Below, in pieces: positions 1 through 64,000 of a stretch of 64,000 nucleotides of DNA. The translations under genes were made by a program, and so were the position numbers. Within the stretch, counting starts at the first letter, position 1, and every line of letters begins with the position of its first letter. This stretch comes from Diaporthe sp. PMI_573 (taxonomy: Eukaryota > Ascomycota > Sordariomycetes > Diaporthales > Diaporthaceae), in NCBI GenBank assembly GCA_021399435.1, contig JAJTUP010000004.1, forward strand, positions 1,426,001 through 1,490,000, in the 5' to 3' direction. Under the pieces are notes generated by a model. It saw nothing but the letters and a program-made list of their open reading frames with translations. It did no database searches and was not told the origin of the DNA.

Positions 1-644
1 GGTCCAGTGATCTGTTGGCTTGTCCTGGACCATCCTGAGGATGATAATGACCGCGACGATGCAGCCGAAGCTGGCTATGATACTGACCAGTTCCTGCCAC
101 CACCATAACGACGAGCAACGACTCCTTTTTGGGGCCGGCTCCTCTAGTGACATGTACTGCACCATGGACGCGGGCGATTTCGAACCCATTTTTGCTAATG
201 TGTAAAGATCAAAAGGGTCGAGTAATATTCTCGATGAGATTTTCCCGACTACTTGAATGCCCTGAAACGCTGACAAGCCGCCATGGCGCCTCCATGGCAT
301 TGGTTCATTGGGCTGACACCATATAACAATGTGGCTGCCTGGCTGCAGGCGTTTAGGGGGGAGCTGAACTTCGACGTTACACGGCCGTGGCGTCGGCCGT
401 TCAGCGCGCATCAGAGACTGGGATGTTGGAATCCTCCAGTACTACCATCTTCTAGGCATAATCTTGGCCAGCAAAAATTGTGATCTTACATACCACCACA
501 AACCCAACCCATCTGCGTCTGTGCAACTGTCAAAAATGGTACAAGATTAAATGGGCTGATTTTGGGAACTGGAGAGGCGCTTGGAGAGGCCGGCGCGCTT
601 TGGCGCAGTGGACGTGGTCGTTGGAAGTGCAACATTCCGTTAAA
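1..644. other. Left-edge non-coding stretch
   Basis: I see no convincing gene here. The open frames are short and overlap on both strands with no shared coding signal. It may hold the 3' end of a gene outside the window or the promoter of the gene starting near 645. Confidence 0.4.
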
Positions 645-2027
645 ATGGCGGTTAGTTGTCGACCTCGTCCCTTGTCGCCCGTGTCAGTTGTTCGCAACGA
701 CAAGCAAAGACCAAACCACAGAGAGCTCCGCCATCCGCCAAAGTCTGCGCCCATGGATTGGATTCCAGACGAACACCGAGGCCCAACTGCTGTTCGCCGG
801 TCCCTCTCACGAGCCTCGACAGCGACGTCGACGACTCTGCTGGTTCGCACCCCGTCTTCATCCGATGCCAGCAGCGCCAGCCCAGACCATGCGCGCCGTC
901 TCATGCCCGCCGCAGCCCCTCCCCCTCCGGGCCCGCTGCGGGTCACGAGCCTCAGCGTGACGGACTGGCGACCGCAGTATCCTCGCATAGGGCAGTTCGC
1001 CATGACATCGTCCGAGGAGGTCATCGCGGCCACCCCGAACGGGCTTGTCTATTTCAAGCGGGTGCAGGACCACCCCTCGAAGCCGTGGTCAGAGCCCCGC
1101 CCTTTTCCTCCGACGGCAGCAGCACTGAACGCTTCGACTGTGACTGGGCTGGCGTTGCACCAGGGGGAGAAGGGCTTACTCCACGTCTACTGTGCCGCGG
1201 CGGGCAGGCTGCACGCCTTCTCCCGCTCGGAAGACTCGAGCTCATCCTTCGTTGTTGAGCCTTGCCCTCCATTTGCAGACTCCATGGTCAGCGGCACACC
1301 GGCCGTTACCAGTATCAAGGGAGACTATGATGATAGCCGGGATTGGTGTATCATCGTCCCATGCCCATCCGGTGGCATCCTGTATACTTCGACCATTTTC
1401 CTCAAGGGCGCCTCCTATGGTCTTCGAGGGCAAGGCTGGGAGCCAACCAACCAGCTCGCTGCACACTTGGGCATCATCTCGGCCGTCTCGGTTGCTGTGA
1501 TATACGCCACAAAGCGGGGCAGCTCTGGTATGACTTCTGATTCCACCACAGACATAGTGGCAGTCTGCATCGCCAGCTCCCGATTATACAGCATTGAGGG
1601 GCCGTTCCAAAAGCCATCGTACTCCAGGAAGAATAACTGGCAGGCCCCGAAATCCATCAGAATTCAGCATCCAGGCGAGGTGACCGGCAACCCAGTGCTC
1701 CTCAGCAGTCGAATATACACGGGAGACTACCAGTTGGACCTGTTGGTGCCCTCCGCAGAGGGCGGTGTCTTCCATTTCATACGAACCGTCAAGACCCCTG
1801 ACGAATGGCACATGATCGGACGCATCAACTTTCCAACCGGCATCCCCATTGCGTCGAGCTTGGCTTGTGAGCGGGTCCGCAAAGATTCCCCCGCTCAGCG
1901 GGTTATATTCCGCGCTTTTGTCCAGTGCGGAGGTCGGCTCTACCTCATCGAGACCGCCGAGAATGCTCTTCCGTGGGTTGGATCTCAATTGTACCCGATC
2001 AACAGGCCGGGACCATTCCTGCATTGA
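645..2027 (+). CDS. Beta-propeller-like hypothetical protein
   Basis: This is a single uninterrupted frame of about 460 residues from the ATG at 645 (AAAATGG context). An equally good ATG lies at 753 (CCCATGG) and would give about 424 residues. The open frame reaches back to 480 with no better start. The first 100 or so residues are Ser/Pro/Arg-rich and look disordered. The rest alternates short hydrophobic strands with Gly/Asp turns (for example VTGLALHQGEKGLLHVYC, then LHAFSR), the spacing seen in fungal fucose-lectin or WD-like propellers. No catalytic motif, signal peptide or membrane segment is visible. Function is not recognised. Propeller is inferred from the strand pattern only. Confidence 0.55.
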   Translation: MAVSCRPRPLSPVSVVRNDKQRPNHRELRHPPKSAPMDWIPDEHRGPTAVRRSLSRASTATSTTLLVRTPSSSDASSASPDHARRLMPAAAPPPPGPLRVTSLSVTDWRPQYPRIGQFAMTSSEEVIAATPNGLVYFKRVQDHPSKPWSEPRPFPPTAAALNASTVTGLALHQGEKGLLHVYCAAAGRLHAFSRSEDSSSSFVVEPCPPFADSMVSGTPAVTSIKGDYDDSRDWCIIVPCPSGGILYTSTIFLKGASYGLRGQGWEPTNQLAAHLGIISAVSVAVIYATKRGSSGMTSDSTTDIVAVCIASSRLYSIEGPFQKPSYSRKNNWQAPKSIRIQHPGEVTGNPVLLSSRIYTGDYQLDLLVPSAEGGVFHFIRTVKTPDEWHMIGRINFPTGIPIASSLACERVRKDSPAQRVIFRAFVQCGGRLYLIETAENALPWVGSQLYPINRPGPFLH

Positions 2028-3836
2028 TCTGGTGCGTGGAGACTTCGCTGATGCGGCCCTGTGTTCTACTAATTACGGGCGTTCTTAGTTTTCAACCCCT
2101 TCTGAGAAGCGGATCGCAGGTTCCACCTGATACTGAATCGTGATGGATGTGCCAGTGGGTCACCCAAGCAAACAAGGCTCAAGCAGAGAGTATCATTCAC
2201 GGTATGAAAATGCGTACATTAGACTGCGAGAAGGGGAACTCCACAAGCGCGACAGGGATGGCTTACGATTATCAGAGATGGGTGTATGTCTTCTGAAGAT
2301 GGAGATGATGGGATATCGAAGTAGGATCTGCCTAGCTCCTCTGCTCTGTGTAACTTTACGACCACGTTGGTGATGCATGCTAGGCAAATTTTCGCGAGGA
2401 GAGCATGAAATATTCAGGACAGGCACTCTCGACTTGTCACAGGGGACTCTGCGAAATTTGGAACAGGTCTCGGCGCGAACTACAAACCAACCATTTGACA
2501 CGCGCGTGTGCGCGGGTTCATTGCGTATCTTGAAGCTGTCTTTTATGCTCAGACACCCATTAACTATGAATTGATTGCTGAGGTGTGCGTACGTATGGCA
2601 ATCCAACTCCAGAATACTTTGACAATGGTCGACCGTCCGCTCCAAAGTATTACCGAGGCAATGAACGAGTGCGTAAACCGTTATGCATTCTTTCTTTCAA
2701 GAGAGCTGAGCCTCTGAGAACATAATAGATGAGGATAGTATCCTGGGATTCGGATCCTACTATCAAAGTGCTGAACCACATCTCGGGGTTCGGCCTGAAC
2801 AACGTTGCCTAAGTAATAATCTGAGGCGTCGACCGACTTCCGCTCCATTGAGGCACACAGGCACACAACATGACGAAGGCATTTGTGTCAATACCGAGAA
2901 GCGTGAACTTTGGTGGCGAGTCATTGGTCCATTGACACACGACCCACTGGCAGGGAACCTTTGTACTGATCGACAAACAAGTGGGACAGGCGGCAACGGC
3001 CTGCATGGAGGTGGAGTTTCGACTACAATTCTAGGGCTACAAACTCACAGTACGCCCAGATGTCAATACAACGGGGATCCATAGAATTTGTCATTATAGG
3101 GCAGTTGCGGTTGAAGGTTTGGACTAAAATCTGACAACCCCATAAAGCTGTGCTGGACAGCCACGACAGCTTCCACTTACTCGGCTGTTCTCGAAAGAAA
3201 TATCTTGGCGGCCTGCGCCAACGCTTGATAGGATTGATGATCTGCGAGTCCTTTCCTACACAAGGCGGTGTCAGCTGGAGACTGGCTAGAGTATACCTTT
3301 ATAGGTTGCTTTTGACCGTTTTCCATTTTAAGGAAGATACCAAATCAATGCCCCTACCTATGTACTGCAATGGCTCGTCAGGTAAGTCATTCATGTGAAG
3401 AACTAGTGACCAGCAAATTCAATGACAAAGATTGCATACATTCCTTGGAATTTGAGTTCCAAGTTATCAGTGAGGCTCTAGTTGAGAGTATATAATCGTT
3501 GAATAATGTAGATGGATGAGAATTCGAGCGCTTCAAGCAAGACAACCGATTGGTATGCACTGCCGACCCAGTGGGTCAAGGTCAACAAGGTTGAAGATTG
3601 CCCTTCAGATTTGCCTCAACAAGATCTTATTCGCAGCAATGTGGATAGAAGGAATATAGATCGGCACGTAAAGGATTCTTTGTGTGGAAATTGCTGCTTA
3701 TTGTTGTTAGGAAGCAGCATCACCATACAAACTGTGCTTCCGGGTACCGGCACGTACGCATCGAGCACTCAAGATAGAGATGAGGACATGGCGAAAGTAT
3801 TTGGAACCAGAGACGACACTGCCTCTTCATCTCATC
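2028..3836. other. Gene-poor interval
   Basis: Only short overlapping frames are present on both strands and none resembles a known protein. A 109-codon frame from 3512 starts with ATG but has no domain and ends just before a TATA box, so I do not call it. The right end is probably promoter sequence for the small secreted protein. Confidence 0.4.
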
Positions 3837-3843
3837 TATAAAA
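3837..3843 (+). promoter_or_regulatory. TATA box of the secreted-protein gene
   Basis: TATAAAA lies 129 bp upstream of the ATG at 3972. It is followed by a C/T-rich leader (3860-3930) of the kind common in strongly expressed fungal genes. The distance fits a 5' UTR of about 100 nt. Confidence 0.55.
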
Positions 3844-3971
3844 GAGCTGCCAGTTCCGCCGTTCTCAATTTCTCTCAGTGGCTCAATCATCACCACTCTA
3901 CACAGTTTCCCCCTCTGCGATACCATCCACCAAACAGCCCAAAGCTCTGAAGCTACACAGCCAGAATCATC

Positions 3972-4412
3972 ATGCAGTTCCTGAATCTTCACTCCCTTGC
4001 CCTGGCCGTCCTGGCCGCTTCTGCCGTCGTCGCAAGCCCTGCCGAGCACAAGAACTCTAAGCGCAATGATGGGGTTAGTGGACCACACTTGATAGGCAGT
4101 CGCCTTGTTGGCTAGTGGCTAATCAGAGAGGCATCAACAGGAGTGCAACGGAACGTCTTGCAACCTCAACCCTGGGTTTATCCCGGCAAACTACAAATGC
4201 ACTATCGGATCGGTATGTCCAAGTTTTCACAATCGGCGATACGCCATGTCCTGGAATCTTCCATTGAAATTTCAATATTTCCGTTTCACACATGCTAACA
4301 TGCTTGACTGAAGTGTGTCGGCTCCGGAGGTGGCGATGGTGCAAAGTGCAGGTCCGTTGGCACTACCGGTGACATCCTCTGCCCTGTGGGCTGTGGCGAT
4401 CGGTGCCCTTGA
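3972..4412 (+). CDS. Small secreted cysteine-rich protein
   Basis: Three exons (3972-4073, 4141-4212, 4314-4412) join in phase 0 to encode 90 residues. Donors are GTTAGT and GTATGT; acceptors are CAACAG and TGAAG, with CTAAT and CTAAC branch-like sites upstream. Residues 1-21 form a signal peptide (MQFLNLHSLALAVLAASAVVA). A short propeptide ends in a Kex2-type Lys-Arg at 30-31. The mature part of about 59 residues has eight cysteines, enough for four disulfides, and is rich in Gly and Asn. No paralogue or known family is recognised. By size, Cys content and processing signals it is a candidate apoplastic effector or an antimicrobial-type peptide; that role is inference. The gene falls between short frames and was found from its splice sites. 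Confidence 0.75.
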
Positions 4413-5195
4413 TAGCGTAATATACGCAAAGGCAGGAGGATATGAGGAGGCTTGTCTTATTGATGCCGATTTGGGCCTCTACACTCATTCCTTGCTTTTT
4501 AACTAGGACCATTATGTATTGGCCTTTTTCACTTTTTCCGATGTCTGTCACGATCTTACGATGACGAAAGCCTTGTATTTGTTGGTAGATACGTCCAAAT
4601 TGAAATACCATATTGCCAACACCTCCAACTGGGCATTGATCAAATGCCATGCTCATTAAACTCACGTTCGTTTTGTGGTGCCGGGGCAGACCGCTTTCGC
4701 CAACTGAGAACGTTTCCAATGGGAGCATGTTCATCTCCTTGGGGCACTGACTTCAGGGTGGCAATGCAGCTCCGTTCCAATCGCGTGTTACTCACTGCTG
4801 GAGAGCCGCCCTGTTGGTCACTCCGAAGTAGACTGGTATTGAATGGGATTTAGGGTAACATCATCACAGTAGGCACCAGCGGCCTAGCAGGCGGCAGTCA
4901 GCCGTTACGGATGAATAAAGACAACCTCTGACTCAAGCAATCAGCCTTGAACACGACTTTAATTAATATCACAAAAAGTCCTTAACTCTCTCTGGCCAAC
5001 CGCATATGAATCTCACATACTCAAATTGTATTCCAAGTTGGTCGCCAAACTCCAAATCTCTCGGTACCTAGGTACTCATTCGTATCAATCGCATCCTACA
5101 TTCGAAAGTAATCCACCCTTCCCTTCCCTCCTTCCTGAGTCCCCAAGCAAGACTCGATTCTGTCCATGTAACAAGGCGTCCAGCTCTCGTCCGCG
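4413..5195. other. Intergenic: 3' region and kinase promoter
   Basis: No gene is supported. It holds the 3' end of the secreted-protein transcript and the upstream region of the kinase-like gene, including an AT-rich segment at 4955-5060. Confidence 0.4.
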
Positions 5196-6720
5196 TTGGA
5201 GCAATTATGTCAGACACAGATTCAGCAACCGACTCGGAAGTCCAGACACAAGTACCACCCATTCCAGCTAGGCCAAAGCGAGGGCCTAGAATGGTATGAG
5301 CCTGGAGGTATTCACCCGGTCCATCTTCAAGATGTCTATGACTCGCGATACTCGGTTGTTCATAAACTTGGATTCGGCGGCTTCTCAACGGTGTGGCTCG
5401 CACGCGATTCTGTCAAGGGGAAATCGGTCGCGCTCAAGATTCTGGCCACAGAAACCTCAACCACAAGCACGGCTCAACCAAGGATCTTCGAGGACGATGA
5501 AGTCAAAGCATCAGCTCATTTTTGCATACCAAAGCGAGAATTCTGTATCGACGGCCCAAATGGACGCCATCTGTGTCTCGTTTTGCCTCTTGTCGGCCCT
5601 AGTTGCTCCTCGTTGAGCAAAGGGAACTCGAAAATGAAGCCAGCTCTGGCGGTCGATATTGGTAGACAGGCTGTGAAAGCTACAGCGCTGCTCCATCCAA
5701 AGGGCTTCTGCCATGGCGGTAAGAACTCCCCTTGCTTTAGTACGGGCCCTGCTAGAAACTGGACTGACACAGATACTAGATCTAACTGCCGGCAATTTGA
5801 CCCTTCAGCTTTCCGAACAATTTCAAGGCTATGAGGAAGAGCACATTTACCGAGCCTTCGGCCGGCCGTTGACCCATCCTATTGAGACCTACTCGGGGAA
5901 GCCTGCCGGTCCTAGCGCCCCGGCATACATTGTCAAACCTCTAGACTTCTGCGCCTCTTCCACGAACCTCTTGACCAGGCGCTTATGTGTCATTGGCTTT
6001 GACCAGTGCTTTCAAAGGGACCATCCACCGGCAAGAATGGGAACACCTGCAGTTTATATGGCACCTGAGGTCGCAATCGGCCAGCCACCCGGAGAAGCGT
6101 CTGACATCTGGGCCCTAGGCTGTGTGATATTCCGCATGCGCTCTGGCAAGGACCTATTCCTCGATTACGACACTTGCTGCCCTTACCAAGTCCTCCAGCA
6201 GATCGTGAGGACCATCGGTGATTTATCGGCCGGTTGGGCGGATGTGCCCTTCGACGAAGATGGATGGCCAACAACAGATTCGGCAATCGGGGAAGTGAAT
6301 ACTTACGGTGCCTCGAGGACGCCCCTGAAGGAAAGAATATTTCCGTTGTTGGATGCGCCACCGTCACTATACATGAACAGCCGCGGCGGACCAGAGGCCC
6401 CAACCGAGGACCCGGCAGCGCTGCTCGTGCCCGAGGACGCCCCTTTGCGCGTTCCGTACCCCGCCGCCTATGGGTCGATGATATGGAAGCCTACGGCTGT
6501 ATGAATTGACGGAGACTATCATGTTTCCTATGGCGATGAGATGGAATAGGCTTTTCGGGGCGCGTTTCGTCGGATCTCCGACGACGAGGCCTCGCTGTTG
6601 CTGGATCTGTTCTCTCGCATATTTGTGTATGGTGCAAGCAGTCGCCTCAGTCTGGAAGACATCGCTGCGCACCCTTGGTTTCGTTTTTATCACGAGGAAG
6701 AAATGGCACATGAAGGCTGA
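5196..6720 (+). CDS. SRPK-like kinase, probably catalytically impaired
   Basis: Three exons (about 5196-5718, 5780-6498, 6550-6720) give about 470 residues. The N-lobe signature EGLEWYEPGGIHPVHL and the glycine loop GFGGFSTVWLARD are typical of fungal SR-protein-kinase-like enzymes. VALKIL supplies the lysine. The catalytic loop CHGDLTAGNL is completed only after splicing at 5719/5780 and keeps Asp and Asn. The metal-binding DFG is replaced by GFD (VIGFDQCF). The APE motif (MAPEV) and the C-lobe DIWALGC are present. The last exon supplies the closing helix (IAAHPWF). The helix-C region between about residues 85 and 115 is short and unlike the family. A more family-like N-terminus rich in Asp/Ser starts at 5207 but runs one base out of frame with the kinase. 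This is either a pseudokinase or a decaying gene. Confidence 0.65.
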
Positions 6721-6886
6721 GATACTGTTCTTTTAAAGGGGACAGAAAAGCAGGATGAAGAAAAGAGTGCACGGAAGGAAAACTGCATTCTCAGTACTTG
6801 AAAAGAAATTGTCCGCACAGCAATGTGATACTTCTGCCCAGGACTCGATCAACATGACTTCCACCCAACGCAAAACAAACTGAGAT

Positions 6887-9040
6887 TCAGGCCAGCATAA
6901 CAGGGGTCGGGTCTTTATAGAAACTCGACGGCACTAAGAGCTCATCTTCCGGCCAGGGTTCGCGATAGCAGGACATGTCCCAGGTGATACCCCGTACCAT
7001 CATTATCCACCAAGCCAGCTGCGCCTCTGCGTCTGTCACTTCAACCCCGAATTCGGCAAGTTCTTCCCGTATTCCATGATCTCTGGACTTCATGCGTTGT
7101 ATAATCGTGTTCATCTGGAAGTAGAAGCGGGGGTTTCTAAACCAACCTCTGGCTTGGGGAGGAGCTTTCTCTTCTACGCCAGCGACTCCAGCCCAGTCGC
7201 TGGGAAGGACTTCTCTTCCAGCAATATCTCTTTTCAGCTGATTCTTCACCTCTTGATATTCCTCTTCTGCCTCGTCAATTGCCCTGTGAGTCATGGAGGT
7301 ATGCGCGGCCACTAGTAAGGTATACCGAGTTGAACTGCCTTCTGGACGATTTGTGTTTGGCCGGTCCCATTCACGATCTTTCAGGCTCTCTGTGCATTTC
7401 CTGAATGCAAACCCACATCTCTGCAGGAACTGAACTGAGGGACCTCTGCCTCCTTGTGAGCGAGTTACTGGGATTCTCCGGTATGGTGTGAATTCGACAC
7501 AATAAAAGTCTAGTGCATGATCGTCCTTGAGCTGGTCCAGCAGTGCCTTCACGGCCTGGAGCGACTCCAAGTCCTCTCGACTATACTGGGAGTGACCGTG
7601 TTTCAACTCTGCGTCGAGCTGCTGTAACAAAGCGATGCGGCTCTCAAAGTAGTGTAGAAATGACTCAGCTCTGTGCCATGGCCACCCCGCAAATCGCACA
7701 ATGGCGGAGTTTGAGAATTCCTGTGGCAAGAAAGGGCACAGCAATTTCGTGAGATCATGCCTTGCAGCCTCAGGTTCAAAGCTGCCGTGCACGAATCCTC
7801 TTTCGACTCCAGTGAATTCCAGGATTCTTCTGAGAACTTGCCATTCGCCCTCTGGTTCTCCATCGCGTCGCACCATACTGAAGTCCCTTTTCACCAGGTC
7901 GGGATCCCCAGGGAGGATTCCACACAGGAGCTTATCCGCATACTGGCTGGGAATGATCCTAGCCAAATACTTGTGGTCTCCGGCACTTGTGAAGTTCAGT
8001 ATCAGCCCCGATCGGCTGGCCGAACTTAGGCCATATCCGTTGCCGACGGCCAGCAATGTGCCATTCTCAACATCGAGCTTCCGCCATTGCATGCCCATTC
8101 GCAGGGCGAACAGGATGATATCTCCCAGCCTGGTTTGGGCCACTGGACGAGTGGTATCGCTCCCGCGGACGTCCCAATGCATAGTCTTGCGTACAACAAC
8201 GGGTTGGCTCGGTTCCGCTGCCGTCTCTCCAGACAGATTATACCAATCATCTGGGCGGCCGGAATTTGGGCCGTCACCCCATACGCGCATGTTGATCCAA
8301 GCTGCTCTATCATCGACTCCGTCGAACACATGGCCGTATGAGCTGTAGGTGAGATGAACAGCTCTTAAGAAAGCTGCGATCGCGTGAACTACGTCAACAC
8401 AAGTACTCCATATGTCACATCATGGATGAGCTCACCGATCCAGGACACCAACGCAGACGCTGGGTCCTCGAACTCTCTCTGAGGAGGACGATCGCCGCCC
8501 TCTCTCGTGGCATCCTCCTTTTCGCTCCTTCTTAGACCGCTCCATGCCGGCAGATATGAGCGCCAGCTCGCTGGCAACGCCTGTGACGGATGCACTGTCT
8601 CCAGTATCAGGCGTTCTCCCTTACTGTCTGTTTTCTCACACAAAGGATACAGAAGATGTATTCGCCGCCTATGGGGGCTTTCGGTCATCTCCTTTATGCA
8701 CTCCGATAGGGACAAGAGGCGAATGAGCGGAGCATCGTAGACCGTCTCGAAGCGAAATTCTGACGGGACGAGGCGTCTATGACGAGTCCTATGCCATGGT
8801 CCGATGATTGATTCGGCGCAGTTGCGATAGCCATCCGCGGTGGCGAAGTATTGTTGGAGGACTTGAAGGAGAGAAACAAGCAGGGCAACCAGAGAGACTA
8901 GAAGGGCCACGATGGAGACTCCTGCGGAATGATCAATTGGTTAGCTCCGTATCCTGGATGAGTATTTCTGATGGCCGAATTTGATGACGGCCAGAACTTC
9001 AAAAGTGGGGTCATCGCTCACTTTCCGACGTATCCATCAT
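6887..9040 (-). CDS. Modin-type fungal protein with N-terminal membrane segment
   Basis: Three exons read on the minus strand: 9040-9022, 8921-8436 and 8373-6887. Phases match (donor GTGAGC, acceptor CCGCAG; donor GTGAGC, acceptor CGCAG) and the product is 663 residues. The short first exon begins with two ATGs. Residues about 9-24 are strongly hydrophobic (VALLVSLVALLVSLLQVL) and are followed by QQYFATADGYRNC and GPWHRTRHRR. This is the signature start of a fungal family often annotated as modin. A Cys/Trp-rich central region and a charged C-terminal half follow. Biochemical function is unknown to me. The N-terminal helix suggests membrane association. Family call is moderate; exon structure is fairly firm. 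Confidence 0.7.
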
Positions 9041-11569
9041 TGATGCGTTCTATACTCGTTTCTGGAACAAGATAGGTAATGGTGAGACGCGATTCGAGAA
9101 TTCCGTTTGAGATCCAAATGCTACCTACGCTTCCTAATAGAATACTTCTTTCAGGCTGAATAATGACGCGAATAGAATGTTTATGACTGTTCTTCCTTCG
9201 GCGATGAAGTTCACCGCTCATGGCTTATTGCATACGCTAGCGCATGCAGAAGAAACCAGCAGCCTCGGGTGGCGCACTCCCCTCATGCAGTGCAGCGTGA
9301 TCTTCAATGGCTTTCTGATATGAGTGGTCGGGTCCGAAGAGGCAAGAACACAGCATCCTATAGACAAGACGAGACAGGTAGTCATCCCATATCCACGCAG
9401 TGATTGGACATCTCACAAGACGTCACAACAGGCGGGGGCATAATTACCCTAGTTATACAATGTCGTAATGGTTGTGGCTGGTAGGAGCAATATCTCAGAA
9501 AGAATAGACCCACAGTATTTTAACAAGTACCTAGGTATGTAGATCCGTAGCAGGCAAGGGGAAATTTATTCCCCTGTCTGGCAATCTACAAACTCTCTCC
9601 ACCTGTAATACCTGTGATGCGGTCCACGCTTCCGCTTTCGTGATTGGCTATGTCTGCCGCGCCGCATTGGCAGCCTCGTAGCCAGAATAGCGCCTAGCCG
9701 GCAATCTCGCAGTACCTTTTTCAACTGCCGGACCGCAATCGATAGTACTGTATCTCCTGGCCGAGGAGGCAGTGCCATATGCGCAACCAGTGCCTCGATG
9801 GTGGCCACTCACTTTCAGGGGTCTGTGAGTCCGCAGTAATAGATCATTGTTCTGAGATACCCTGTCTTGAATTGAAAACAAAAGCGTCACTCAGCTTGGT
9901 ACAGCTTGTTCAAGCTTGCGCCAACAGACATTAATCTGCCCCCAGGCGCCAGATCTAGGGGTTCTGCTAGCTTTCAGACTTTAATACTGGGTCACAACCT
10001 TAAATATGGAATGAAGGAAGAGGTATAGTAAAAGGTCTGATTTGCGCGCAGCGTTCAGCAGAGAACTGTTTTTTTTAAACTAGAAAAGAGCGACGATGTC
10101 CTTGGTCCACCTGGGATATCCTGACAAGTTCTGTACTGAAAAACACTGAAAACGAAGGAATTCCATGCCGTGGTAAAAGCATATTCCACAACGCTGAAGA
10201 CATAATCCGCTGACTGGACAGATTTTGAGAAGCCGGAGCAAGGCCCACAAAGCACCCTGCGTACAACATTCTTCGAGGATAATATAAACTATCTTCGTGA
10301 ATAAGCGGTGCACGCATCGCAGACCCTATGATTACAGGGTTGGATGACATAGTTGGCTTGGACAACACGCCTCCCACCGCATCGCCCATAGCGATTTGGG
10401 CCATATCCGCAAGACTCGTAACAGCACCTCCAAACACCACCAAGCTGATTGTGGCGGCAGTTGTTTCTGCCGCAGCATGCATCGAACTGATTCGAAACGG
10501 TGGCGCTTCTATTTCTGTATATGTTTCTTCTGCCGGTCGGGCCTCTTGTATGGCTTGGGCAGTAATTTACGCCCCTTGTACTGTGTTTACCGTAACGGTA
10601 GATTTGCTTGACGCTGTGATATATTGTGTTTTTGCTGAAACTTGTTTCTAAGAATAATATATTAAAATGTTTTGGGAGTATATTTTATCAGGGTTAATAG
10701 GTGTAATGTAATGTGTTCTAGATGGTGGACTTACTTCCAAACAGTCGACTTTGTTGATGAACACTATTTTATAAGTATACAAATACAGGCGATGAAAAGC
10801 CATGGATGGTATCTAATCTTGAAACTAGGGCGCCGTAATGATCTAAGAATAGATTAATGTAGCTTACAGGAAGCCATATTTGGTTGTCGACTGGCTAAGG
10901 GTAGTCATGGCCTTGGTGAGGCTGGGCTACTAACAGAGCAGAGAATTGCAACAATGCTGTGAATAGCGGAATATGTTGTGACTATTATATAAGATCATCT
11001 CTGCTATTGAGATGATGTTGGCCAGCAAAGTAGGGAGTTGGTGTTGGCATTAAGGCCGTAGCAGATTTATTTGTGTGGTCGAAGGCCCCGAGCCTTACCG
11101 GGGCGTCCTCCATCAGTACCCATCGCTTAACCTGTTGGTACCTAAGAATAGGGCTGCATGAGGTCTGTAAACCGGCGTGTGGTTTTAACAGTTACGACTA
11201 ATGGTTGGGAATTAGCTGCTGCAAGCGAAACTTGTCAGTCTTGGAACAAGAAGTTGCTAATTACGGCCAGCTGCTTGGGTCGGCCTAAAATTTGGTGTAG
11301 AGAGCGGCACAGAACCAACATACTCGGTACAGTAGTCCTGTAGGTAAAAGCAGAGCCACTAAAGCGTTTAACGGCCAATAAAAGTCGGCCATGTGGGGCG
11401 GACGAAAATAGCATCAGTTCAATGTGATCCTGGACCGCTGCTCTCTCTGCTAAATGTCAACATACAGCAGACACCGTTGCTTATCATTTCTTTGACAACG
11501 AAGAAACCCAGGGATTTCTTTAACACACACACGGCATTTTTTGGTAACTCGTTGGAACCCATCATTGCA
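9041..11569. other. Gene-poor, partly AT-rich interval
   Basis: No intact gene is supported in 2.5 kb. Base composition shifts to AT-rich at about 10630-11050. A minus-strand frame at 10075-10482 (rich in Ala/Gly/Ser) extends upstream past an in-frame stop with protein-like composition, so it may be the relic of a decayed gene. The rest holds only short frames. Confidence 0.4.
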
Positions 11570-12634
11570 ATGTACGTCATCGGAGTCTTCGTCGACAATG
11601 AAGGGCAAGAAGGTGCTCAGGTTACGTTTCTCACAGAGAAGAGTAACGAGCGCATCGCTATATCCCTTTTCAAATCCAATACGACAGCTCAGATGAACAT
11701 AAGCCCTGAGAACGCCCGCACAATTGACCGCACAATCGAGCTCCTCGCCCGATCCATGGATGCAGAGGACGAAGATAAGGCAGATGCTCTGCAGGACGAG
11801 GCTTTAGATGTTATCTACGCGGTAGCTAGCTCCCTCGACCAAGATGATGGAGCATCAGAAGAGTCAAGTCAACCACAAAATTTGCACAATCTGCTATTTC
11901 CGAAAACATCCTTCTACCGGCTTGAGGAGGTGGCTGGCGAGCTTACTGTCGTCCCCATCTCACCAGACGAAGCATACGGACCAACATACAACGAGGACCA
12001 AGAACAGAGCATACCTGAATTTGGTGATGAAATATACATCGACTCTTCGCTCCCATCCTACCTACCTGAGCAGGTTAAGGTAGTTGAGCAGCTTGTTTGT
12101 GGTGGAGGTACGGTCTGCCTAGCCCAGGTTAATGGCTACCAAATGCTCTGCAAAGCTCGGCACAATGGTCTTAAAGACTATAATATCAAGCGAGAGATCG
12201 ACTGTTTGCAGAAAATCTCGAAGGCATTCCTAGGCAGGGTTTCTGTACCAAAGCTGCTAGGCTACGTGAAACACCCAAGATCCAGCGCCATACTTGGGTT
12301 CTTGCGGGAGTGGGTACCTTCTAAAGACAACCTAAAGGACCTCAAGGAGGCGGGATTTCCAGATTTTCCAAAGGAGATACGGCAAAAGGTAGGATGCCAG
12401 ATAAAGGAGGCTGTCAAAGTCCTCCACGAAATTGGAGTTATTTGGGGTGATGCAAAGCCGAGTAATGTGGTTATCGACCTAAACAACGATGCGTGGCTGA
12501 TCGACTTTGGAGGTGGTTGGTCAGAAGGCTGGGTGGATGAGAACTTGCAGAACACTGTGAAAGGGGACCAGCAAGCAGTTACGAGAATTCTGGAGTTCCT
12601 GGACCTCAATACATCCGACGTGTCGAGTACATAG
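11570..12634 (+). CDS. Small protein-kinase-like protein
   Basis: This is one exon of 354 residues. The open frame extends to 11393, but the ATG at 11570 (GCAATGTACG) starts the conserved-looking part. Residues 1-190 are acidic with no recognised domain. The C-terminal half is a minimal kinase fold: a nucleotide-loop-like CGGGTVCLAQV, the lysine in LCKA, the catalytic loop IWGDAKPSNVVI (Asp and Asn kept, HRD His replaced by Trp) and metal-binding IDFGGGWSEGWVD. Such short kinase-like proteins, related to RIO/APH forms, are numerous in ascomycetes. The substrate is unknown. It stands alone beside the decayed interval on its left. Confidence 0.65.
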   Translation: MYVIGVFVDNEGQEGAQVTFLTEKSNERIAISLFKSNTTAQMNISPENARTIDRTIELLARSMDAEDEDKADALQDEALDVIYAVASSLDQDDGASEESSQPQNLHNLLFPKTSFYRLEEVAGELTVVPISPDEAYGPTYNEDQEQSIPEFGDEIYIDSSLPSYLPEQVKVVEQLVCGGGTVCLAQVNGYQMLCKARHNGLKDYNIKREIDCLQKISKAFLGRVSVPKLLGYVKHPRSSAILGFLREWVPSKDNLKDLKEAGFPDFPKEIRQKVGCQIKEAVKVLHEIGVIWGDAKPSNVVIDLNNDAWLIDFGGGWSEGWVDENLQNTVKGDQQAVTRILEFLDLNTSDVSST

Positions 12635-13741
12635 GAAATATCCAGGCTACTTATGGTAGATGAGTCGTAAAAGGTTCCTTGTCCAAAGGGGTGGGGGGAT
12701 GAGTTCCTTTTCTTTTTTTTCTTGGAGTGCGAAATGGACTGGATTTCACATACACTATTATATTTAGGTGTGTTTGTACGAAAAAAAGTGGCGGTCGGTA
12801 TTCCGGGGGGGGGTAGCAGATTTTAGGCAGGATACGCTATTGCTTGACAGCTTACCATAGGTGTCAGATAGGGCGACCAATTAGTTAGGCCCAAAAAGCT
12901 TGTTTCCAATGAAATAACTTTGTAGTAGTTTCTGAGGCTCCTTGTTGCACGCCAGGGCTTGAAGGTAGCATCGGCTAGTGCCTTCCCCCCGCCGCGGTCA
13001 CTGACAACACGCTGGTCACGGTGAGACGGATATATCGTTGCGAAGATGTTGAGTTCGGCGGAGCCGCCTCAACATTACAGAACTGCCCGCTGAGTATGTA
13101 TACTGTGATGCTTTCCGACATACTCTTTACTACCTACTCTTAGCGCGGGACGTTGATAATTATATACTCCAGTGATCTGAACTTACCGGTGGACAGTGAC
13201 GAGGAATACAATTGCTTTATCAAGATGTATGTGTCCAAAATGATGAATTTATCTACCCCAGCCCTGAGTTCCCTGATACTAGTACTTCCAGGATGACGAT
13301 ATGATTGGAGGCAGAGTACCTGCGAAATACTCTTATTCAACCTCTTTGAGGCGCTGTCGTCCAGTTTCAACGTTTCCAAGGTTGTCTTGAAATGATGGAG
13401 AGACCGGCCCGAACTACAGTTGGACGTTCAAGTTATGAAGCGTCTCCTCCTGAAAAATATCTAGTGAGATGTTTCTCACGTCTCAGAGCAAAGGGCTTAG
13501 GTTGACTGTGAAGAATCGTTGATTTAAAACCAGGGTTCTCAAACTAAAACGAGAGGAGAGACGCCATTGAAGGTTCGAATGACCTCTAGGTCTTAAGTAG
13601 GCGAGGTAGCTGTGTGAAGAGACCAAGTGAATGGACCTTGCATGCATTCAGCCTCACGGCCCTGACATCTAAATACGCGTACATCCAAAAGCTGATGTCG
13701 TCCAAATGGTGAAATTCGGAAAGCCTGTCAGACCTTTCCAA
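12635..13741. other. Intergenic with homopolymer runs
   Basis: No gene is supported. It contains short G runs (about 12689-12695 and 12805-12813) and T runs near 12712-12720. A minus-strand frame of 79 codons at 13140-13379 has no recognisable features. Confidence 0.4.
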
Positions 13742-14698
13742 TCACTTCCAGAAGTTCTCCATGAATGCTGAAGCGGCTTCCGGTCCCACATTCCCTGTCA
13801 TAATTCGAGTGTCTTTCCCGAATCTGTTGTTAGCTACCTCGTTCACCCTTGAGATTGTTTGCCAGTTCCCAACCCCCACATCGCCTGTCATGATTCTGGC
13901 TTGGTCCAACGTGATATTGCCGTAAATTCTACTCTTGTGCTCCGGCACATTTTGCCGCCTTTGATCTGAGTCGGATGCGTCACTGGGCTGTGGCTGGTCA
14001 CTCAGGCCCAAGTTTGTTACCTCCCCTTGCAGAAGCGCGATGGTTCCGTCTCGATGTCTTGTTAGCTAGAGTGAACAGGATTCCACAGTCGTGAACGGCT
14101 TACCCGCGTCCGGCACGCGACCCCGGGTCATTTCCGCCAGGATCAAGTTGGTCCCCAAACAATTGTTGACCTTTTCATTGACGTCCGCCAGTGTGAGTGC
14201 CGCCACACGGAAGCCGTCGCTCAGACTTCCAATCAGGCCGACCTGGGCGACCACAATGCGTAACATCAATTCAGACCTGACACTGTCCAAGCGTCTGGCA
14301 ACACTGTTAATCTGCTTTTCGTCCTCGTTCCCTGTCGCTAACGCATGCATCATTTGGCGTCCCGAGCTCTTCTCTTGCCTCTTTCGAGAATTCTCAAGCA
14401 CGTCTCTAACTTCTTCAGCAACACCAATGATGGCGGTGACCTGCACCATAACAGAAGCGGTCTGGAGATTCGGTTCAGATTTCACCAATGTCAAAGATTG
14501 AACAAGGCCTTCCAGCTGCGTAGAAGTATCTGAGAGAGTCTTTGGCAATTCCTTGACCTGTCGGCGAGCAGTTTGTATTGTCCTGACTGAAGAAATGGCC
14601 GTCTCCAGGAGACTCACAACTGCTGAAGCAGTTCCTAGCTCCGCAGCCTTCTCAATGATTGTCAGTTTTCATACTGTTTCCGCTGAAGCATGTTGCAT
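13742..14698 (-). CDS. Putative amyloid-signalling effector with HET-s-type prion domain
   Basis: On the minus strand, a helical domain (frame from about 14668 to 14104) is spliced (donor GTAAGC at 14103, acceptor GAG ending at 14050, phase 1) to a 102-codon last exon. The first part is an alpha-helical domain of about 185 residues resembling SesA-like or other N-terminal domains of fungal STAND proteins (LETAISSVRTIQTARRQV, then paired amphipathic helices). The last exon has a polar linker and two repeats ending in RIMTGDVG and RIMTGNVG, about 31 residues apart. They finish with the aromatic tail FMENFW, as in the HET-s prion-forming domain. By that analogy it would be a cell-death effector triggered by the divergent receptor at 15155. 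The 5' end is unresolved: the in-frame ATG at 14698 is followed ten codons later by TGA (14671-14669). Confidence 0.65.
13772..13831 (-). repeat. HET-s-type amyloid repeat R2
   Basis: It encodes NNRFGKDTRIMTGNVGPEAA and is followed by an aromatic C-terminus (FMENFWK). In HET-s the second repeat is also followed by a Phe/Trp-containing tail. GKDTRIMTGNV lines up residue by residue with GDNTRIHQGNV of the receptor at 15155. Confidence 0.72.
13868..13924 (-). repeat. HET-s-type amyloid repeat R1
   Basis: It encodes YGNITLDQARIMTGDVGVG. The core R-I-M-T-G-D-V-G matches R2 at seven of eight positions, with Asp for Asn. The pattern of an alternating polar/hydrophobic strand, a Gly-Asn/Asp turn and another strand is that of the beta-solenoid rungs of the HET-s prion domain. 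Confidence 0.7.
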
Positions 14699-15154
14699 GG
14701 CCTCTCAGGACTTTTCAAATGCTTCAATATGGATATTTACCATCTCAACCTACTATCAATTCGCGTGGTCAGTTGACCGGTGACCGAAATGAGAAACAGT
14801 GCTAAGCCTGCCACTCGCACCACGCTTTACCGGGCTCATGAATATATGATACTGGGGTAGGACAAGAAGCGGGGATAGGCAAGTCCCAGATCTCCCATTC
14901 GTCACCAATTTGAGCCGGATTTGGGTTAAACTTGTTCCGTATGCAATGTTGGTCAGCTGGTGGCGGTGGGCGCTTATGTCTCGAATGCAGGCACCACTAT
15001 TGCCTTTCTCCCAGACCGTTGGGGCTCCGTCCTTGAGTTATCGATCTCACGGTAAAGCACAAGTGCTTTGTATAGCCGGGTTTGGCTTTTAGAAACTGGT
15101 TCCAAGATAGCCAATCATCTTTCTGAGTTGCTAGGTAACTAACTTTCTGAAGTG
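14699..15154. promoter_or_regulatory. Shared divergent promoter of effector and receptor
   Basis: About 455 bp separate the start regions of the minus-strand effector and the plus-strand NLR. Frames inside it are short and unconvincing. The head-to-head arrangement suggests co-regulation. No specific binding site is recognised. Confidence 0.45.
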
Positions 15155-18100
15155 ATGTCGCAACCTCAGAAAACATCCGGAGAGCAGAAAGACACTCAGA
15201 CATGGCAATCCCCCAGTATCACTGGGGGTACATATGGCGACAATACTCGGATCCATCAAGGCAACGTGAATTTCAACATTGGCGGGATTGAAGGTTAGCC
15301 ATCGAGCACTTTATACTCTCTTGTTCCCTGTACCGACCTCATTAACACTGTTCATCTTGGAAACAGCCGACCTTGTACACTCATACTTTTACCCTCAATA
15401 TGGCGATATTAGAAGAGGGAGAAACTCGACAGCACAGAACGAGGCTGAATCAAGGGGTAGTCGCCCAATTGAACATTGACTTGAATAGACTGTCCCCTGC
15501 TAACAACTCGAAAGAGCAAAACTGGCTTAAAGACGTCTCCAATATGTTTGCGAGGGAGGCCCGACGTGCTGAAGTGGCATTTACTCAGTGCAGCAGCAAA
15601 TTCCATGAGGAAGACGATGTTTTGGATGGCTTCGCCAACAACAGCGTTATGCAAGGCTGGTTCTCGTCTCACGGATCCGTACTTTGCTGCTGGTTGGAAG
15701 CCGGCAGGCGCGTGGACCATGCCCATATGGCCAAGTGCATTCTATGCAAAGTCTTGAACTCCGACACCCATGGCAGACACAACATCTTCCTGTACGACCA
15801 TGAAGAAGGCACCGCGGTTGAACTCCCCAATTTCTATCTCTGCGCCAAGGCTGAGGCTTTGAAGACGACCAAGGGCGAGGGGTTGGTTGCTCTTGAGAGG
15901 CGTGACACTAAAGAAATTGTCCTCCTCTCTTTTGCAATGCAAGTCAAGGCGAGGGGATTCGATATTCCTCTCCAGGCGATCGATTTCAGTGGACCAACTC
16001 AGCTTATTGACTCGTTGATATTCCTGATCGTCGAGGCTCTGCATCCAGTGCCTGAACATGTGTTTCTCGTCCTAGAATGGCCCAGCAGTACAACAGTGAC
16101 GGCTGTATCCGAGACACTTGACGTCATCAACGGGCTGCTGTCCATATCGAGGAACAGAAATCTCTCGCATAATTGCTCGGTAATCATGTCCGTTCGAGAG
16201 ACACCAGGTTTGTTGAGGCTCCTAAAGGACTATCCTTCCGTCCGACCAAACTCAGAATACAAAGGTATGCCATTTCAACTGGATTTTGCTCTGGGTCAAC
16301 AATGTGCTACCTTTATGTTTACTAATGTTCTTTGTGTGAAGATTGTTTGGAGACTCTTAAGTTGAGAGGGGGAAGCCTCCGCCGAGACGAAATCGCACAA
16401 CCTGTATTGTCATCCAACCTTTGGATTTGGGATAACGCCAGCCTGAAAAGGCTAATGGATTCCGATTCTGGAGCGCTGGCAATCATTGGTAAAGCCGGTT
16501 GCGGGAAGTCTGTTCTGGCCAAGACAATTCAGGAAGGTGTTCCTCACCACTGGAATCGACTGAGTCAATCTTCAAATAATCACGATCTCTTGTTGAGCGA
16601 CTGGTTCTACTGCCGGAGAATGGGTGATGCCTTCATGGCTTACTCGTCACTTCTTCGAAACGTGCTGTATCAATTGCTGGATCAAAGGCCGTCACTTTTC
16701 CACCACTACAAATTGCTTCACCGGCGCAATCTATCAAGCAGCTCACAAGAATGGACGACCGAAGACCTTCAACAGATCATGAAAAACATAAATATGTCAG
16801 GCCTGAGCATATTGATGATCTTTGATGCAATCGACGAAGCTGAAGATGACAGGATGGTGTCGTTCATTGAGACTCTGGTCTCCAGACCTGGGTCCTCAAT
16901 CAAGGCAATATTACTAAGTCGCCCGTTGGATGTCTTCGAGAGACGTTTCTGGGAAGGCCGCAGAGTTACTTTGCAGGACGAGAACAACCAAGACATAAAT
17001 CTAGTGGTTCAACATGGCTTGTTGAAACTCAGGTCAATCATGAATGGCCGGCACCAGGACACAGAGAGCGAGATATCAGCCAACCGGGGTTACACTACCG
17101 AGGGCCCGATCAAGTTCAAGACGCATGCGGCACTGAGACAGACGCCATTTCCCAGCCCTCGGCCAGCTGCAGCTCCATTTGCAAGCCGCCAACTAGAAAA
17201 TTCCCAGGGTCTTGATGTCCTGGGCAAGAATATTCGAGAGAGGGCAGAAGGGGTCATTTTATGGGTGGTGCTTGTGTTCGACTCAATCTACAAGTTCGTG
17301 AAGAGGGAACCACTGACCACGATCGAGGACCTCATGTCGTGTGTCGCAGAACTACCCCCGGATATTGACGCCTTGTACAGTCAAATGGTCAAAGACCTGG
17401 CCGACACGATGTCCGATCACGCGCTAGGCAACGCTCGCCAGGCGCTGATGTGGATCGACACGGTCAGTCAACTTAGGGCGTTCACCTTGGGAGAGTTGTG
17501 GGACGCCATGGCTGCTTCGTCCCTGGAGTTGAATGACTCGGGCAGTGGGCCATCCATACGAGGTTTTATCGACAGGCGGATTGAGATCCAGTCGTGGAAG
17601 GACTTCAATCGTATCCTTCGACGGCTCTGCGGCTCTTTGATTGAAATTCTCCCACCCAAGCCGGCTATATCGACGGGAGGCTCGGGCAGTTACACAGATG
17701 TGGGCTCGCGGGTCATTTCGGGTGAATGTGTTGTCCAACTCATGCATCAGACGGTCAAGGACTTCCTGACCTCCTCCCCTGCAGCGGGTGCCTTTTCGTT
17801 CACCGAAACCTTCGCACAGAACGAAGCTCTTCGCGGGTGCCAGAATTTTATCAGATCCACGCTCCCCGACGATATAGATTCGATCATCTCACTCCCGAGA
17901 GACCGGCCGCAAGATTGGGTTTTCTTCTCTGCTGACATGGCACGGTATCTCGAAGAGCTTCGCCTGTTCCCGCTGTGCTTACAGTTGTTCAATGCCTTCC
18001 CCGAGTCCATGAGAGTTTTGCAGACACAACTGGACATGAAATGGTACGGGCTGCTACCTCGGTGGCTCCACGATGTTCGCCCCTTTGACCTTGTCCAAGG

Positions 18101-18620
18101 ACGGAAATATGACCCTGCAGAGCTCACGTTGACGGCATCCGCATTGGGTCTCATGTTCCAATTCATCTCGCGCCGCGGCCTGAGGGATGCAGCGCGGAAT
18201 CTTCTAAGCATTCTCGACATGGGTAGCACCGCCGAGTTCTGGCCAAGGTACCGCGACGTGATCCTCAACGCTCTCGTATTCACCGTGTTCGACCTCGAAG
18301 GTAGCCGCGCCAGCCGCGCACTACGAGTCAAACTGCTGACTCCAATGGGTGACAACTATTCTATCCGGCGAGAAAGTGCGAATCTGGCGCTGGCTAGCCG
18401 CTACCACGAAACCACCACTTGTGACGACCTCATTAACGACCAGGAGAGCGCCCCGAGAGTGCCCGACGAAGACGCTGTCAAGACCATCGAATTGATCCTG
18501 AACTACAAAGGTGGAACGCCGTGGGGCTTCATTGAACGGTACTGGCAACTGTGCTCTTCTCCCGAAGGACAGAATTTCAAAGTTTACGACAGTGTGCATC
18601 AACACATCTCTTTTAATTAA
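15155..18620 (+). CDS. NLR-type STAND receptor with N-terminal HET-s motif and NACHT domain
   Basis: The ATG at 15155 opens an exon ending at 15293 that encodes a HET-s-like motif (residues about 21-44). The next exon runs to 16264 and joins in phase to 16342-18620 (donor GTATGC, acceptor GTGAAG). The joint between exons 1 and 2 is uncertain: the best acceptor (AAACAG, 15366) gives the wrong frame, while TTAG at 15412 restores it. The last exon has an intact NACHT: Walker A GKAGCGKS (16488-16511), Walker B LMIFDAIDEAED (about 16811-16846), sensor ILLSRPL and a winged-helix region. No WD, ankyrin or TPR repeats follow, so the usual ligand-sensing repeats are missing or highly diverged. The 15413-16264 segment may be a second, degenerate NTPase-like domain. 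Inferred role: nucleating receptor for the adjacent effector. Confidence 0.72.
15215..15286 (+). repeat. Receptor-side HET-s amyloid motif (r0)
   Basis: It encodes ITGGTYGDNTRIHQGNVNF plus a short Gly-rich end. It aligns without gaps to effector repeat R2 over G-x-x-T-R-I-x-x-G-N-V. In Podospora the N-terminal motif of NWD2 templates the prion fold of HET-S, and the position here is equivalent. Confidence 0.72.
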
Positions 18621-19101
18621 CATCCACCCTAGCACCTCCTTCGCATCACCAGCGCGGTGCTGATCTTTAACATCCCTGACCGTGATAGAGGCAGAAAGTG
18701 AGCATGGCAAATAATGTCTATAAGTACCTACTCAATACAACTAGAAGCGTCTTCCTTGGTTCTCTTGGCCTCTAGGTGAACGATTACAAGCGGCAGGTGG
18801 GGACTCCTTATCGATGTCTTATCGGAGCTCCCCCTAGCTCCCATCGCCCCTCCGGCAACCACGGCGCACGACGGCGCGCTCCGACTTCACTCATTCTCAC
18901 CTGCATTTCTTCCGACCTGTTGTTTCTTTGCTGCATTGACATCTGTCCACTGCACGCCCGCACGGGTTCTCGAAGACATTGCCGTAGCTGTATTTTGTGC
19001 TGTGCTAGGCGTGAAGTGAACGACCTCAGTGTTATCCGGAACCTCAGAACTACAGGGCCCCTCCGTCGTCGTGTATCGGCAGTCACCGACAAGCAAACAA
19101 C
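18621..19101. other. Intergenic: receptor 3' end and UPRT promoter
   Basis: No gene is supported. C/T-rich stretches at 18830-18960 are probably promoter or 5' UTR of the downstream gene. Confidence 0.45.
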
Positions 19102-19885
19102 ATGTCCACTCTTCCAAAGAATGTCCACGTTTCAAACCACCCTTGCCTCAGGGCCAAGCTGAGCCAGCTGCGGTCAAAAAGCACGCCCTCAAAGGACGTC
19201 AAGGCATTGGTCCACGACATCTCCCTTATCGTGGGCTGCGAGGCACTAGCATCAGCCATCACCACAGCTCTCGGGCCCAAGGTTCGTCGTTCCTGTCATC
19301 CCCATGCCTGAACCCCCCCCCCCAGATGAGGAACAGTAACCTCACACACAGATCGGGGGAGAAAAGGATCAAACCCCGCTCGGGTTCGACTACGAGACGA
19401 CAACGATCCAGCCCGAGACCATCTCCATAGTGCCCATCCTGCGCTCGGGCCTGGGCATGGTCGACGCCGTGCAGACCCTCCTGCCCAACCCCGTCGGTGT
19501 GCACCACCTGGGCCTGTACCGCGAGCCCTCCACCCTCGAGCCCGTCGAGTACTACAACAACCTGCCCGAGCACGTCACCGCCGGCAGCGGCGCCGCCGGG
19601 GGGGAGTCCGCCCCCTCCAGCCTCGCCATCATCGTCGACCCCGTCATCGCCACCGGCGGCACCTGCGCCGCCGCCATCCAGACCCTCCGCGAGTGGGGCG
19701 CCCACAGGATCATCGTCCTCAGCGTCCTCGGCGCGCAGCCGGGTCTCGCGAGGGCCGCGGGCGAGTGGCCCGAGGGCGTGGAGATCTACGTCGCTGGCTT
19801 GGACGAGGAGTTGACCCCCGGAGGCATGCTGAAGCCTGGGCTTGGGGATGTGGGCGACCGTTTGTTTTTGACAATTGGGAAGTAG
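19102..19885 (+). CDS. FUR1: Uracil phosphoribosyltransferase
   Basis: This enzyme converts uracil and PRPP to UMP in cytosolic pyrimidine salvage. Two exons (19102-19281 and 19352-19885) join in phase 0 and give 237 residues, close to the usual length of fungal UPRTs. Visible signatures are the RSGLGM stretch (residues about 90-95) and the PRPP-binding loop IIVDPVIATGGT (about 153-164). The uracil-recognition segment YVAGLDEELT lies near the C-terminus. The intron holds an 11-base C run (19313-19323). The second exon is much richer in GC and has stronger C-ending codon bias than the flanking NLR genes, as expected for a well-expressed housekeeping gene. A short insertion (AGSGAAGGESAP) sits before the PRPP loop. 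The symbol follows the yeast orthologue. Confidence 0.92.
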
Positions 19886-20479
19886 AAAGGAGGTTTGATC
19901 TCGAGGCCCGTTGTGGCCCGCACTTGGATTATATCCTGAAAGTTGGGGCTGTTGGATGTGTGCGTTTTGTGCACTCCGTCGGCGATGCGATTGTGTGTCA
20001 TGAAGGAGCCGTTGCCTAGTAGAAATGAGTAACAAGACCCTCAAACTCTTATTAGACAAAATTTCATTCGGATTTGGCAGTTATTATCTCGTCTTCTCTC
20101 AAAAAGTCCCTGAATACTAAGCAGCTTCGCAGCAGTATGTGAACCATATACTAAAATGATCTGGTAGATTTTTATCTTATCAATTGGACTCAGTTTACGT
20201 TGTGGTAAACTCGCGGAGCTGCCTCATGAGCCCAGAATCAATGCTTCCAGCCACACGAGTGCTTGAACTTTATGGAGCATTTACGTAAATGAGTCATGAG
20301 ATTCTGAAAAGGGATTAGACATTGGGATCTCATCTGAGAGAAGCGAGGCGACTATTTAGGCTGCCACTTCTATTGTTCAACTGTCTGGCTCACCTGCCAA
20401 CATGATGAGTGAAATTTCCAAGTATTTCTACTGAGCTTGTCTAACTTTGTCACTTATTGCTTCCGGAACGTCCACCAAG
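19886..20479. other. Intergenic
   Basis: I see nothing beyond the 3' region of the UPRT gene and a moderately AT-rich upstream region of the phosphotransferase gene. Confidence 0.45.
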
Positions 20480-21385
20480 ATGGCAGAGAACTCAGGTATC
20501 GCCAACACTGATTTACTGTCTTTGACAGTGACTTCTCATGACGTTTCGCTAAGCCGCATTTTCACACGCAGATGCAGACATGTCGTTCCCTCGCATCATC
20601 AGCAACGAATGGGGCCGCAGCGAATAACACAAATCGACCCGGATGTCATCATCAAGCGAGGTTCGTGTGTCTGGCCGAATGAAGAAGCCGCGCTGAGCCT
20701 GATCCATTTGACTCTTACGCCAGACGCCGTTCCCGTGCCACGCGTCTTCTTCGGGAACTACGAATATGCAGAGGACGGTGTCGTCCTCAGGGGCTCCATC
20801 TGGATGGAGCGCATGCCCGGGAAAACTCTACGAGAGGTATGGCCAACGCTTGACGAGACAGCCAAGGAGCGCGTGTGTCGCGATACGTGGGCTATTGTCG
20901 AGAGGCTCAGGGAGATCCCCCGGCCCGAGACTGATGATGGCGCTTTCTATCTCGGTGCCGACGAGAGTTCCAAGATAATCCAGACAATTCTGGCGGATGA
21001 GCATGAATTTTATCCTCCGATGAAAAACGATGAAGATCTCCGGGCACGCATATGGGAGCGGCATGTAAAGAACAACGGCTTGTCGTACCCCGAGGGAAAG
21101 GCGGTCTATGACACGTTACCACGGTCCCAGGTTTCGGTCTTCACGCACGGAGATATCCACCCACGAAATATTCTCGTGGAGAAGGATGGCGACGGAGGCT
21201 CTGGGGTGCGCATTACGGGGCTGATTGACTTCAAGTCTTCTGGGTTCTACCCAGACTACTGGGAGTTCGCCGAGATGATGGCCTGTGGTAGGAAAGACGC
21301 CGAGTGGATGGAGGTGATGAACCGCACAGAGCCCAAGGAGTGGGATATCTCGGGCATAAGGTTGGTGAGGCGGGTTTTGTTCTAG
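20480..21385 (+). CDS. APH-family phosphotransferase-like protein
   Basis: The frame from the ATG at 20480 gives about 301 residues of the aminoglycoside-phosphotransferase/choline-kinase fold. The C-lobe is convincing: catalytic loop THGDIHPRNILV and metal-binding LIDFKSSGFYPDYWEFA. The substrate-side segment WMERMPGKTLREVWP also fits. In fungi these proteins form large families of unknown substrate. The N-terminus is doubtful. A good donor (GTATCG, 20496) and acceptor (ACGCAG, about 20572) would splice to a frame reading MSFPRIISNEWGRSE, which then stops and is out of phase with the kinase frame. The extreme C-terminus is also shorter than usual. Either the model needs another intron or the gene carries a frameshift. 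Confidence 0.65.
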   Translation: MAENSGIANTDLLSLTVTSHDVSLSRIFTRRCRHVVPSHHQQRMGPQRITQIDPDVIIKRGSCVWPNEEAALSLIHLTLTPDAVPVPRVFFGNYEYAEDGVVLRGSIWMERMPGKTLREVWPTLDETAKERVCRDTWAIVERLREIPRPETDDGAFYLGADESSKIIQTILADEHEFYPPMKNDEDLRARIWERHVKNNGLSYPEGKAVYDTLPRSQVSVFTHGDIHPRNILVEKDGDGGSGVRITGLIDFKSSGFYPDYWEFAEMMACGRKDAEWMEVMNRTEPKEWDISGIRLVRRVLF

Positions 21386-22013
21386 AGAATCGGTGCAGGA
21401 TGGAAGCTTATTTCAACCATCTACAGCGTGGTGCCGGCCTTGAATGCATCCATCAATTTAGCTGTGAGAAGCATGAAGACGGCTGCGGTGAGCTGCTGCG
21501 CGAGATCGAAGCGCTGCCTTAAAGACGAGACCTGGCTGTTACTCGTAGCGTCCAAAAATGCGCATCCCAGGTGCGTAATTATCTGAACATGAGCTTGTCG
21601 TCTTGGTACTCCAGGGTCGGAAGAATGCCCGTCGCGGAGCCTCGCCGGCACTGCTCATCCACTGGCTGCGAAACCCAGCCACTGTCTTGATGACCTTCTT
21701 GCCGACTTTGGGGTCCTTCTCTTTATTACGTGGCATTTCAATGTCGTTAGCCTGTGACCTGGAGTGACTCTGCTTGTTTCAGCCCTCGTATGTGTATCCA
21801 GGGCGTTGTTGACAAAATCGGGTCGATTTACACATGACAGTGAAAGGTGGTTTCGTTTTTAATCCGTGTACGTACGCTTCTTAAACAGTATGTAGGCTGA
21901 CAGTGAAAGGCAGTACATTTATTTTGGACTTGCACTCATGTTTGCGTCAATATAATTCGAAAACAAGAGAGCTAAACAATTCAGAATCTTCAGCAGGTCA
22001 GGTCTATCTATCG
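21386..22013. other. Intergenic between convergent genes
   Basis: It lies between the 3' ends of the phosphotransferase and the second NACHT gene. Only short frames are present. A plus-strand frame overlapping the phosphotransferase end (21304-21522) may be part of its true C-terminus if a frameshift is present. Confidence 0.4.
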
Positions 22014-25000
22014 TCACATGGGCTTCGACCAGTCCAAGATTCTCTTCGGCAACCAGGCGAGCGGGCTCAACCACCTTGCTTTCCCGAGAGCCTCTTCCAT
22101 GCAAGCTTGAACAAGTCCTATGATCTCATCCATGTTCTGTGGACCAAAGTGTCTGACAAAGTCAACTAGATCTGCCCTACCTCTGCCAGAAGCACCGAAG
22201 GAGTGCAGGAAAGACCCATGATTCTGCGGCAAAGCGAATGAACATTCTCGAACATCGGTTCCAGTCCCCGATCTCATCTGGAGTTCCCCAACACCACTGT
22301 GGTGCGGCTGCCGCCGGAAATAAACCAAGGGGTCCGCCCCGTTCGCCAGAAAAGCTATAAACGTCCGCCAGAAGCCAGAAGTTTCACGGGTAATGAGTTC
22401 ATCGGAAAAAACCTCCCCTATGAATACCATCCACGGGGAGCACGTGCCCATCTCGTTGCCGATCGGGGAATTTCCATTGGGATCCAGAAAGTTATCAAGC
22501 ATAAGGGTGATCGACGCATATCTCCTCGAGTCCCTGCACCGCATGGCGGCATAGAATACTTCACTCCCGACCTGGTCCTCGAATATCCAGGAGGGATACG
22601 TCTGCCGGGCCCACTGCACATATGTGCTCAACTGCCAGAGGCGAGCGAATGTGTACACAGATAAGTAACCCCTTGAATCTCCTGAGATCGCCAGTCTCCG
22701 AAAGTTCGCATCAAACATGCTCTTCGGGTTGGCGAGCGGCTTTCCTGACTGCCGAATAGCGAGAGCCTCATCTAGGTGCTTCAGGTGTGCGAAAAAGGGC
22801 TGGATATCGAGAGGCGAGGACGATAGAGTATCCATGACATGTCCGAGAACAGTTGATCGCCGCCCTAGTGAGTACCACAGCCAATCAAGGCATTTTGTCT
22901 CCGCCGTGAGGCACTGTATGATAAAACTGGTCCTGGCGCTGGCGTCGTCCAAAGTCGCCTTTATGCTCTCTGGCGGCCCGGTTTTGAGAAAATCGTAGAC
23001 TGACCTGTGGATGAAAAGCAACTCGTTGCGTCCACCTGCGCGTTCTAACAATCCCTTGCAGAGACCTGGCAGACGCCTATTGAATCTGGCGAGGCGTTTT
23101 ACGATTTTCTGAGCGTGTCCGCCGGCTGATGTGCCTTCACTATCTGATGTTGCCAGAAATCCCCAAGGGATAGTGAATGAAAAGTCCGGGTTCTCGATGA
23201 AGTCTTCCAAGAAGGAGTAGTGGAACGCATGCAGAGGGAAGCGCCACCCGTCCGTCTGGATCGCCACTGCAAAAATCATCGCCGCCTCCTGTTTGTTGGA
23301 CTTCCTAATGGAATTGACAATGATGGCGAAGAACTGGTCCAGCTCCTCGGGGACCTTGTGGAGGAGCGAGAAGAGCTCGTCGACCGTGGCACCCTCATCC
23401 AGTTCATCCCAGAGCACGTTCTTAATCAGCAGGTGGACCCAGAGAAAGACGCCCTCGGCCCTCGAGACGACAGTCTCGGCAAACCGCTCCCGGTCGGCCG
23501 GCTCGTATTCTCGAAATTGCCGGTGCTTCATGAGGCGCTCGTCAACCATCGCCCTGATATCAGGACGAGTCAGCAAGTGCAATCGGAGCCTCTGCTTCGC
23601 GGTGAAGGTGTTTATGAAGGCCGGCTCCTCTCGGCTGGATACGCAAAACTTGACCCCCACGGGATTGTGTGAGACCCATCGCCGTAGGTACTCTGCAACT
23701 TCCGTATGCTTCAATGCCTGGTCCTCAAACTCGTCAAGGCCGTCAAGAAAGAAGCAGAAGCGATAGGACTCCGCAATGACCGTGTTGGTCATTAAAAGTT
23801 GTACGGCGTCGTTGATATCATCGGGGTTGATTTTGAAGCCGTCAAACAGCATCCAGGGAGAAAAGTCATGCGGTTTCCAGTACTTTGGGAACAGCGTCTG
23901 GATGAGGTCAGGTGCTTGCTGCAGAACCTGCCTGAGAAGGGTCCGTAGCATGCCCTGCAGGTTCTTCTGGGAAGGGACACCTGCCCTCCATGCAAAGAAG
24001 TTGGCCTTGACCAACATCTTGTCCGCAGCCCATATTTTGAGTAGAGATTGCGTGGAACTGTCGCCTCCTAGCATTTTCATCAGCGTAGACTTGCCGCCAC
24101 CGGGCTTCGCGGAGATGTGAAATATGCCGTGGCCGGCCCGAAGCCACTGCTTGAGTGAGATTTTAAGATTGCCGTGACCTTTTGGTATATCCTCGTTCTC
24201 CACACACCAATCAAAAGTTTTGCGGGCCGCCTGTGATATCTGCTCATGCCTTACCTCGATCTCGTCAAACTCCAGCCCCCTGAGGACCTTGTTTCGGTTG
24301 ATTTCCTCGAGAATGGTGGTGGGCAAGGCGAAGATCTGCGCTATCTGCCCGATCTGAGCGAGCCCAAGCTCCTGGTTCCGCGACAGGCCCTCCACAAGGC
24401 CGTGCAGCCGAGCAATGTCGCCGGCCTGCGCCGCGTGCATGATCAGCAGCTGCTCAAAGTCCTTGCCTATCTGGGACCTATTGCCCGGCTCGGCAACGAA
24501 CATCAGTAAAGTCTGTTAGATGTGAAAACTACTTGTTAACCATCCTAAGCTACTCACCGTACTACAACCAGCAGATGTGTGTTAAGTTGTGTCCTGCAAC
24601 TGTGAAGCTGTTCGTTCAGTTCCTTGACCGTACTCTTGTACCAAACTTCCTTCGCGGCAGCCTTGAGTGATGACCGGAATGAGCCCTCGTTGGTCGCTTG
24701 CATCTTGCCTAAGAATTTCAAAATCTTCTCCCCCAAGAGCCGACACTGCTCGGCCGTGGCCAACATGCTCTCCTCGCCTGGGGTCAGCGTGGGTCTCCCG
24801 GCCTGGGATGCCTTGAACTCGGACATCTGGTCTAGGAGCTCCTGCCCGTTCTTGGTGACCTCCGAAAGTCTCTTGTTGTCCTCAGAGGCGCCATCTTCGG
24901 ACTTGTTTATATCAACCGCAGTCTTGACGATTGAGACCGCGAACTGGGCAAAACTGAGCACGGCCGAGGTGGTCCCGATGATAGTCCAAGGATCAATCAT
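22014..25000 (-). CDS. NACHT-domain STAND protein
   Basis: Exon 1 starts at the ATG at 25000 (MIDPWTIIGTTSAVLSF) and runs to about 24558. Exon 2 runs to the stop at 22014, giving close to 980 residues. The intron end points are uncertain: the strong donor GTGAGT (24557) does not keep frame with acceptor CTAACAG, whereas a GTACGG donor at 24562 does. The N-terminal 145 residues are an all-helical domain of the kind found before fungal NACHT modules. NACHT motifs: Walker A KPGGGKST (about 24084-24101), Walker B FCFFLDGLDEFED, sensor VSSREEP, then a winged-helix region (AEGVFLWVHLLI). The C-terminal 450 residues show no WD, ankyrin or TPR repeats. No amyloid motif is visible, so signalling would differ from the receptor at 15155. 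Confidence 0.82.
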
Positions 25001-26340
25001 ACTGTCTCGTGGTCACAGCACTTTGAACGGTCGGAATGTGCGAAAGCTGACTGATACTGGTCGCTGGGAGACGGAAAGAAGTGAACACTCTAATAGAAAT
25101 AGACCATAAATTGCGTTGAAAAGATCACTAGATTCGAGTGTAGGTAAAGGTGTTAGGCTGATTGGCAGCTCCTCAAGACATGAGGTTCAAATTTCGGGCT
25201 GGCAGACGACATCCTCCTGCAGGTTCTGGGGCGGAAGAGGCCTGCAGGTCAGAACACAGCCCCACAGGCCGCGGGCCATTGGGCTAATTAGACGTGAAAA
25301 ACCACTCCTCTGAATGGCTCGCGTGGATGCATGTTCCGGCTGGCAGGTCACTGCGGGAATTCTGCAGTAGAATGTAAATTGCTGGGTATTGTGTATTTGA
25401 TTCCGCAAGAATGATAACATGGACCAAAAGCCTCACTGCCGTCTCCAGCTAGGAAAGAATCCTGTGATCTCTCTGTCGTTCCCAACAGGACAAACAAGAC
25501 TCGGAGTTCAAGTGGGATTCACCGTACAGCGAGCTTCAGGTACATCGCAGGCCACCCAGGTTGCGCACCTAGTGACGCTTAAGAACCTGCCTGATCCGGT
25601 GTGGTAGCACATTTTCTCGGCAAACTGGGCTTACTGGTCAACCTTTCGGGTCCATAGCCTCAGCTTACCCACCCAGCCATTCACGGAGGTACTGTCAAAA
25701 CAGCGACCATGAGTTGTTAGTCAGATGGCGCCACATGGGGGCTTTGAAGAACCGTGGCTGTTGGCGTAGAGTTGACCTGTGTAATTATCTATCTACCCAA
25801 ACCATGCCGTACTTTAGTGGCCCACGGAGGGGGGCATTATAACCATCATTTACCTAACAAGGTGTTTTTTTATTCTTTTCGTCTAAGTGGAGAATTAAAC
25901 GGAGAACGAAAAACATATTCTACGTGCAATGAACAAGATTGAGGTAAGCACCAGGTTCTATACCCAAATCAGAGTCCGGATCCTGGAACACCAACCTACA
26001 CAGAGGACGTAGATGCCACTGTCTAAACGTACGGCACATGTGCTCCCTCAAGAGGATGGAAATGCAGCCCCAAATTCTTGATCTTACATTCATTACCTTG
26101 GTTCACATGAATGCGTACGGTTTGCCAGGTGAGGATAGATAAAGCATTGTGGATTATCTTTCGACTTTGTCCAACTGGACTCCACTTAATTTGGAGACCC
26201 TTTGAAGAAACCCAAGCTTTTATCGTTATGAAGAACTCAACGCAGATGTTTTATTGCAAGATAACTTCCCACTGCCCGTATAACTGCTCGATAATCTCGG
26301 CCCTCGCAGAGAAACTCATACAACCCGGGCCCCCAGCACC
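25001..26340. other. Intergenic
   Basis: No gene is supported in 1.3 kb. Frames of 60-96 codons on both strands lack domains and good starts. Confidence 0.4.
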
Positions 26341-26688
26341 TCACAACAAAGCGCCACGATTATCGTGCCGGCCTCTCTCGTCACCCACACACAGCGTTTG
26401 ACCCATCAAGTCGTAGACTCCATGACCAGAGCAACTACCACATGGGTAGACCCACATAGTGAAGTTACATTCCTCGCACCCCCAGCGCTCCCCGTCGGTA
26501 CCTTTGTTGCAGTTCGCGCCCAGGCACGGTCTGTGTCCGCCGGGGTTGAAGCCGGTGCGCGGATCCAACTCGTGGTTCATGCAGTCGCATCTCACGTCCT
26601 CTTGGACCACATATTCAACGAGCCCTCCTCGTCCGCTCAGATCTCTGTCGCAGTTTCTGCAATATCGTATGCGCGGTTGTTCTGTCAT
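26341..26688 (-). CDS. Small cysteine-rich intracellular protein
   Basis: One exon of 115 residues starts with ATG at 26688 (ACATGACAG). It has no signal peptide. Cysteines occur in paired spacings (YCRNCD, RCDC, CLGANC, GCEECN, YPCGSC), suggesting two or more zinc-binding knuckles. A C-terminal segment MWVYPCGSCSGHGVYDLM looks structured. Function is unknown. The regular metal-binding pairs make a real gene more likely than chance, but no transcript evidence can be read here. Confidence 0.5.
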   Translation of the reverse strand: MTEQPRIRYCRNCDRDLSGRGGLVEYVVQEDVRCDCMNHELDPRTGFNPGGHRPCLGANCNKGTDGERWGCEECNFTMWVYPCGSCSGHGVYDLMGQTLCVGDERGRHDNRGALL

Positions 26689-28027
26689 GTTTGATGTGGT
26701 TGCTGCTGGTGCTGGGACCCAGAGTCAGCGGAAGCCCCTCTTAGTCTTAGATTAGTAAAAGCGCACAAGCGTCGCCTCGCCTCACCATATTCATGTTCAT
26801 CTGTTTAGAGGCCAGCCCAAGCCGGATTTCGACACTCAAGAGATGCGATGCCTGCAATAGGGTGGTCTTGCCGGGCAAACAATCAGAGAGGACTACCTGC
26901 GACATCCTCAAGCTCGGCACGTGGGGTGGGGCGGCAGGTGTGAATGAAAGATCTCCCGATCTGGCGAACTGTTAAGCGAGCTGAAGCCAAGGATGGTAGA
27001 TCAAGACTAAGCGTGGTGTATGATAGAAGACCTGATGTCGCAATAGCGGTCCCGCTTCTATATTTCAATTCAACATTTGTCGCTGGGTTTCTACGGCCCG
27101 GTCTCTGCCCAGGTCGAAACATTGCTCTATACACACACAGACTGTACCGGGGGTTCTGGTGAGTGCTGCGCTTAAGGGTGGTTCAGGCTTTGCTGATGAA
27201 GACAATGTACTTACTACAACATGCACCAGGGCTGCAGTTTCTGTCTCAGTCCATCTTTATGCGTTGTCAAGGGAGCACGAGGACAGTAGCCTCGGGTGGG
27301 GGTGGCTAAGTCATATGAGACATCTTGAACTGACCCGTCTGATGCTGCAAGATGGTGATCCTGCAGGTCAAAATCATTGTTGCACGCATTTATATAGCTG
27401 GTTGGAAAGTTTACTCTTTACTAACTATACTTACACAGCTATTAAACTTGCGAATCAAGTAAACCAAAACTCGACCGCAGGCTACAAAGAAACCAACTCC
27501 AACCTTCTGGGCTTAAAGTTCAGATGGGATGTCATATCAACGTGGTCACCACAGAAAAATAGCCTATGATAATGACACTTCCACGTGAACAAACAAGCCA
27601 AGACTTCCGATTGTTTTTCCTGTCTACACACTATGGAATATTCAGAAGAGAGTGATGAGCGCGCAATTGAAAGAACCAAGACACTTGGAATATTTGTTGA
27701 AAACGAGAACCTTCTTCTTTCCATAAACCCCCTCATTACACTCGAGCCCACCCGTCCCCAACTAAAGAAAAAGACTGGTTTGCCCAAACCGGGGGTATCA
27801 ACGTATGAAAGTCCGGGTATAAGAAAAAAAGAAAAACAGGACCAAGCATGACATGTCTGATAAGCATTATTCAACAAAGGAGACCATCATTTTTTTCACT
27901 GGTCCCCGCGCACACGGAATAAACATTCCTTTGGAGAATGCTCCGTGAAGTTATCCCTCCGTCTCCATGGGTATCTCATCATCATCGATTTTTGCGTTTC
28001 CCGGTCTTTGACCTTGATTTTGGTGGC
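26689..28027. other. Intergenic
   Basis: No gene is supported. Several short frames lie on both strands at 27159-27877, none with a domain or a consistent splice pattern. Confidence 0.4.
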
Positions 28028-30789
28028 TTAAGAGACAGTGGTTGCTGGGGTAGATGTGAACTGATTATGAGCAGCGGTGTCGATATCGCTCTTGATGTTG
28101 CCGCTGTCGGCGACCGTGGTACTGCCATTGGTGTTGTTACCGTTAGTGGCAGCAGCAGTGGTGTGAGGCTTTCGGGTGACCTTGGGCGCGGCGGGAATAT
28201 CGGTGCTTGCTGTTTGCTAGTCAGTACCTTGCTGGCTTAGGGAGACTCGCAGTGCGAATGGATCACCAGATCTACTCAACAAAGGCAGTCGAGTGGCTGG
28301 CGAACGAAAGAAAATGTGGACGATGAGTGAGTCACTTACTCTTAGCAGATCCGATGGAGAAGACAGGCGACTCCCACTTCTCGCCCTTGCGGGCCAGCTC
28401 CTTGTACTCGGTAGCCTTGGAGCTGATACCGCCCGGCAGCTTGATGTCCTTGAAGATGCTATCCTCCTGGGTGATGGCATAGTTGACCTTCTTATCGGCC
28501 ACCGCATCATGAGCCTTCTTCTTACCCTGGAGGAGCTGCTTCTGGAACGCGTCGACGTAGCGCTTGTAAATGTTGGGGGCATTCTTGGGGTCCTCGCGAG
28601 CCTCCTCCAAGGCACGGTTGGCCTCGACCTGGACCTGCTTCAGGAAGGCGTCTGCCTGGTTGAAGTTGTCCTTAATAGCCTTCTCAGCAGCCTTCTGGAT
28701 GGCAGGACGCATGGCCTTCAATGCAATTGGCTTGGCAATGGCAAACAGCAGCTTATGCTTAGACTTCTTCACCTTGAGCTTCATGTTGCTGATGTTAACG
28801 TCAACCTTGTCGACCTTGAAGAAGTTCTGGGAATCCTTCTTCTCCGCCGAAGACATCTTCAGCGTGAAGCCGAAGCCCTCGCCAGCCAGAATGATATCCA
28901 TGACGCCCTGGTCGGTGACGGAAGGGAATCCCTGCTTCTTCTTGACGTAGAAGCTGACATCACGGAGGTCCATCTGGACGCCTGAGACCTTGATCTCGAA
29001 GGAGTGCTGGTGCTTGCTGGTGACCTTCTTGCGTCCCCACCGCATGTGGTTCTCGCTGTTGATCTCCAAAAGGTTGGGCATGAAGTTGTCACTCTCGAGG
29101 ACGAGGTTCTCGATCACCGCGTCGACCTGCGGATCAGAATATTCGATGCGAGGAACGGGAATGTAAGCCACATTCTCGAACACAGCGGGGAGAATAACTT
29201 CTGTAAGATCCTTGACCAAGTGAGGCTTGAAGGTTGGCTTGCCATTTTCGTCGTTGCCGAGATCGGTGAAGAGCTTGTTGATAGTGGCAGCGAATTGCTT
29301 GTTCTGAGCGTCTTCGTCGAACTGGCCCGCGAGGAATTTGACCTCGTCAATGACACGATCAGTGTGCGTCTTGTACTTCTGGCGAAGCAAGTAGTCGCCG
29401 CGGTCGTGCAGCCTGTTCCACTCCTGGGTAGACTCTTCTTCGAGGATGTAACCCTGCTCTTGAAGGGATCGGCGGATGTACTTGTCCACGGCCTTGAACC
29501 AGTCTTTCAGCTCTGGGTCCTTCTGTGCATCTTCGTAGATCTGATTCACGGCGGACCACAGGTCGTCGCTGGAGGTACCGTTTGCACACCTTTCGATCAG
29601 CGTCTTGAGATCAGCCTCAGCCTGGGCAAGGGACGAACGAGCGCCCTGAACGGTCCCGGTGCCGCCCTGAGCCAGGGTACTCGCGTGGCCACCGTATTGC
29701 TCAGCCAGATCTAGCAGAGTGGTGATAGCCTCCTGGTAGTCAGGGTGCTGTTGGCACTCGAGTATCATCTTCTTCAGTCGCCAAATGGTCTGCTCGCGGC
29801 GCTCCTGGGGTACCTTCTTCTTGAGGTAATCCAGCGTCTTGGCGCGGTACTCTGCGGCCCGCTTGTTGGCGGCCTCCTTCGCGGCGGCTGCGTCCTGGTC
29901 GGTTATGCCCGTCTTCTCCTGTGCGGTTTGCTTCGCAGCATCAACGCCTGCTGCGACATTGACCCCGCTGTCTGTACTGGGGTCCTGGGCAGCAGTGGCT
30001 GCGTTGTCAGCAACCTGCTGTGCGTCCTGCTGGGGGTCATTGCCCTTGTAATTCTTCTGAATCTGACCCTTAATGTTCTCCTTCGAAAAGTCGGGCTTAT
30101 CATGCCAGGTGTTGTCGTCGGCGGGCCTATCGATTTGGGCCAATCGATCCTCAGATGGCCTAACCTTGCCCGCGGCATTAGTAGCGGCGTCACCGGCAAT
30201 ATCGCGCAACAGGATGCTGGCATCGTTCACTGTTGACTTGTTAGTGGCGGTGCATTAACACAAGAGAGCTGCAATGGGTGCACGTACGAAGCTTCCGGAA
30301 CTGGCCATTGGTAATGATCAAGGTCCCCAGAGTGCGCAGCCCTTGCAGAGCCTTGTCGCCGTGCTGCTGGGCGGTCTCCTTGTTCACGGGGGCATTGGGT
30401 GTGCCAACAGCCTTGGGATCGAACTGTGTAGTCTGCCAGATGAAGTCCTGGAGCAAATTGCCCTCGTTCTTGGACAGCAGGAGGTTCTTGGCCTGGGTGA
30501 CGACTTCGCGGAAGTCTTTTACGAGGGCCTTGCCCTCGGTGGACAGCTTGTCTGCGGGCGAAGAGAGGGCCTTGGATGCCAAGAAGCTGTTCAGAGCAAC
30601 ATCGATTTGGGCATTCTGGCGTAGAACGAGTTAGAAACGCCAATTGGCCTTGCAACACGAGCTGGGACATACCGATGGGACCTTGCCAGTCTGGAATGCA
30701 CTCGCAATGCCGTAGAGCTGGAGCTTCCTGTTTACGTCGGCCTCCTTGACCTTCAGGTCGGTGGGTTTGTTGACGTTGGGTGACGCCAT
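28028..30789 (-). CDS. HAM1-like (DUF4449-type) protein
   Basis: Four minus-strand exons (30789-30673, 30615-30288, 30229-28340, 28209-28028) join in consistent phases with donors GTATGT, GTACGT and GTAAGT. The product is 838 residues. It starts MASPNVNKPTDLKVKEADVN. Residues about 40-250 are helical with a Gln/Ala-rich linker. The central and C-terminal part (IPVPRIEYSDPQVDAVIENL; VQMDLRDVSFYVKKKQGFP; VDKVDVNISNMKLKVKK) is the beta-rich HAM1-like C-terminal domain, which is related to BPI/SMP-type lipid-binding folds. The last exon is a disordered Thr/Asn/Ala tail. The family is widespread in ascomycetes; a lipid-binding role is inferred from the fold. It faces the LIG4 gene across 2.9 kb. 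Confidence 0.85.
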
Positions 30790-33672
30790 GATTACTTTGT
30801 AGTTGGTGTTGGAATTACTACTGTGATAGTAGAGAGTCGATTAATGGGAAGTAGAGTACAACTTGGGGAAAAACTGCCTGGGTATCAAAAAAGGGGCGTT
30901 GGGGGGGTGGGGTATCACGTCGTTGAGAAAAAGGGGGGTGTTTGTTGATGGAGAAGCGTCTACAACAGATGGTAGAGGGAGGAGAGAAGGAGACGGCGAA
31001 GGAAAGGTGGGCAGATGGCCAAAGTTGGTTTATAGAGCTTTGACTCGGCGCCAGTCACCAAGATGCAAGCATGGGACAGAAGTGGTTGGTCGTCGTGGTA
31101 GTCCAGACTACGTGCTTGGTAGGCAGGTACGCAGGTGGAGGTACTGTGGTAGTCTGGTCGAGACGTGCGTGCGTTGCGTTGCGTTGCGTTGCGTGGGTGA
31201 GGGTGGTACCTACGTTGGCTGCCGTGGTTGTGACGTGAATCAATACGTCATAAGTATAGCAGCATCGACGTCAAAAAAAAAAACACACTGCGTGCATGTC
31301 AAGGGGTAACTAGGTACTTGCAGAGGGAAGGGCGAGGTCGGGGAGTGGAAATTTGAACAATGCCAATGGAACGAGTTGCAGCTCAAACTACCTCCCGTTG
31401 CAGCTAGTGGCGTGCCGGGTTACCGGCCTGGAACGACTGAACGACCAGACAAGCAGGAGTGGCAGAGCAACGTCGCCCGTGATGGTTGTTTCCAGCCGCC
31501 CAAATGCGGTCCAAGGAGGATGGGGCAGTCAAGATGCGCAGTGGTCTGGGCCCAATCGAGAACCATGACGCTCGCTGTGTCTTTGTCGATCATGACCGTC
31601 TGTGCGGCTCAGCCTCTACGTGCTAAACCTCGGTGGGACGACGCCTGGACGTGTCGCAATGTGTGTTTTTGTCTGCCCTCGAATCTCCGTTCTATGTGGC
31701 TGCATGTCGTTGAGGCTGGCGAGAACGGTCTGTCGTTGTCCCACAGTTACAGTTAGAGCTCTTGGTGTAACGCAGAAGCTTCTGCCATCGGCCCATCCAG
31801 CCACCGCCTATGTACGGATACATGACCCTCGATGTGGGCGGCTAACCCACCTGTCGGCTGCGTGGCTGCGGACCTGAGGCCTGCGAGGGATGGTGACGAT
31901 CAAATTGACCAAAGATTAATAAGAGAGGCCTCATGAGTTCGGCGTCGCAGAAACAGACGAGTTTGAGATTCATCAGAGGAGGGGAGGAGCAGGGATGGAA
32001 AGCCGGGAACAGGGTTACACTCGTATCAATTCAATTCTACATGGTGTACAACCTTGACAGCTATGGGGTATGGTGCGGTAGACCTTGTTGCTGGGCGGCC
32101 GGGTGGGTCGCGTCGTTCGACCTTGAGCTCCCCCAGATTGCTCCCTCTCTCGCTAAAGTGCTCAGCCATTCCCCGTGCCTTGCTTTGCCCTGCCATTGAA
32201 CCCCAACTCAAAAGATGAGACAGCATGTCTGTCTGAGCAGGAGCCAGAATCACCAATGCCCAGCTGCCACCTTGCATTGAAGATGAGATATCCAATAACA
32301 GAACTGACCTGTGTCGGGTCGGGCATTTTGAGTTGGAGCTGAGATGTTGGAATCGGCGTGCCAAGAGAATCATATGATCGGGAGCTGGCAGACTGGGCAG
32401 GCCGAACCTGGACCTGGAGCTTGGAGGTACATAGCTGTCGGAGAGGAGTCGATGCATGACGTCAAGCTTGTTTAATGTCAATTGACGTTCCCATGTGCCC
32501 ACCCAGTCTGCCAGCCCGTCCAGCTGGTCCTCACGGCTCCCGTGCTGCCGTGCTGCAAAAGACCCGCTGAAGACGGCGTGGCCTGATGTCCATGATGCGC
32601 TTTATTACCATGACCATTGTATTATTCCAGATGAGATTTTCTTCTGTTCGCCTCCTTCACTCCCTCCCTGTCAGCACGTCCTCGCATTGAAAGCTCACTC
32701 CCAGTCCCACCCGTCAAACGGCACGCGACCCCCTTTGCAGGTCCCACCGCGACGGGAAGCCACAGATTAGTGTGACAGCCATTGCAGGGTAATGATGCAA
32801 CCAACCACTCACCACTCCAACTCCCGGCGCTGCGATCGCCACAGGGGCAGAGGCGCCATCCTACTGTGTACTCCTGCCTTTTTGTCTCCGTGCCTCCCAC
32901 CTCCTACCGTGCAGCCGTGCTTACTGTGCCTGTGTCCATCCCCTCAGCCTTTCTGATACTAGTGTACTGTACTCACAGGCGAGAGCCATCTTGAATATTT
33001 TCCGACATGGAGATCTTGCTCCGGGCGACTAATGCCCATCACTGTGGGTACGTGGATATATTTCGGCACATGTCCCGACGAGGATGCAAGGAGTTACTAG
33101 CTGGGATGGGAAACATGGCGATTCTCTAACTCGACGGTCTGATAATATGATTCAACACTAGTACAATTGACTTTTGTTGAGCCTTGTAGGATGCGTGCAC
33201 ATCGAGATAGGTCCTTTGATTCTCTGACCAGACGAGGGTGAGAGTAAGGAAACGGCTTCCTGGCCCGTCACAGCTGCTGCGTTTGTGTCTGCGGGCGTCT
33301 GCTCGATACGTGCATGCGGCCTGTGGTCCGAGAAACAAAGACGGTGATGTGAATGTAAAAACACGCACCCCAAGGCAGTGAATGGACGCCTGTCATGTTT
33401 GCAATATCTGCCTGTTCGAGCCCGCTGTTGGAGCTTGGGCTGGGCTGGGCTGGAGCTGATGTAAGCTTCACATGATCTGGCGAGGCAGGCGTGACGGATC
33501 ACCCAGGCAGCACTTCACTTCAGGTACACGCCCGTCGCGCGTCGCGTTTGCCAACAACGTGCCGACCACCACTATTTATTTCCAACCGCAGCATGGTTGC
33601 ACCTCATCATCCCCTCCCAATCAATCAATCACAACATCATCCCTTCCTGACTGGACAAGATTCTCGCCCATC
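30790..33672. other. Long divergent intergenic region
   Basis: These 2.9 kb lie between the HAM1-like and LIG4 starts. No gene is supported. The left part (30880-31000) is G-rich on the plus strand. A pentanucleotide repeat lies at 31171-31194 and an A run at 31273-31282. The right 120 bp before 33673 is C/T-rich leader sequence. Confidence 0.45.
31171..31194 (+). repeat. GCGTT tandem repeat
   Basis: Four perfect GCGTT units are followed by a partial GCGT. It is a simple microsatellite in the upstream region of the HAM1-like gene. Confidence 0.85.
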
Positions 33673-36564
33673 ATGAGTCAACCCAGCCAGCAACCCCCTC
33701 ACAACCATGCTCCCACCCTACCGTTCGCGGACCTCGTCGAGCACCTCTTTGAACCCTTGAAAAAGGGCCCCGACCCCACCCGCTTCGTCACCGCCCCAGG
33801 CTTGGGAAGAATCCAGGTCAAGTCAAAGTCGGCGACCGCCTACAGAGATGAGCATCTTGAAACGTACTTCTCAAAATGGCGCCAAGAGGTCGGCAACGAC
33901 ATCTACCCTGTCATGCGCCTCATCTGCCCGCATATTGACAACGAGCGCACCGTCTATGGGCTCAAAGAGCAGACTATTGCAAAGCGTATCCAGAAGCTAC
34001 TCGGTCTAACCGATAATAATTCAGACGCCAAGAGTCTCATCAACTGGAAGAACCCGGGCAATACCGCTGCGAGCCGGATGGCTGGCGACTTCGCAGGACG
34101 CTGCTTTGAGGTCATGAGAAAGCGGCCGGTGAAACGGGAATATGGCAGCATGCGCATATCAGAGGTGAACGAGCTCCTCGACAAGCTGGCAGCCGTCAGT
34201 AAAGAATCCGAGCAGCTCCCAATCCTCGATGAGTTCTACCTGCACATGTCCGCCCTGGAGCTGCAATGGCTCATACGCATCATCCTGAAACAAATGAGGG
34301 TAGGCGCCTCTGAGAGATCCGTCTTGACAGCATGGCACGAGGATGGCATGGACTTGTTCAACGTCAAGTCCGACCTGCGGGAAGTCTGTCGGCAACTCTC
34401 GGACCCGGAAGTTCGTCTCGGGGAAGAGGACCAGAAACTTTGCATCATGCAGAACTTTATGCCGCAGCTAGCACCAACCGCCAGCAATGCCCTTACATGG
34501 GACAAGATCGTCGACAAACTCGCCCTCCCAGCAGATGACCCAACATTTTGGATGGAGGAGAAGGTCGACGGCGAGCGGATGCAGATGCACGTGCACATGG
34601 ATGAACATGGCGATTACCATTTCAGGTTCTGGTCTCGGAAGGGCAAGGACTATACATACTTGTACGGGGAGTCGCTGGATGACAATAATTCCGCCCTTAC
34701 TCGGCACCTGGGAAACGCTTTTCAAGGTGTGCCAAACTGTATCTTGGACGGCGAGATGGTCGGATTCGACCCCAAGAAGGGCGAGATGGTGACGTTTGGG
34801 ACCCTGAAGACTCACGCCATTTACGCTCAAGCGAACCCACACGATGAACAGAGTCCAAGACCTCTCTTCCGGGTCTTCGACCTCTTGCTCTTCAACAACA
34901 AGGATTTTACCGACAGACCACTTCAGAGCCGCCACGAATTGCTTGAGCATGTCATCAAGGATGTCCCCGGGCGGTTTGAAATCCACCCTCACCAAATTTG
35001 CACTTCTCCGTCAGAAATCGAGCCCTACCTTCGCAAGATCATTCAGAGCTCCGCCGAGGGAATCATGCTCAAGAACCCACACTCGCCTTACAAACTGAAT
35101 GATCGCCCCTTTCATTGGCTCAAGATCAAGCCTGACTACATGAAAGAGTATGGTGAGACCCTGGATTGTGTCGTCATTGGGGGATACTATGGCACTGGAA
35201 GGCGTGGTGGAATGCTCTCCAGTTTCCTCTGCGGGTTGAGGGCGAGCAAGAGAGAAATCGACGACGGGACTGCTCACCCGGAAAAGTTTTACAGCTTTTT
35301 CAAGGTCGGAGGCGGCATCAAAGCCGAGGATTATACGGAAATCCAGCGCCTACTGCCGGAAGAAAAGTGGGAGAATTGGAACCCGAAACGGGCACAACAA
35401 TATATCGAGTTGGCTGGTGGGAAGCGCCACGCCGAAAAGCCAGATCGATGGATCCGACCAAGTCAGTCCATCGTAATTCAGGTCAAAGGCGCAAGCGTGG
35501 AGGACTCGCAGTCTTTCAGTGTTCAAAAGACACTGCGTTTTCCCCGCTTCCGCAGCGTACGTACAGACAAAAGCTGGACTGACGCACTCGACATCGATGA
35601 GTGGAAGGAGCTTCAATTCAAGATCAAAGAAGAGGAAGCCAACAAGATGCAAATCGAGTTTGAGAAGAAGAGGAAGAGAGCCCCGACCAAGAGGCAAAAG
35701 ATCGGCTTACATCTTGCCAATGAAAACGATGCCGTCACGTTCGAAAAGTCCAAGCTCTTCGAGGGCATGACGTTCTTCATTCCTTCCGGGTCCGAAAACT
35801 TAGGCATGAAGCAACAAGAACTCGAGACTCTGGTGAGAGAGCACGGCGGCTCCACCGCCCAGAGAGGGGAGAGGGTGGCTGAGGGCAACGCGATCGGAGT
35901 AGGGGACCGACAGACTCGCCTCGTCCAGTCCCTGAGCAAGATGGAAGGGGTGGCCTTCATCGTCAGCCCCAAGTGGCTGGTCGACTGCATCAAGCAGCAG
36001 TACATCCTCCCCTACGAAGACGAGCACCTGTACCTCGCCCCGGACGATATGCGCGCCCTCGCCCTCGAGAACACAGACCAGTACGGCGACAGCTACCACC
36101 GAGATCTCGACGCGGACGAGATGGAGAAGCTCTTCGCCCGTATGAAGGAGGACCGCATGTCGGACGGCAACAGCGCAGCAGGCTTCGACAACAACGCCTT
36201 CTACGACCAGCTCGAGGCCCGCGGCCACGAGCTACCCCGGTCGAGTGGCTTCGTGTTCCGGCGGTGCCGCATCTACCTCGCGCAGGTGGAGGGCAAGGAG
36301 CACCGGCTCACGACGGCGCGTCTGAGGGCCTGGATCCGGTTTGGCGGCGGCGAGGTCGCGGACGACCTTGACGATGGCGATGTCACGCACGTCGTTGTTG
36401 TCAGCGACGGTGACGACGAAGGCGCCAGGAAGGTTGCTCGCGACATCAATACTCGGGTCAGCGAGAGGAAGAGCCTCAAGCTCCCCTATGTGGTGACCGA
36501 GCAGTGGTTGGAGAAGTGCTGGGAGGAGGAGACACCCGTTTCGGAGGACCCGTACAAGCCTTGA
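33673..36564 (+). CDS. LIG4: DNA ligase IV
   Basis: This ATP-dependent ligase seals double-strand breaks in non-homologous end joining, with the XRCC4/Lif1-type partner, in the nucleus. It is an intronless frame of 963 residues from the ATG at 33673 (ATCATGAGTC). The open frame extends upstream to 33472, but that part is leader-like. N-terminal helical DNA-binding domain: residues about 15-260. Nucleotidyltransferase motif I is EEKVDGERMQ, with the adenylated lysine near residue 297. Motif III (CILDGEMVG), motif IV (EGIMLKN) and motif V (HWLKIKPDY) follow. Two BRCT domains lie at about 690-795 and 855-960, separated by the linker that binds the XRCC4-type partner. Length and order fit fungal Lig4. 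No defect is seen. Confidence 0.96.
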   Translation: MSQPSQQPPHNHAPTLPFADLVEHLFEPLKKGPDPTRFVTAPGLGRIQVKSKSATAYRDEHLETYFSKWRQEVGNDIYPVMRLICPHIDNERTVYGLKEQTIAKRIQKLLGLTDNNSDAKSLINWKNPGNTAASRMAGDFAGRCFEVMRKRPVKREYGSMRISEVNELLDKLAAVSKESEQLPILDEFYLHMSALELQWLIRIILKQMRVGASERSVLTAWHEDGMDLFNVKSDLREVCRQLSDPEVRLGEEDQKLCIMQNFMPQLAPTASNALTWDKIVDKLALPADDPTFWMEEKVDGERMQMHVHMDEHGDYHFRFWSRKGKDYTYLYGESLDDNNSALTRHLGNAFQGVPNCILDGEMVGFDPKKGEMVTFGTLKTHAIYAQANPHDEQSPRPLFRVFDLLLFNNKDFTDRPLQSRHELLEHVIKDVPGRFEIHPHQICTSPSEIEPYLRKIIQSSAEGIMLKNPHSPYKLNDRPFHWLKIKPDYMKEYGETLDCVVIGGYYGTGRRGGMLSSFLCGLRASKREIDDGTAHPEKFYSFFKVGGGIKAEDYTEIQRLLPEEKWENWNPKRAQQYIELAGGKRHAEKPDRWIRPSQSIVIQVKGASVEDSQSFSVQKTLRFPRFRSVRTDKSWTDALDIDEWKELQFKIKEEEANKMQIEFEKKRKRAPTKRQKIGLHLANENDAVTFEKSKLFEGMTFFIPSGSENLGMKQQELETLVREHGGSTAQRGERVAEGNAIGVGDRQTRLVQSLSKMEGVAFIVSPKWLVDCIKQQYILPYEDEHLYLAPDDMRALALENTDQYGDSYHRDLDADEMEKLFARMKEDRMSDGNSAAGFDNNAFYDQLEARGHELPRSSGFVFRRCRIYLAQVEGKEHRLTTARLRAWIRFGGGEVADDLDDGDVTHVVVVSDGDDEGARKVARDINTRVSERKSLKLPYVVTEQWLEKCWEEETPVSEDPYKP

Positions 36565-37138
36565 TGTGGCTGAGCTCTGGGAGGCTTGGGATTTTGGAGC
36601 CAGGCGGCTCTGGAGGATCGGAATGGGAGTCTAGGAGGCGCTGCATTTCGTGTCACTTCGCATGATTGTCTAGGATGTGGATGGTTTTCGATGGTCGTAT
36701 TTGAGTTGAGATACCACTTTAGTCACTTGCTTTTTTTTTTTGGCGCACTACTGAACAGGATTGTTTACTGATCTTCATGCTTTCACGCGAGAAATAAACG
36801 ACCTGGTGACGAATCTATGCCTGCTGATTGATTTCCACACAGCCTACGACGAATGAAACAGACGTGCCTGTGCTCGACATATGCGGACGCCCTTGATACG
36901 GACTTAGATCACGTCTCCATCGACTCTGACCGACTCCATTACTCCATGATTGAGGCTTTCGCGTAGTCACCTAGATCAGCGCATGTTCTCTGCCATTGCT
37001 ACACAAGGCCAACGTGTGGCAATACCACGGGAAAGGAGCGAAGGAGACAAAGACTCGGTGTAGTCTGAACGTCATTGAAGTTATGAATCTAATCTTCTAT
37101 AAGCTTTTCTATCCAGAGCCTGCTTGATCCGTACCAGC
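36565..37138. other. Intergenic between convergent genes
   Basis: It holds the 3' flanks of LIG4 and the Vps72 gene. A T run lies at 36730-36740, and an AATAAA-like signal at about 36792-36797 could serve LIG4. Confidence 0.45.
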
Positions 37139-40100
37139 TCATAACGGCGGTGCTGGTGTCATCACCGCAGTGGCAGAGGCAGCGGGAGTGGCTGTATCAC
37201 CGGTTGTGGCGGTCTGTTCAGGCACTGCTGGAGCCGGTCCTACTGGCTTTGTGTCTCCAGGTGACGGCATCAACGGTGGTACTCCCACAGGCGGAGGAGG
37301 TGGCGCGATCCCAGTCGCAGGTGCAGGCGCAGGCGCGGGCGCAGGGACCGAGCCAGAAGCGAGAAGCAAAGGCTGCGCATCAGCGCCCTGGCCCATGGGA
37401 GCCATCGGTGCGGAACCCGTCTCCATCGTGGCCGTCGGAACCGCCCCAGCCGCCCCCATGGTCGGCGGTGGTCCAGCTGCCTCCAGCTTAGCCTTCTCCT
37501 CGGCAGCCAGCTTGTCCTCCTGCTCCCTGCGCTCCTCGGCCTCCTTCCTCTCCTTCTCCTTGCGCTCCAGCCTCTCCTTCATCTCGTCCTCCGTTTCGGG
37601 GCGGGTGAACCGCGCGGGTACGCCCTGGGCTGCCTCGTCGCCGCGCCCCACCCACGTGCCCGTGAGCTGGCTCCACCTGAAGTCGCCCGCCACGAGCTTC
37701 TGGATCTCGTTGAACGCGTAGGTGTTGTAGAAGGGTAAGCCCGTCTTGGGGTCCCTGTAGCGGGCTGGGTGGTTGGTGATTACGCAGAGGGCAGCGTGAG
37801 GAGGCTCTGGGGGGTTGATCAGTTAGCACACAACATCAAAAAGATCGGGAGATACCATCATCCTGGACTTACTCGCGAGCTTGGTCATCTTGCGGCCGAA
37901 CAGGATCTGTGTCTGGACGTCTGGCTTCTTGATGGCTTCTTCGTTAAAGTCCTGGAGGATGATGCAGCTGCGGGTGACTTTGCCTTCTAGAGGCGGCTCG
38001 GGCTCTGGGGGCTCAGGCGGCGGAGGGGGCTTCTTAGAGGCTGCAGATTTGGCAGCCTTCTTAGCGCTGGCCTGTGCCTCCTTTTGTTGCTTCTTGGTCA
38101 GCTTTGCAGGAGTCGGGGTCGGAACCGGAGGCGGAGGTGGAACTGAGGCTGAAGCCGGAGCCGGAGCTGGAGCTGGAGCTGGAGCCGGAGCCGGAGCCGG
38201 AGCCGTGGTCGGCATTATCGGCTGGAAGCTAGCTGTTGTGTGGATTGGTGATGGTTGCGGTGCGGGAGGTTGTGGAGGTTGTTGATACGGGCTTGGGAAA
38301 GCGGGAAGTGAGTTGGGATTTTGATTTGATGTTGGGATTGGAATGGGAGGAGCTGGAGCAGGCGATGACGGGTTCAGGGGCGAAGGTGAGTGAGAAGCAT
38401 TTGGGGCATGCAGGCCAGCGGGGCGAGGAGGATGTTGAGCTGAGTATCCCAAGACCGGCATTGGTCCATTGAACATGCTAGGCACACCAACTGGAGGTGC
38501 CAGGACACTCGGTTGAGGCGACTGGCTGAGGTGAGGGTTTGGAGGTGGCATGAACCGCGGGCCTATGTCCGGTCTCAGGGCCAAAGGCAGCTGTGAGGTG
38601 CTTTGCGGCTCCGTCTTGACGGGGGGTGAGGGCATCGACGGGGCCATATTAGTCGATGGCGAAGGCACAGAGAGAGGCGAAGGACCTGACAACTGGGGTA
38701 TGGCTGCTGGGCCTGAGGCTGCTGGAGACGCAGACAGAGGCCTTGGGGGAGGTGTCCCGCGAGTTTGGGCCATGGGAGCGAACATGCTGGGTCCCGGGAT
38801 TCCGGGTGACATAGACTGAGGCCTGGGGGCAGATTGCGGGCGTGGTGGAATGTTGACTGGTGCTGTTGGTACTGGCACTGGCATTGTTACCGGCAATGAT
38901 ATAGGCGCAGGCGTAGAAAGAGGTGTAGCTGTGGCTGCGGCAACTGTTGGCAATGAAGGTGACGGCTGCTCAGTGGTCTTCTGCCCAGTCGAAGGTTGCT
39001 CTATTGTAGGCTGACCACTTGTAGATTTCTCAATCGTAGGTTGTCCAGTCGTAGAATCCCCAGTGGTGGGCTGTCCAGCAGGAGCTAGTTCAGTCATAGG
39101 TTGCTTCGTCGTCATGCGCTCACTTGTTGGTTTCTCGGTGGCCGCCGGGTCAATGACGCGCTTGGATGGCTCAGTTGGCTCTTCCTTTGGACCTTTTGGC
39201 TCTCCTTGCGTTTCTGGCACAGGCGGGAGGCTGGGGGCTCCCTGAACCGTGGGCGTAGGCGGGACCGTCCCCGACGCTGCTGTCTCCGCCTTAGGACTTG
39301 CCGTGGCCCCGGTGCCCGCATTTGAGACGGCCGTGGACGGCCGGTCTGGCTTGGGACTCGGCACCGCTGTGTTTGCGCGTGTGTTGGCAGCAGTAGAGAC
39401 GGCGGTGGATGGCCTCTTCCGCTTCGGCTTCTCCTCGATGGACACCAGCTTTCCCACGTTCTTCAGCTGGGTCTCGCTGAGGTCGACTATGCCACTCCAC
39501 ATCGTGACGACGGGACCCTCCAGCCTGCGGTTGTGCAGCGCGGCCAGCTTTGCCCGCCGCTCCTCCTCGCGCACCTTCTCGGCCTCCTCCCACCGGTTCA
39601 GGCTCTTTGCGTTCCTCTTCTCCACGACCGCGGCCTCCGCCAGCCTCTCCTCCTGGGTCATTGGCGGCTTCTTCATGGCCTCCAGTCTCTTGGCCTTCTT
39701 CTCCATGACCTCCACCTGCCTCTTCCGCCTCTCCTCGCGCTCTACCATCTGGTTGTGCAGCTGCTCCTTGCTCAGCTTTGTCGTCTTCCGGTCCGATGAC
39801 CGCGTGGGCATGTCGGCGGCCGAGGGCAACCAGCTCGCGCGCTCCGACTTCTTCTTAGGACGGGGCTTGGGCGGCTCCGCGGTTGTGCTGGTCGGGGTGG
39901 GCGGCTGACTGATGCGGACCTTCTTCCTGAACCTGGCGGGGATGGCCTGCTGGGCCTTGCGCTTGCGCGCCGCGAGCTTCTTCTCCTTCTCCTTGCGCTG
40001 CAGCTCCTTCTCGCCCTCGTCCTCGGCCTCGGCCTCGTTTCCGTCCTCGTCGTCGGACGAGTCCATCTGCGCGTCGGAGCCGTCATCCTGGCCCTTGTCG

Positions 40101-40360
40101 CTGAAGCCGGCGTCGTCCTCGTCCTCCTGAAACAGCAGCTCGAGGTCCGAGTCCTCGTCGGCGGGCTCCTCGTTCGCGAGCATCGACTTCATGCGGTTGC
40201 CGGCGGTGGACCGCTTCGCGCGTGCTGTGACTAGCCATTCTACTTGGGTCGCAGGCGAGTCGGCCGAGTCGCTGTCGGAGTCGCTGCCGGTGGCATTGCT
40301 GTCTCCGTCGGTCAAGGCCTCCGGGACGGGGGAGGGCTGGTCTTCGGGGTCCGTTGCCAT
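37139..40360 (-). CDS. VPS72: Vps72/YL1 subunit of the SWR1 chromatin-remodelling complex
   Basis: This is the histone H2A.Z chaperone subunit of SWR1 (YL1 family), acting in the nucleus. Two exons (40360-37873, 37806-37139) join in phase 1 (donor GTAAGT, acceptor CCCCAG) and give 1051 residues. The N-terminus has the acidic H2A.Z-binding stretch (DEDSDLELLFQEDEDD) and the basic YL1 region (ARFRKKVRISQPPTP and a Lys/Arg/Glu coiled coil). The conserved C-terminal YL1_C domain crosses the intron (ALCVITNHPARYRDPKTGLP, FYNTYAFNEI). Between them lie about 450 residues of Pro/Thr/Ser-rich disorder, including a degenerate GQPT-type repeat (about 38965-39120) and an Ala-Pro tract (about 38160-38215). 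A Pro/Ala-rich tail follows YL1_C. It is much longer than yeast Vps72. Confidence 0.9.
38160..38215 (-). repeat. Ala-Pro coding repeat in Vps72
   Basis: Tandem GGAGCC/GGAGCT hexamers on the plus strand encode an alternating Ala-Pro run on the minus strand. This is a likely length-variable low-complexity tract. Confidence 0.8.
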
Positions 40361-40986
40361 CTTGTTCGTCGTGCGCCCATCACAGGCCGGTGGGATTCGA
40401 ACAATGAAGGATGAAAGATGAGTCTTTGTCTATTGTATCATTGCGAAACACTGCAAATCACTGCGCAATGTGACTTCGAGGTAGCCGTCGTCGAGGGTTG
40501 ATGTGTAGCGTGGCGCGCGTCGCGTTCTTTGCGTGAACTGGTGTCTTTTGGGTGCGTTAAAACTGAAAAAAGTTTAATGGTTCCTTAGCAGTAGAATGGG
40601 CGCTGAATCATAGCCTTTCAGCGTAACATGGGTCCGAGACTGTAGGCTTGTCTTAGCATGTGACATCACACGCCCCAGGCGGCTCGACCCCTGTAGGTAG
40701 GCCTGAGTCTGGCCACCAACAACGCATTACTCGATCCACATTCTTCTTCGGGTGTTTGTGACATGGTCTATTTCAAGACTTATATGATCGTCTTGGGATT
40801 CTTCCACCGCTCACGCAGGTATTATGCCCAAAGAAGGACTGCAAATTCACCAGCCGTTATGCAAGCCAGACCTATTTTGTAATGTCTGTTTCCCATTTCA
40901 CATTGCTGTATAATATGTCCTCCGATATGGCTGTCGTAATGTCACACACACTCTCACACACCCCTTGCAGCATCCATCACCGCAAC
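40361..40986. other. Intergenic
   Basis: It holds the promoter of the Vps72 gene on the left and the 3' flank of the cupin gene on the right. No gene is supported. Confidence 0.45.
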
Positions 40987-41786
40987 TCACTGCAGCCAGG
41001 CCTCCCCAAGCTCCCTCGTCTCACCAGAAACCTCGACCTTGGCCGGCTCGGCCCCAAGGACAACGCATATCATTCGGACCCAATCCCCGGTACGGTTCGT
41101 CAGCCTGAACAGAACCCAGTCAGCAAAAGTCCTCTACACTGTCACGGCCTGAGACAGATCGGTATAGAGGGTACTCACGCATGCATGCACCCCCTCTGGA
41201 CAACCACATCTCCTTCGCGCGCAACAATCTCCTCCACCTTGCCGTACGAGCCCTTGCCATCGACGACGTCAAAGGCCACCGGCGGTGTCGCGACTGTGAG
41301 CTCGCCTTGGAGGACGATCACGTAGTCTGTCGAGGATGTGCGGTGCTTGAGGTGCACTCATCAGCCTGTCGTTTCTCTCTCATCTCTTGTGTGTGTTGTC
41401 AAGAGGTGCAACACATACCATGGGACTTTCGGAGTGCGGCGCGAGGTCCAAGTAGTAAATATTCGCGCCGCCCGGCATGACGATGCCTGACCCGGGGACG
41501 GTGTCTAGTTGGGGTCGGCCGCTGCGAGACATGAGACATGTAAGTATGTGGTTTGTTACATGGCCTTTCCCTTCCCCCTTCATCAAGTGAAAACGTACGC
41601 TTCTTTGTTCGAGGTGGGAATAACCGTGTGAGTCGCGACCGGCGCCCTGTTGAACTGGGGCATCACGGCGACGGGCTCGAGGGTATCTACAAGGACCTCG
41701 ACCCCGGGCTCAGCCTGGTCTTCTGCCCTGCCGTTTGCCTGGTTAGATACCAGGAGCCTTCGGGGGTTGGGAAATGAGGATGCCAT
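40987..41786 (-). CDS. Cupin-domain protein
   Basis: Four short exons (41786-41599, 41521-41419, 41345-41179, 41104-40987) join in matching phases and give 191 residues. The conserved core forms only when exons 2 and 3 are joined, giving the cupin motif 1 region SPMHRTSSTDYVIVLQGEL. Motif 2 is REGDVVVQRGCMHA, so metal-ligand positions His and Glu are present. Fungal members of this family usually have Trp after the motif-2 His-Ala. Here splicing gives Leu (HALTNRTGDW), so the exon 3/4 joint could be off by a small amount or the residue has changed. The substrate is unknown. Similar cupins occur both alone and in secondary-metabolite clusters, and none is evident here. Confidence 0.78.
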
Positions 41787-42858
41787 ATTTGGTTCTAGAT
41801 GCTGCTGCCTCTATTATTCGGAAAATTTCTTGATGAACTTGATGACTTGACTCTGGATGATGATGCGTGCGAGCTAGGTTCTCAGCTCTCCTGGACGTCC
41901 TGTAAGACAATCTTTATATTCTGCAATCTCATACTGTCTGTCCCATGCACAGCTACAAAGCTCCTGAAAACCCCAGGCCTGAGCCATTCCTACGATCCTC
42001 TAATCATGTCACATTTCAAAGCATCTCCACTGCATTCTCGCACCGTAGTCTGCAATCCTTCATCTCTAGTGCCGTGGTAGAGCTGACTGGAGTTTTGGCC
42101 TTCGTCGAAGCGGCCTATGATGACAAACTAAGCATCTTGGTAAGCCAGCACTAGGAAACTGCCGCTGATCAGCCTCGCGCGAAGGATCATGAGGGGCTCC
42201 ACCCACGACCAGCCGTATGGCCTGGGCTGAAGTAAGCATTGGGATTGGAAAATTGTCCATCCGATTATGAGAATTTGGCGCTCAAGGGCTTGAAAGTATG
42301 TTTGGAGTGTAGACAACTGATTGTTGTTGATCATATCTTTATATAGTTCAACAAGCTACGAGCCCAGGCTCCGTACATCTGGACGTCCTCTGATGAAGCC
42401 TTTCCCCGGACCACTTGACCCCTGTCACTAATGCCTACTCCTTACACAATTCGTAGTACTTGGCTCCCATCAAGCAATCCTGCCGCTTTACTTGTCCGAG
42501 TTGTTCGGCTATGTCACAATCAGCTAACCGCTACCACCGAGGCTGTAAAGCGTCGTTAAGCATTACCTGCCAAGCGGAAGCGGTCCTTTGACAGTGGCAT
42601 AGCCGAGCGGCTCAGGCATGCAAAGCAGCAGCATTTCTTGGTGGAGGGTCAAGTACTATAAACTGTGCACGAGTTACCTGCTTTTGAATGCCTTTGCAAC
42701 AATTTATGCCAGATCTTACCCTCGGGTGATGTAAACTTGGCCCTCTTCTTGACCCTCTGGAGGCGCGTGTTGGGCTGTGGTTCCTGGATCCCGGCGAAGA
42801 AGGACCTCCGCGGTGGCAACATTGTTGCAGATGGGAGCTGTGATGGCGGGCCAGTGGT
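41787..42858. other. Intergenic
   Basis: About 1.1 kb without a supported gene. It includes the upstream region of the cupin gene and the 3' flank of the neurochondrin gene. Confidence 0.45.
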
Positions 42859-44936
42859 CTACCTCATCGCACTTAGCGTAGTCTCCACATCCCTGAGGTT
42901 ATCCTCCAGGGCCTCGTCATGGATCTTGACGATCTTTCCCATGAGCTGCTCAACGATCCCAAGCACGGCACTGATCGAGTGGACATATCGCCTCTGCATC
43001 CCAGGGTGCGTGTTCCCCATCAGCGCTGCGACGAGCTGCAGCACAGCAACCTGGAACTCGTACAAAACCGGTGACTGCTCGGCGTCCGGCACGTCCCACC
43101 CCGCAACCGCGGTGACGACCGCCATCCATGCTTCGCGGCTGCCGGGGCTCTCTCTCTCCACCGTCGGGATCAACACACGCACGATTTCAATTCCCCTGGC
43201 CGCCTCGTCTTCGTTGCTTCCGGATGAGGTAGACCGCAGGATGGCGAGCAGGTCCTGTGTGAGAACCTCCCAGCCGTTGTGGTCCAGCAGCGAAGCGGTG
43301 CCATCCTCGAGGACGGTCGTCCCCTCCAGTGCAACAAGGACGGGCCGCCTGAAGTCGAGGCGTGCCCCTTCCTCAGCGCTGGACTTGTAGAGGTCCATGA
43401 ACATATCGGTGAGCCCGGTAGCCTCCTTCCTCAGCATGTCGTTCTCGTCCTCGCGCAGCCAGAGGGCCAGCGTCCTGACGGCGGCGAGAATGAGAGGGTC
43501 CTGGTTGGCGCGGTCGATCTTCGAGTCCCACGACAGGGTGAAGTGGGAACCACGTGATGTGTTGGCCACGCCTGGCCTTGCATCAGGGTGCAGGCCCATG
43601 GCGCCTGCCTCTGCGCCGTCCCACCGGTCGCGCAGGTACTCGATTGCGAGGGACAGGGTCTCAGCGATTGACTGGCGTAATTTGAAGAGGAAGTCTGGTG
43701 ACATCATGAGCAATGATATGGAGTTTTCGAGGCTCTCATCCTCTAAAAAGCGGACGAGGAAGCCGATGAAGCCTGAGACGACGTCAAAGGCCGATGCAAT
43801 CCGTTTGGATATGCTTTCGTAGTCGGGGTCGTTGAGTCGGGCAAGTAGATTTGGGAAGGATGAGCGGAGGTCAACAAGTATCAAGTTGACCAGGAGGTAT
43901 GGGAAGGGCTTCTCTGACTTGCCCTCATCGGTGAAGAGCAGCCTCGATGCCGCAGCGGGATAAATCTGAAGTAAGGTGGCGGCGAGGTTTGTGTAAGCCG
44001 CACGGCCGGCTGCTGTTGGCTTGCTGGTCACGAGATTGCGGATGAAGCCCGTAATGGTCTTCAACCAGACTGGATTTTGAGGCAGGCACTGTGGAATGGT
44101 CAGTCACAAGTACTGAGACAAGGTTCCAGTTAGGGCAGCTCACTTCAGGGCTGAGTCTCCGCAGAAGCTCTGCGAGGAAAGCCAGTAGGGTGACAGCATC
44201 TGTACCCTTGAAGGATGCAACCAGGCTTCGAATGATGTTATCAATCTTGGATTCCATGGAAGCCGTGTCTTCGGTGAAAACGGCTGACTGCGAGTAGGCA
44301 TATAGGAAGATGTCCAATGCAAGAGGTTGCGAGGGAGCAATCTCGATGAGAGCGCTGACATCGTCTACGGCAACAAACTCCTTGGCCCCTTCTACCCGGC
44401 TGACGAGGGTCAAGAGAGTCTGCAGCACGAGCTGAGTCGTCTCGTTTGAGCTGTGACAACGCGTCAGTGTATGTTCGAGGTCTGGGGGGAGACATCACTT
44501 ACCTGTGCAGTATCACCGACACCAGAGCTGGTATCCGGCCGACAAGGTTGGGGTCCTTCTTGGAGTCATCTGGGAGGAGCACCGAGAAGATGTGGACGAC
44601 ACCAACTGCGATATCGATCATGTCCCTGGCGTCCTTGGGCGACGAGCCCTGCTTGGCACCGCTCCTCAGGAGGCGGTCCAGGAACTTGGGCGACACGCTG
44701 TGCCACAGTGTCGTGACGGCTTCCTCATCTTCTCGGAGTTGTGGTGAGTTGTCGAGGACAGACTTTAGAAGTGCGAGGCCGACAAACCTTGAAGTGTCGT
44801 TCTTGGTCTTGAGGAGCTCCTGGATCCTCTGTATCGTCACGGCTGCCTCGGGGTTGTTGCTGGTGTTGTCGCCGATGTTGTCGCTGATGTCCGCGTCGTG
44901 CACCTGACCAGCTTGGGACGAGGCTTCCGCGGCCAT
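42859..44936 (-). CDS. Neurochondrin-family protein
   Basis: Three exons (44936-44503, 44450-44144, 44088-42859; donors GTAAGT and GTGAGC, acceptors CACAG and CCACAG) give 656 residues. The start chosen is the ATG at 44936 (MAAEASSQAGQ); the open frame extends 22 codons further without an ATG. The N-terminal block IQRIQELLKTKNDTSRFVGL and LLKSVLDNS is the hallmark of the fungal neurochondrin family. The remainder is a long helical-repeat (ARM/HEAT-like) protein ending in VETTLSAMR. Function in fungi is not established. Exon joins restore conserved-looking helices such as SNETTQLVLQTLLTL. Confidence 0.85.
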
Positions 44937-46314
44937 GACGATGGATGAGCTGAGTCCCTGTCCCCGGATCGGCACGTTCAGTCCTGCCAGCACTTTTGGC
45001 ACAGGTAAGGAGATGGGGAACCCAACTTATTTGAACTGGCGCAGCGTTTGCTGTTGCAGTTGAAGCGTGCTTTGACGGGGCCCTTTGAAAATTTTAGTGA
45101 CGTCAGGGGACCGTTCCAGGCCTCAACGCCCGACATCTGCATGCAAGTATCCCGTAGCCAATTTCTTGAGACGGGCACCTGCAACCTGTTCCGCAAATTA
45201 AAAGTTTATTGTTGTCTGCCCATTTTGAAACCGGCACTCCCCCTCTCGGTGTCTTCTGCATCCCCCATATCTGTTTTCGAGTACGTGCAGCTTGGCGCCC
45301 AGACCTTGAGCGACCACACCGCCCAAATACAGTACAGAGGGTGCTGGGCACACGGGACAGTCAAAGTACCCTTCTCATTGCCAGTTTGAAGCCATCATCA
45401 CATTCAACACGTTAAATCTGGTATTTTATGTACTGTTTTTTTATTGATTTAGCCGTGACACGTTGGTTATTGCCTAGAGACAGCTTAGGCTGTTTATATA
45501 GAGAGATGAGAGGGAATGCCCCGGGGCTATCTCTCTTCTCAAACTTCTTTCTTTTCTCTTCTTTCTTTCCATATAAAATACCCATGCCCCCTATAAATAG
45601 TACTAAATTTACTCCTATGACAACGGTTGCTCTGGAATGATGCGTTGTATGAGGGGGGGGCGACGGGGGATGTAGAAGGGACCCCCCTTCTCACATGAAG
45701 AAAATAATCAGTGCCTGTTGGAATCCTCAGCCCAGGCTCCAGAGTCTAGCAAATTTGTGCTGTTTTGAAGACCGGACATGCGAGTGTCAAATCGCCCTTG
45801 AACAACCCAGGCAAAGAACAAGATACCAGGAATCTGATGCTATGGGAGCGAACAGAATTTAGCACGTGGGTCCTGAGTGGTAGCATTATACTTTTGACGT
45901 CTGCCTTGCTCAACAGCCGTTGTATTGAGACTCGGACTCGGACTCGGACTCAAAGAGCAAGAAAAGAGGAAATCGTCAGGGCAACGAATAAGGGAATGAA
46001 AAGTCGATATACAAATACGAGAGAATTGGGCCGGTTTGTTTAGGCGCAAATGGTGAGGCTCACTTCTATCCAAATCTGCCGAGCAACACTTCATCGGCCA
46101 TCGACACTAGTCGGCCCAATCCGAGACTGTCCATCATCATCAGCTATGGCTACTGTGCATTATATGGTCAGTTGGTGCAAAAGAGCCCAAGTCTTCTTGT
46201 AGAGTACCATGAGTTTTGAGCGTGATATACCCAACTGTCATAGGTCTATACGCAAGCATCAAGATTACATGAGAAGAATCAATAACTTCGTGAACATTCA
46301 CGCCGTGACAAGTC
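44937..46314. other. Intergenic with C/T tract and hexamer repeat
   Basis: No gene is supported. A C/T-rich stretch lies at about 45528-45572, a G run at 45652-45660, and a short GACTCG tandem repeat at 45929-45951. Confidence 0.45.
45929..45951 (+). repeat. GACTCG tandem repeat
   Basis: Three GACTCG units are followed by a partial GACTC in non-coding sequence. It is a simple repeat without visible function. Confidence 0.8.
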
Positions 46315-47760
46315 TCAAAAGCCTGCTGACGCATCACCACCTCCAAACATCATGGAGCCTCCAGACGCCATCAATCCCGAATTACCCGACATGACACCCA
46401 GCGCAATCATCCCAATGCCCATGAGAGGGGGAAGGCAAGCAGCCAAGTAGCGCTTCCAGTCCTTACCCTTCTTGATTTTCGCGTTGACCTCCTCCTCTCT
46501 CCGCTTGCTGTGGCCCTGCTCCTGCTCGTACTGGTCTTTCAACGACTTCTCCAGATCCTCTATATCCTTTGCTCTCTTGGCGTCCCTCGCATCCAGCACC
46601 TTCCTTTCGTCGGCGTACTGCTTCCGCAACTCATTGTACAGCTCCTCGTCCTTCTTCCGGGTGTTCAAGATTTGTTTCCGCTCTGTTTCGTACGCATCTA
46701 ATTGTTCCGTTGCCCTGATCAGGTCCTCTTGGAGCTTCTTCTGTGTCTTCTCGTACTCCTCTGTCTTTTCTTTCAGTAGCTGCTCCAGATTCACTTTGAG
46801 GTCCTCCTGCGCCTTATCGGCCTGCTTCAACTTGTCCTGCAGATCTTCTTCCTGCTTCTGCAACCTTTCCGCAAGATCACGGTCGCGTTCTTCCATGGCT
46901 TGCTGGTGCTCCTCCCTAAGCTGCTCGATCTCCGCAGCCCACTTCCTCTTTGCCTCTGCCAAGTCCTTGTTGACCTGCTGACCAGCGGATGTGCGCTCGA
47001 GTTCACGATTCTCATCAACCAGCTCCCTTTGGATTTGCAAGGTTGCAGGGCCGTTCTTCATGCGGCCTTTGAGTAGATGGTCTACTATGCTCAGTGCAGA
47101 GGCCCGGTCGTTGTCCCATCGCATGATCGGACTCCCTCGAGAGTGCATGAAGCCCCAGAAACCATTCTCGTCTTTCAATTCGGACTCCCTGCCGACGGAG
47201 ACGCTGTAGTCCTCTTTTCCCCACATACTTGTGGAGAGCACAACGTGCTTATAGGCATCATCGCCACAAAGTTCCTTGAACATCTTGATATTCCGGAGAG
47301 ACGATCCCGTTAGGCGGTTGTCGCTGATTCGATGGATGTAGACGATGCCCGTTAGTTGTGCTCCTCTTCGATAAGACCCGCTCAGGAATACAGCTATGTT
47401 CTTCAGTATGTCCGTATCCGAGGTGAATGTATCGTCGAAGCCAGGTGTGTCGATCAGGTATACGGTCCCATGGACAGGGTGGAGGAAGCTGTACGTGCCG
47501 GTCATCGCTGTCACTGTTTCCAATGGTCAGTTTTCTGCCTCGAATAAGAACAACGGCCTTGGGGAGCACACTAGACTTTAATCCATGTCCCACTGGAACT
47601 TCTTGATCGACCAGTTTGGATATGAATGTGCTTTTTCCAGACCCGGTGATGCCCATCACGGCAATGATGATGTCGGAAGACCTGCGGATTGAGCGTACAA
47701 AGTCAGGAGATGAGCTAGTTCATATCACAATCTAGTTATCCTAACTCACCTGAACTCCAT
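46315..47760 (-). CDS. AIG1/IMAP-like GTPase with coiled coil and C-terminal membrane segment
   Basis: Three exons (47760-47750, 47681-47572, 47513-46315) give 439 residues. The first exon is only 11 nt (ATG GAG TTC AG, donor GTGAGT). G1 is GITGSGKST (about residues 14-22), G3 is VYLIDTPGFDD, and a G4-like strand (KHVVLSTSMW) lacks a clear NKxD, as in the neighbouring gene. After the G domain comes a Glu/Lys/Gln coiled coil of about 150 residues. The final 40 residues are hydrophobic (YLAACLPPLMGIGMIALGVM) and Gly-rich, suggesting membrane anchoring. Together with the divergent homologue at 48751 it resembles septin/GIMAP-type membrane GTPases. Function is unknown. Confidence 0.75.
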
Positions 47761-48750
47761 GGTGACACCGGATTGCTGAATTAGTGCAGATTCGAGTTGA
47801 AAGATGGCTTTGGGTTACTCTTCAGGAGACTACAGAACGGCGTGAGGTGGAGATTGTCACGGCACAGCATGACAGGTACTCGGGTCAGGGTAAAGGACTT
47901 GTTGCTGCGCTACCTCGGGAGGAAAGGAGGAGATGAGCTAGCTAAAGCCCGACGACTGGTGGGTGATCTTATACAACATCCTGGCCGGTGTGCCAACAGG
48001 AGGTGCACTCTAGGACAGAACTGGAGAGCAGAGATATCTGGCACCTGCGCAGATTCAGTCAAAGGAGCGAGGCTCATTACTCCCAATTCCCCACATTCAT
48101 GGACACGATGAGGCTCTGCGCAACGAGGCGGCCAGGCTAGTCTAAATTAGAGGGTAACACAGCGTCAAGCCATGCTTTATCTGAATGGACGCACCTGCAG
48201 GGAGGATCTATCTGAGGCTGGCTGGCTTACATGCATATGCCGTGTTCAGCCAAGCAAAATGCCCGACTGCGGAGAAGGGTGCATGGGCTGGTGGAGAGAT
48301 TGGTTGGGATGGGCGCGAGGAGGGCGGGGTGGTGAGACAAGGCTGTCTCAACTTCCCAAAGCACCATGTATGGAGCTGAAAAATTGTGACACACCGGAAG
48401 CTTGTGCTGAAAACGATGGCGGGTACTTGCATACTGTCCCCTCTGTGACCCTCCTTAAGAGCAACTATTGGGTATTAACGTGCTTCAGGTTGTCACAAGG
48501 GCCAGGGGTATCAAGATAACGCCTGGCATGCCCTACGTGGTCTGTGGCTGCTTACGACAATTTCATCGAGGTTGGTCCCCGGCTTGCATTGTGCCAGTTT
48601 TCCCACCACGCTTCTTTCAGTGATTGATTACAAGGCTATGGGTATATGAGTACAAATCTGATCATGTCCAATCTGTAGACAGGTTTGTCCTTGCACCCCA
48701 CAGCAATCCCGTTCTCGTCATCAGGCGCTCATGTCTTGAATATTGTCAAC
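47761..48750. promoter_or_regulatory. Divergent promoter region of the GTPase pair
   Basis: About 1 kb separates the starts of the two head-to-head GTPase genes. No gene is supported inside. The arrangement allows shared control, but no defined site is recognised. Confidence 0.4.
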
Positions 48751-50825
48751 ATGGCAACTCCCATGGATGTATTGCAATCTTCGTCAGTTCCTATCCGAGT
48801 TGACTCTTCCTTCTTTCGAGATGGGCACAGATCGCAAGCCAATGATGTCTTCATTGCCGTTATGGGCTTGACGGGCTCCGGGAAGAGCACGTTCATATCG
48901 CATCTGACAAAGTCCACGGTGAAAATCGGGGATAAGCTACAATCCTGTTCGTCAATGTCCCAGTACTGCCGCGCATTTGCTTAGTATCTAATGCTCCCAA
49001 GGCACACAAGAAGTAAGCGTCTACCACTACCAATATAACGAGACCACAAATGTATACCTCGTCGACACACCTGGCTTTGACGACACCAATCTCTCAGACA
49101 CGGATGTGTTAAGGGAGATCGCAGCATGGCTGACTGGATCATACAACAACGAAGTCAAGCTAAGCGGCATCTTGTATTTGCATCGCATTACCGACCCGCG
49201 CATGACCGGTTCTGCAAAGAAGAACCTTTTCATGTTCAAGAAGCTCTGTGGACCGGACGCCCTCAAGCATGTGGTCCTAGTAACCACTATGTGGGAACTG
49301 GTCAATGAGAGAACAGGTAAGGAGAGGCAACTGGAGCTTGAGACCACTGAAGAATTCTGGGGATATATGCTGCGAAAGGGTTCTAGGATCGAACAACACA
49401 TGAACACACCAGACTCTGCCCGTCGTATTGTGCAACTTTTCATGGCAAAGAAAAGTCGTCCAAGCTCTCCTGTACTGCTTGCTATTCAAGATGAGATGGT
49501 CAACAACAACAAGGATCTGGACGAGACTGAGGCAGGCAAAGGGCTTGAAGGCGTTTTGGCGAAGGAGCGGGAACGATTCAGGCGGGAACTGGAACAGGCG
49601 CGTCAGGAGATGAAAGAGGCCATAGATATGAGAGATAGAGAGTCACAGGAAGAAATTGCCAAGCAACAGGGAGAGGCAGCAAGGAAGATGAAGCAGTTCG
49701 AGAGACAGCAAGAGGAGCTCAAGATCACTATGGAGAGGCTTCACAGGGAGAAGTATGAAGCACTTGAAGCTGACATGAGCAGACACAGGAAGGAGATTGA
49801 AACCAGGAACCAGGAGAGGGAGGCTGAGTGGAGAAAGCAGAGGGAAGAACTGAGTGGCCAAGTCACCTCCCTTACCACACGCCTGAAAAAGGGGGTGGGT
49901 CTACAAGTTGGGCAGTCCCTTGAGGTGCCTCCTGTTCCAGCCTGGGGCAGGACGACAAGCTTGACGTTAAGGGGAAGTGAGTGGGCCTTTTTGGGGCCTT
50001 ACGCAAAAATATGGTACCTTCATCCTGATCGCTGCTTGTGATGTAGTAACTGACTTGCTTTTAGGGGTGTCAAAGAAGAGATGCGGAATGACTTCATACC
50101 GCTGTTAAAGGAATCTGGAGACGCTCCAAGGTTGAAACGGTTTGTCATGGGAGACGCAGACAGCTCATATTTTGCGCACTATCATACAGGCTTCCTGTTC
50201 ACACGATGTCATTGTGAGTTAACACCAGAAGCCAAACTTTCGCTGACCCATTCAGTTGACAACACACCTTCAGATTATGGACGAGTGAAAGACAGCTATC
50301 CTGGATTGTTCGACTTCCTTAACAGCAAGAAAGGAACAGAATGTCCCAAGTGCGTTTCACTTGGACCTCAAGGAAGCTACTTCATATCAACAGGGAAAAG
50401 GTCTTCCTTCAAAATTCATCCAAATGCTCCGATTTCAGAGCAGGCGGCATCAGCTAGCCGATTGTGGTGGGGATTTGATGGAGCATACGTCATGGAGGTG
50501 AAGAACAAGCCACTGCAATTCAGCCTGGCAGGCCACTACAGCGGCCTTGATGACCTACTGAGGAAGAGATCCAGTGAATCTAAGATACAGGTATTCCTAC
50601 ATTTCCTGCCTCAGTACATGACACTTGCATTTGTGATGTGGTATACATGCTTACTTGTAATGATAGGAGCTTGCTATGGACATCAAGGGAGGCAAGGCTT
50701 GGGCTGTAGTATTTGAGGATGGACCAAGGGCAGCCAAGTTCCAGATGGGTGATGAAGATGGCAGGTGGGACCAACGCTTCCAAGAATTCACAGCCGCCAA
50801 CTTCGGCTTCAACTGGCCTACATAA
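48751..50825 (+). CDS. AIG1-like GTPase with coiled coil and unknown C-terminal domain
   Basis: Five exons (48751-48946, 49002-49894, 49951-49976, 50065-50590, 50667-50825) join in consistent phases and give 599 residues. One exon is only 26 nt. G1 is GLTGSGKST (residues 39-47) and G3 is YLVDTPGFDD, with Asp near 87. The segment ILYLHRITDPRMTGSAKKNL matches its divergent neighbour closely. A Glu/Arg/Gln coiled coil covers about residues 210-360. The C-terminal 220 residues form a Cys/aromatic-containing domain (FLFTRCHCEL, KGTECPKC) not present in the partner, ending in an acidic/aromatic block (QEFTAANFGFNWPT). The shared G domain with different C-termini suggests a duplicated pair that diverged in output or localisation. 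Confidence 0.75.
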
Positions 50826-52190
50826 GCCCCAGCGTGCCAAGTGGGAATTCTGCCCAAGCAGACTCCATTTTCCCGTCCTCATCGTCTTTTGGACAATACA
50901 CAGGCTATCAATCCATACAAGGCTATATTCAATGATGCTGGTGACATTTATCTTGGAGCAATGAACAAATTATTATGCGTTCATTGCACCTCCTGCCGCA
51001 CCCTTTAGAGTCTAATTCACTCCTTGGGACTTGTGGAACATATACTCCCGAAATGAAGGACCCAAATAAGGGTCAATCAACCAACCATGACGCGGCACTA
51101 ATGCTTCGAAAATGATATATATTCCATGTAAGTCTCGGTGTGCCGTCTGCGCGGCCGCTGATGTGGCCATCAAAGAGACGGCGGCAATGATAGCATCGCA
51201 GGCATTGCAGTGGCTCAAGTCTCAGGTTTTAGAAATGCAAAATTCATCAAGTCGCTACAATCCAGATGATTCTGAGTCCAATGATATTCTACAACCCATT
51301 CGAGTTGTTCCTTAGCCATTCATGAATCCATAGATGAGGAGCAAACACATTTATTTCTTGGGGCCACCATCGGCCGGCTCTCCAGCACAAGTTAGCAAGC
51401 GTCGTCAGGCAAGATGTCGTCTCATTCGAGCACATAATGCCAATGCGCATATGAGCACAAACAGCTTCATAGCCTGGCTGTATATTGGATATGTTCTGCG
51501 GGGTCCCTTGGTCACCCCGAGGTACTTGAGACCTGCAGCAGAGCTCCCAATCTAGATTCAAGCGCTGCTATTTTGAGGTAAAGGAGTGGAGGGAAGGAAA
51601 CGTTTCAAAGGCGTTTACCGTCTCAAGATGGTCAATTTCAATTTTAGTCCCGTACGAAACAGTCTCAAATAAGTCAGCTTGATGGCTTTCTTTTTTGTAG
51701 TTTTCCTTTTTTTTTTTTTCGCTTTTGCCAGAATCTGTTCATCCAGCATCGCTTGGCATTTTTTGCTCGATCTTCAGTGTTTTGAGTAGACATGTGCAAC
51801 GTCGTTCTGCTTTGTCCATCCTGACAGCGCATGGCAACCCTGAACAAAGGGCCTAAAGACTTGACGCATTCGGAGCTCATTTGAGCACCTCAACGATGAA
51901 ATAAATGTGCGTTAATGCTCTATTGTAAACTTTATCCTCTGCTCTGGGTAACAAGATACTTCGTCGATTGTAAAGTAATACTATTCAGGGTATACAGCAA
52001 AGCTCTTTGGTATCCCTCACCTACAGCTCATTGGTTGAAGACTAGGCTCCCTAGCACACTCTTGGTTCTCGAGTCTCACAGGCAAGAAACAAGCGAGGAC
52101 TACAGCTGGTCACTTCATCGATTCTCTCCATCACTATCGCGTCAGAATTTGATCGACAACTGATCAAGACCCTCGGGCATCCACCTGATC
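50826..52190. other. Intergenic with diverged repeat
   Basis: No gene is supported. The segment 51320-51545 is a diverged copy of one at about 54020-54280. A T-rich run lies at 51705-51719. Confidence 0.45.
51320..51545 (+). repeat. Diverged direct repeat, copy 1
   Basis: It shares an identical 22-mer with copy 2 that contains CCAATGCGCATATGAGCA (51436-51457 here). A related block lies upstream (near 51342-51365). A TACTTGAG block lies 85 bp downstream of the 22-mer start in both copies. Differences include many C/T and G/A changes, as expected of an old, possibly RIP-mutated duplicate. Its nature (element end or UTR duplicate) is unknown. Confidence 0.55.
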
Positions 52191-53798
52191 ATGGCTACTG
52201 TCCGGCCTAGCCGATTAAAACTGGGCAATGACCGCTGGTCCCTCTTTCTTCGCCAGAAGCGTCTCCAAGACCAGCTCCGGAGGCTCAGAAATGATTTCAA
52301 GAATTGCTACTGCCCACCTGGATGTCGAGGTGGCACGCAAAATCATGTCCCCGCCGGTCCTCCATCGCTCCCCGCCCATATGCAGCCCCTACATGGCCCA
52401 TATGTGGCTGCGGATAGTGAAATGCCTCGCACACGTGCCAGACCAGAGGAGCGGAGGCACCCTGATATCGTGGTTGTGGCCGAGGCACGAGGCACATCAG
52501 ACATACTACTCCACCGCAATAGAATCAGAGCTACACTGCGAATGTCGCTGCAGGTCTATAGGGACCCAATTCCCACGGGAAGGATAGGGTATTTCGGGGA
52601 GATGTTTCTAACGCGCCCGGGGCAAGAGGAGCAATTCATAGGCTTCATTCATGCCTGGCGGGTGGACCGGACTTCAGATGATTGGGTAGATCTATTGCTG
52701 GGCGACTTTGGTGAGAGTTTTGGTGACGACACACCCTTTTTCGAAATGCGAATCTTCTTTAGTAGGCTCTTTGCAAGGACCGACCTCGATGAGCAAATTA
52801 CTACAGACCGGAATGGAAATGTCCTTCCACGCCCTCCACTTCGGCAAAGCTTTGCCGCACCTTGGGCGAGACTTAATGACAATACTAACTTCGTCTTTAT
52901 ACCAATGATTTGGTTGGATGACAACGTTTGTACTACCCTAGCTGTTTGACTTACTCTCCCCAATCCCCAGCAATCATTACATTATATGAATCTAACCCTC
53001 TAACACTGCCCCGGTCCTAGGTTACAGGACAGCGCATTATCGACCAGGGCTTCAATTTGTTTTACAGATTAATGGCGGGTGGGACTCTGCCAGAACGTAA
53101 GTAGTATCCAGAATTTTAGCCCAGAGCCAATATAGCACAGATTCGCTATAAACAAGGCTAACAATCCACATGGCAGCATATAATCTCGGCGGCCCGCTTA
53201 CCAGTAAGCAGCTCTCCGATACAATCTTGACTCCGTTGAGATGGAACATATCCCAGCTCTAGCCCACAGCAATATAGGTGTCTTTTCAGGCTACAACTCC
53301 TGAGACAGTCTATGGTCCAGCTCCTCTCCATTTCCATATAGAACAACTTCCTCGCTACTTCGATTGCTGACTCTAAATGCTACAGTCCTCCTGGAGCCGG
53401 GTATACTGGGAGTGGCGTATCGCAGTAATTGGGCCTCTTCGATAAACCCTGGTCTAGAAATGACGTTTGGGGAGAGGGTCAGGACTGTAGGACGGGCATA
53501 CGAGAGGAACGGGTTCTTGTACTTGAATCAAGGAGAGGATGAAGATGTAATGGGCCGCAGGGTCGACCCCCAGGACCATCCCGCAGCCCCCGGCGACGTG
53601 GCCATCACGCCTCCGAACCCGCCCGACACGGACCTCGAGACTCCATCACCGGTGCGACTCAAGCGACGCCGAATACGGTCGCGTACACCAGAATCACCGA
53701 CGAATGATAGGGTGACCTCGTCTTCTTCGCGTTCGTCTTCGACGGACTCTTCTCCCTCGCCCGCTTCCCCACGAAGGGTGCTGTTTCCGCGAAGATAG
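52191..53798 (+). CDS. Hypothetical protein with disordered basic/Ser-rich tail
   Basis: Three exons (52191-52925, 53021-53096, 53386-53798) join in phases 0 and 1 and give 407 residues. I do not recognise the family. The N-terminus is Arg/Leu-rich (LRQKRLQDQLRRLRNDF) and could form a helix. The middle part (IGYFGEMFLTRPGQEEQFIG; FIHAWRVDRTSDDWVDLLLG) looks like a folded alpha/beta domain, and the second exon (GQRIIDQGFNLFYRLMAGG) continues it. The last 70 residues are Pro/Ser-rich with a likely nuclear-localisation cluster (RLKRRRIRSRTPES). The second intron is about 289 nt, long for this genome. The gene is flanked by a diverged direct repeat. Confidence 0.62.
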
Positions 53799-54356
53799 CT
53801 GCCGCCGGGCAGGAGCGATTCGGGTGGCCTGACGATGGCTTGTTGATGATTGATGAGCTTTGTACTCTTTTTTGGGGGGGGGGCGGGCGCTGGTTTGTTC
53901 CGTGGTCCCACGTCATCGTATGAAGCTGTGGCTGGGCTATTGTCTCCCTTAGTCCAGATTGTCTTTGTGCTCAAGTGGTCGAATCCACAGCCCCATAATC
54001 TTTCTCAACGCGGCTCCACGACCCTCATGAATGAATGACAATCAAATGCATTTGTTTCTAGAGGCCGACCTCGACCAGAGTCATGGCAATCGATCATGGT
54101 CCCGCAAGATAGGGTCTAATTCAAGCCCAAATTGCCCAGCCACCTAGGCTGAATTCAACCCCACAATGCCAATGCGCATATGAGCATAAATCGTTGCAGA
54201 GGTTGACTGTGTCTAGAATGACTCAGAATAGGACGTTGGCCTCTCAAAAGTACTTGAGGGTTTAAGCAAAGCTCACAACATTGAATGTAGACTCTGGGTC
54301 ACCGAACTCCTTGTTCGATCTTACAACATAGCCCACTTTGATTTCAATTGACTAAG
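53799..54356. other. Intergenic with second repeat copy
   Basis: It holds a G run (53873-53884), the second copy of the diverged repeat, and the promoter region of the aminotransferase-fold gene. No gene is supported. Confidence 0.45.
54020..54280 (+). repeat. Diverged direct repeat, copy 2
   Basis: The identical 22-mer is at 54165-54186. The related upstream block is at 54043-54065 and TACTTGAG is at 54250-54257. It is in the same orientation as copy 1, and together they bracket the gene at 52191-53798. Confidence 0.55.
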
Positions 54357-55737
54357 ATGGCTGAGGCAACACATACACCATTTGGACATCAGATGCTTCA
54401 GCATTTTCTCTTGGACGAGAAATTAGTTAACCTTAATCATGGTGAGCTGATCCAAAGTTTGTCCGATGAATTAGAGAGTACTGGATTCTCACAATGCTAC
54501 AGGCTCCTTTGGCTGCGCAGCCAAGCCTGTCCGGGACGCCATGCGCCAATTCCAGGACGCCTCGGAGGCGGCACCAGATCGCTACATACGATACGAGTAT
54601 CCGGATCTCCTTGACAAGTCCCGAGCAGCTGCAGCGTCCTACCTCAATGTCCGCGTTGACGAACTCGTCATTGTGCCCAACGTCTCGACAGCCGTCAACG
54701 CCATCTTGCGCAACCTGAGATTCGAAAAGGGAGACGTGATCGTCTACCTCGACGTTAGTTACCGCTCCAACGTGAACACGATCGAGTACATACTCGAAAC
54801 AACGCAAGCAGAGTCAGCAAAAGTCGACTTTACCCTCCCCTGCTCAGATGCCGAGATTCTCACAGCCTTCCGCAACACCATCCTCGCCCAGAAGGGGCGC
54901 GCCAAGCTTGTCATATTTGACACCATAGCCAGCCTACCCGCTGTACGCCTCCCCTTCGAGGAGATGGCCTCCATCGCGCAGGAGCACGGCGTCGTGACCC
55001 TCGTCGACGCCGCCCACGGCATAGGCCACCTGCCCCTGGACATCAAGGCCCTGGACCCGGACTTTTTCACATCAAACTGCCACAAGTGGTTGTTCACGCC
55101 GCGGGGGAGCGCTGTCCTCTATGTGCCCCTTCGTAATCAGCACCTAATCCGCTCGTCCCTACCGACGTCGCACGCCTTCGAGCCGCGGCCCCGGCCGGGT
55201 GCCGTACGTGCGCCAAACCCGCTGCCCCCTTCTGATAAGAGCAACTTTGTGCAGCAGTTTGAGTTCGTGGGCACCGTGGACAATGCGTCTCTGCTTTGTA
55301 TCCCTGCGGCGCTGGAGTTCCGCCGTACGGTCTGCGGGGGCGAGGCGGCTATCATGGGGTACTGCTGGGAATTGGCGAGAAAGGGCGGTCTCGCCGCCGC
55401 AAAGGTTCTTGGCACCGAGGTCATGGACAACGAAGATGGGACTCTGACGAGGCAGTGTTCTATGGTAATGGTGAGGCTGCCTATCGAAATACGCGATACT
55501 GATAGGGTGATAGAGGGTGTAGCCCCCGAAGAGACAGCAGGCGTGCAGGCTTGGATTTGCGAGACTCTGGTGAAGAAATACAATACCTTTGTAGCTATTG
55601 TATGGTACAAAGGAAAGTTGTGGGCTAGGTTCTCGGCGCAGATATATCTGGATGAGAGTGACTTTGTGTGGGGAGCTAAGGTGCTCAAAGAAATGTGCGA
55701 GACCATAATGGCGAAGGCTGTCGTAGGGACGAACTAG
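54357..55737 (+). CDS. Class-V aminotransferase-fold PLP enzyme
   Basis: Two exons (54357-54441, 54503-55737) join in phase 1 (donor GTGAGC, acceptor CTACAG) to give 439 residues. The junction restores the family start motif NLNHGSFGCAAKPV. PLP-binding features are NVSTAVNAILRNL, the Asp/His pair in LVDAAHGIGHLPLD, and the Schiff-base lysine in NCHKWLFTPRGSAVLYV. The family covers isopenicillin-N-epimerase-like and hercynylcysteine sulfoxide lyase-like (Egt2-type) enzymes. Which reaction applies cannot be told from sequence alone; an ergothioneine-pathway or related C-S lyase role is one possibility. No biosynthetic partner is adjacent. Confidence 0.85.
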
Positions 55738-56352
55738 CCAGTTAACAAGAAAATATCTGCAGAGGCGATGTCGGGGGCGGCAATATATGCTTGGTACTGG
55801 CTGGCTCGCTGTGAAATGTTGACTATTGCGTCGTATTGGCTCTTCGTTACTCCCAAACTGCCATTACTTCAGAGTGTATTACTAAGCATCCATATTTTGC
55901 GTTCCGACAGAAATAAACCATGCAAGTGTTGCTAAGGGGACACCAGAGCGGCCAGGAACATCCGGCTTGCGGCCTTCATAATGGTATTGTAGCATCATGC
56001 TATACTTTTTGGTCATATTGCTCCACGCGGTGCTTATCGAGACGGCTTGGGTGAAGAAGAGATGTGTCTATAGTATTCTTTCACCAATGTTAAGGGGTCT
56101 ATTGTGAAATTTACAAAGTATTTGTTCAAAGAAGAGAATGGGCTTGCCCTAGGAAACTACCTCGAGGGCACAGCGATGAATCGCGGCTATTATAAAACGA
56201 TTGATATTTCTCAGGTCAGGTCAGAGACCAATCCTCATCATTGATATGTATTGGTCTTGCAACAGCCTGCGCATCATCACTTGCTCAATGCCTCAGTAAA
56301 CAACGCCGGTGGCCTAAACTTTCTTGACAGGGGATCAGGTAAGTACAGCAGC
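55738..56352. other. Intergenic
   Basis: It holds the 3' flank of the PLP-enzyme gene and the promoter of the next gene, including a TATA box at 56191. Confidence 0.45.
56191..56197 (+). promoter_or_regulatory. TATA box
   Basis: TATAAAA lies about 160 bp upstream of the ATG at 56353 and about 55 bp upstream of an ATG at 56246. The spacing suits either start if the leader is spliced. Confidence 0.4.
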
Positions 56353-57090
56353 ATGGACAGCCATGTATATCAGGGTAAATCCGCCGAGATGACTTCAAAA
56401 GCCTCCTCAACCCTTGGTAGTGAAGAAAATCAGCAAACGAATTGTCAGCTCACAGCCTACGCTCGCGATGCGATCTGGCACCTCGAATACAAGAACCCAA
56501 AGGATGTCGGTCTGACGACACGCCGCCAATCTCAACCTTCTACGGCGAAAGCTCGCCGTGTGAGGAAATTTCCCAAGAGGTTCCGCTGCGGAGAGAGGCT
56601 CGCCGACGGTCGGATATGCGGGAAGGCATACACAAACCGCTATGGCATCTCGAAGCATATCAAGGTTGTAAACCAGACAGGCTCAAGTCCCGCCAAACCA
56701 TCAGTCGAATCTGAAGCTGTGGACGTACAGATACCCGAGTGGTGGTGTCCCCTAGACCCGCCCATCAAAGCCGAATCTAAAGAGCCGGAAGTGCTCGACA
56801 ACAGACCTCCAAGGAAGACGATACAGGTGATCGTAGAAGCAATCTTGAGCGCCCCTGATGAGCATTTGTCCCTGCAGGAAATCAAAAGCTATGTTGCGAA
56901 AAGGTATCCGTGGTATATGCAGCCGATTCGGAAGAGTCGATTTCAAGAGTTAATCAAGAAGTCGCTCAATCCTGGGAAATTGAAGCCCTTTGAACAAGTG
57001 CCAGAAATGCAGGATCGGTGGCGAGTTACGGCTAGTTACCGGAGGGAGTTGAGAGAACTCGAATCTCTACCTGTATTCTCAACAGAATAG
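56353..57090 (+). CDS. Possible DNA-binding protein: C2H2-like finger plus forkhead-like winged helix
   Basis: From the ATG at 56353 the frame gives 245 residues. The open frame reaches back to 56251 and a GTAAGT at 56340 could be a donor, so the 5' end is uncertain. A basic stretch (RRVRKFPKRFRC) leads into a finger-like element (C-GERLADGRI-C then H) that has only part of a C2H2 ligand set. The C-terminal 90 residues (TIQVIVEAILSAPDEHLSLQ, then a Tyr/Pro/Trp block and a basic helix) follow the helix order and spacing of a forkhead-like winged helix, ending in WRVTASYR. A transcription-factor role is inferred and the forkhead similarity is weak. Confidence 0.5.
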   Translation: MDSHVYQGKSAEMTSKASSTLGSEENQQTNCQLTAYARDAIWHLEYKNPKDVGLTTRRQSQPSTAKARRVRKFPKRFRCGERLADGRICGKAYTNRYGISKHIKVVNQTGSSPAKPSVESEAVDVQIPEWWCPLDPPIKAESKEPEVLDNRPPRKTIQVIVEAILSAPDEHLSLQEIKSYVAKRYPWYMQPIRKSRFQELIKKSLNPGKLKPFEQVPEMQDRWRVTASYRRELRELESLPVFSTE

Positions 57091-57325
57091 GTCGCACTTT
57101 TTATCAGGTTCATTTTTCATTCTCTTTGGTCCTCCATTCAAACGTTTCTGTTGTTACTGTTTTTATTTAACTTTCCTTTCCTCTTTTTAGATTAGGGAAC
57201 TATTGAAGTCATTCTACAGAGTACTAAGAAACCAGTGTTAAGAAACTCATGATTTCCACTAATGGTATTGTATTTGACCATGCTGGGTCATTCCATAATT
57301 ACGTTATACAGAAACTTAGCAAATA

Positions 57326-58271
57326 TCACGCTGAAGATTGTGGTATAGCACATACAACGAGCTGCTCGTCTTCTGTTGTCTCTTCAACCGCAAAGCCGTC
57401 GCCCACCTGGCTCGCACTCAGGTCCACCGAAGATATGTGCAGTTCAGGCGGCGACAGATCGGCCGCCTGCATCGTCGCAGCATCGTGCTCGTCAAGCATG
57501 GCTCCGTTCTTATAATCCTCATTACGGCCAAGTTTCCCATCCTTGCTCACCTTGACCATCCGCAGCCTATAGGCCAGAACAAAGTCACTACTTTCCTCCC
57601 AGGACATATCTTGACTTCGTGCTATGGTCCCAGATATCGAAGGCCCTCCGCCCACAGGTACCACACCCCCACTCCAGACGGTACCGTCAACTTCCAACCC
57701 CAGGGTGCCTCCAAAGGACGAAGATGTGGAGGTCTTCGCCTTGGCGCCAGTGACAACTTTGACTCCCGTGACGATGTAGATGGGCTTCCCGTAGCGGGAC
57801 TTTTCCAGAAAGCGGCGTACAGCACTGTTCTCGACACATCTGCAGATAAATTCTTCCCGCGGGAAGAATTGCGTAGTTTCGATTTTTTCGAAGGCAAAGA
57901 CCTCCTCATGACTTGGAAGTTTATATTGTTCAGCCACGAAAACCATGGACGCAAACCATAGACGGCCGAGAACAACAGTAAAGTGATGAAGCTCACCCCT
58001 TGCTGCCGCTTGGGCTCACATCGAAGCCGACGCCAAGAAAGCTCATAATCCTGGTGACGATGGAAAACCTGCCGTCACGCAGCTTTTCATACGAGAAGTC
58101 GACTCCCCGTTTCTCTGTCGAATACAGCTCATCCTTGGCAAGCAGCTGTGCGGTGTACAGTGGCAGCTCGGGGGTCTTGACCGAAGCTATCACATTTCCC
58201 AACTTGATGGGGCCACCTGGAGGGAAGTCCCAGGTCGGAGCGTAGAAGAAGCACGGGACACGATTCGCCAT
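57326..58271 (-). CDS. Gasdermin-like (HET-Q1/RCD-1-type) protein
   Basis: Two minus-strand exons (58271-57997, 57911-57326; donor GTGAGC, acceptor CCAAG, phase 2) give 286 residues. The frame is open further upstream, but the ATG at 58271 starts the conserved-looking part. The protein is beta-rich. A segment MSFLGVGFDV near the end of exon 1 is followed by FEKIETTQFF, by GKPIYIVTGVKV, and by a strand pair with FVLAYRLRMVKV. This strand order and its length resemble fungal gasdermin-like proteins. About 50 acidic residues follow and would correspond to a short C-terminal autoinhibitory extension. The subtilisin-like protease gene 179 bp upstream on the same strand is the expected partner: in Podospora, HET-Q2 cleaves HET-Q1 to release the pore-forming part. 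Family assignment is from pattern memory, not a search. Confidence 0.6.
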
Positions 58272-58450
58272 ATTGAATTTAAACAGGATTACAGAGATGA
58301 GAAGGCGTGTAACAGAAACGATCATGAACATGGTGAGGGGTTTATGCAACTTTGGTGCAAGCGCTCGATATGGTGTGGTAGCATGCGGGAAAAGTGGGTC
58401 GGACCTCACTGATTATTCAAAGGCCAGGGCTCATCTCGATAAATTCTGCT

Positions 58451-61400
58451 CTAACTATTTAATACGTCCTTGATAGTCTGGTCTATGAACTCCTTGCTCT
58501 TCCCAAATAGGCTGTCAGTGAATAAACTTACATCCACAAAGTGGTAGCCATCTCTGAGGCCCCCTCCCTGGCCCTTCTGAGCAATCCGCTGCAGCAACGC
58601 TATCATACGGCTACGTCTTTTAAGAAGATGTGCGCTGTCCGCGAGGTTGAGTCTCGCATATGTTAGGAGGAAAGCAGCAATACCCACCATGATGGGAGTC
58701 GCATACGACGTGCCTGACTTGACCATCGAGTACATGTCGTGCTCCGACTCCTCTACGGCGTGATCGCCGCTGCCGCAGAGATGTACAGGCCAAGCCGAAT
58801 CAACAGCTTCACCAACAGTTGCTAGGTTAACGTCATGAGGTGAGGCCGTCGGGCTAAATGGTGAGCGGTTTCCGTGGGCATCAGTCGAGTGCACGCACAT
58901 AACGTTAGCCTCGCGCGCCGGATACGCGCGGCCCAGCTGCCCGCCGCTGTTGGACGCCGCAGCGAAAAGCAGCACATCACGGCAGTAGGCGTGCTTAATG
59001 GCAAGCTCTAGCTTGTCGTAGCCGTCGATCTCCCGAGTCGGGAAACCGAATGACATAGTGATCATATCGACACCCCAAACGTCCACAGCGTGGGTGATCG
59101 CCTGGAATCAATGGTTAGTTCAGCCAGGAAGGCAAAGAAAAGAAATATTAGCAGAGCAATAGTTCGAGTGACATACCTTGGCAATAACAACAGGACTGGC
59201 TGGCTTCTTGTCCGCGATTTTGGCAATGTAGATCTCGGCATCCGACGCGAAGTCAAGTAGCAGGCAGGTCACAAAGGTGCCGTGGCCCCCAACGTCATGG
59301 ACGATGCTTTTTGCCTTTTCGTTAAGCCAGTTGTATTTGTCCTTGATATTCTCGTTTCGAGCCTGTACATCGGGATGGTTGAGGTCAATCCCAGTATCCA
59401 GTACAGCAATCTTCACTTGCTGCGTCGCTGACAACTTGGGGGAGAAGCTCATGTAGCGAGTGATGAATTGTTCATATACGGCTTGGTATTTGACTTTCCA
59501 ACGGGAGTAGTTTGCGCGCCTGTAGAGATGGGTTAGCCCGATCACATCACAGACCTAGACGTCCGTATGTAGCTTACGCTTCAGAAGAGTGGCCGCCTCG
59601 TGGTGCTTCGTCATCAAAGAACCTCGCTGTTTTATAGTCGGCTTCACCGGCTGCGTTTGGCGCAGACATTGGACGGACCTCCGCCATCGCTGAGATGTTG
59701 GTGCTGTAATTATCCACACTAAGACCTTCGTGAGCCAGTGACAATGTGGGTGGCGGAAAGCCGTGCGAGAACAATCGCAATACATACCCAGCCGCAGGAC
59801 TTGCCACTGTATTCAACGGACTAGACCTTTGTCCTTCGGTATCGAAATATTCCGAAAAATCCTGGTTCTGCGCCTGCTGGTTTCTAATTGCTTGATCCCA
59901 GTTGCTGAAGTCTAATTCCCGTGCGAATCGATCCAGATCTTCAATGGATATGGAACTGTAACCTAGTCTCAGGTCGTTCTCCAGTGGCATTACAACCTCC
60001 TCGTAGATTTTACTTCTCAGGGCGTGGCTGTCAAGTCTGTTGCTTTCCTCGTCCTCCCAGGTCGCTCGATCCAGACACTTTTCGACAGCGTAGACAAATA
60101 GATCTGGCATGTCATTTCGACAGTGCTCGAATATTTCGCTCGCGGCGATGTATGTTGTGAGAGATGACGCATCTTTTGCGACCTCAACGTTCTTTTGCCT
60201 TGCGATCTCGTCAAATGGTGTCACAAAGTAGACTTCCATCAGCATGATCGCAAGGGTGACGATAGTGGGACACGGATGTTGCATTTGGTTGTCAGGATCG
60301 AAATCATCCGAGTCAAATTCGTCCTCAACGTCAAAGCCACGGGCCTGAGCATCATCGGGCTTCAACCCTGGCGATTCGGTCCTGAGGAGGCGCGTTTGCA
60401 GGAACGGTCTAAGTGGTATCTCGGAATCCTTCGTGCGGAAGAACAGGATGTCAGATGAGCTCCACGTCGGCTGTAGCCACGGTGTGTCTTGCAGGTGTAG
60501 GACGGCGTAGCTAAGCAACACCGCGAGGATGCGCCGCGTCTTGTCAGTAAATGCCCGTGGGCCACACTGAAGGAATTCGTGCAGCGAGACAGGGCTCTTG
60601 GTCAGGTCCACCAGACGATTGCTGCGCTTCGATGGGAGCCACAGTAGCCGGTCCCGTGTGACCTTGAGCTCTACCGTCATCATCCTTTTGGCTTTGATGA
60701 CGGGCACGCACAGGCGCTGAACTCGCGCGACCTGTGCCCGAGGTGGTCTTGGTGCCGCTCGTCCGTCCATGGCGAATTGGATTGTCTTCTCTTTGGCCGT
60801 GTGGACACACACCTCCTGCCACTCCCGGGAGGCGGAGAGGAACATGTCAAAATCGACCTCATTGTCCTCGTCGGCTCCAGACCGGCGGTAGGTACCGAGG
60901 CCTAATCTGGCCCCAAAGTCGTGCGCAGGTGTGCATCCGCAGTTTTGGCACGCCGTCATGGCTCTAAACACAGCCTGGGCGGAATTCCAAACCAAGAAGG
61001 ATGGTTCGCTGATCTTCTTCGGCGAAGCAAAGTCTTCTGCTGCCCAAAGGGACCGCTGTTCAGGATATCGACTTTGCAGGTCCCTTTCCCAGGCGGAGAG
61101 GAAATCGATGAAGGCCACGCGCTGAGAGTGCGAATCACCAAAGACTAAGACGGTATTGATAAACTGGGCCTTGAACATGCGGTCCCTGGCTTCAATCTCC
61201 CCCCAACGAGTATACATGTCCCGTAACCTGTCCTCAACCGATCCTTTCGAGATGAGGAATGATCCAAGCCACGATTTGATGGAGTCGGCTAAATCGCAGG
61301 CGAGGCTCACCCTGGCCCCGGTAATACGGTCCAGGTGGTTGCTGATCAGAACGCAGTACGCCATTAAGTCGGCATAGAAAACCCGGAGCTCGCCATTGTC

Positions 61401-61493
61401 TGCATCGATTCTGAGTACCCTGGCGATGTCCAAAATTGTCCTTGAAGCCGCTTGAATCAGAGCTGTGTCTGTGTCGTCGTTGGATGGCGGCAT
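58451..61493 (-). CDS. Subtilisin-like (S8) serine protease with large N-terminal regulatory domain
   Basis: Three exons (61493-59578, 59519-59177, 59101-58451; donors GTAAGC and GTATGT, acceptors CTACAG and TTCCAG) give 969 residues. There is no signal peptide, so it is cytosolic. Residues 1-600 match the helical fungal domain often seen as DUF7580 (ILAVLLSYAVLHLQDTPWLQ, then WSSSDILFF). The S8 domain has the full triad: Asp680 in VLDTGID, His718 in GGHGTF and Ser885 in SGTSYATP, with oxyanion Asn804 in AAASNSGG. The numbers assume the ATG at 61493; the frame is open slightly further upstream. Intracellular subtilases with NLR-like or DUF N-termini commonly sit beside fungal gasdermin-like genes and act as their activating proteases. 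That role here is inferred from the neighbour at 57326. Confidence 0.85.
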
Positions 61494-61767
61494 CGCGTAG
61501 CCCACGGACCTCGAGGGGTCCTCTTTTCGGAGATGTCTGGGGAGTGAGATCACGTATAATCGTGGTTGTTTCCTCGTGGCAGCCTGACTGACTGGTCAGC
61601 CGCTCTCGCCACATCTGTACATGCTGTGGCACCGGGAATCACCGGGAATCACCGCGACCCCGCAGAAGTTCTTGAACATGCATGTCCTGCATGTCAGCCC
61701 CTCACCTTCTCACCTTCATCTGTACGCTCCAGACGCTGTGTTCTGTCCGTGACGCAATGCTGGGACC
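61494..61767. promoter_or_regulatory. Divergent promoter between protease and C2H2 gene
   Basis: About 274 bp separate the two start codons. A short direct repeat, GAATCACCGG/GAATCACCGC, lies at about 61636-61655. No known motif is recognised. Confidence 0.4.
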
Positions 61768-64000
61768 ATGGCCACGATTGTTCTGTCAACACGGGAGAGG
61801 CCAATCACACTCGCAAACAAAGTCGAGACATGCATCACTTCCTTTCAACAATGTCTCGATAAAGCAGCGTCGGTCCACTCGCGTGAACTTTCCCTGGTCG
61901 AGGACCAGCGAGCGAGGTTCTCTGTCTGGACCGCAAATATGAGAGTCTTCGGCTCCCCTCGACAGTCTCTCGACCACCGACTCCGCGAGGCTCAAGATGT
62001 CCGGGATACCTTCGATGCGCTATTGGACGCAATTAATTATCGTGTCGAGAACTGTATGTTAAATCTATAATTTTCTCCGCGGGCACTACTCTCCTGCTCT
62101 CAGCCGTCTGACTATTACGTGGGCGTTTAAGGCACCTCGTCCCTGGAGACTCTAGGCCCCAAGCAACCCAGTGACGTCTTGGCAGATATAAATCCAGCCT
62201 TCCAGCGCGCCCTCGGTGGAATTGCAGATCAGATCAGCCTACTTCACAGATTATCGAATACTGTCCGCCGTGCGAGCAAAGATGTGCAAAATGTCGAGGC
62301 AGCAAAGGCACCGCGCATCTATGATGATCATGGTAACGACGCCGAGGACTTTTTTCGACAGGTGCTCTTGCGTTACATCAGTGACCGCTTCCCAACAACG
62401 AGTCAAACAATTCAGCAACGACTAGCTGATACCATGATCCTACGACGGAAGCGAATATTGTATCGCCGAATGCGATATGGAAATAATCCAATCCATATTC
62501 AGAACGAGCCAGCCCGGACTCAGGTCACAGTGCCTCGTGCCCAGCCCACAGCTCGGCCGCAGAAAGCAGACCTGCACCAAGAAATTGCAGATAATCAGTC
62601 CGAAACAAACAAGGCACAGAGCGCGACGACGCTTGCTACTGAGAGGTTCCGCAGGGCAGCAGCACCATCAGTGGTGTCGGTGTCCAAGACCGTCGCATTG
62701 AGCAGCCACTAGGAGCTTGTTTTCCCCCCAGCCCCAACCGCGGCCATAAGGAGCAAGCAAAAAGAACTGATGAAGCAGCGAAACGTTGCGCTATCTGATG
62801 TCAGACGTCGAATGCAAGGGCAGGGACGAACAGGGAACGCGGAAAATAGGACGCCAGCCCAAGATTGGGAGGATGCCGTGGATGCCGTGGGAGAGGTGTT
62901 GTGTCCCTATTGCTTTCACATGATTCCAGCACGGGAGGCCACTGACGACTTCAAGTGGAGGTGCGTATCTTCCTACGTGACCTACTTCCAGAAGTCCATA
63001 TATAGTCTTCCCTTTTTACTAACAGCCAATAGGCGGCACGTACTAGGCGACCTTGATGCCTATATCTGCTTGTTCGAACAATGCGAATTTCCCAATGAGC
63101 TGTACAACCATAGCAACCAATGGCTCAAACACATGCGTGAGCATACCTTACAATGGCGATGTGCCTCAATGGCTCACGCAGAATTCGTTGTTACCTCGAG
63201 AGATGAATACACGGAACATATGAAGACTGTACACCAATCTAGGCTGACGGATGCACAACTTCGCATACTAGCTGACAAGAGTTGCCGTACTCCTGGGAAA
63301 ATATTCGGATCTTGTCCCCTCTGTGGGGTTGAGGAGACTCACTGCAGCATGGAAGAACACATCACCGGCCATCTCAGACATTATGCCATCAAATCTTTGC
63401 CGGCAGCCTATGAGTCCGTGGAGTCTTCAGGCCCCAACGAGGTCAGCTCTGTAATTTCAGCGATACGCAGCCGTAGTACGGTCAAAGACCTCTTGGAAGA
63501 GGATTTCGAGGCAGGCGAGACTAGCTTGGGCAACGAATTTGCCGACGACGACGACGGTAACGACGGCGAAAGCCCCAATCATTCATCGACACCTCATATG
63601 AGGCACTTTTCCCCTCCTCCCGAATCCGATGTCTCGCCCACAGGGAAGATTGGCGAGGTGCTTGAACCGAACTGTGTCATTTGCGGTATCCCAGCCCTAT
63701 CAGCTTGCAGATGCGAGGCTATCGCTTTTGAGGAGTGCGTGAGACAGGTCGAATCTAAAATAATGGCGCCCCTCCACATACAGGCGCACGAATGGGTGCG
63801 CACGCATGCCGAGAAGCAAGTCACTGCGAGCTTACTAGCTTCGACGTCCCAGCTCGCGTCTGCGGCAGCGGCAGGTGGTGATTCTGCAGCACAAAACGAG
63901 GCAACCACTGCACAAGGGCATGCAATTAAGGCAGCAGCTGGACCGACTGATTTGAAGATCAATAACCTTCGGTGTGATGCAGATCAGGTTTACCCAGTCC
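61768..64000 (+). CDS. C2H2-type zinc-finger protein of fungal type (truncated by window end)
   Basis: Exon 1 (61768-62053) and exon 2 (from 62132) join in phase 1. The N-terminal part is helical (TLANKVETCITSFQQCLDKA). The frame meets TAG at 62710, yet the same frame continues afterwards with strong family features, so an intron ending at the pyrimidine-rich acceptor TTTTCCCCCCAG (62731) is likely, though I could not fix its donor in phase. A further intron fits 62961-63032. The zinc-finger region has CPYCF, YICLFEQC, WLKHMREH, WRCASMAH, EHMKTVHQ and SCPLCG in the order typical of a large fungal C2H2 family. It then turns acidic (FADDDDGNDGES) and stays open at the window edge. A DNA- or protein-binding role is inferred. 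Confidence 0.7.

Follow-up and report, generated by a model that had tools for sequence, protein, structure and literature searches.

We identified a pair of divergent genes in Diaporthe sp. PMI_573 that, with a probability of roughly 85%, form an HRAM-type two-component cell-death signalosome. The minus-strand gene is predicted to encode an effector carrying two C-terminal copies (r1 and r2) of a 21-residue motif, and the plus-strand gene encodes a predicted NLR receptor carrying one copy (r0) close to its N-terminus. The motif shared by the effector, in two copies, and the receptor, in one copy, is real. This pair is a further member of the published arrangement of HRAM NLRs and effectors, of which many pairs are known already. 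A preliminary description had read the architecture as an amyloid signalosome pair, and this reading is borne out by the double motif in the effector and the single r0 in the divergent NLR, conserved across species. The features are listed in Table 1 with positions in the window, which is the whole stretch of 64,000 nucleotides analysed.

Table 1. Positions of the predicted effector and receptor features in the window.
Feature	Position	Strand	Remarks or basis
Effector gene	13742..14743	-	Predicted 284 aa; 3 coding exons, 2 introns; stop codon included
Effector start codon, coding exon 1 (ATG alone)	14741..14743	-	Splice signals and conserved N-terminus
Effector intron 1, 93 nt, including a TGA upstream of the open frame	14648..14740	-	Suggested by conservation
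Effector exon 2	14104..14647	-	
Effector intron 2, 54 nt, GAG acceptor	14050..14103	-	Junction gives PDADGT of ortholog P0001
Effector exon 3, with the linker, r1 and r2, the tail and the stop codon	13742..14049	-	
Probable SesA-like helical N-terminal domain, residues 1 to ~175, spanning intron 1	14126..14743	-	Pfam SesA score, homologs, P0001 model
Amyloid-motif repeat r1, 21 residues, 220-240	13877..13939	-	
Amyloid-motif repeat r2, 21 residues, 250-270	13787..13849	-	
Aromatic C-terminal tail of the effector	13745..13786	-	Family conservation; helix in P0001 model
Divergent intergenic region between both start codons, 411 bp	14744..15154	.	
NLR receptor gene	15155..18620	+	Predicted 1085 aa; exons 15155-15293, 15367-15456, 15515-16264, 16342-18620
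Receptor amyloid motif r0, 21 residues, 18-38	15206..15268	+	
Receptor N-domain, ~240 aa, without Walker A	15544..16263	+	AAA+/STAND-like in low-confidence model
NACHT-type NTPase	16419..16922	+	NPHP3_N, E 1e-21
P-loop GKAGCGKS	16488..16511	+	
Walker B LMIFDAIDE	16812..16838	+	

The first intron of the effector gene follows the start codon directly. It contains a GTAAAT donor, an ACTGAC branch-like site and an AAG acceptor, and its removal yields the N-terminus MAAELGTASA, which corresponds to MAAEIGTASA in D. batatas. The same layout is found in an effector paralog on another contig of this genome, C192, where the ATG is followed by a 51-nt intron and a conserved AEAIG start. A pseudogene reading, raised by the in-frame TGA before the open frame, was dropped because this TGA falls inside the intron directly after the start codon. 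For intron 2, acceptors at CTCTAG or AACAAG were ruled out, as each shifts the frame. The minus-strand frame ending at 13742 had been placed correctly in the preliminary description, but the true start lies further out, at the separate ATG. The closest D. batatas protein shares 81% identity with the effector, and the homologs P0001 and P0002 are also 284 aa long. Because the 284-aa frame of P0002 sits in a cluster whose longest contig measures 1,065 bp, P0002 looks like a spliced transcript, which would place the motifs within the mature frame.

HRAM effectors have two imperfect 21-residue repeats at the C-terminus, spaced by 6-18 residues (PMC4518210). In the Diaporthe effector, r1 and r2 start 30 residues apart and are separated by a loop of 9 residues, within this range. 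The segments RIMTGDVG and RIMTGNVG and the aromatic tail, from which the effector had originally been recognised, all lie within the minus-strand frame. The HRAM motif has a glycine at position 19 and favours R or K at position 15 (PMC4518210). G19 and R15 are present in r0, r1 and r2 of the window. Among the family members with a letter at the position in an alignment of 49 homologs, G19 occurs in 32/32 r1 and 29/31 r2 repeats, and R15 in 31/32 and 26/31, respectively. We counted conservation on this alignment because the search patterns themselves require part of the motif core; a pattern search of 53 homologs recovered r1 from 32 of them and r2 in addition from 28 (19 distinct copies of r1 and 17 of r2).

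The published hydrophobic pattern generally covers positions 5, 8, 10, 16 and 18, with polar exceptions given for 10, 16 and 18 and none for 8 (PMC4518210). Positions 5 and 16 are hydrophobic in r0, r1 and r2, position 16 being I in all three copies, while position 10 is Y, T and F, position 8 is G, N and N, and position 18 is Q, T and T, respectively. The N at 8 and the T at 18 of the repeats are kept across the family. Position 17 is M in r1 and r2 and H in r0. Meanwhile, r1 and r2 of the window carry opposite charges at position 4 (R/E) and position 12 (D/K), two of the motif positions at which inter-repeat charge complementarity has been reported (PMC4518210). With two charged residues, compared with five in r1 and six in r2, r0 follows the reported trend of NLR motifs towards lower charge (PMC4518210). 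In the tail, counting those of the 49 aligned homologs that have a residue at the position, F278 and F282 are conserved in 31/31 and W283 in 29/30.

An AlphaFold2 model was built for the ortholog P0001 from 49 sequences (mean pLDDT 64.6, pTM 0.41). It places strands at residues 220-225/234-237 and 250-255/264-267, the second set being shifted by exactly 30. This predicted pattern agrees with two stacked rungs, at a pLDDT of ~54-62 over the repeats, and the aromatic tail is modelled as a helix.

The receptor gene has three introns, and r0 is located in the first of its four exons. Introns 1 and 3 agree with the D. batatas homolog P0056. Intron 2 is the least certain part of the gene model, and the near-identical P0071 reads in frame through this stretch. 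Proteins from D. eres and D. batatas share 69% identity with the receptor. Its NTPase is of the NACHT type, with Walker A and Walker B motifs and a match to NPHP3_N (78.3 bits against a cut-off of 24.8); the NACHT profile itself scores 22.8, below its cut-off of 26.7. WD, ANK or TPR repeats were detected neither in the 764-aa frame of the window (Pfam, E<=1) nor in the orthologs from D. eres and D. batatas. The likeness to NWD2 proposed earlier for the receptor is retained in r0 and the NACHT domain, but the WD repeats were not found and an extra domain precedes the NACHT.

The motif GDNTRIHQGNV, noticed earlier near the receptor N-terminus, lies in the plus-strand frame that starts at the ATG at 15155, and its gapless alignment to r2 proved correct, with 7/11 residues identical by eye. 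The r2 profile, built from 17 distinct repeats, ranks r0 (ITGGTYGDNTRIHQGNVNF, at 15218) first among 68,360 six-frame positions of the window after r2 and r1 themselves. With a profile of 19 distinct r1 repeats, three sequences rank above r0, namely r1, r2 and an unrelated stretch at 1680. When the first 45 receptor residues were shuffled, 98 of 20,000 sequences reached the score of r0 with the r2 profile and 23 of 20,000 with the r1 profile. With the r2 profile, r0 scores 1.4 and is exceeded by an unrelated stretch in L010 (6.0), and an unrelated window stretch scores 3.4 with the r1 profile. Taken alone, the profile score is not decisive for r0. The motif is conserved at the same place in the receptors of D. 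eres (SSITGGTYGDYTRIHQGHVNLNIS) and D. batatas (SSINGGSYGDHTRIHQGPVNFNIS), where it is plainly the same motif despite low scores (-4.9 and -6.5, respectively). We regard the observation of a shared motif as firm because r0 recurs in these two species and on an unrelated NLR of the same genome.

This unrelated NLR belongs to the C192 locus. A genome search with the effector gave eight matching pieces, two of which are the window gene itself. On C192, a divergently oriented NLR that carries NPHP3_N/NACHT and ankyrin repeats lies opposite an intact effector, in which both r1 and r2 are clear. The frame upstream of this NLR contains an r0, ISHCIFGDQAQIHQGDVIH, which scores higher with either profile than any other non-self stretch of the locus (11,545 positions). 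The two r0 copies, on otherwise different NLRs, share 8/19 residues, an identity reached by 0/100,000 shuffles of the 37-residue surroundings of the C192 r0, a stretch that had been preselected for matching. Since the C192 r0 sits on an unrelated NLR, this genome has two different receptors that share a motif class. Two intact pairs of this kind offer a natural test of whether their effectors are shared or insulated.

Within the large arrays, the tandem ankyrin repeats of the C192 receptor are 78-86% alike; such highly alike tandem repeats recall fast-evolving fungal NLRs. A decayed copy of the C192 pair is found at C143. Of the 2,683 mismatches in alignments >300 bp, 2,244 are G>A or C>T, with overlapping repeat alignments counted repeatedly, and this bias is the mark of repeat-induced point mutation. 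Weaker paralogs of the effector domain on C150 and C145 show no clear motif within 9.9-kb stretches (best profile score -0.1). A 64-residue query spanning r1 and r2 found the window, C192 and C143 in the genome, and a 30-residue r0 query found the window alone. As the latter query did not recover the C192 r0, divergent copies of the motif do escape single-sequence searches.

The preliminary description had proposed the HET-s (218-289) profile PF11558 as a check, with a missing match counting against the pair. Neither the effector nor the receptor segment matches it at E<=1, and there is no match at E<=0.001 in the whole genome (83.7 Mb, 217 contigs) or in 14 control genomes. This miss is expected here, however, because the profile matches only 38 of 155 published double-repeat proteins and misses 117 (PMC4518210).

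The association of the two genes was further compared in other genomes. As a proxy for linkage, clusters of effector and receptor homologs whose longest contigs have equal length were presumed to lie on the same contig. By this proxy, 9/13 close effector homologs (P0001-P0012, P0042) match a receptor homolog. The others are P0002, on a contig too short for a partner (1,065 bp), and P0005, P0010 and P0012, which are on contigs long enough for an NLR, yet have no length in common with one. Effector and receptor homologs on contigs of 5,198 and 7,539 bp are therefore nearly adjacent under the equal-length proxy. In D. batatas, the contigs are also of equal length, but with locus tags 404 apart this pair is probably not adjacent.

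The N-terminus of the effector is probably SesA-like, and thus a relative of HeLo, as judged from sequence comparison. Pfam SesA (PF17107) scores 20.5 bits on the window effector, below its cut-off of 26.3, and is second to EXOC6_Sec15_N, the top weak match (21.3 bits), which is also below its own cut-off, as is a weak match to MLKL_N. Among 49 effector relatives, 28 match SesA at E<=0.01 (best 7.4e-7), 15 match DUF948, 11 match DUF6377 and 6 match PF17111, termed HeLo-like (PMC9815663). We call the domain SesA-like because SesA is the Pfam family matched by most relatives, and SesA is a recognised remote relative of HeLo (PMC4518210, PMC5485727). The earlier suggestion that this domain does not resemble HeLo and might be a different death module is therefore probably to be replaced by a SesA-like one. 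The P0001 model shows helices across residues 2-175, forming a helical bundle. The structural matches listed for this bundle include generic bundles such as apolipoprotein E; HeLo and MLKL are absent among the matches listed, which does not exclude them. A search of the PDB with the effector family profile gave no convincing solved relative (best E 0.1).

The N-domain of the receptor between r0 and NACHT is the less expected, unusual part of this pair and merits a structural look. Pfam gives no match for this domain itself, and Walker A is missing in 16/16 sequences. We notice an invariant E ending a Walker B-like strand, and a conserved CCWL...DH.H.AK.IL where the P-loop would be, a stretch modelled at pLDDT < 50. 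Foldseek with the low-confidence model returned nothing at E<=0.001, its top rows being mostly triosephosphate isomerases, and a second structural aligner, for which a best Z of 7 to 8 is typical when nothing matches clearly, found a resemblance to AAA+/STAND ATPases. An origin as a NACHT duplicate is unsupported, as profile comparison gave 1.5% probability in the wrong register (five controls, 0.3-0.4%). We tentatively consider that the receptor could be a tandem-ATPase amyloid NLR, in which a dead AAA+/STAND-like domain is placed between the r0 trigger and the live NACHT. It might serve as a lock or ligand platform that parts the r0 motifs until the NACHT ring assembles, substituting for the undetected repeat sensor. 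We found no match for a tandem or degenerate NACHT in the literature, where partial matches concern NLRP3 or sea anemone and other wordings may exist in print. A domain between trigger and motor could reveal how an NLR keeps its amyloid seed silent.

By analogy with NWD2/HET-S and FNT1/HELLF, from which amyloid formation, templating, membrane attack and ligand sensing are all carried over, the NLR would sense a ligand and oligomerise via its NACHT domain. Templating is the most likely mechanism for this pair, and upon conversion of the effector its SesA-like helical bundle would be freed and attack the cell's own membrane. Alternatively, the motif might mediate a homotypic contact between receptor and effector, non-amyloid or through a transient beta-contact, so that the effector is recruited and not templated. 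The low confidence of the solenoid in the P0001 model would suit this, as would the polar residue or G that each of the three copies has at two usual core positions. We consider it quite unlikely, however, since the double/single layout, the G19 arch, R15, the loop length and the charge pattern are features of the HRAM families, and HELLF repeats, with identity to HET-s down to 17%, still adopt the same fold (PMC7889193).

The locus could also serve allorecognition (vegetative incompatibility) or act as a prion system like Podospora het-s, and not in xenorecognition immunity. Incompatibility by het-s has been proposed to stem from exaptation of such a pair (PMC5485727), and the similarity among the ankyrin repeats of the C192 receptor may point the same way. 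Yet both genes look intact and the receptor-controlled layout is kept, and in the available text of one source, [Het-s] and sigma are the sole natural prions mentioned for systems of this type (PMC7889193); we hold this function to be unlikely. A chance match between neighbouring genes that have no relation to each other is highly improbable. Some shuffles and unrelated stretches do reach the score of r0, but the motif is seen again, in the same position, in two other species and also on the unrelated NLR beside a second effector.

The HRAM-type signalosome reading suggests that Diaporthe has amyloid-gated cell death, which by analogy may operate through a motif not recognised by the standard Pfam model. 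Among the matches listed in the literature on such systems, Diaporthe is named only in the title of a 1923 reference (PMC10197012, available text). The pair resembles NWD2/HET-S of Podospora anserina (HRAM1) in that an NLR with one N-terminal motif is adjacent to an effector with a helical domain followed by two C-terminal motifs. In contrast to that system, the Diaporthe motif is outside PF11558, the effector domain is probably SesA-like and not HeLo, and the receptor has an extra domain before the NACHT and no detected WD repeats. FNT1/HELLF of P. anserina (HRAM5) likewise combines a HeLo-related domain with a divergent double motif, and HELLF is 277 aa long (PMC7889193), compared with 284 here; position 16 is Q in HRAM5 (PMC4518210), whereas it is I in all three Diaporthe copies. 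The mark of HRAM4, exemplified by Pestalotiopsis fici, is Q at position 18 (PMC4518210), which occurs in r0 of the window and of C192, but r1 and r2 have T there, HRAM4 being compared by its published description only. The SESA/sigma cluster of Nectria haematococca is alike in its SesA-type N-terminal domain, C-terminal amyloid motif and linked NLR, whereas the sigma motif covers ~40 residues with threefold submotifs (PMC5485727) and the Diaporthe motif is a 21-residue double repeat.

Besides the effector and its divergent receptor, the window holds a second NLR, whose upstream frames reach about 25200. Judged by eye, these frames contain a HeLo/SesA-like helical start, and the protein may therefore be an all-in-one receptor carrying its own death domain. 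Among the matches listed in the motif profile scan, none resembling r0, the N-terminal motif of the receptor, falls around this NLR or its upstream frames. A protein-kinase-like gene is located past the stop end of the effector.

Coordinates of features in the window and on other contigs of the same genome
Feature	Location	Coordinates	Strand	Domains or match
Protein-kinase-like gene	window	11570-12634	plus	Pkinase, E 6.4e-9
Second NLR	window	22014-24515	minus	NPHP3_N + DUF7791
DUF7580 protein	window	59574-61595	minus	E 2.8e-35
Paralogous effector/NLR pair	C192 (L009)	1853-5696		NLR: NACHT-ankyrin
Effector-domain relative	C150 (L011)	4780-5418	minus	28% identity

On contig C150, we observed another relative of the effector helical domain; clear r1/r2, the C-terminal effector repeats, were not found near it within the stretch examined (L011). 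Contig C192 carries a paralogous effector/NLR pair with a common motif, in which the effector bears r1/r2 and its partner is divergently oriented. By eye, inverted copies of a LINE-like element flank this pair. On contig C143 (L010), the C192 pair recurs as a decayed copy, with a GC content of 0.417 versus 0.554. C-to-T/G-to-A changes predominate in this copy, an excess that would be expected of repeat-induced point mutation.
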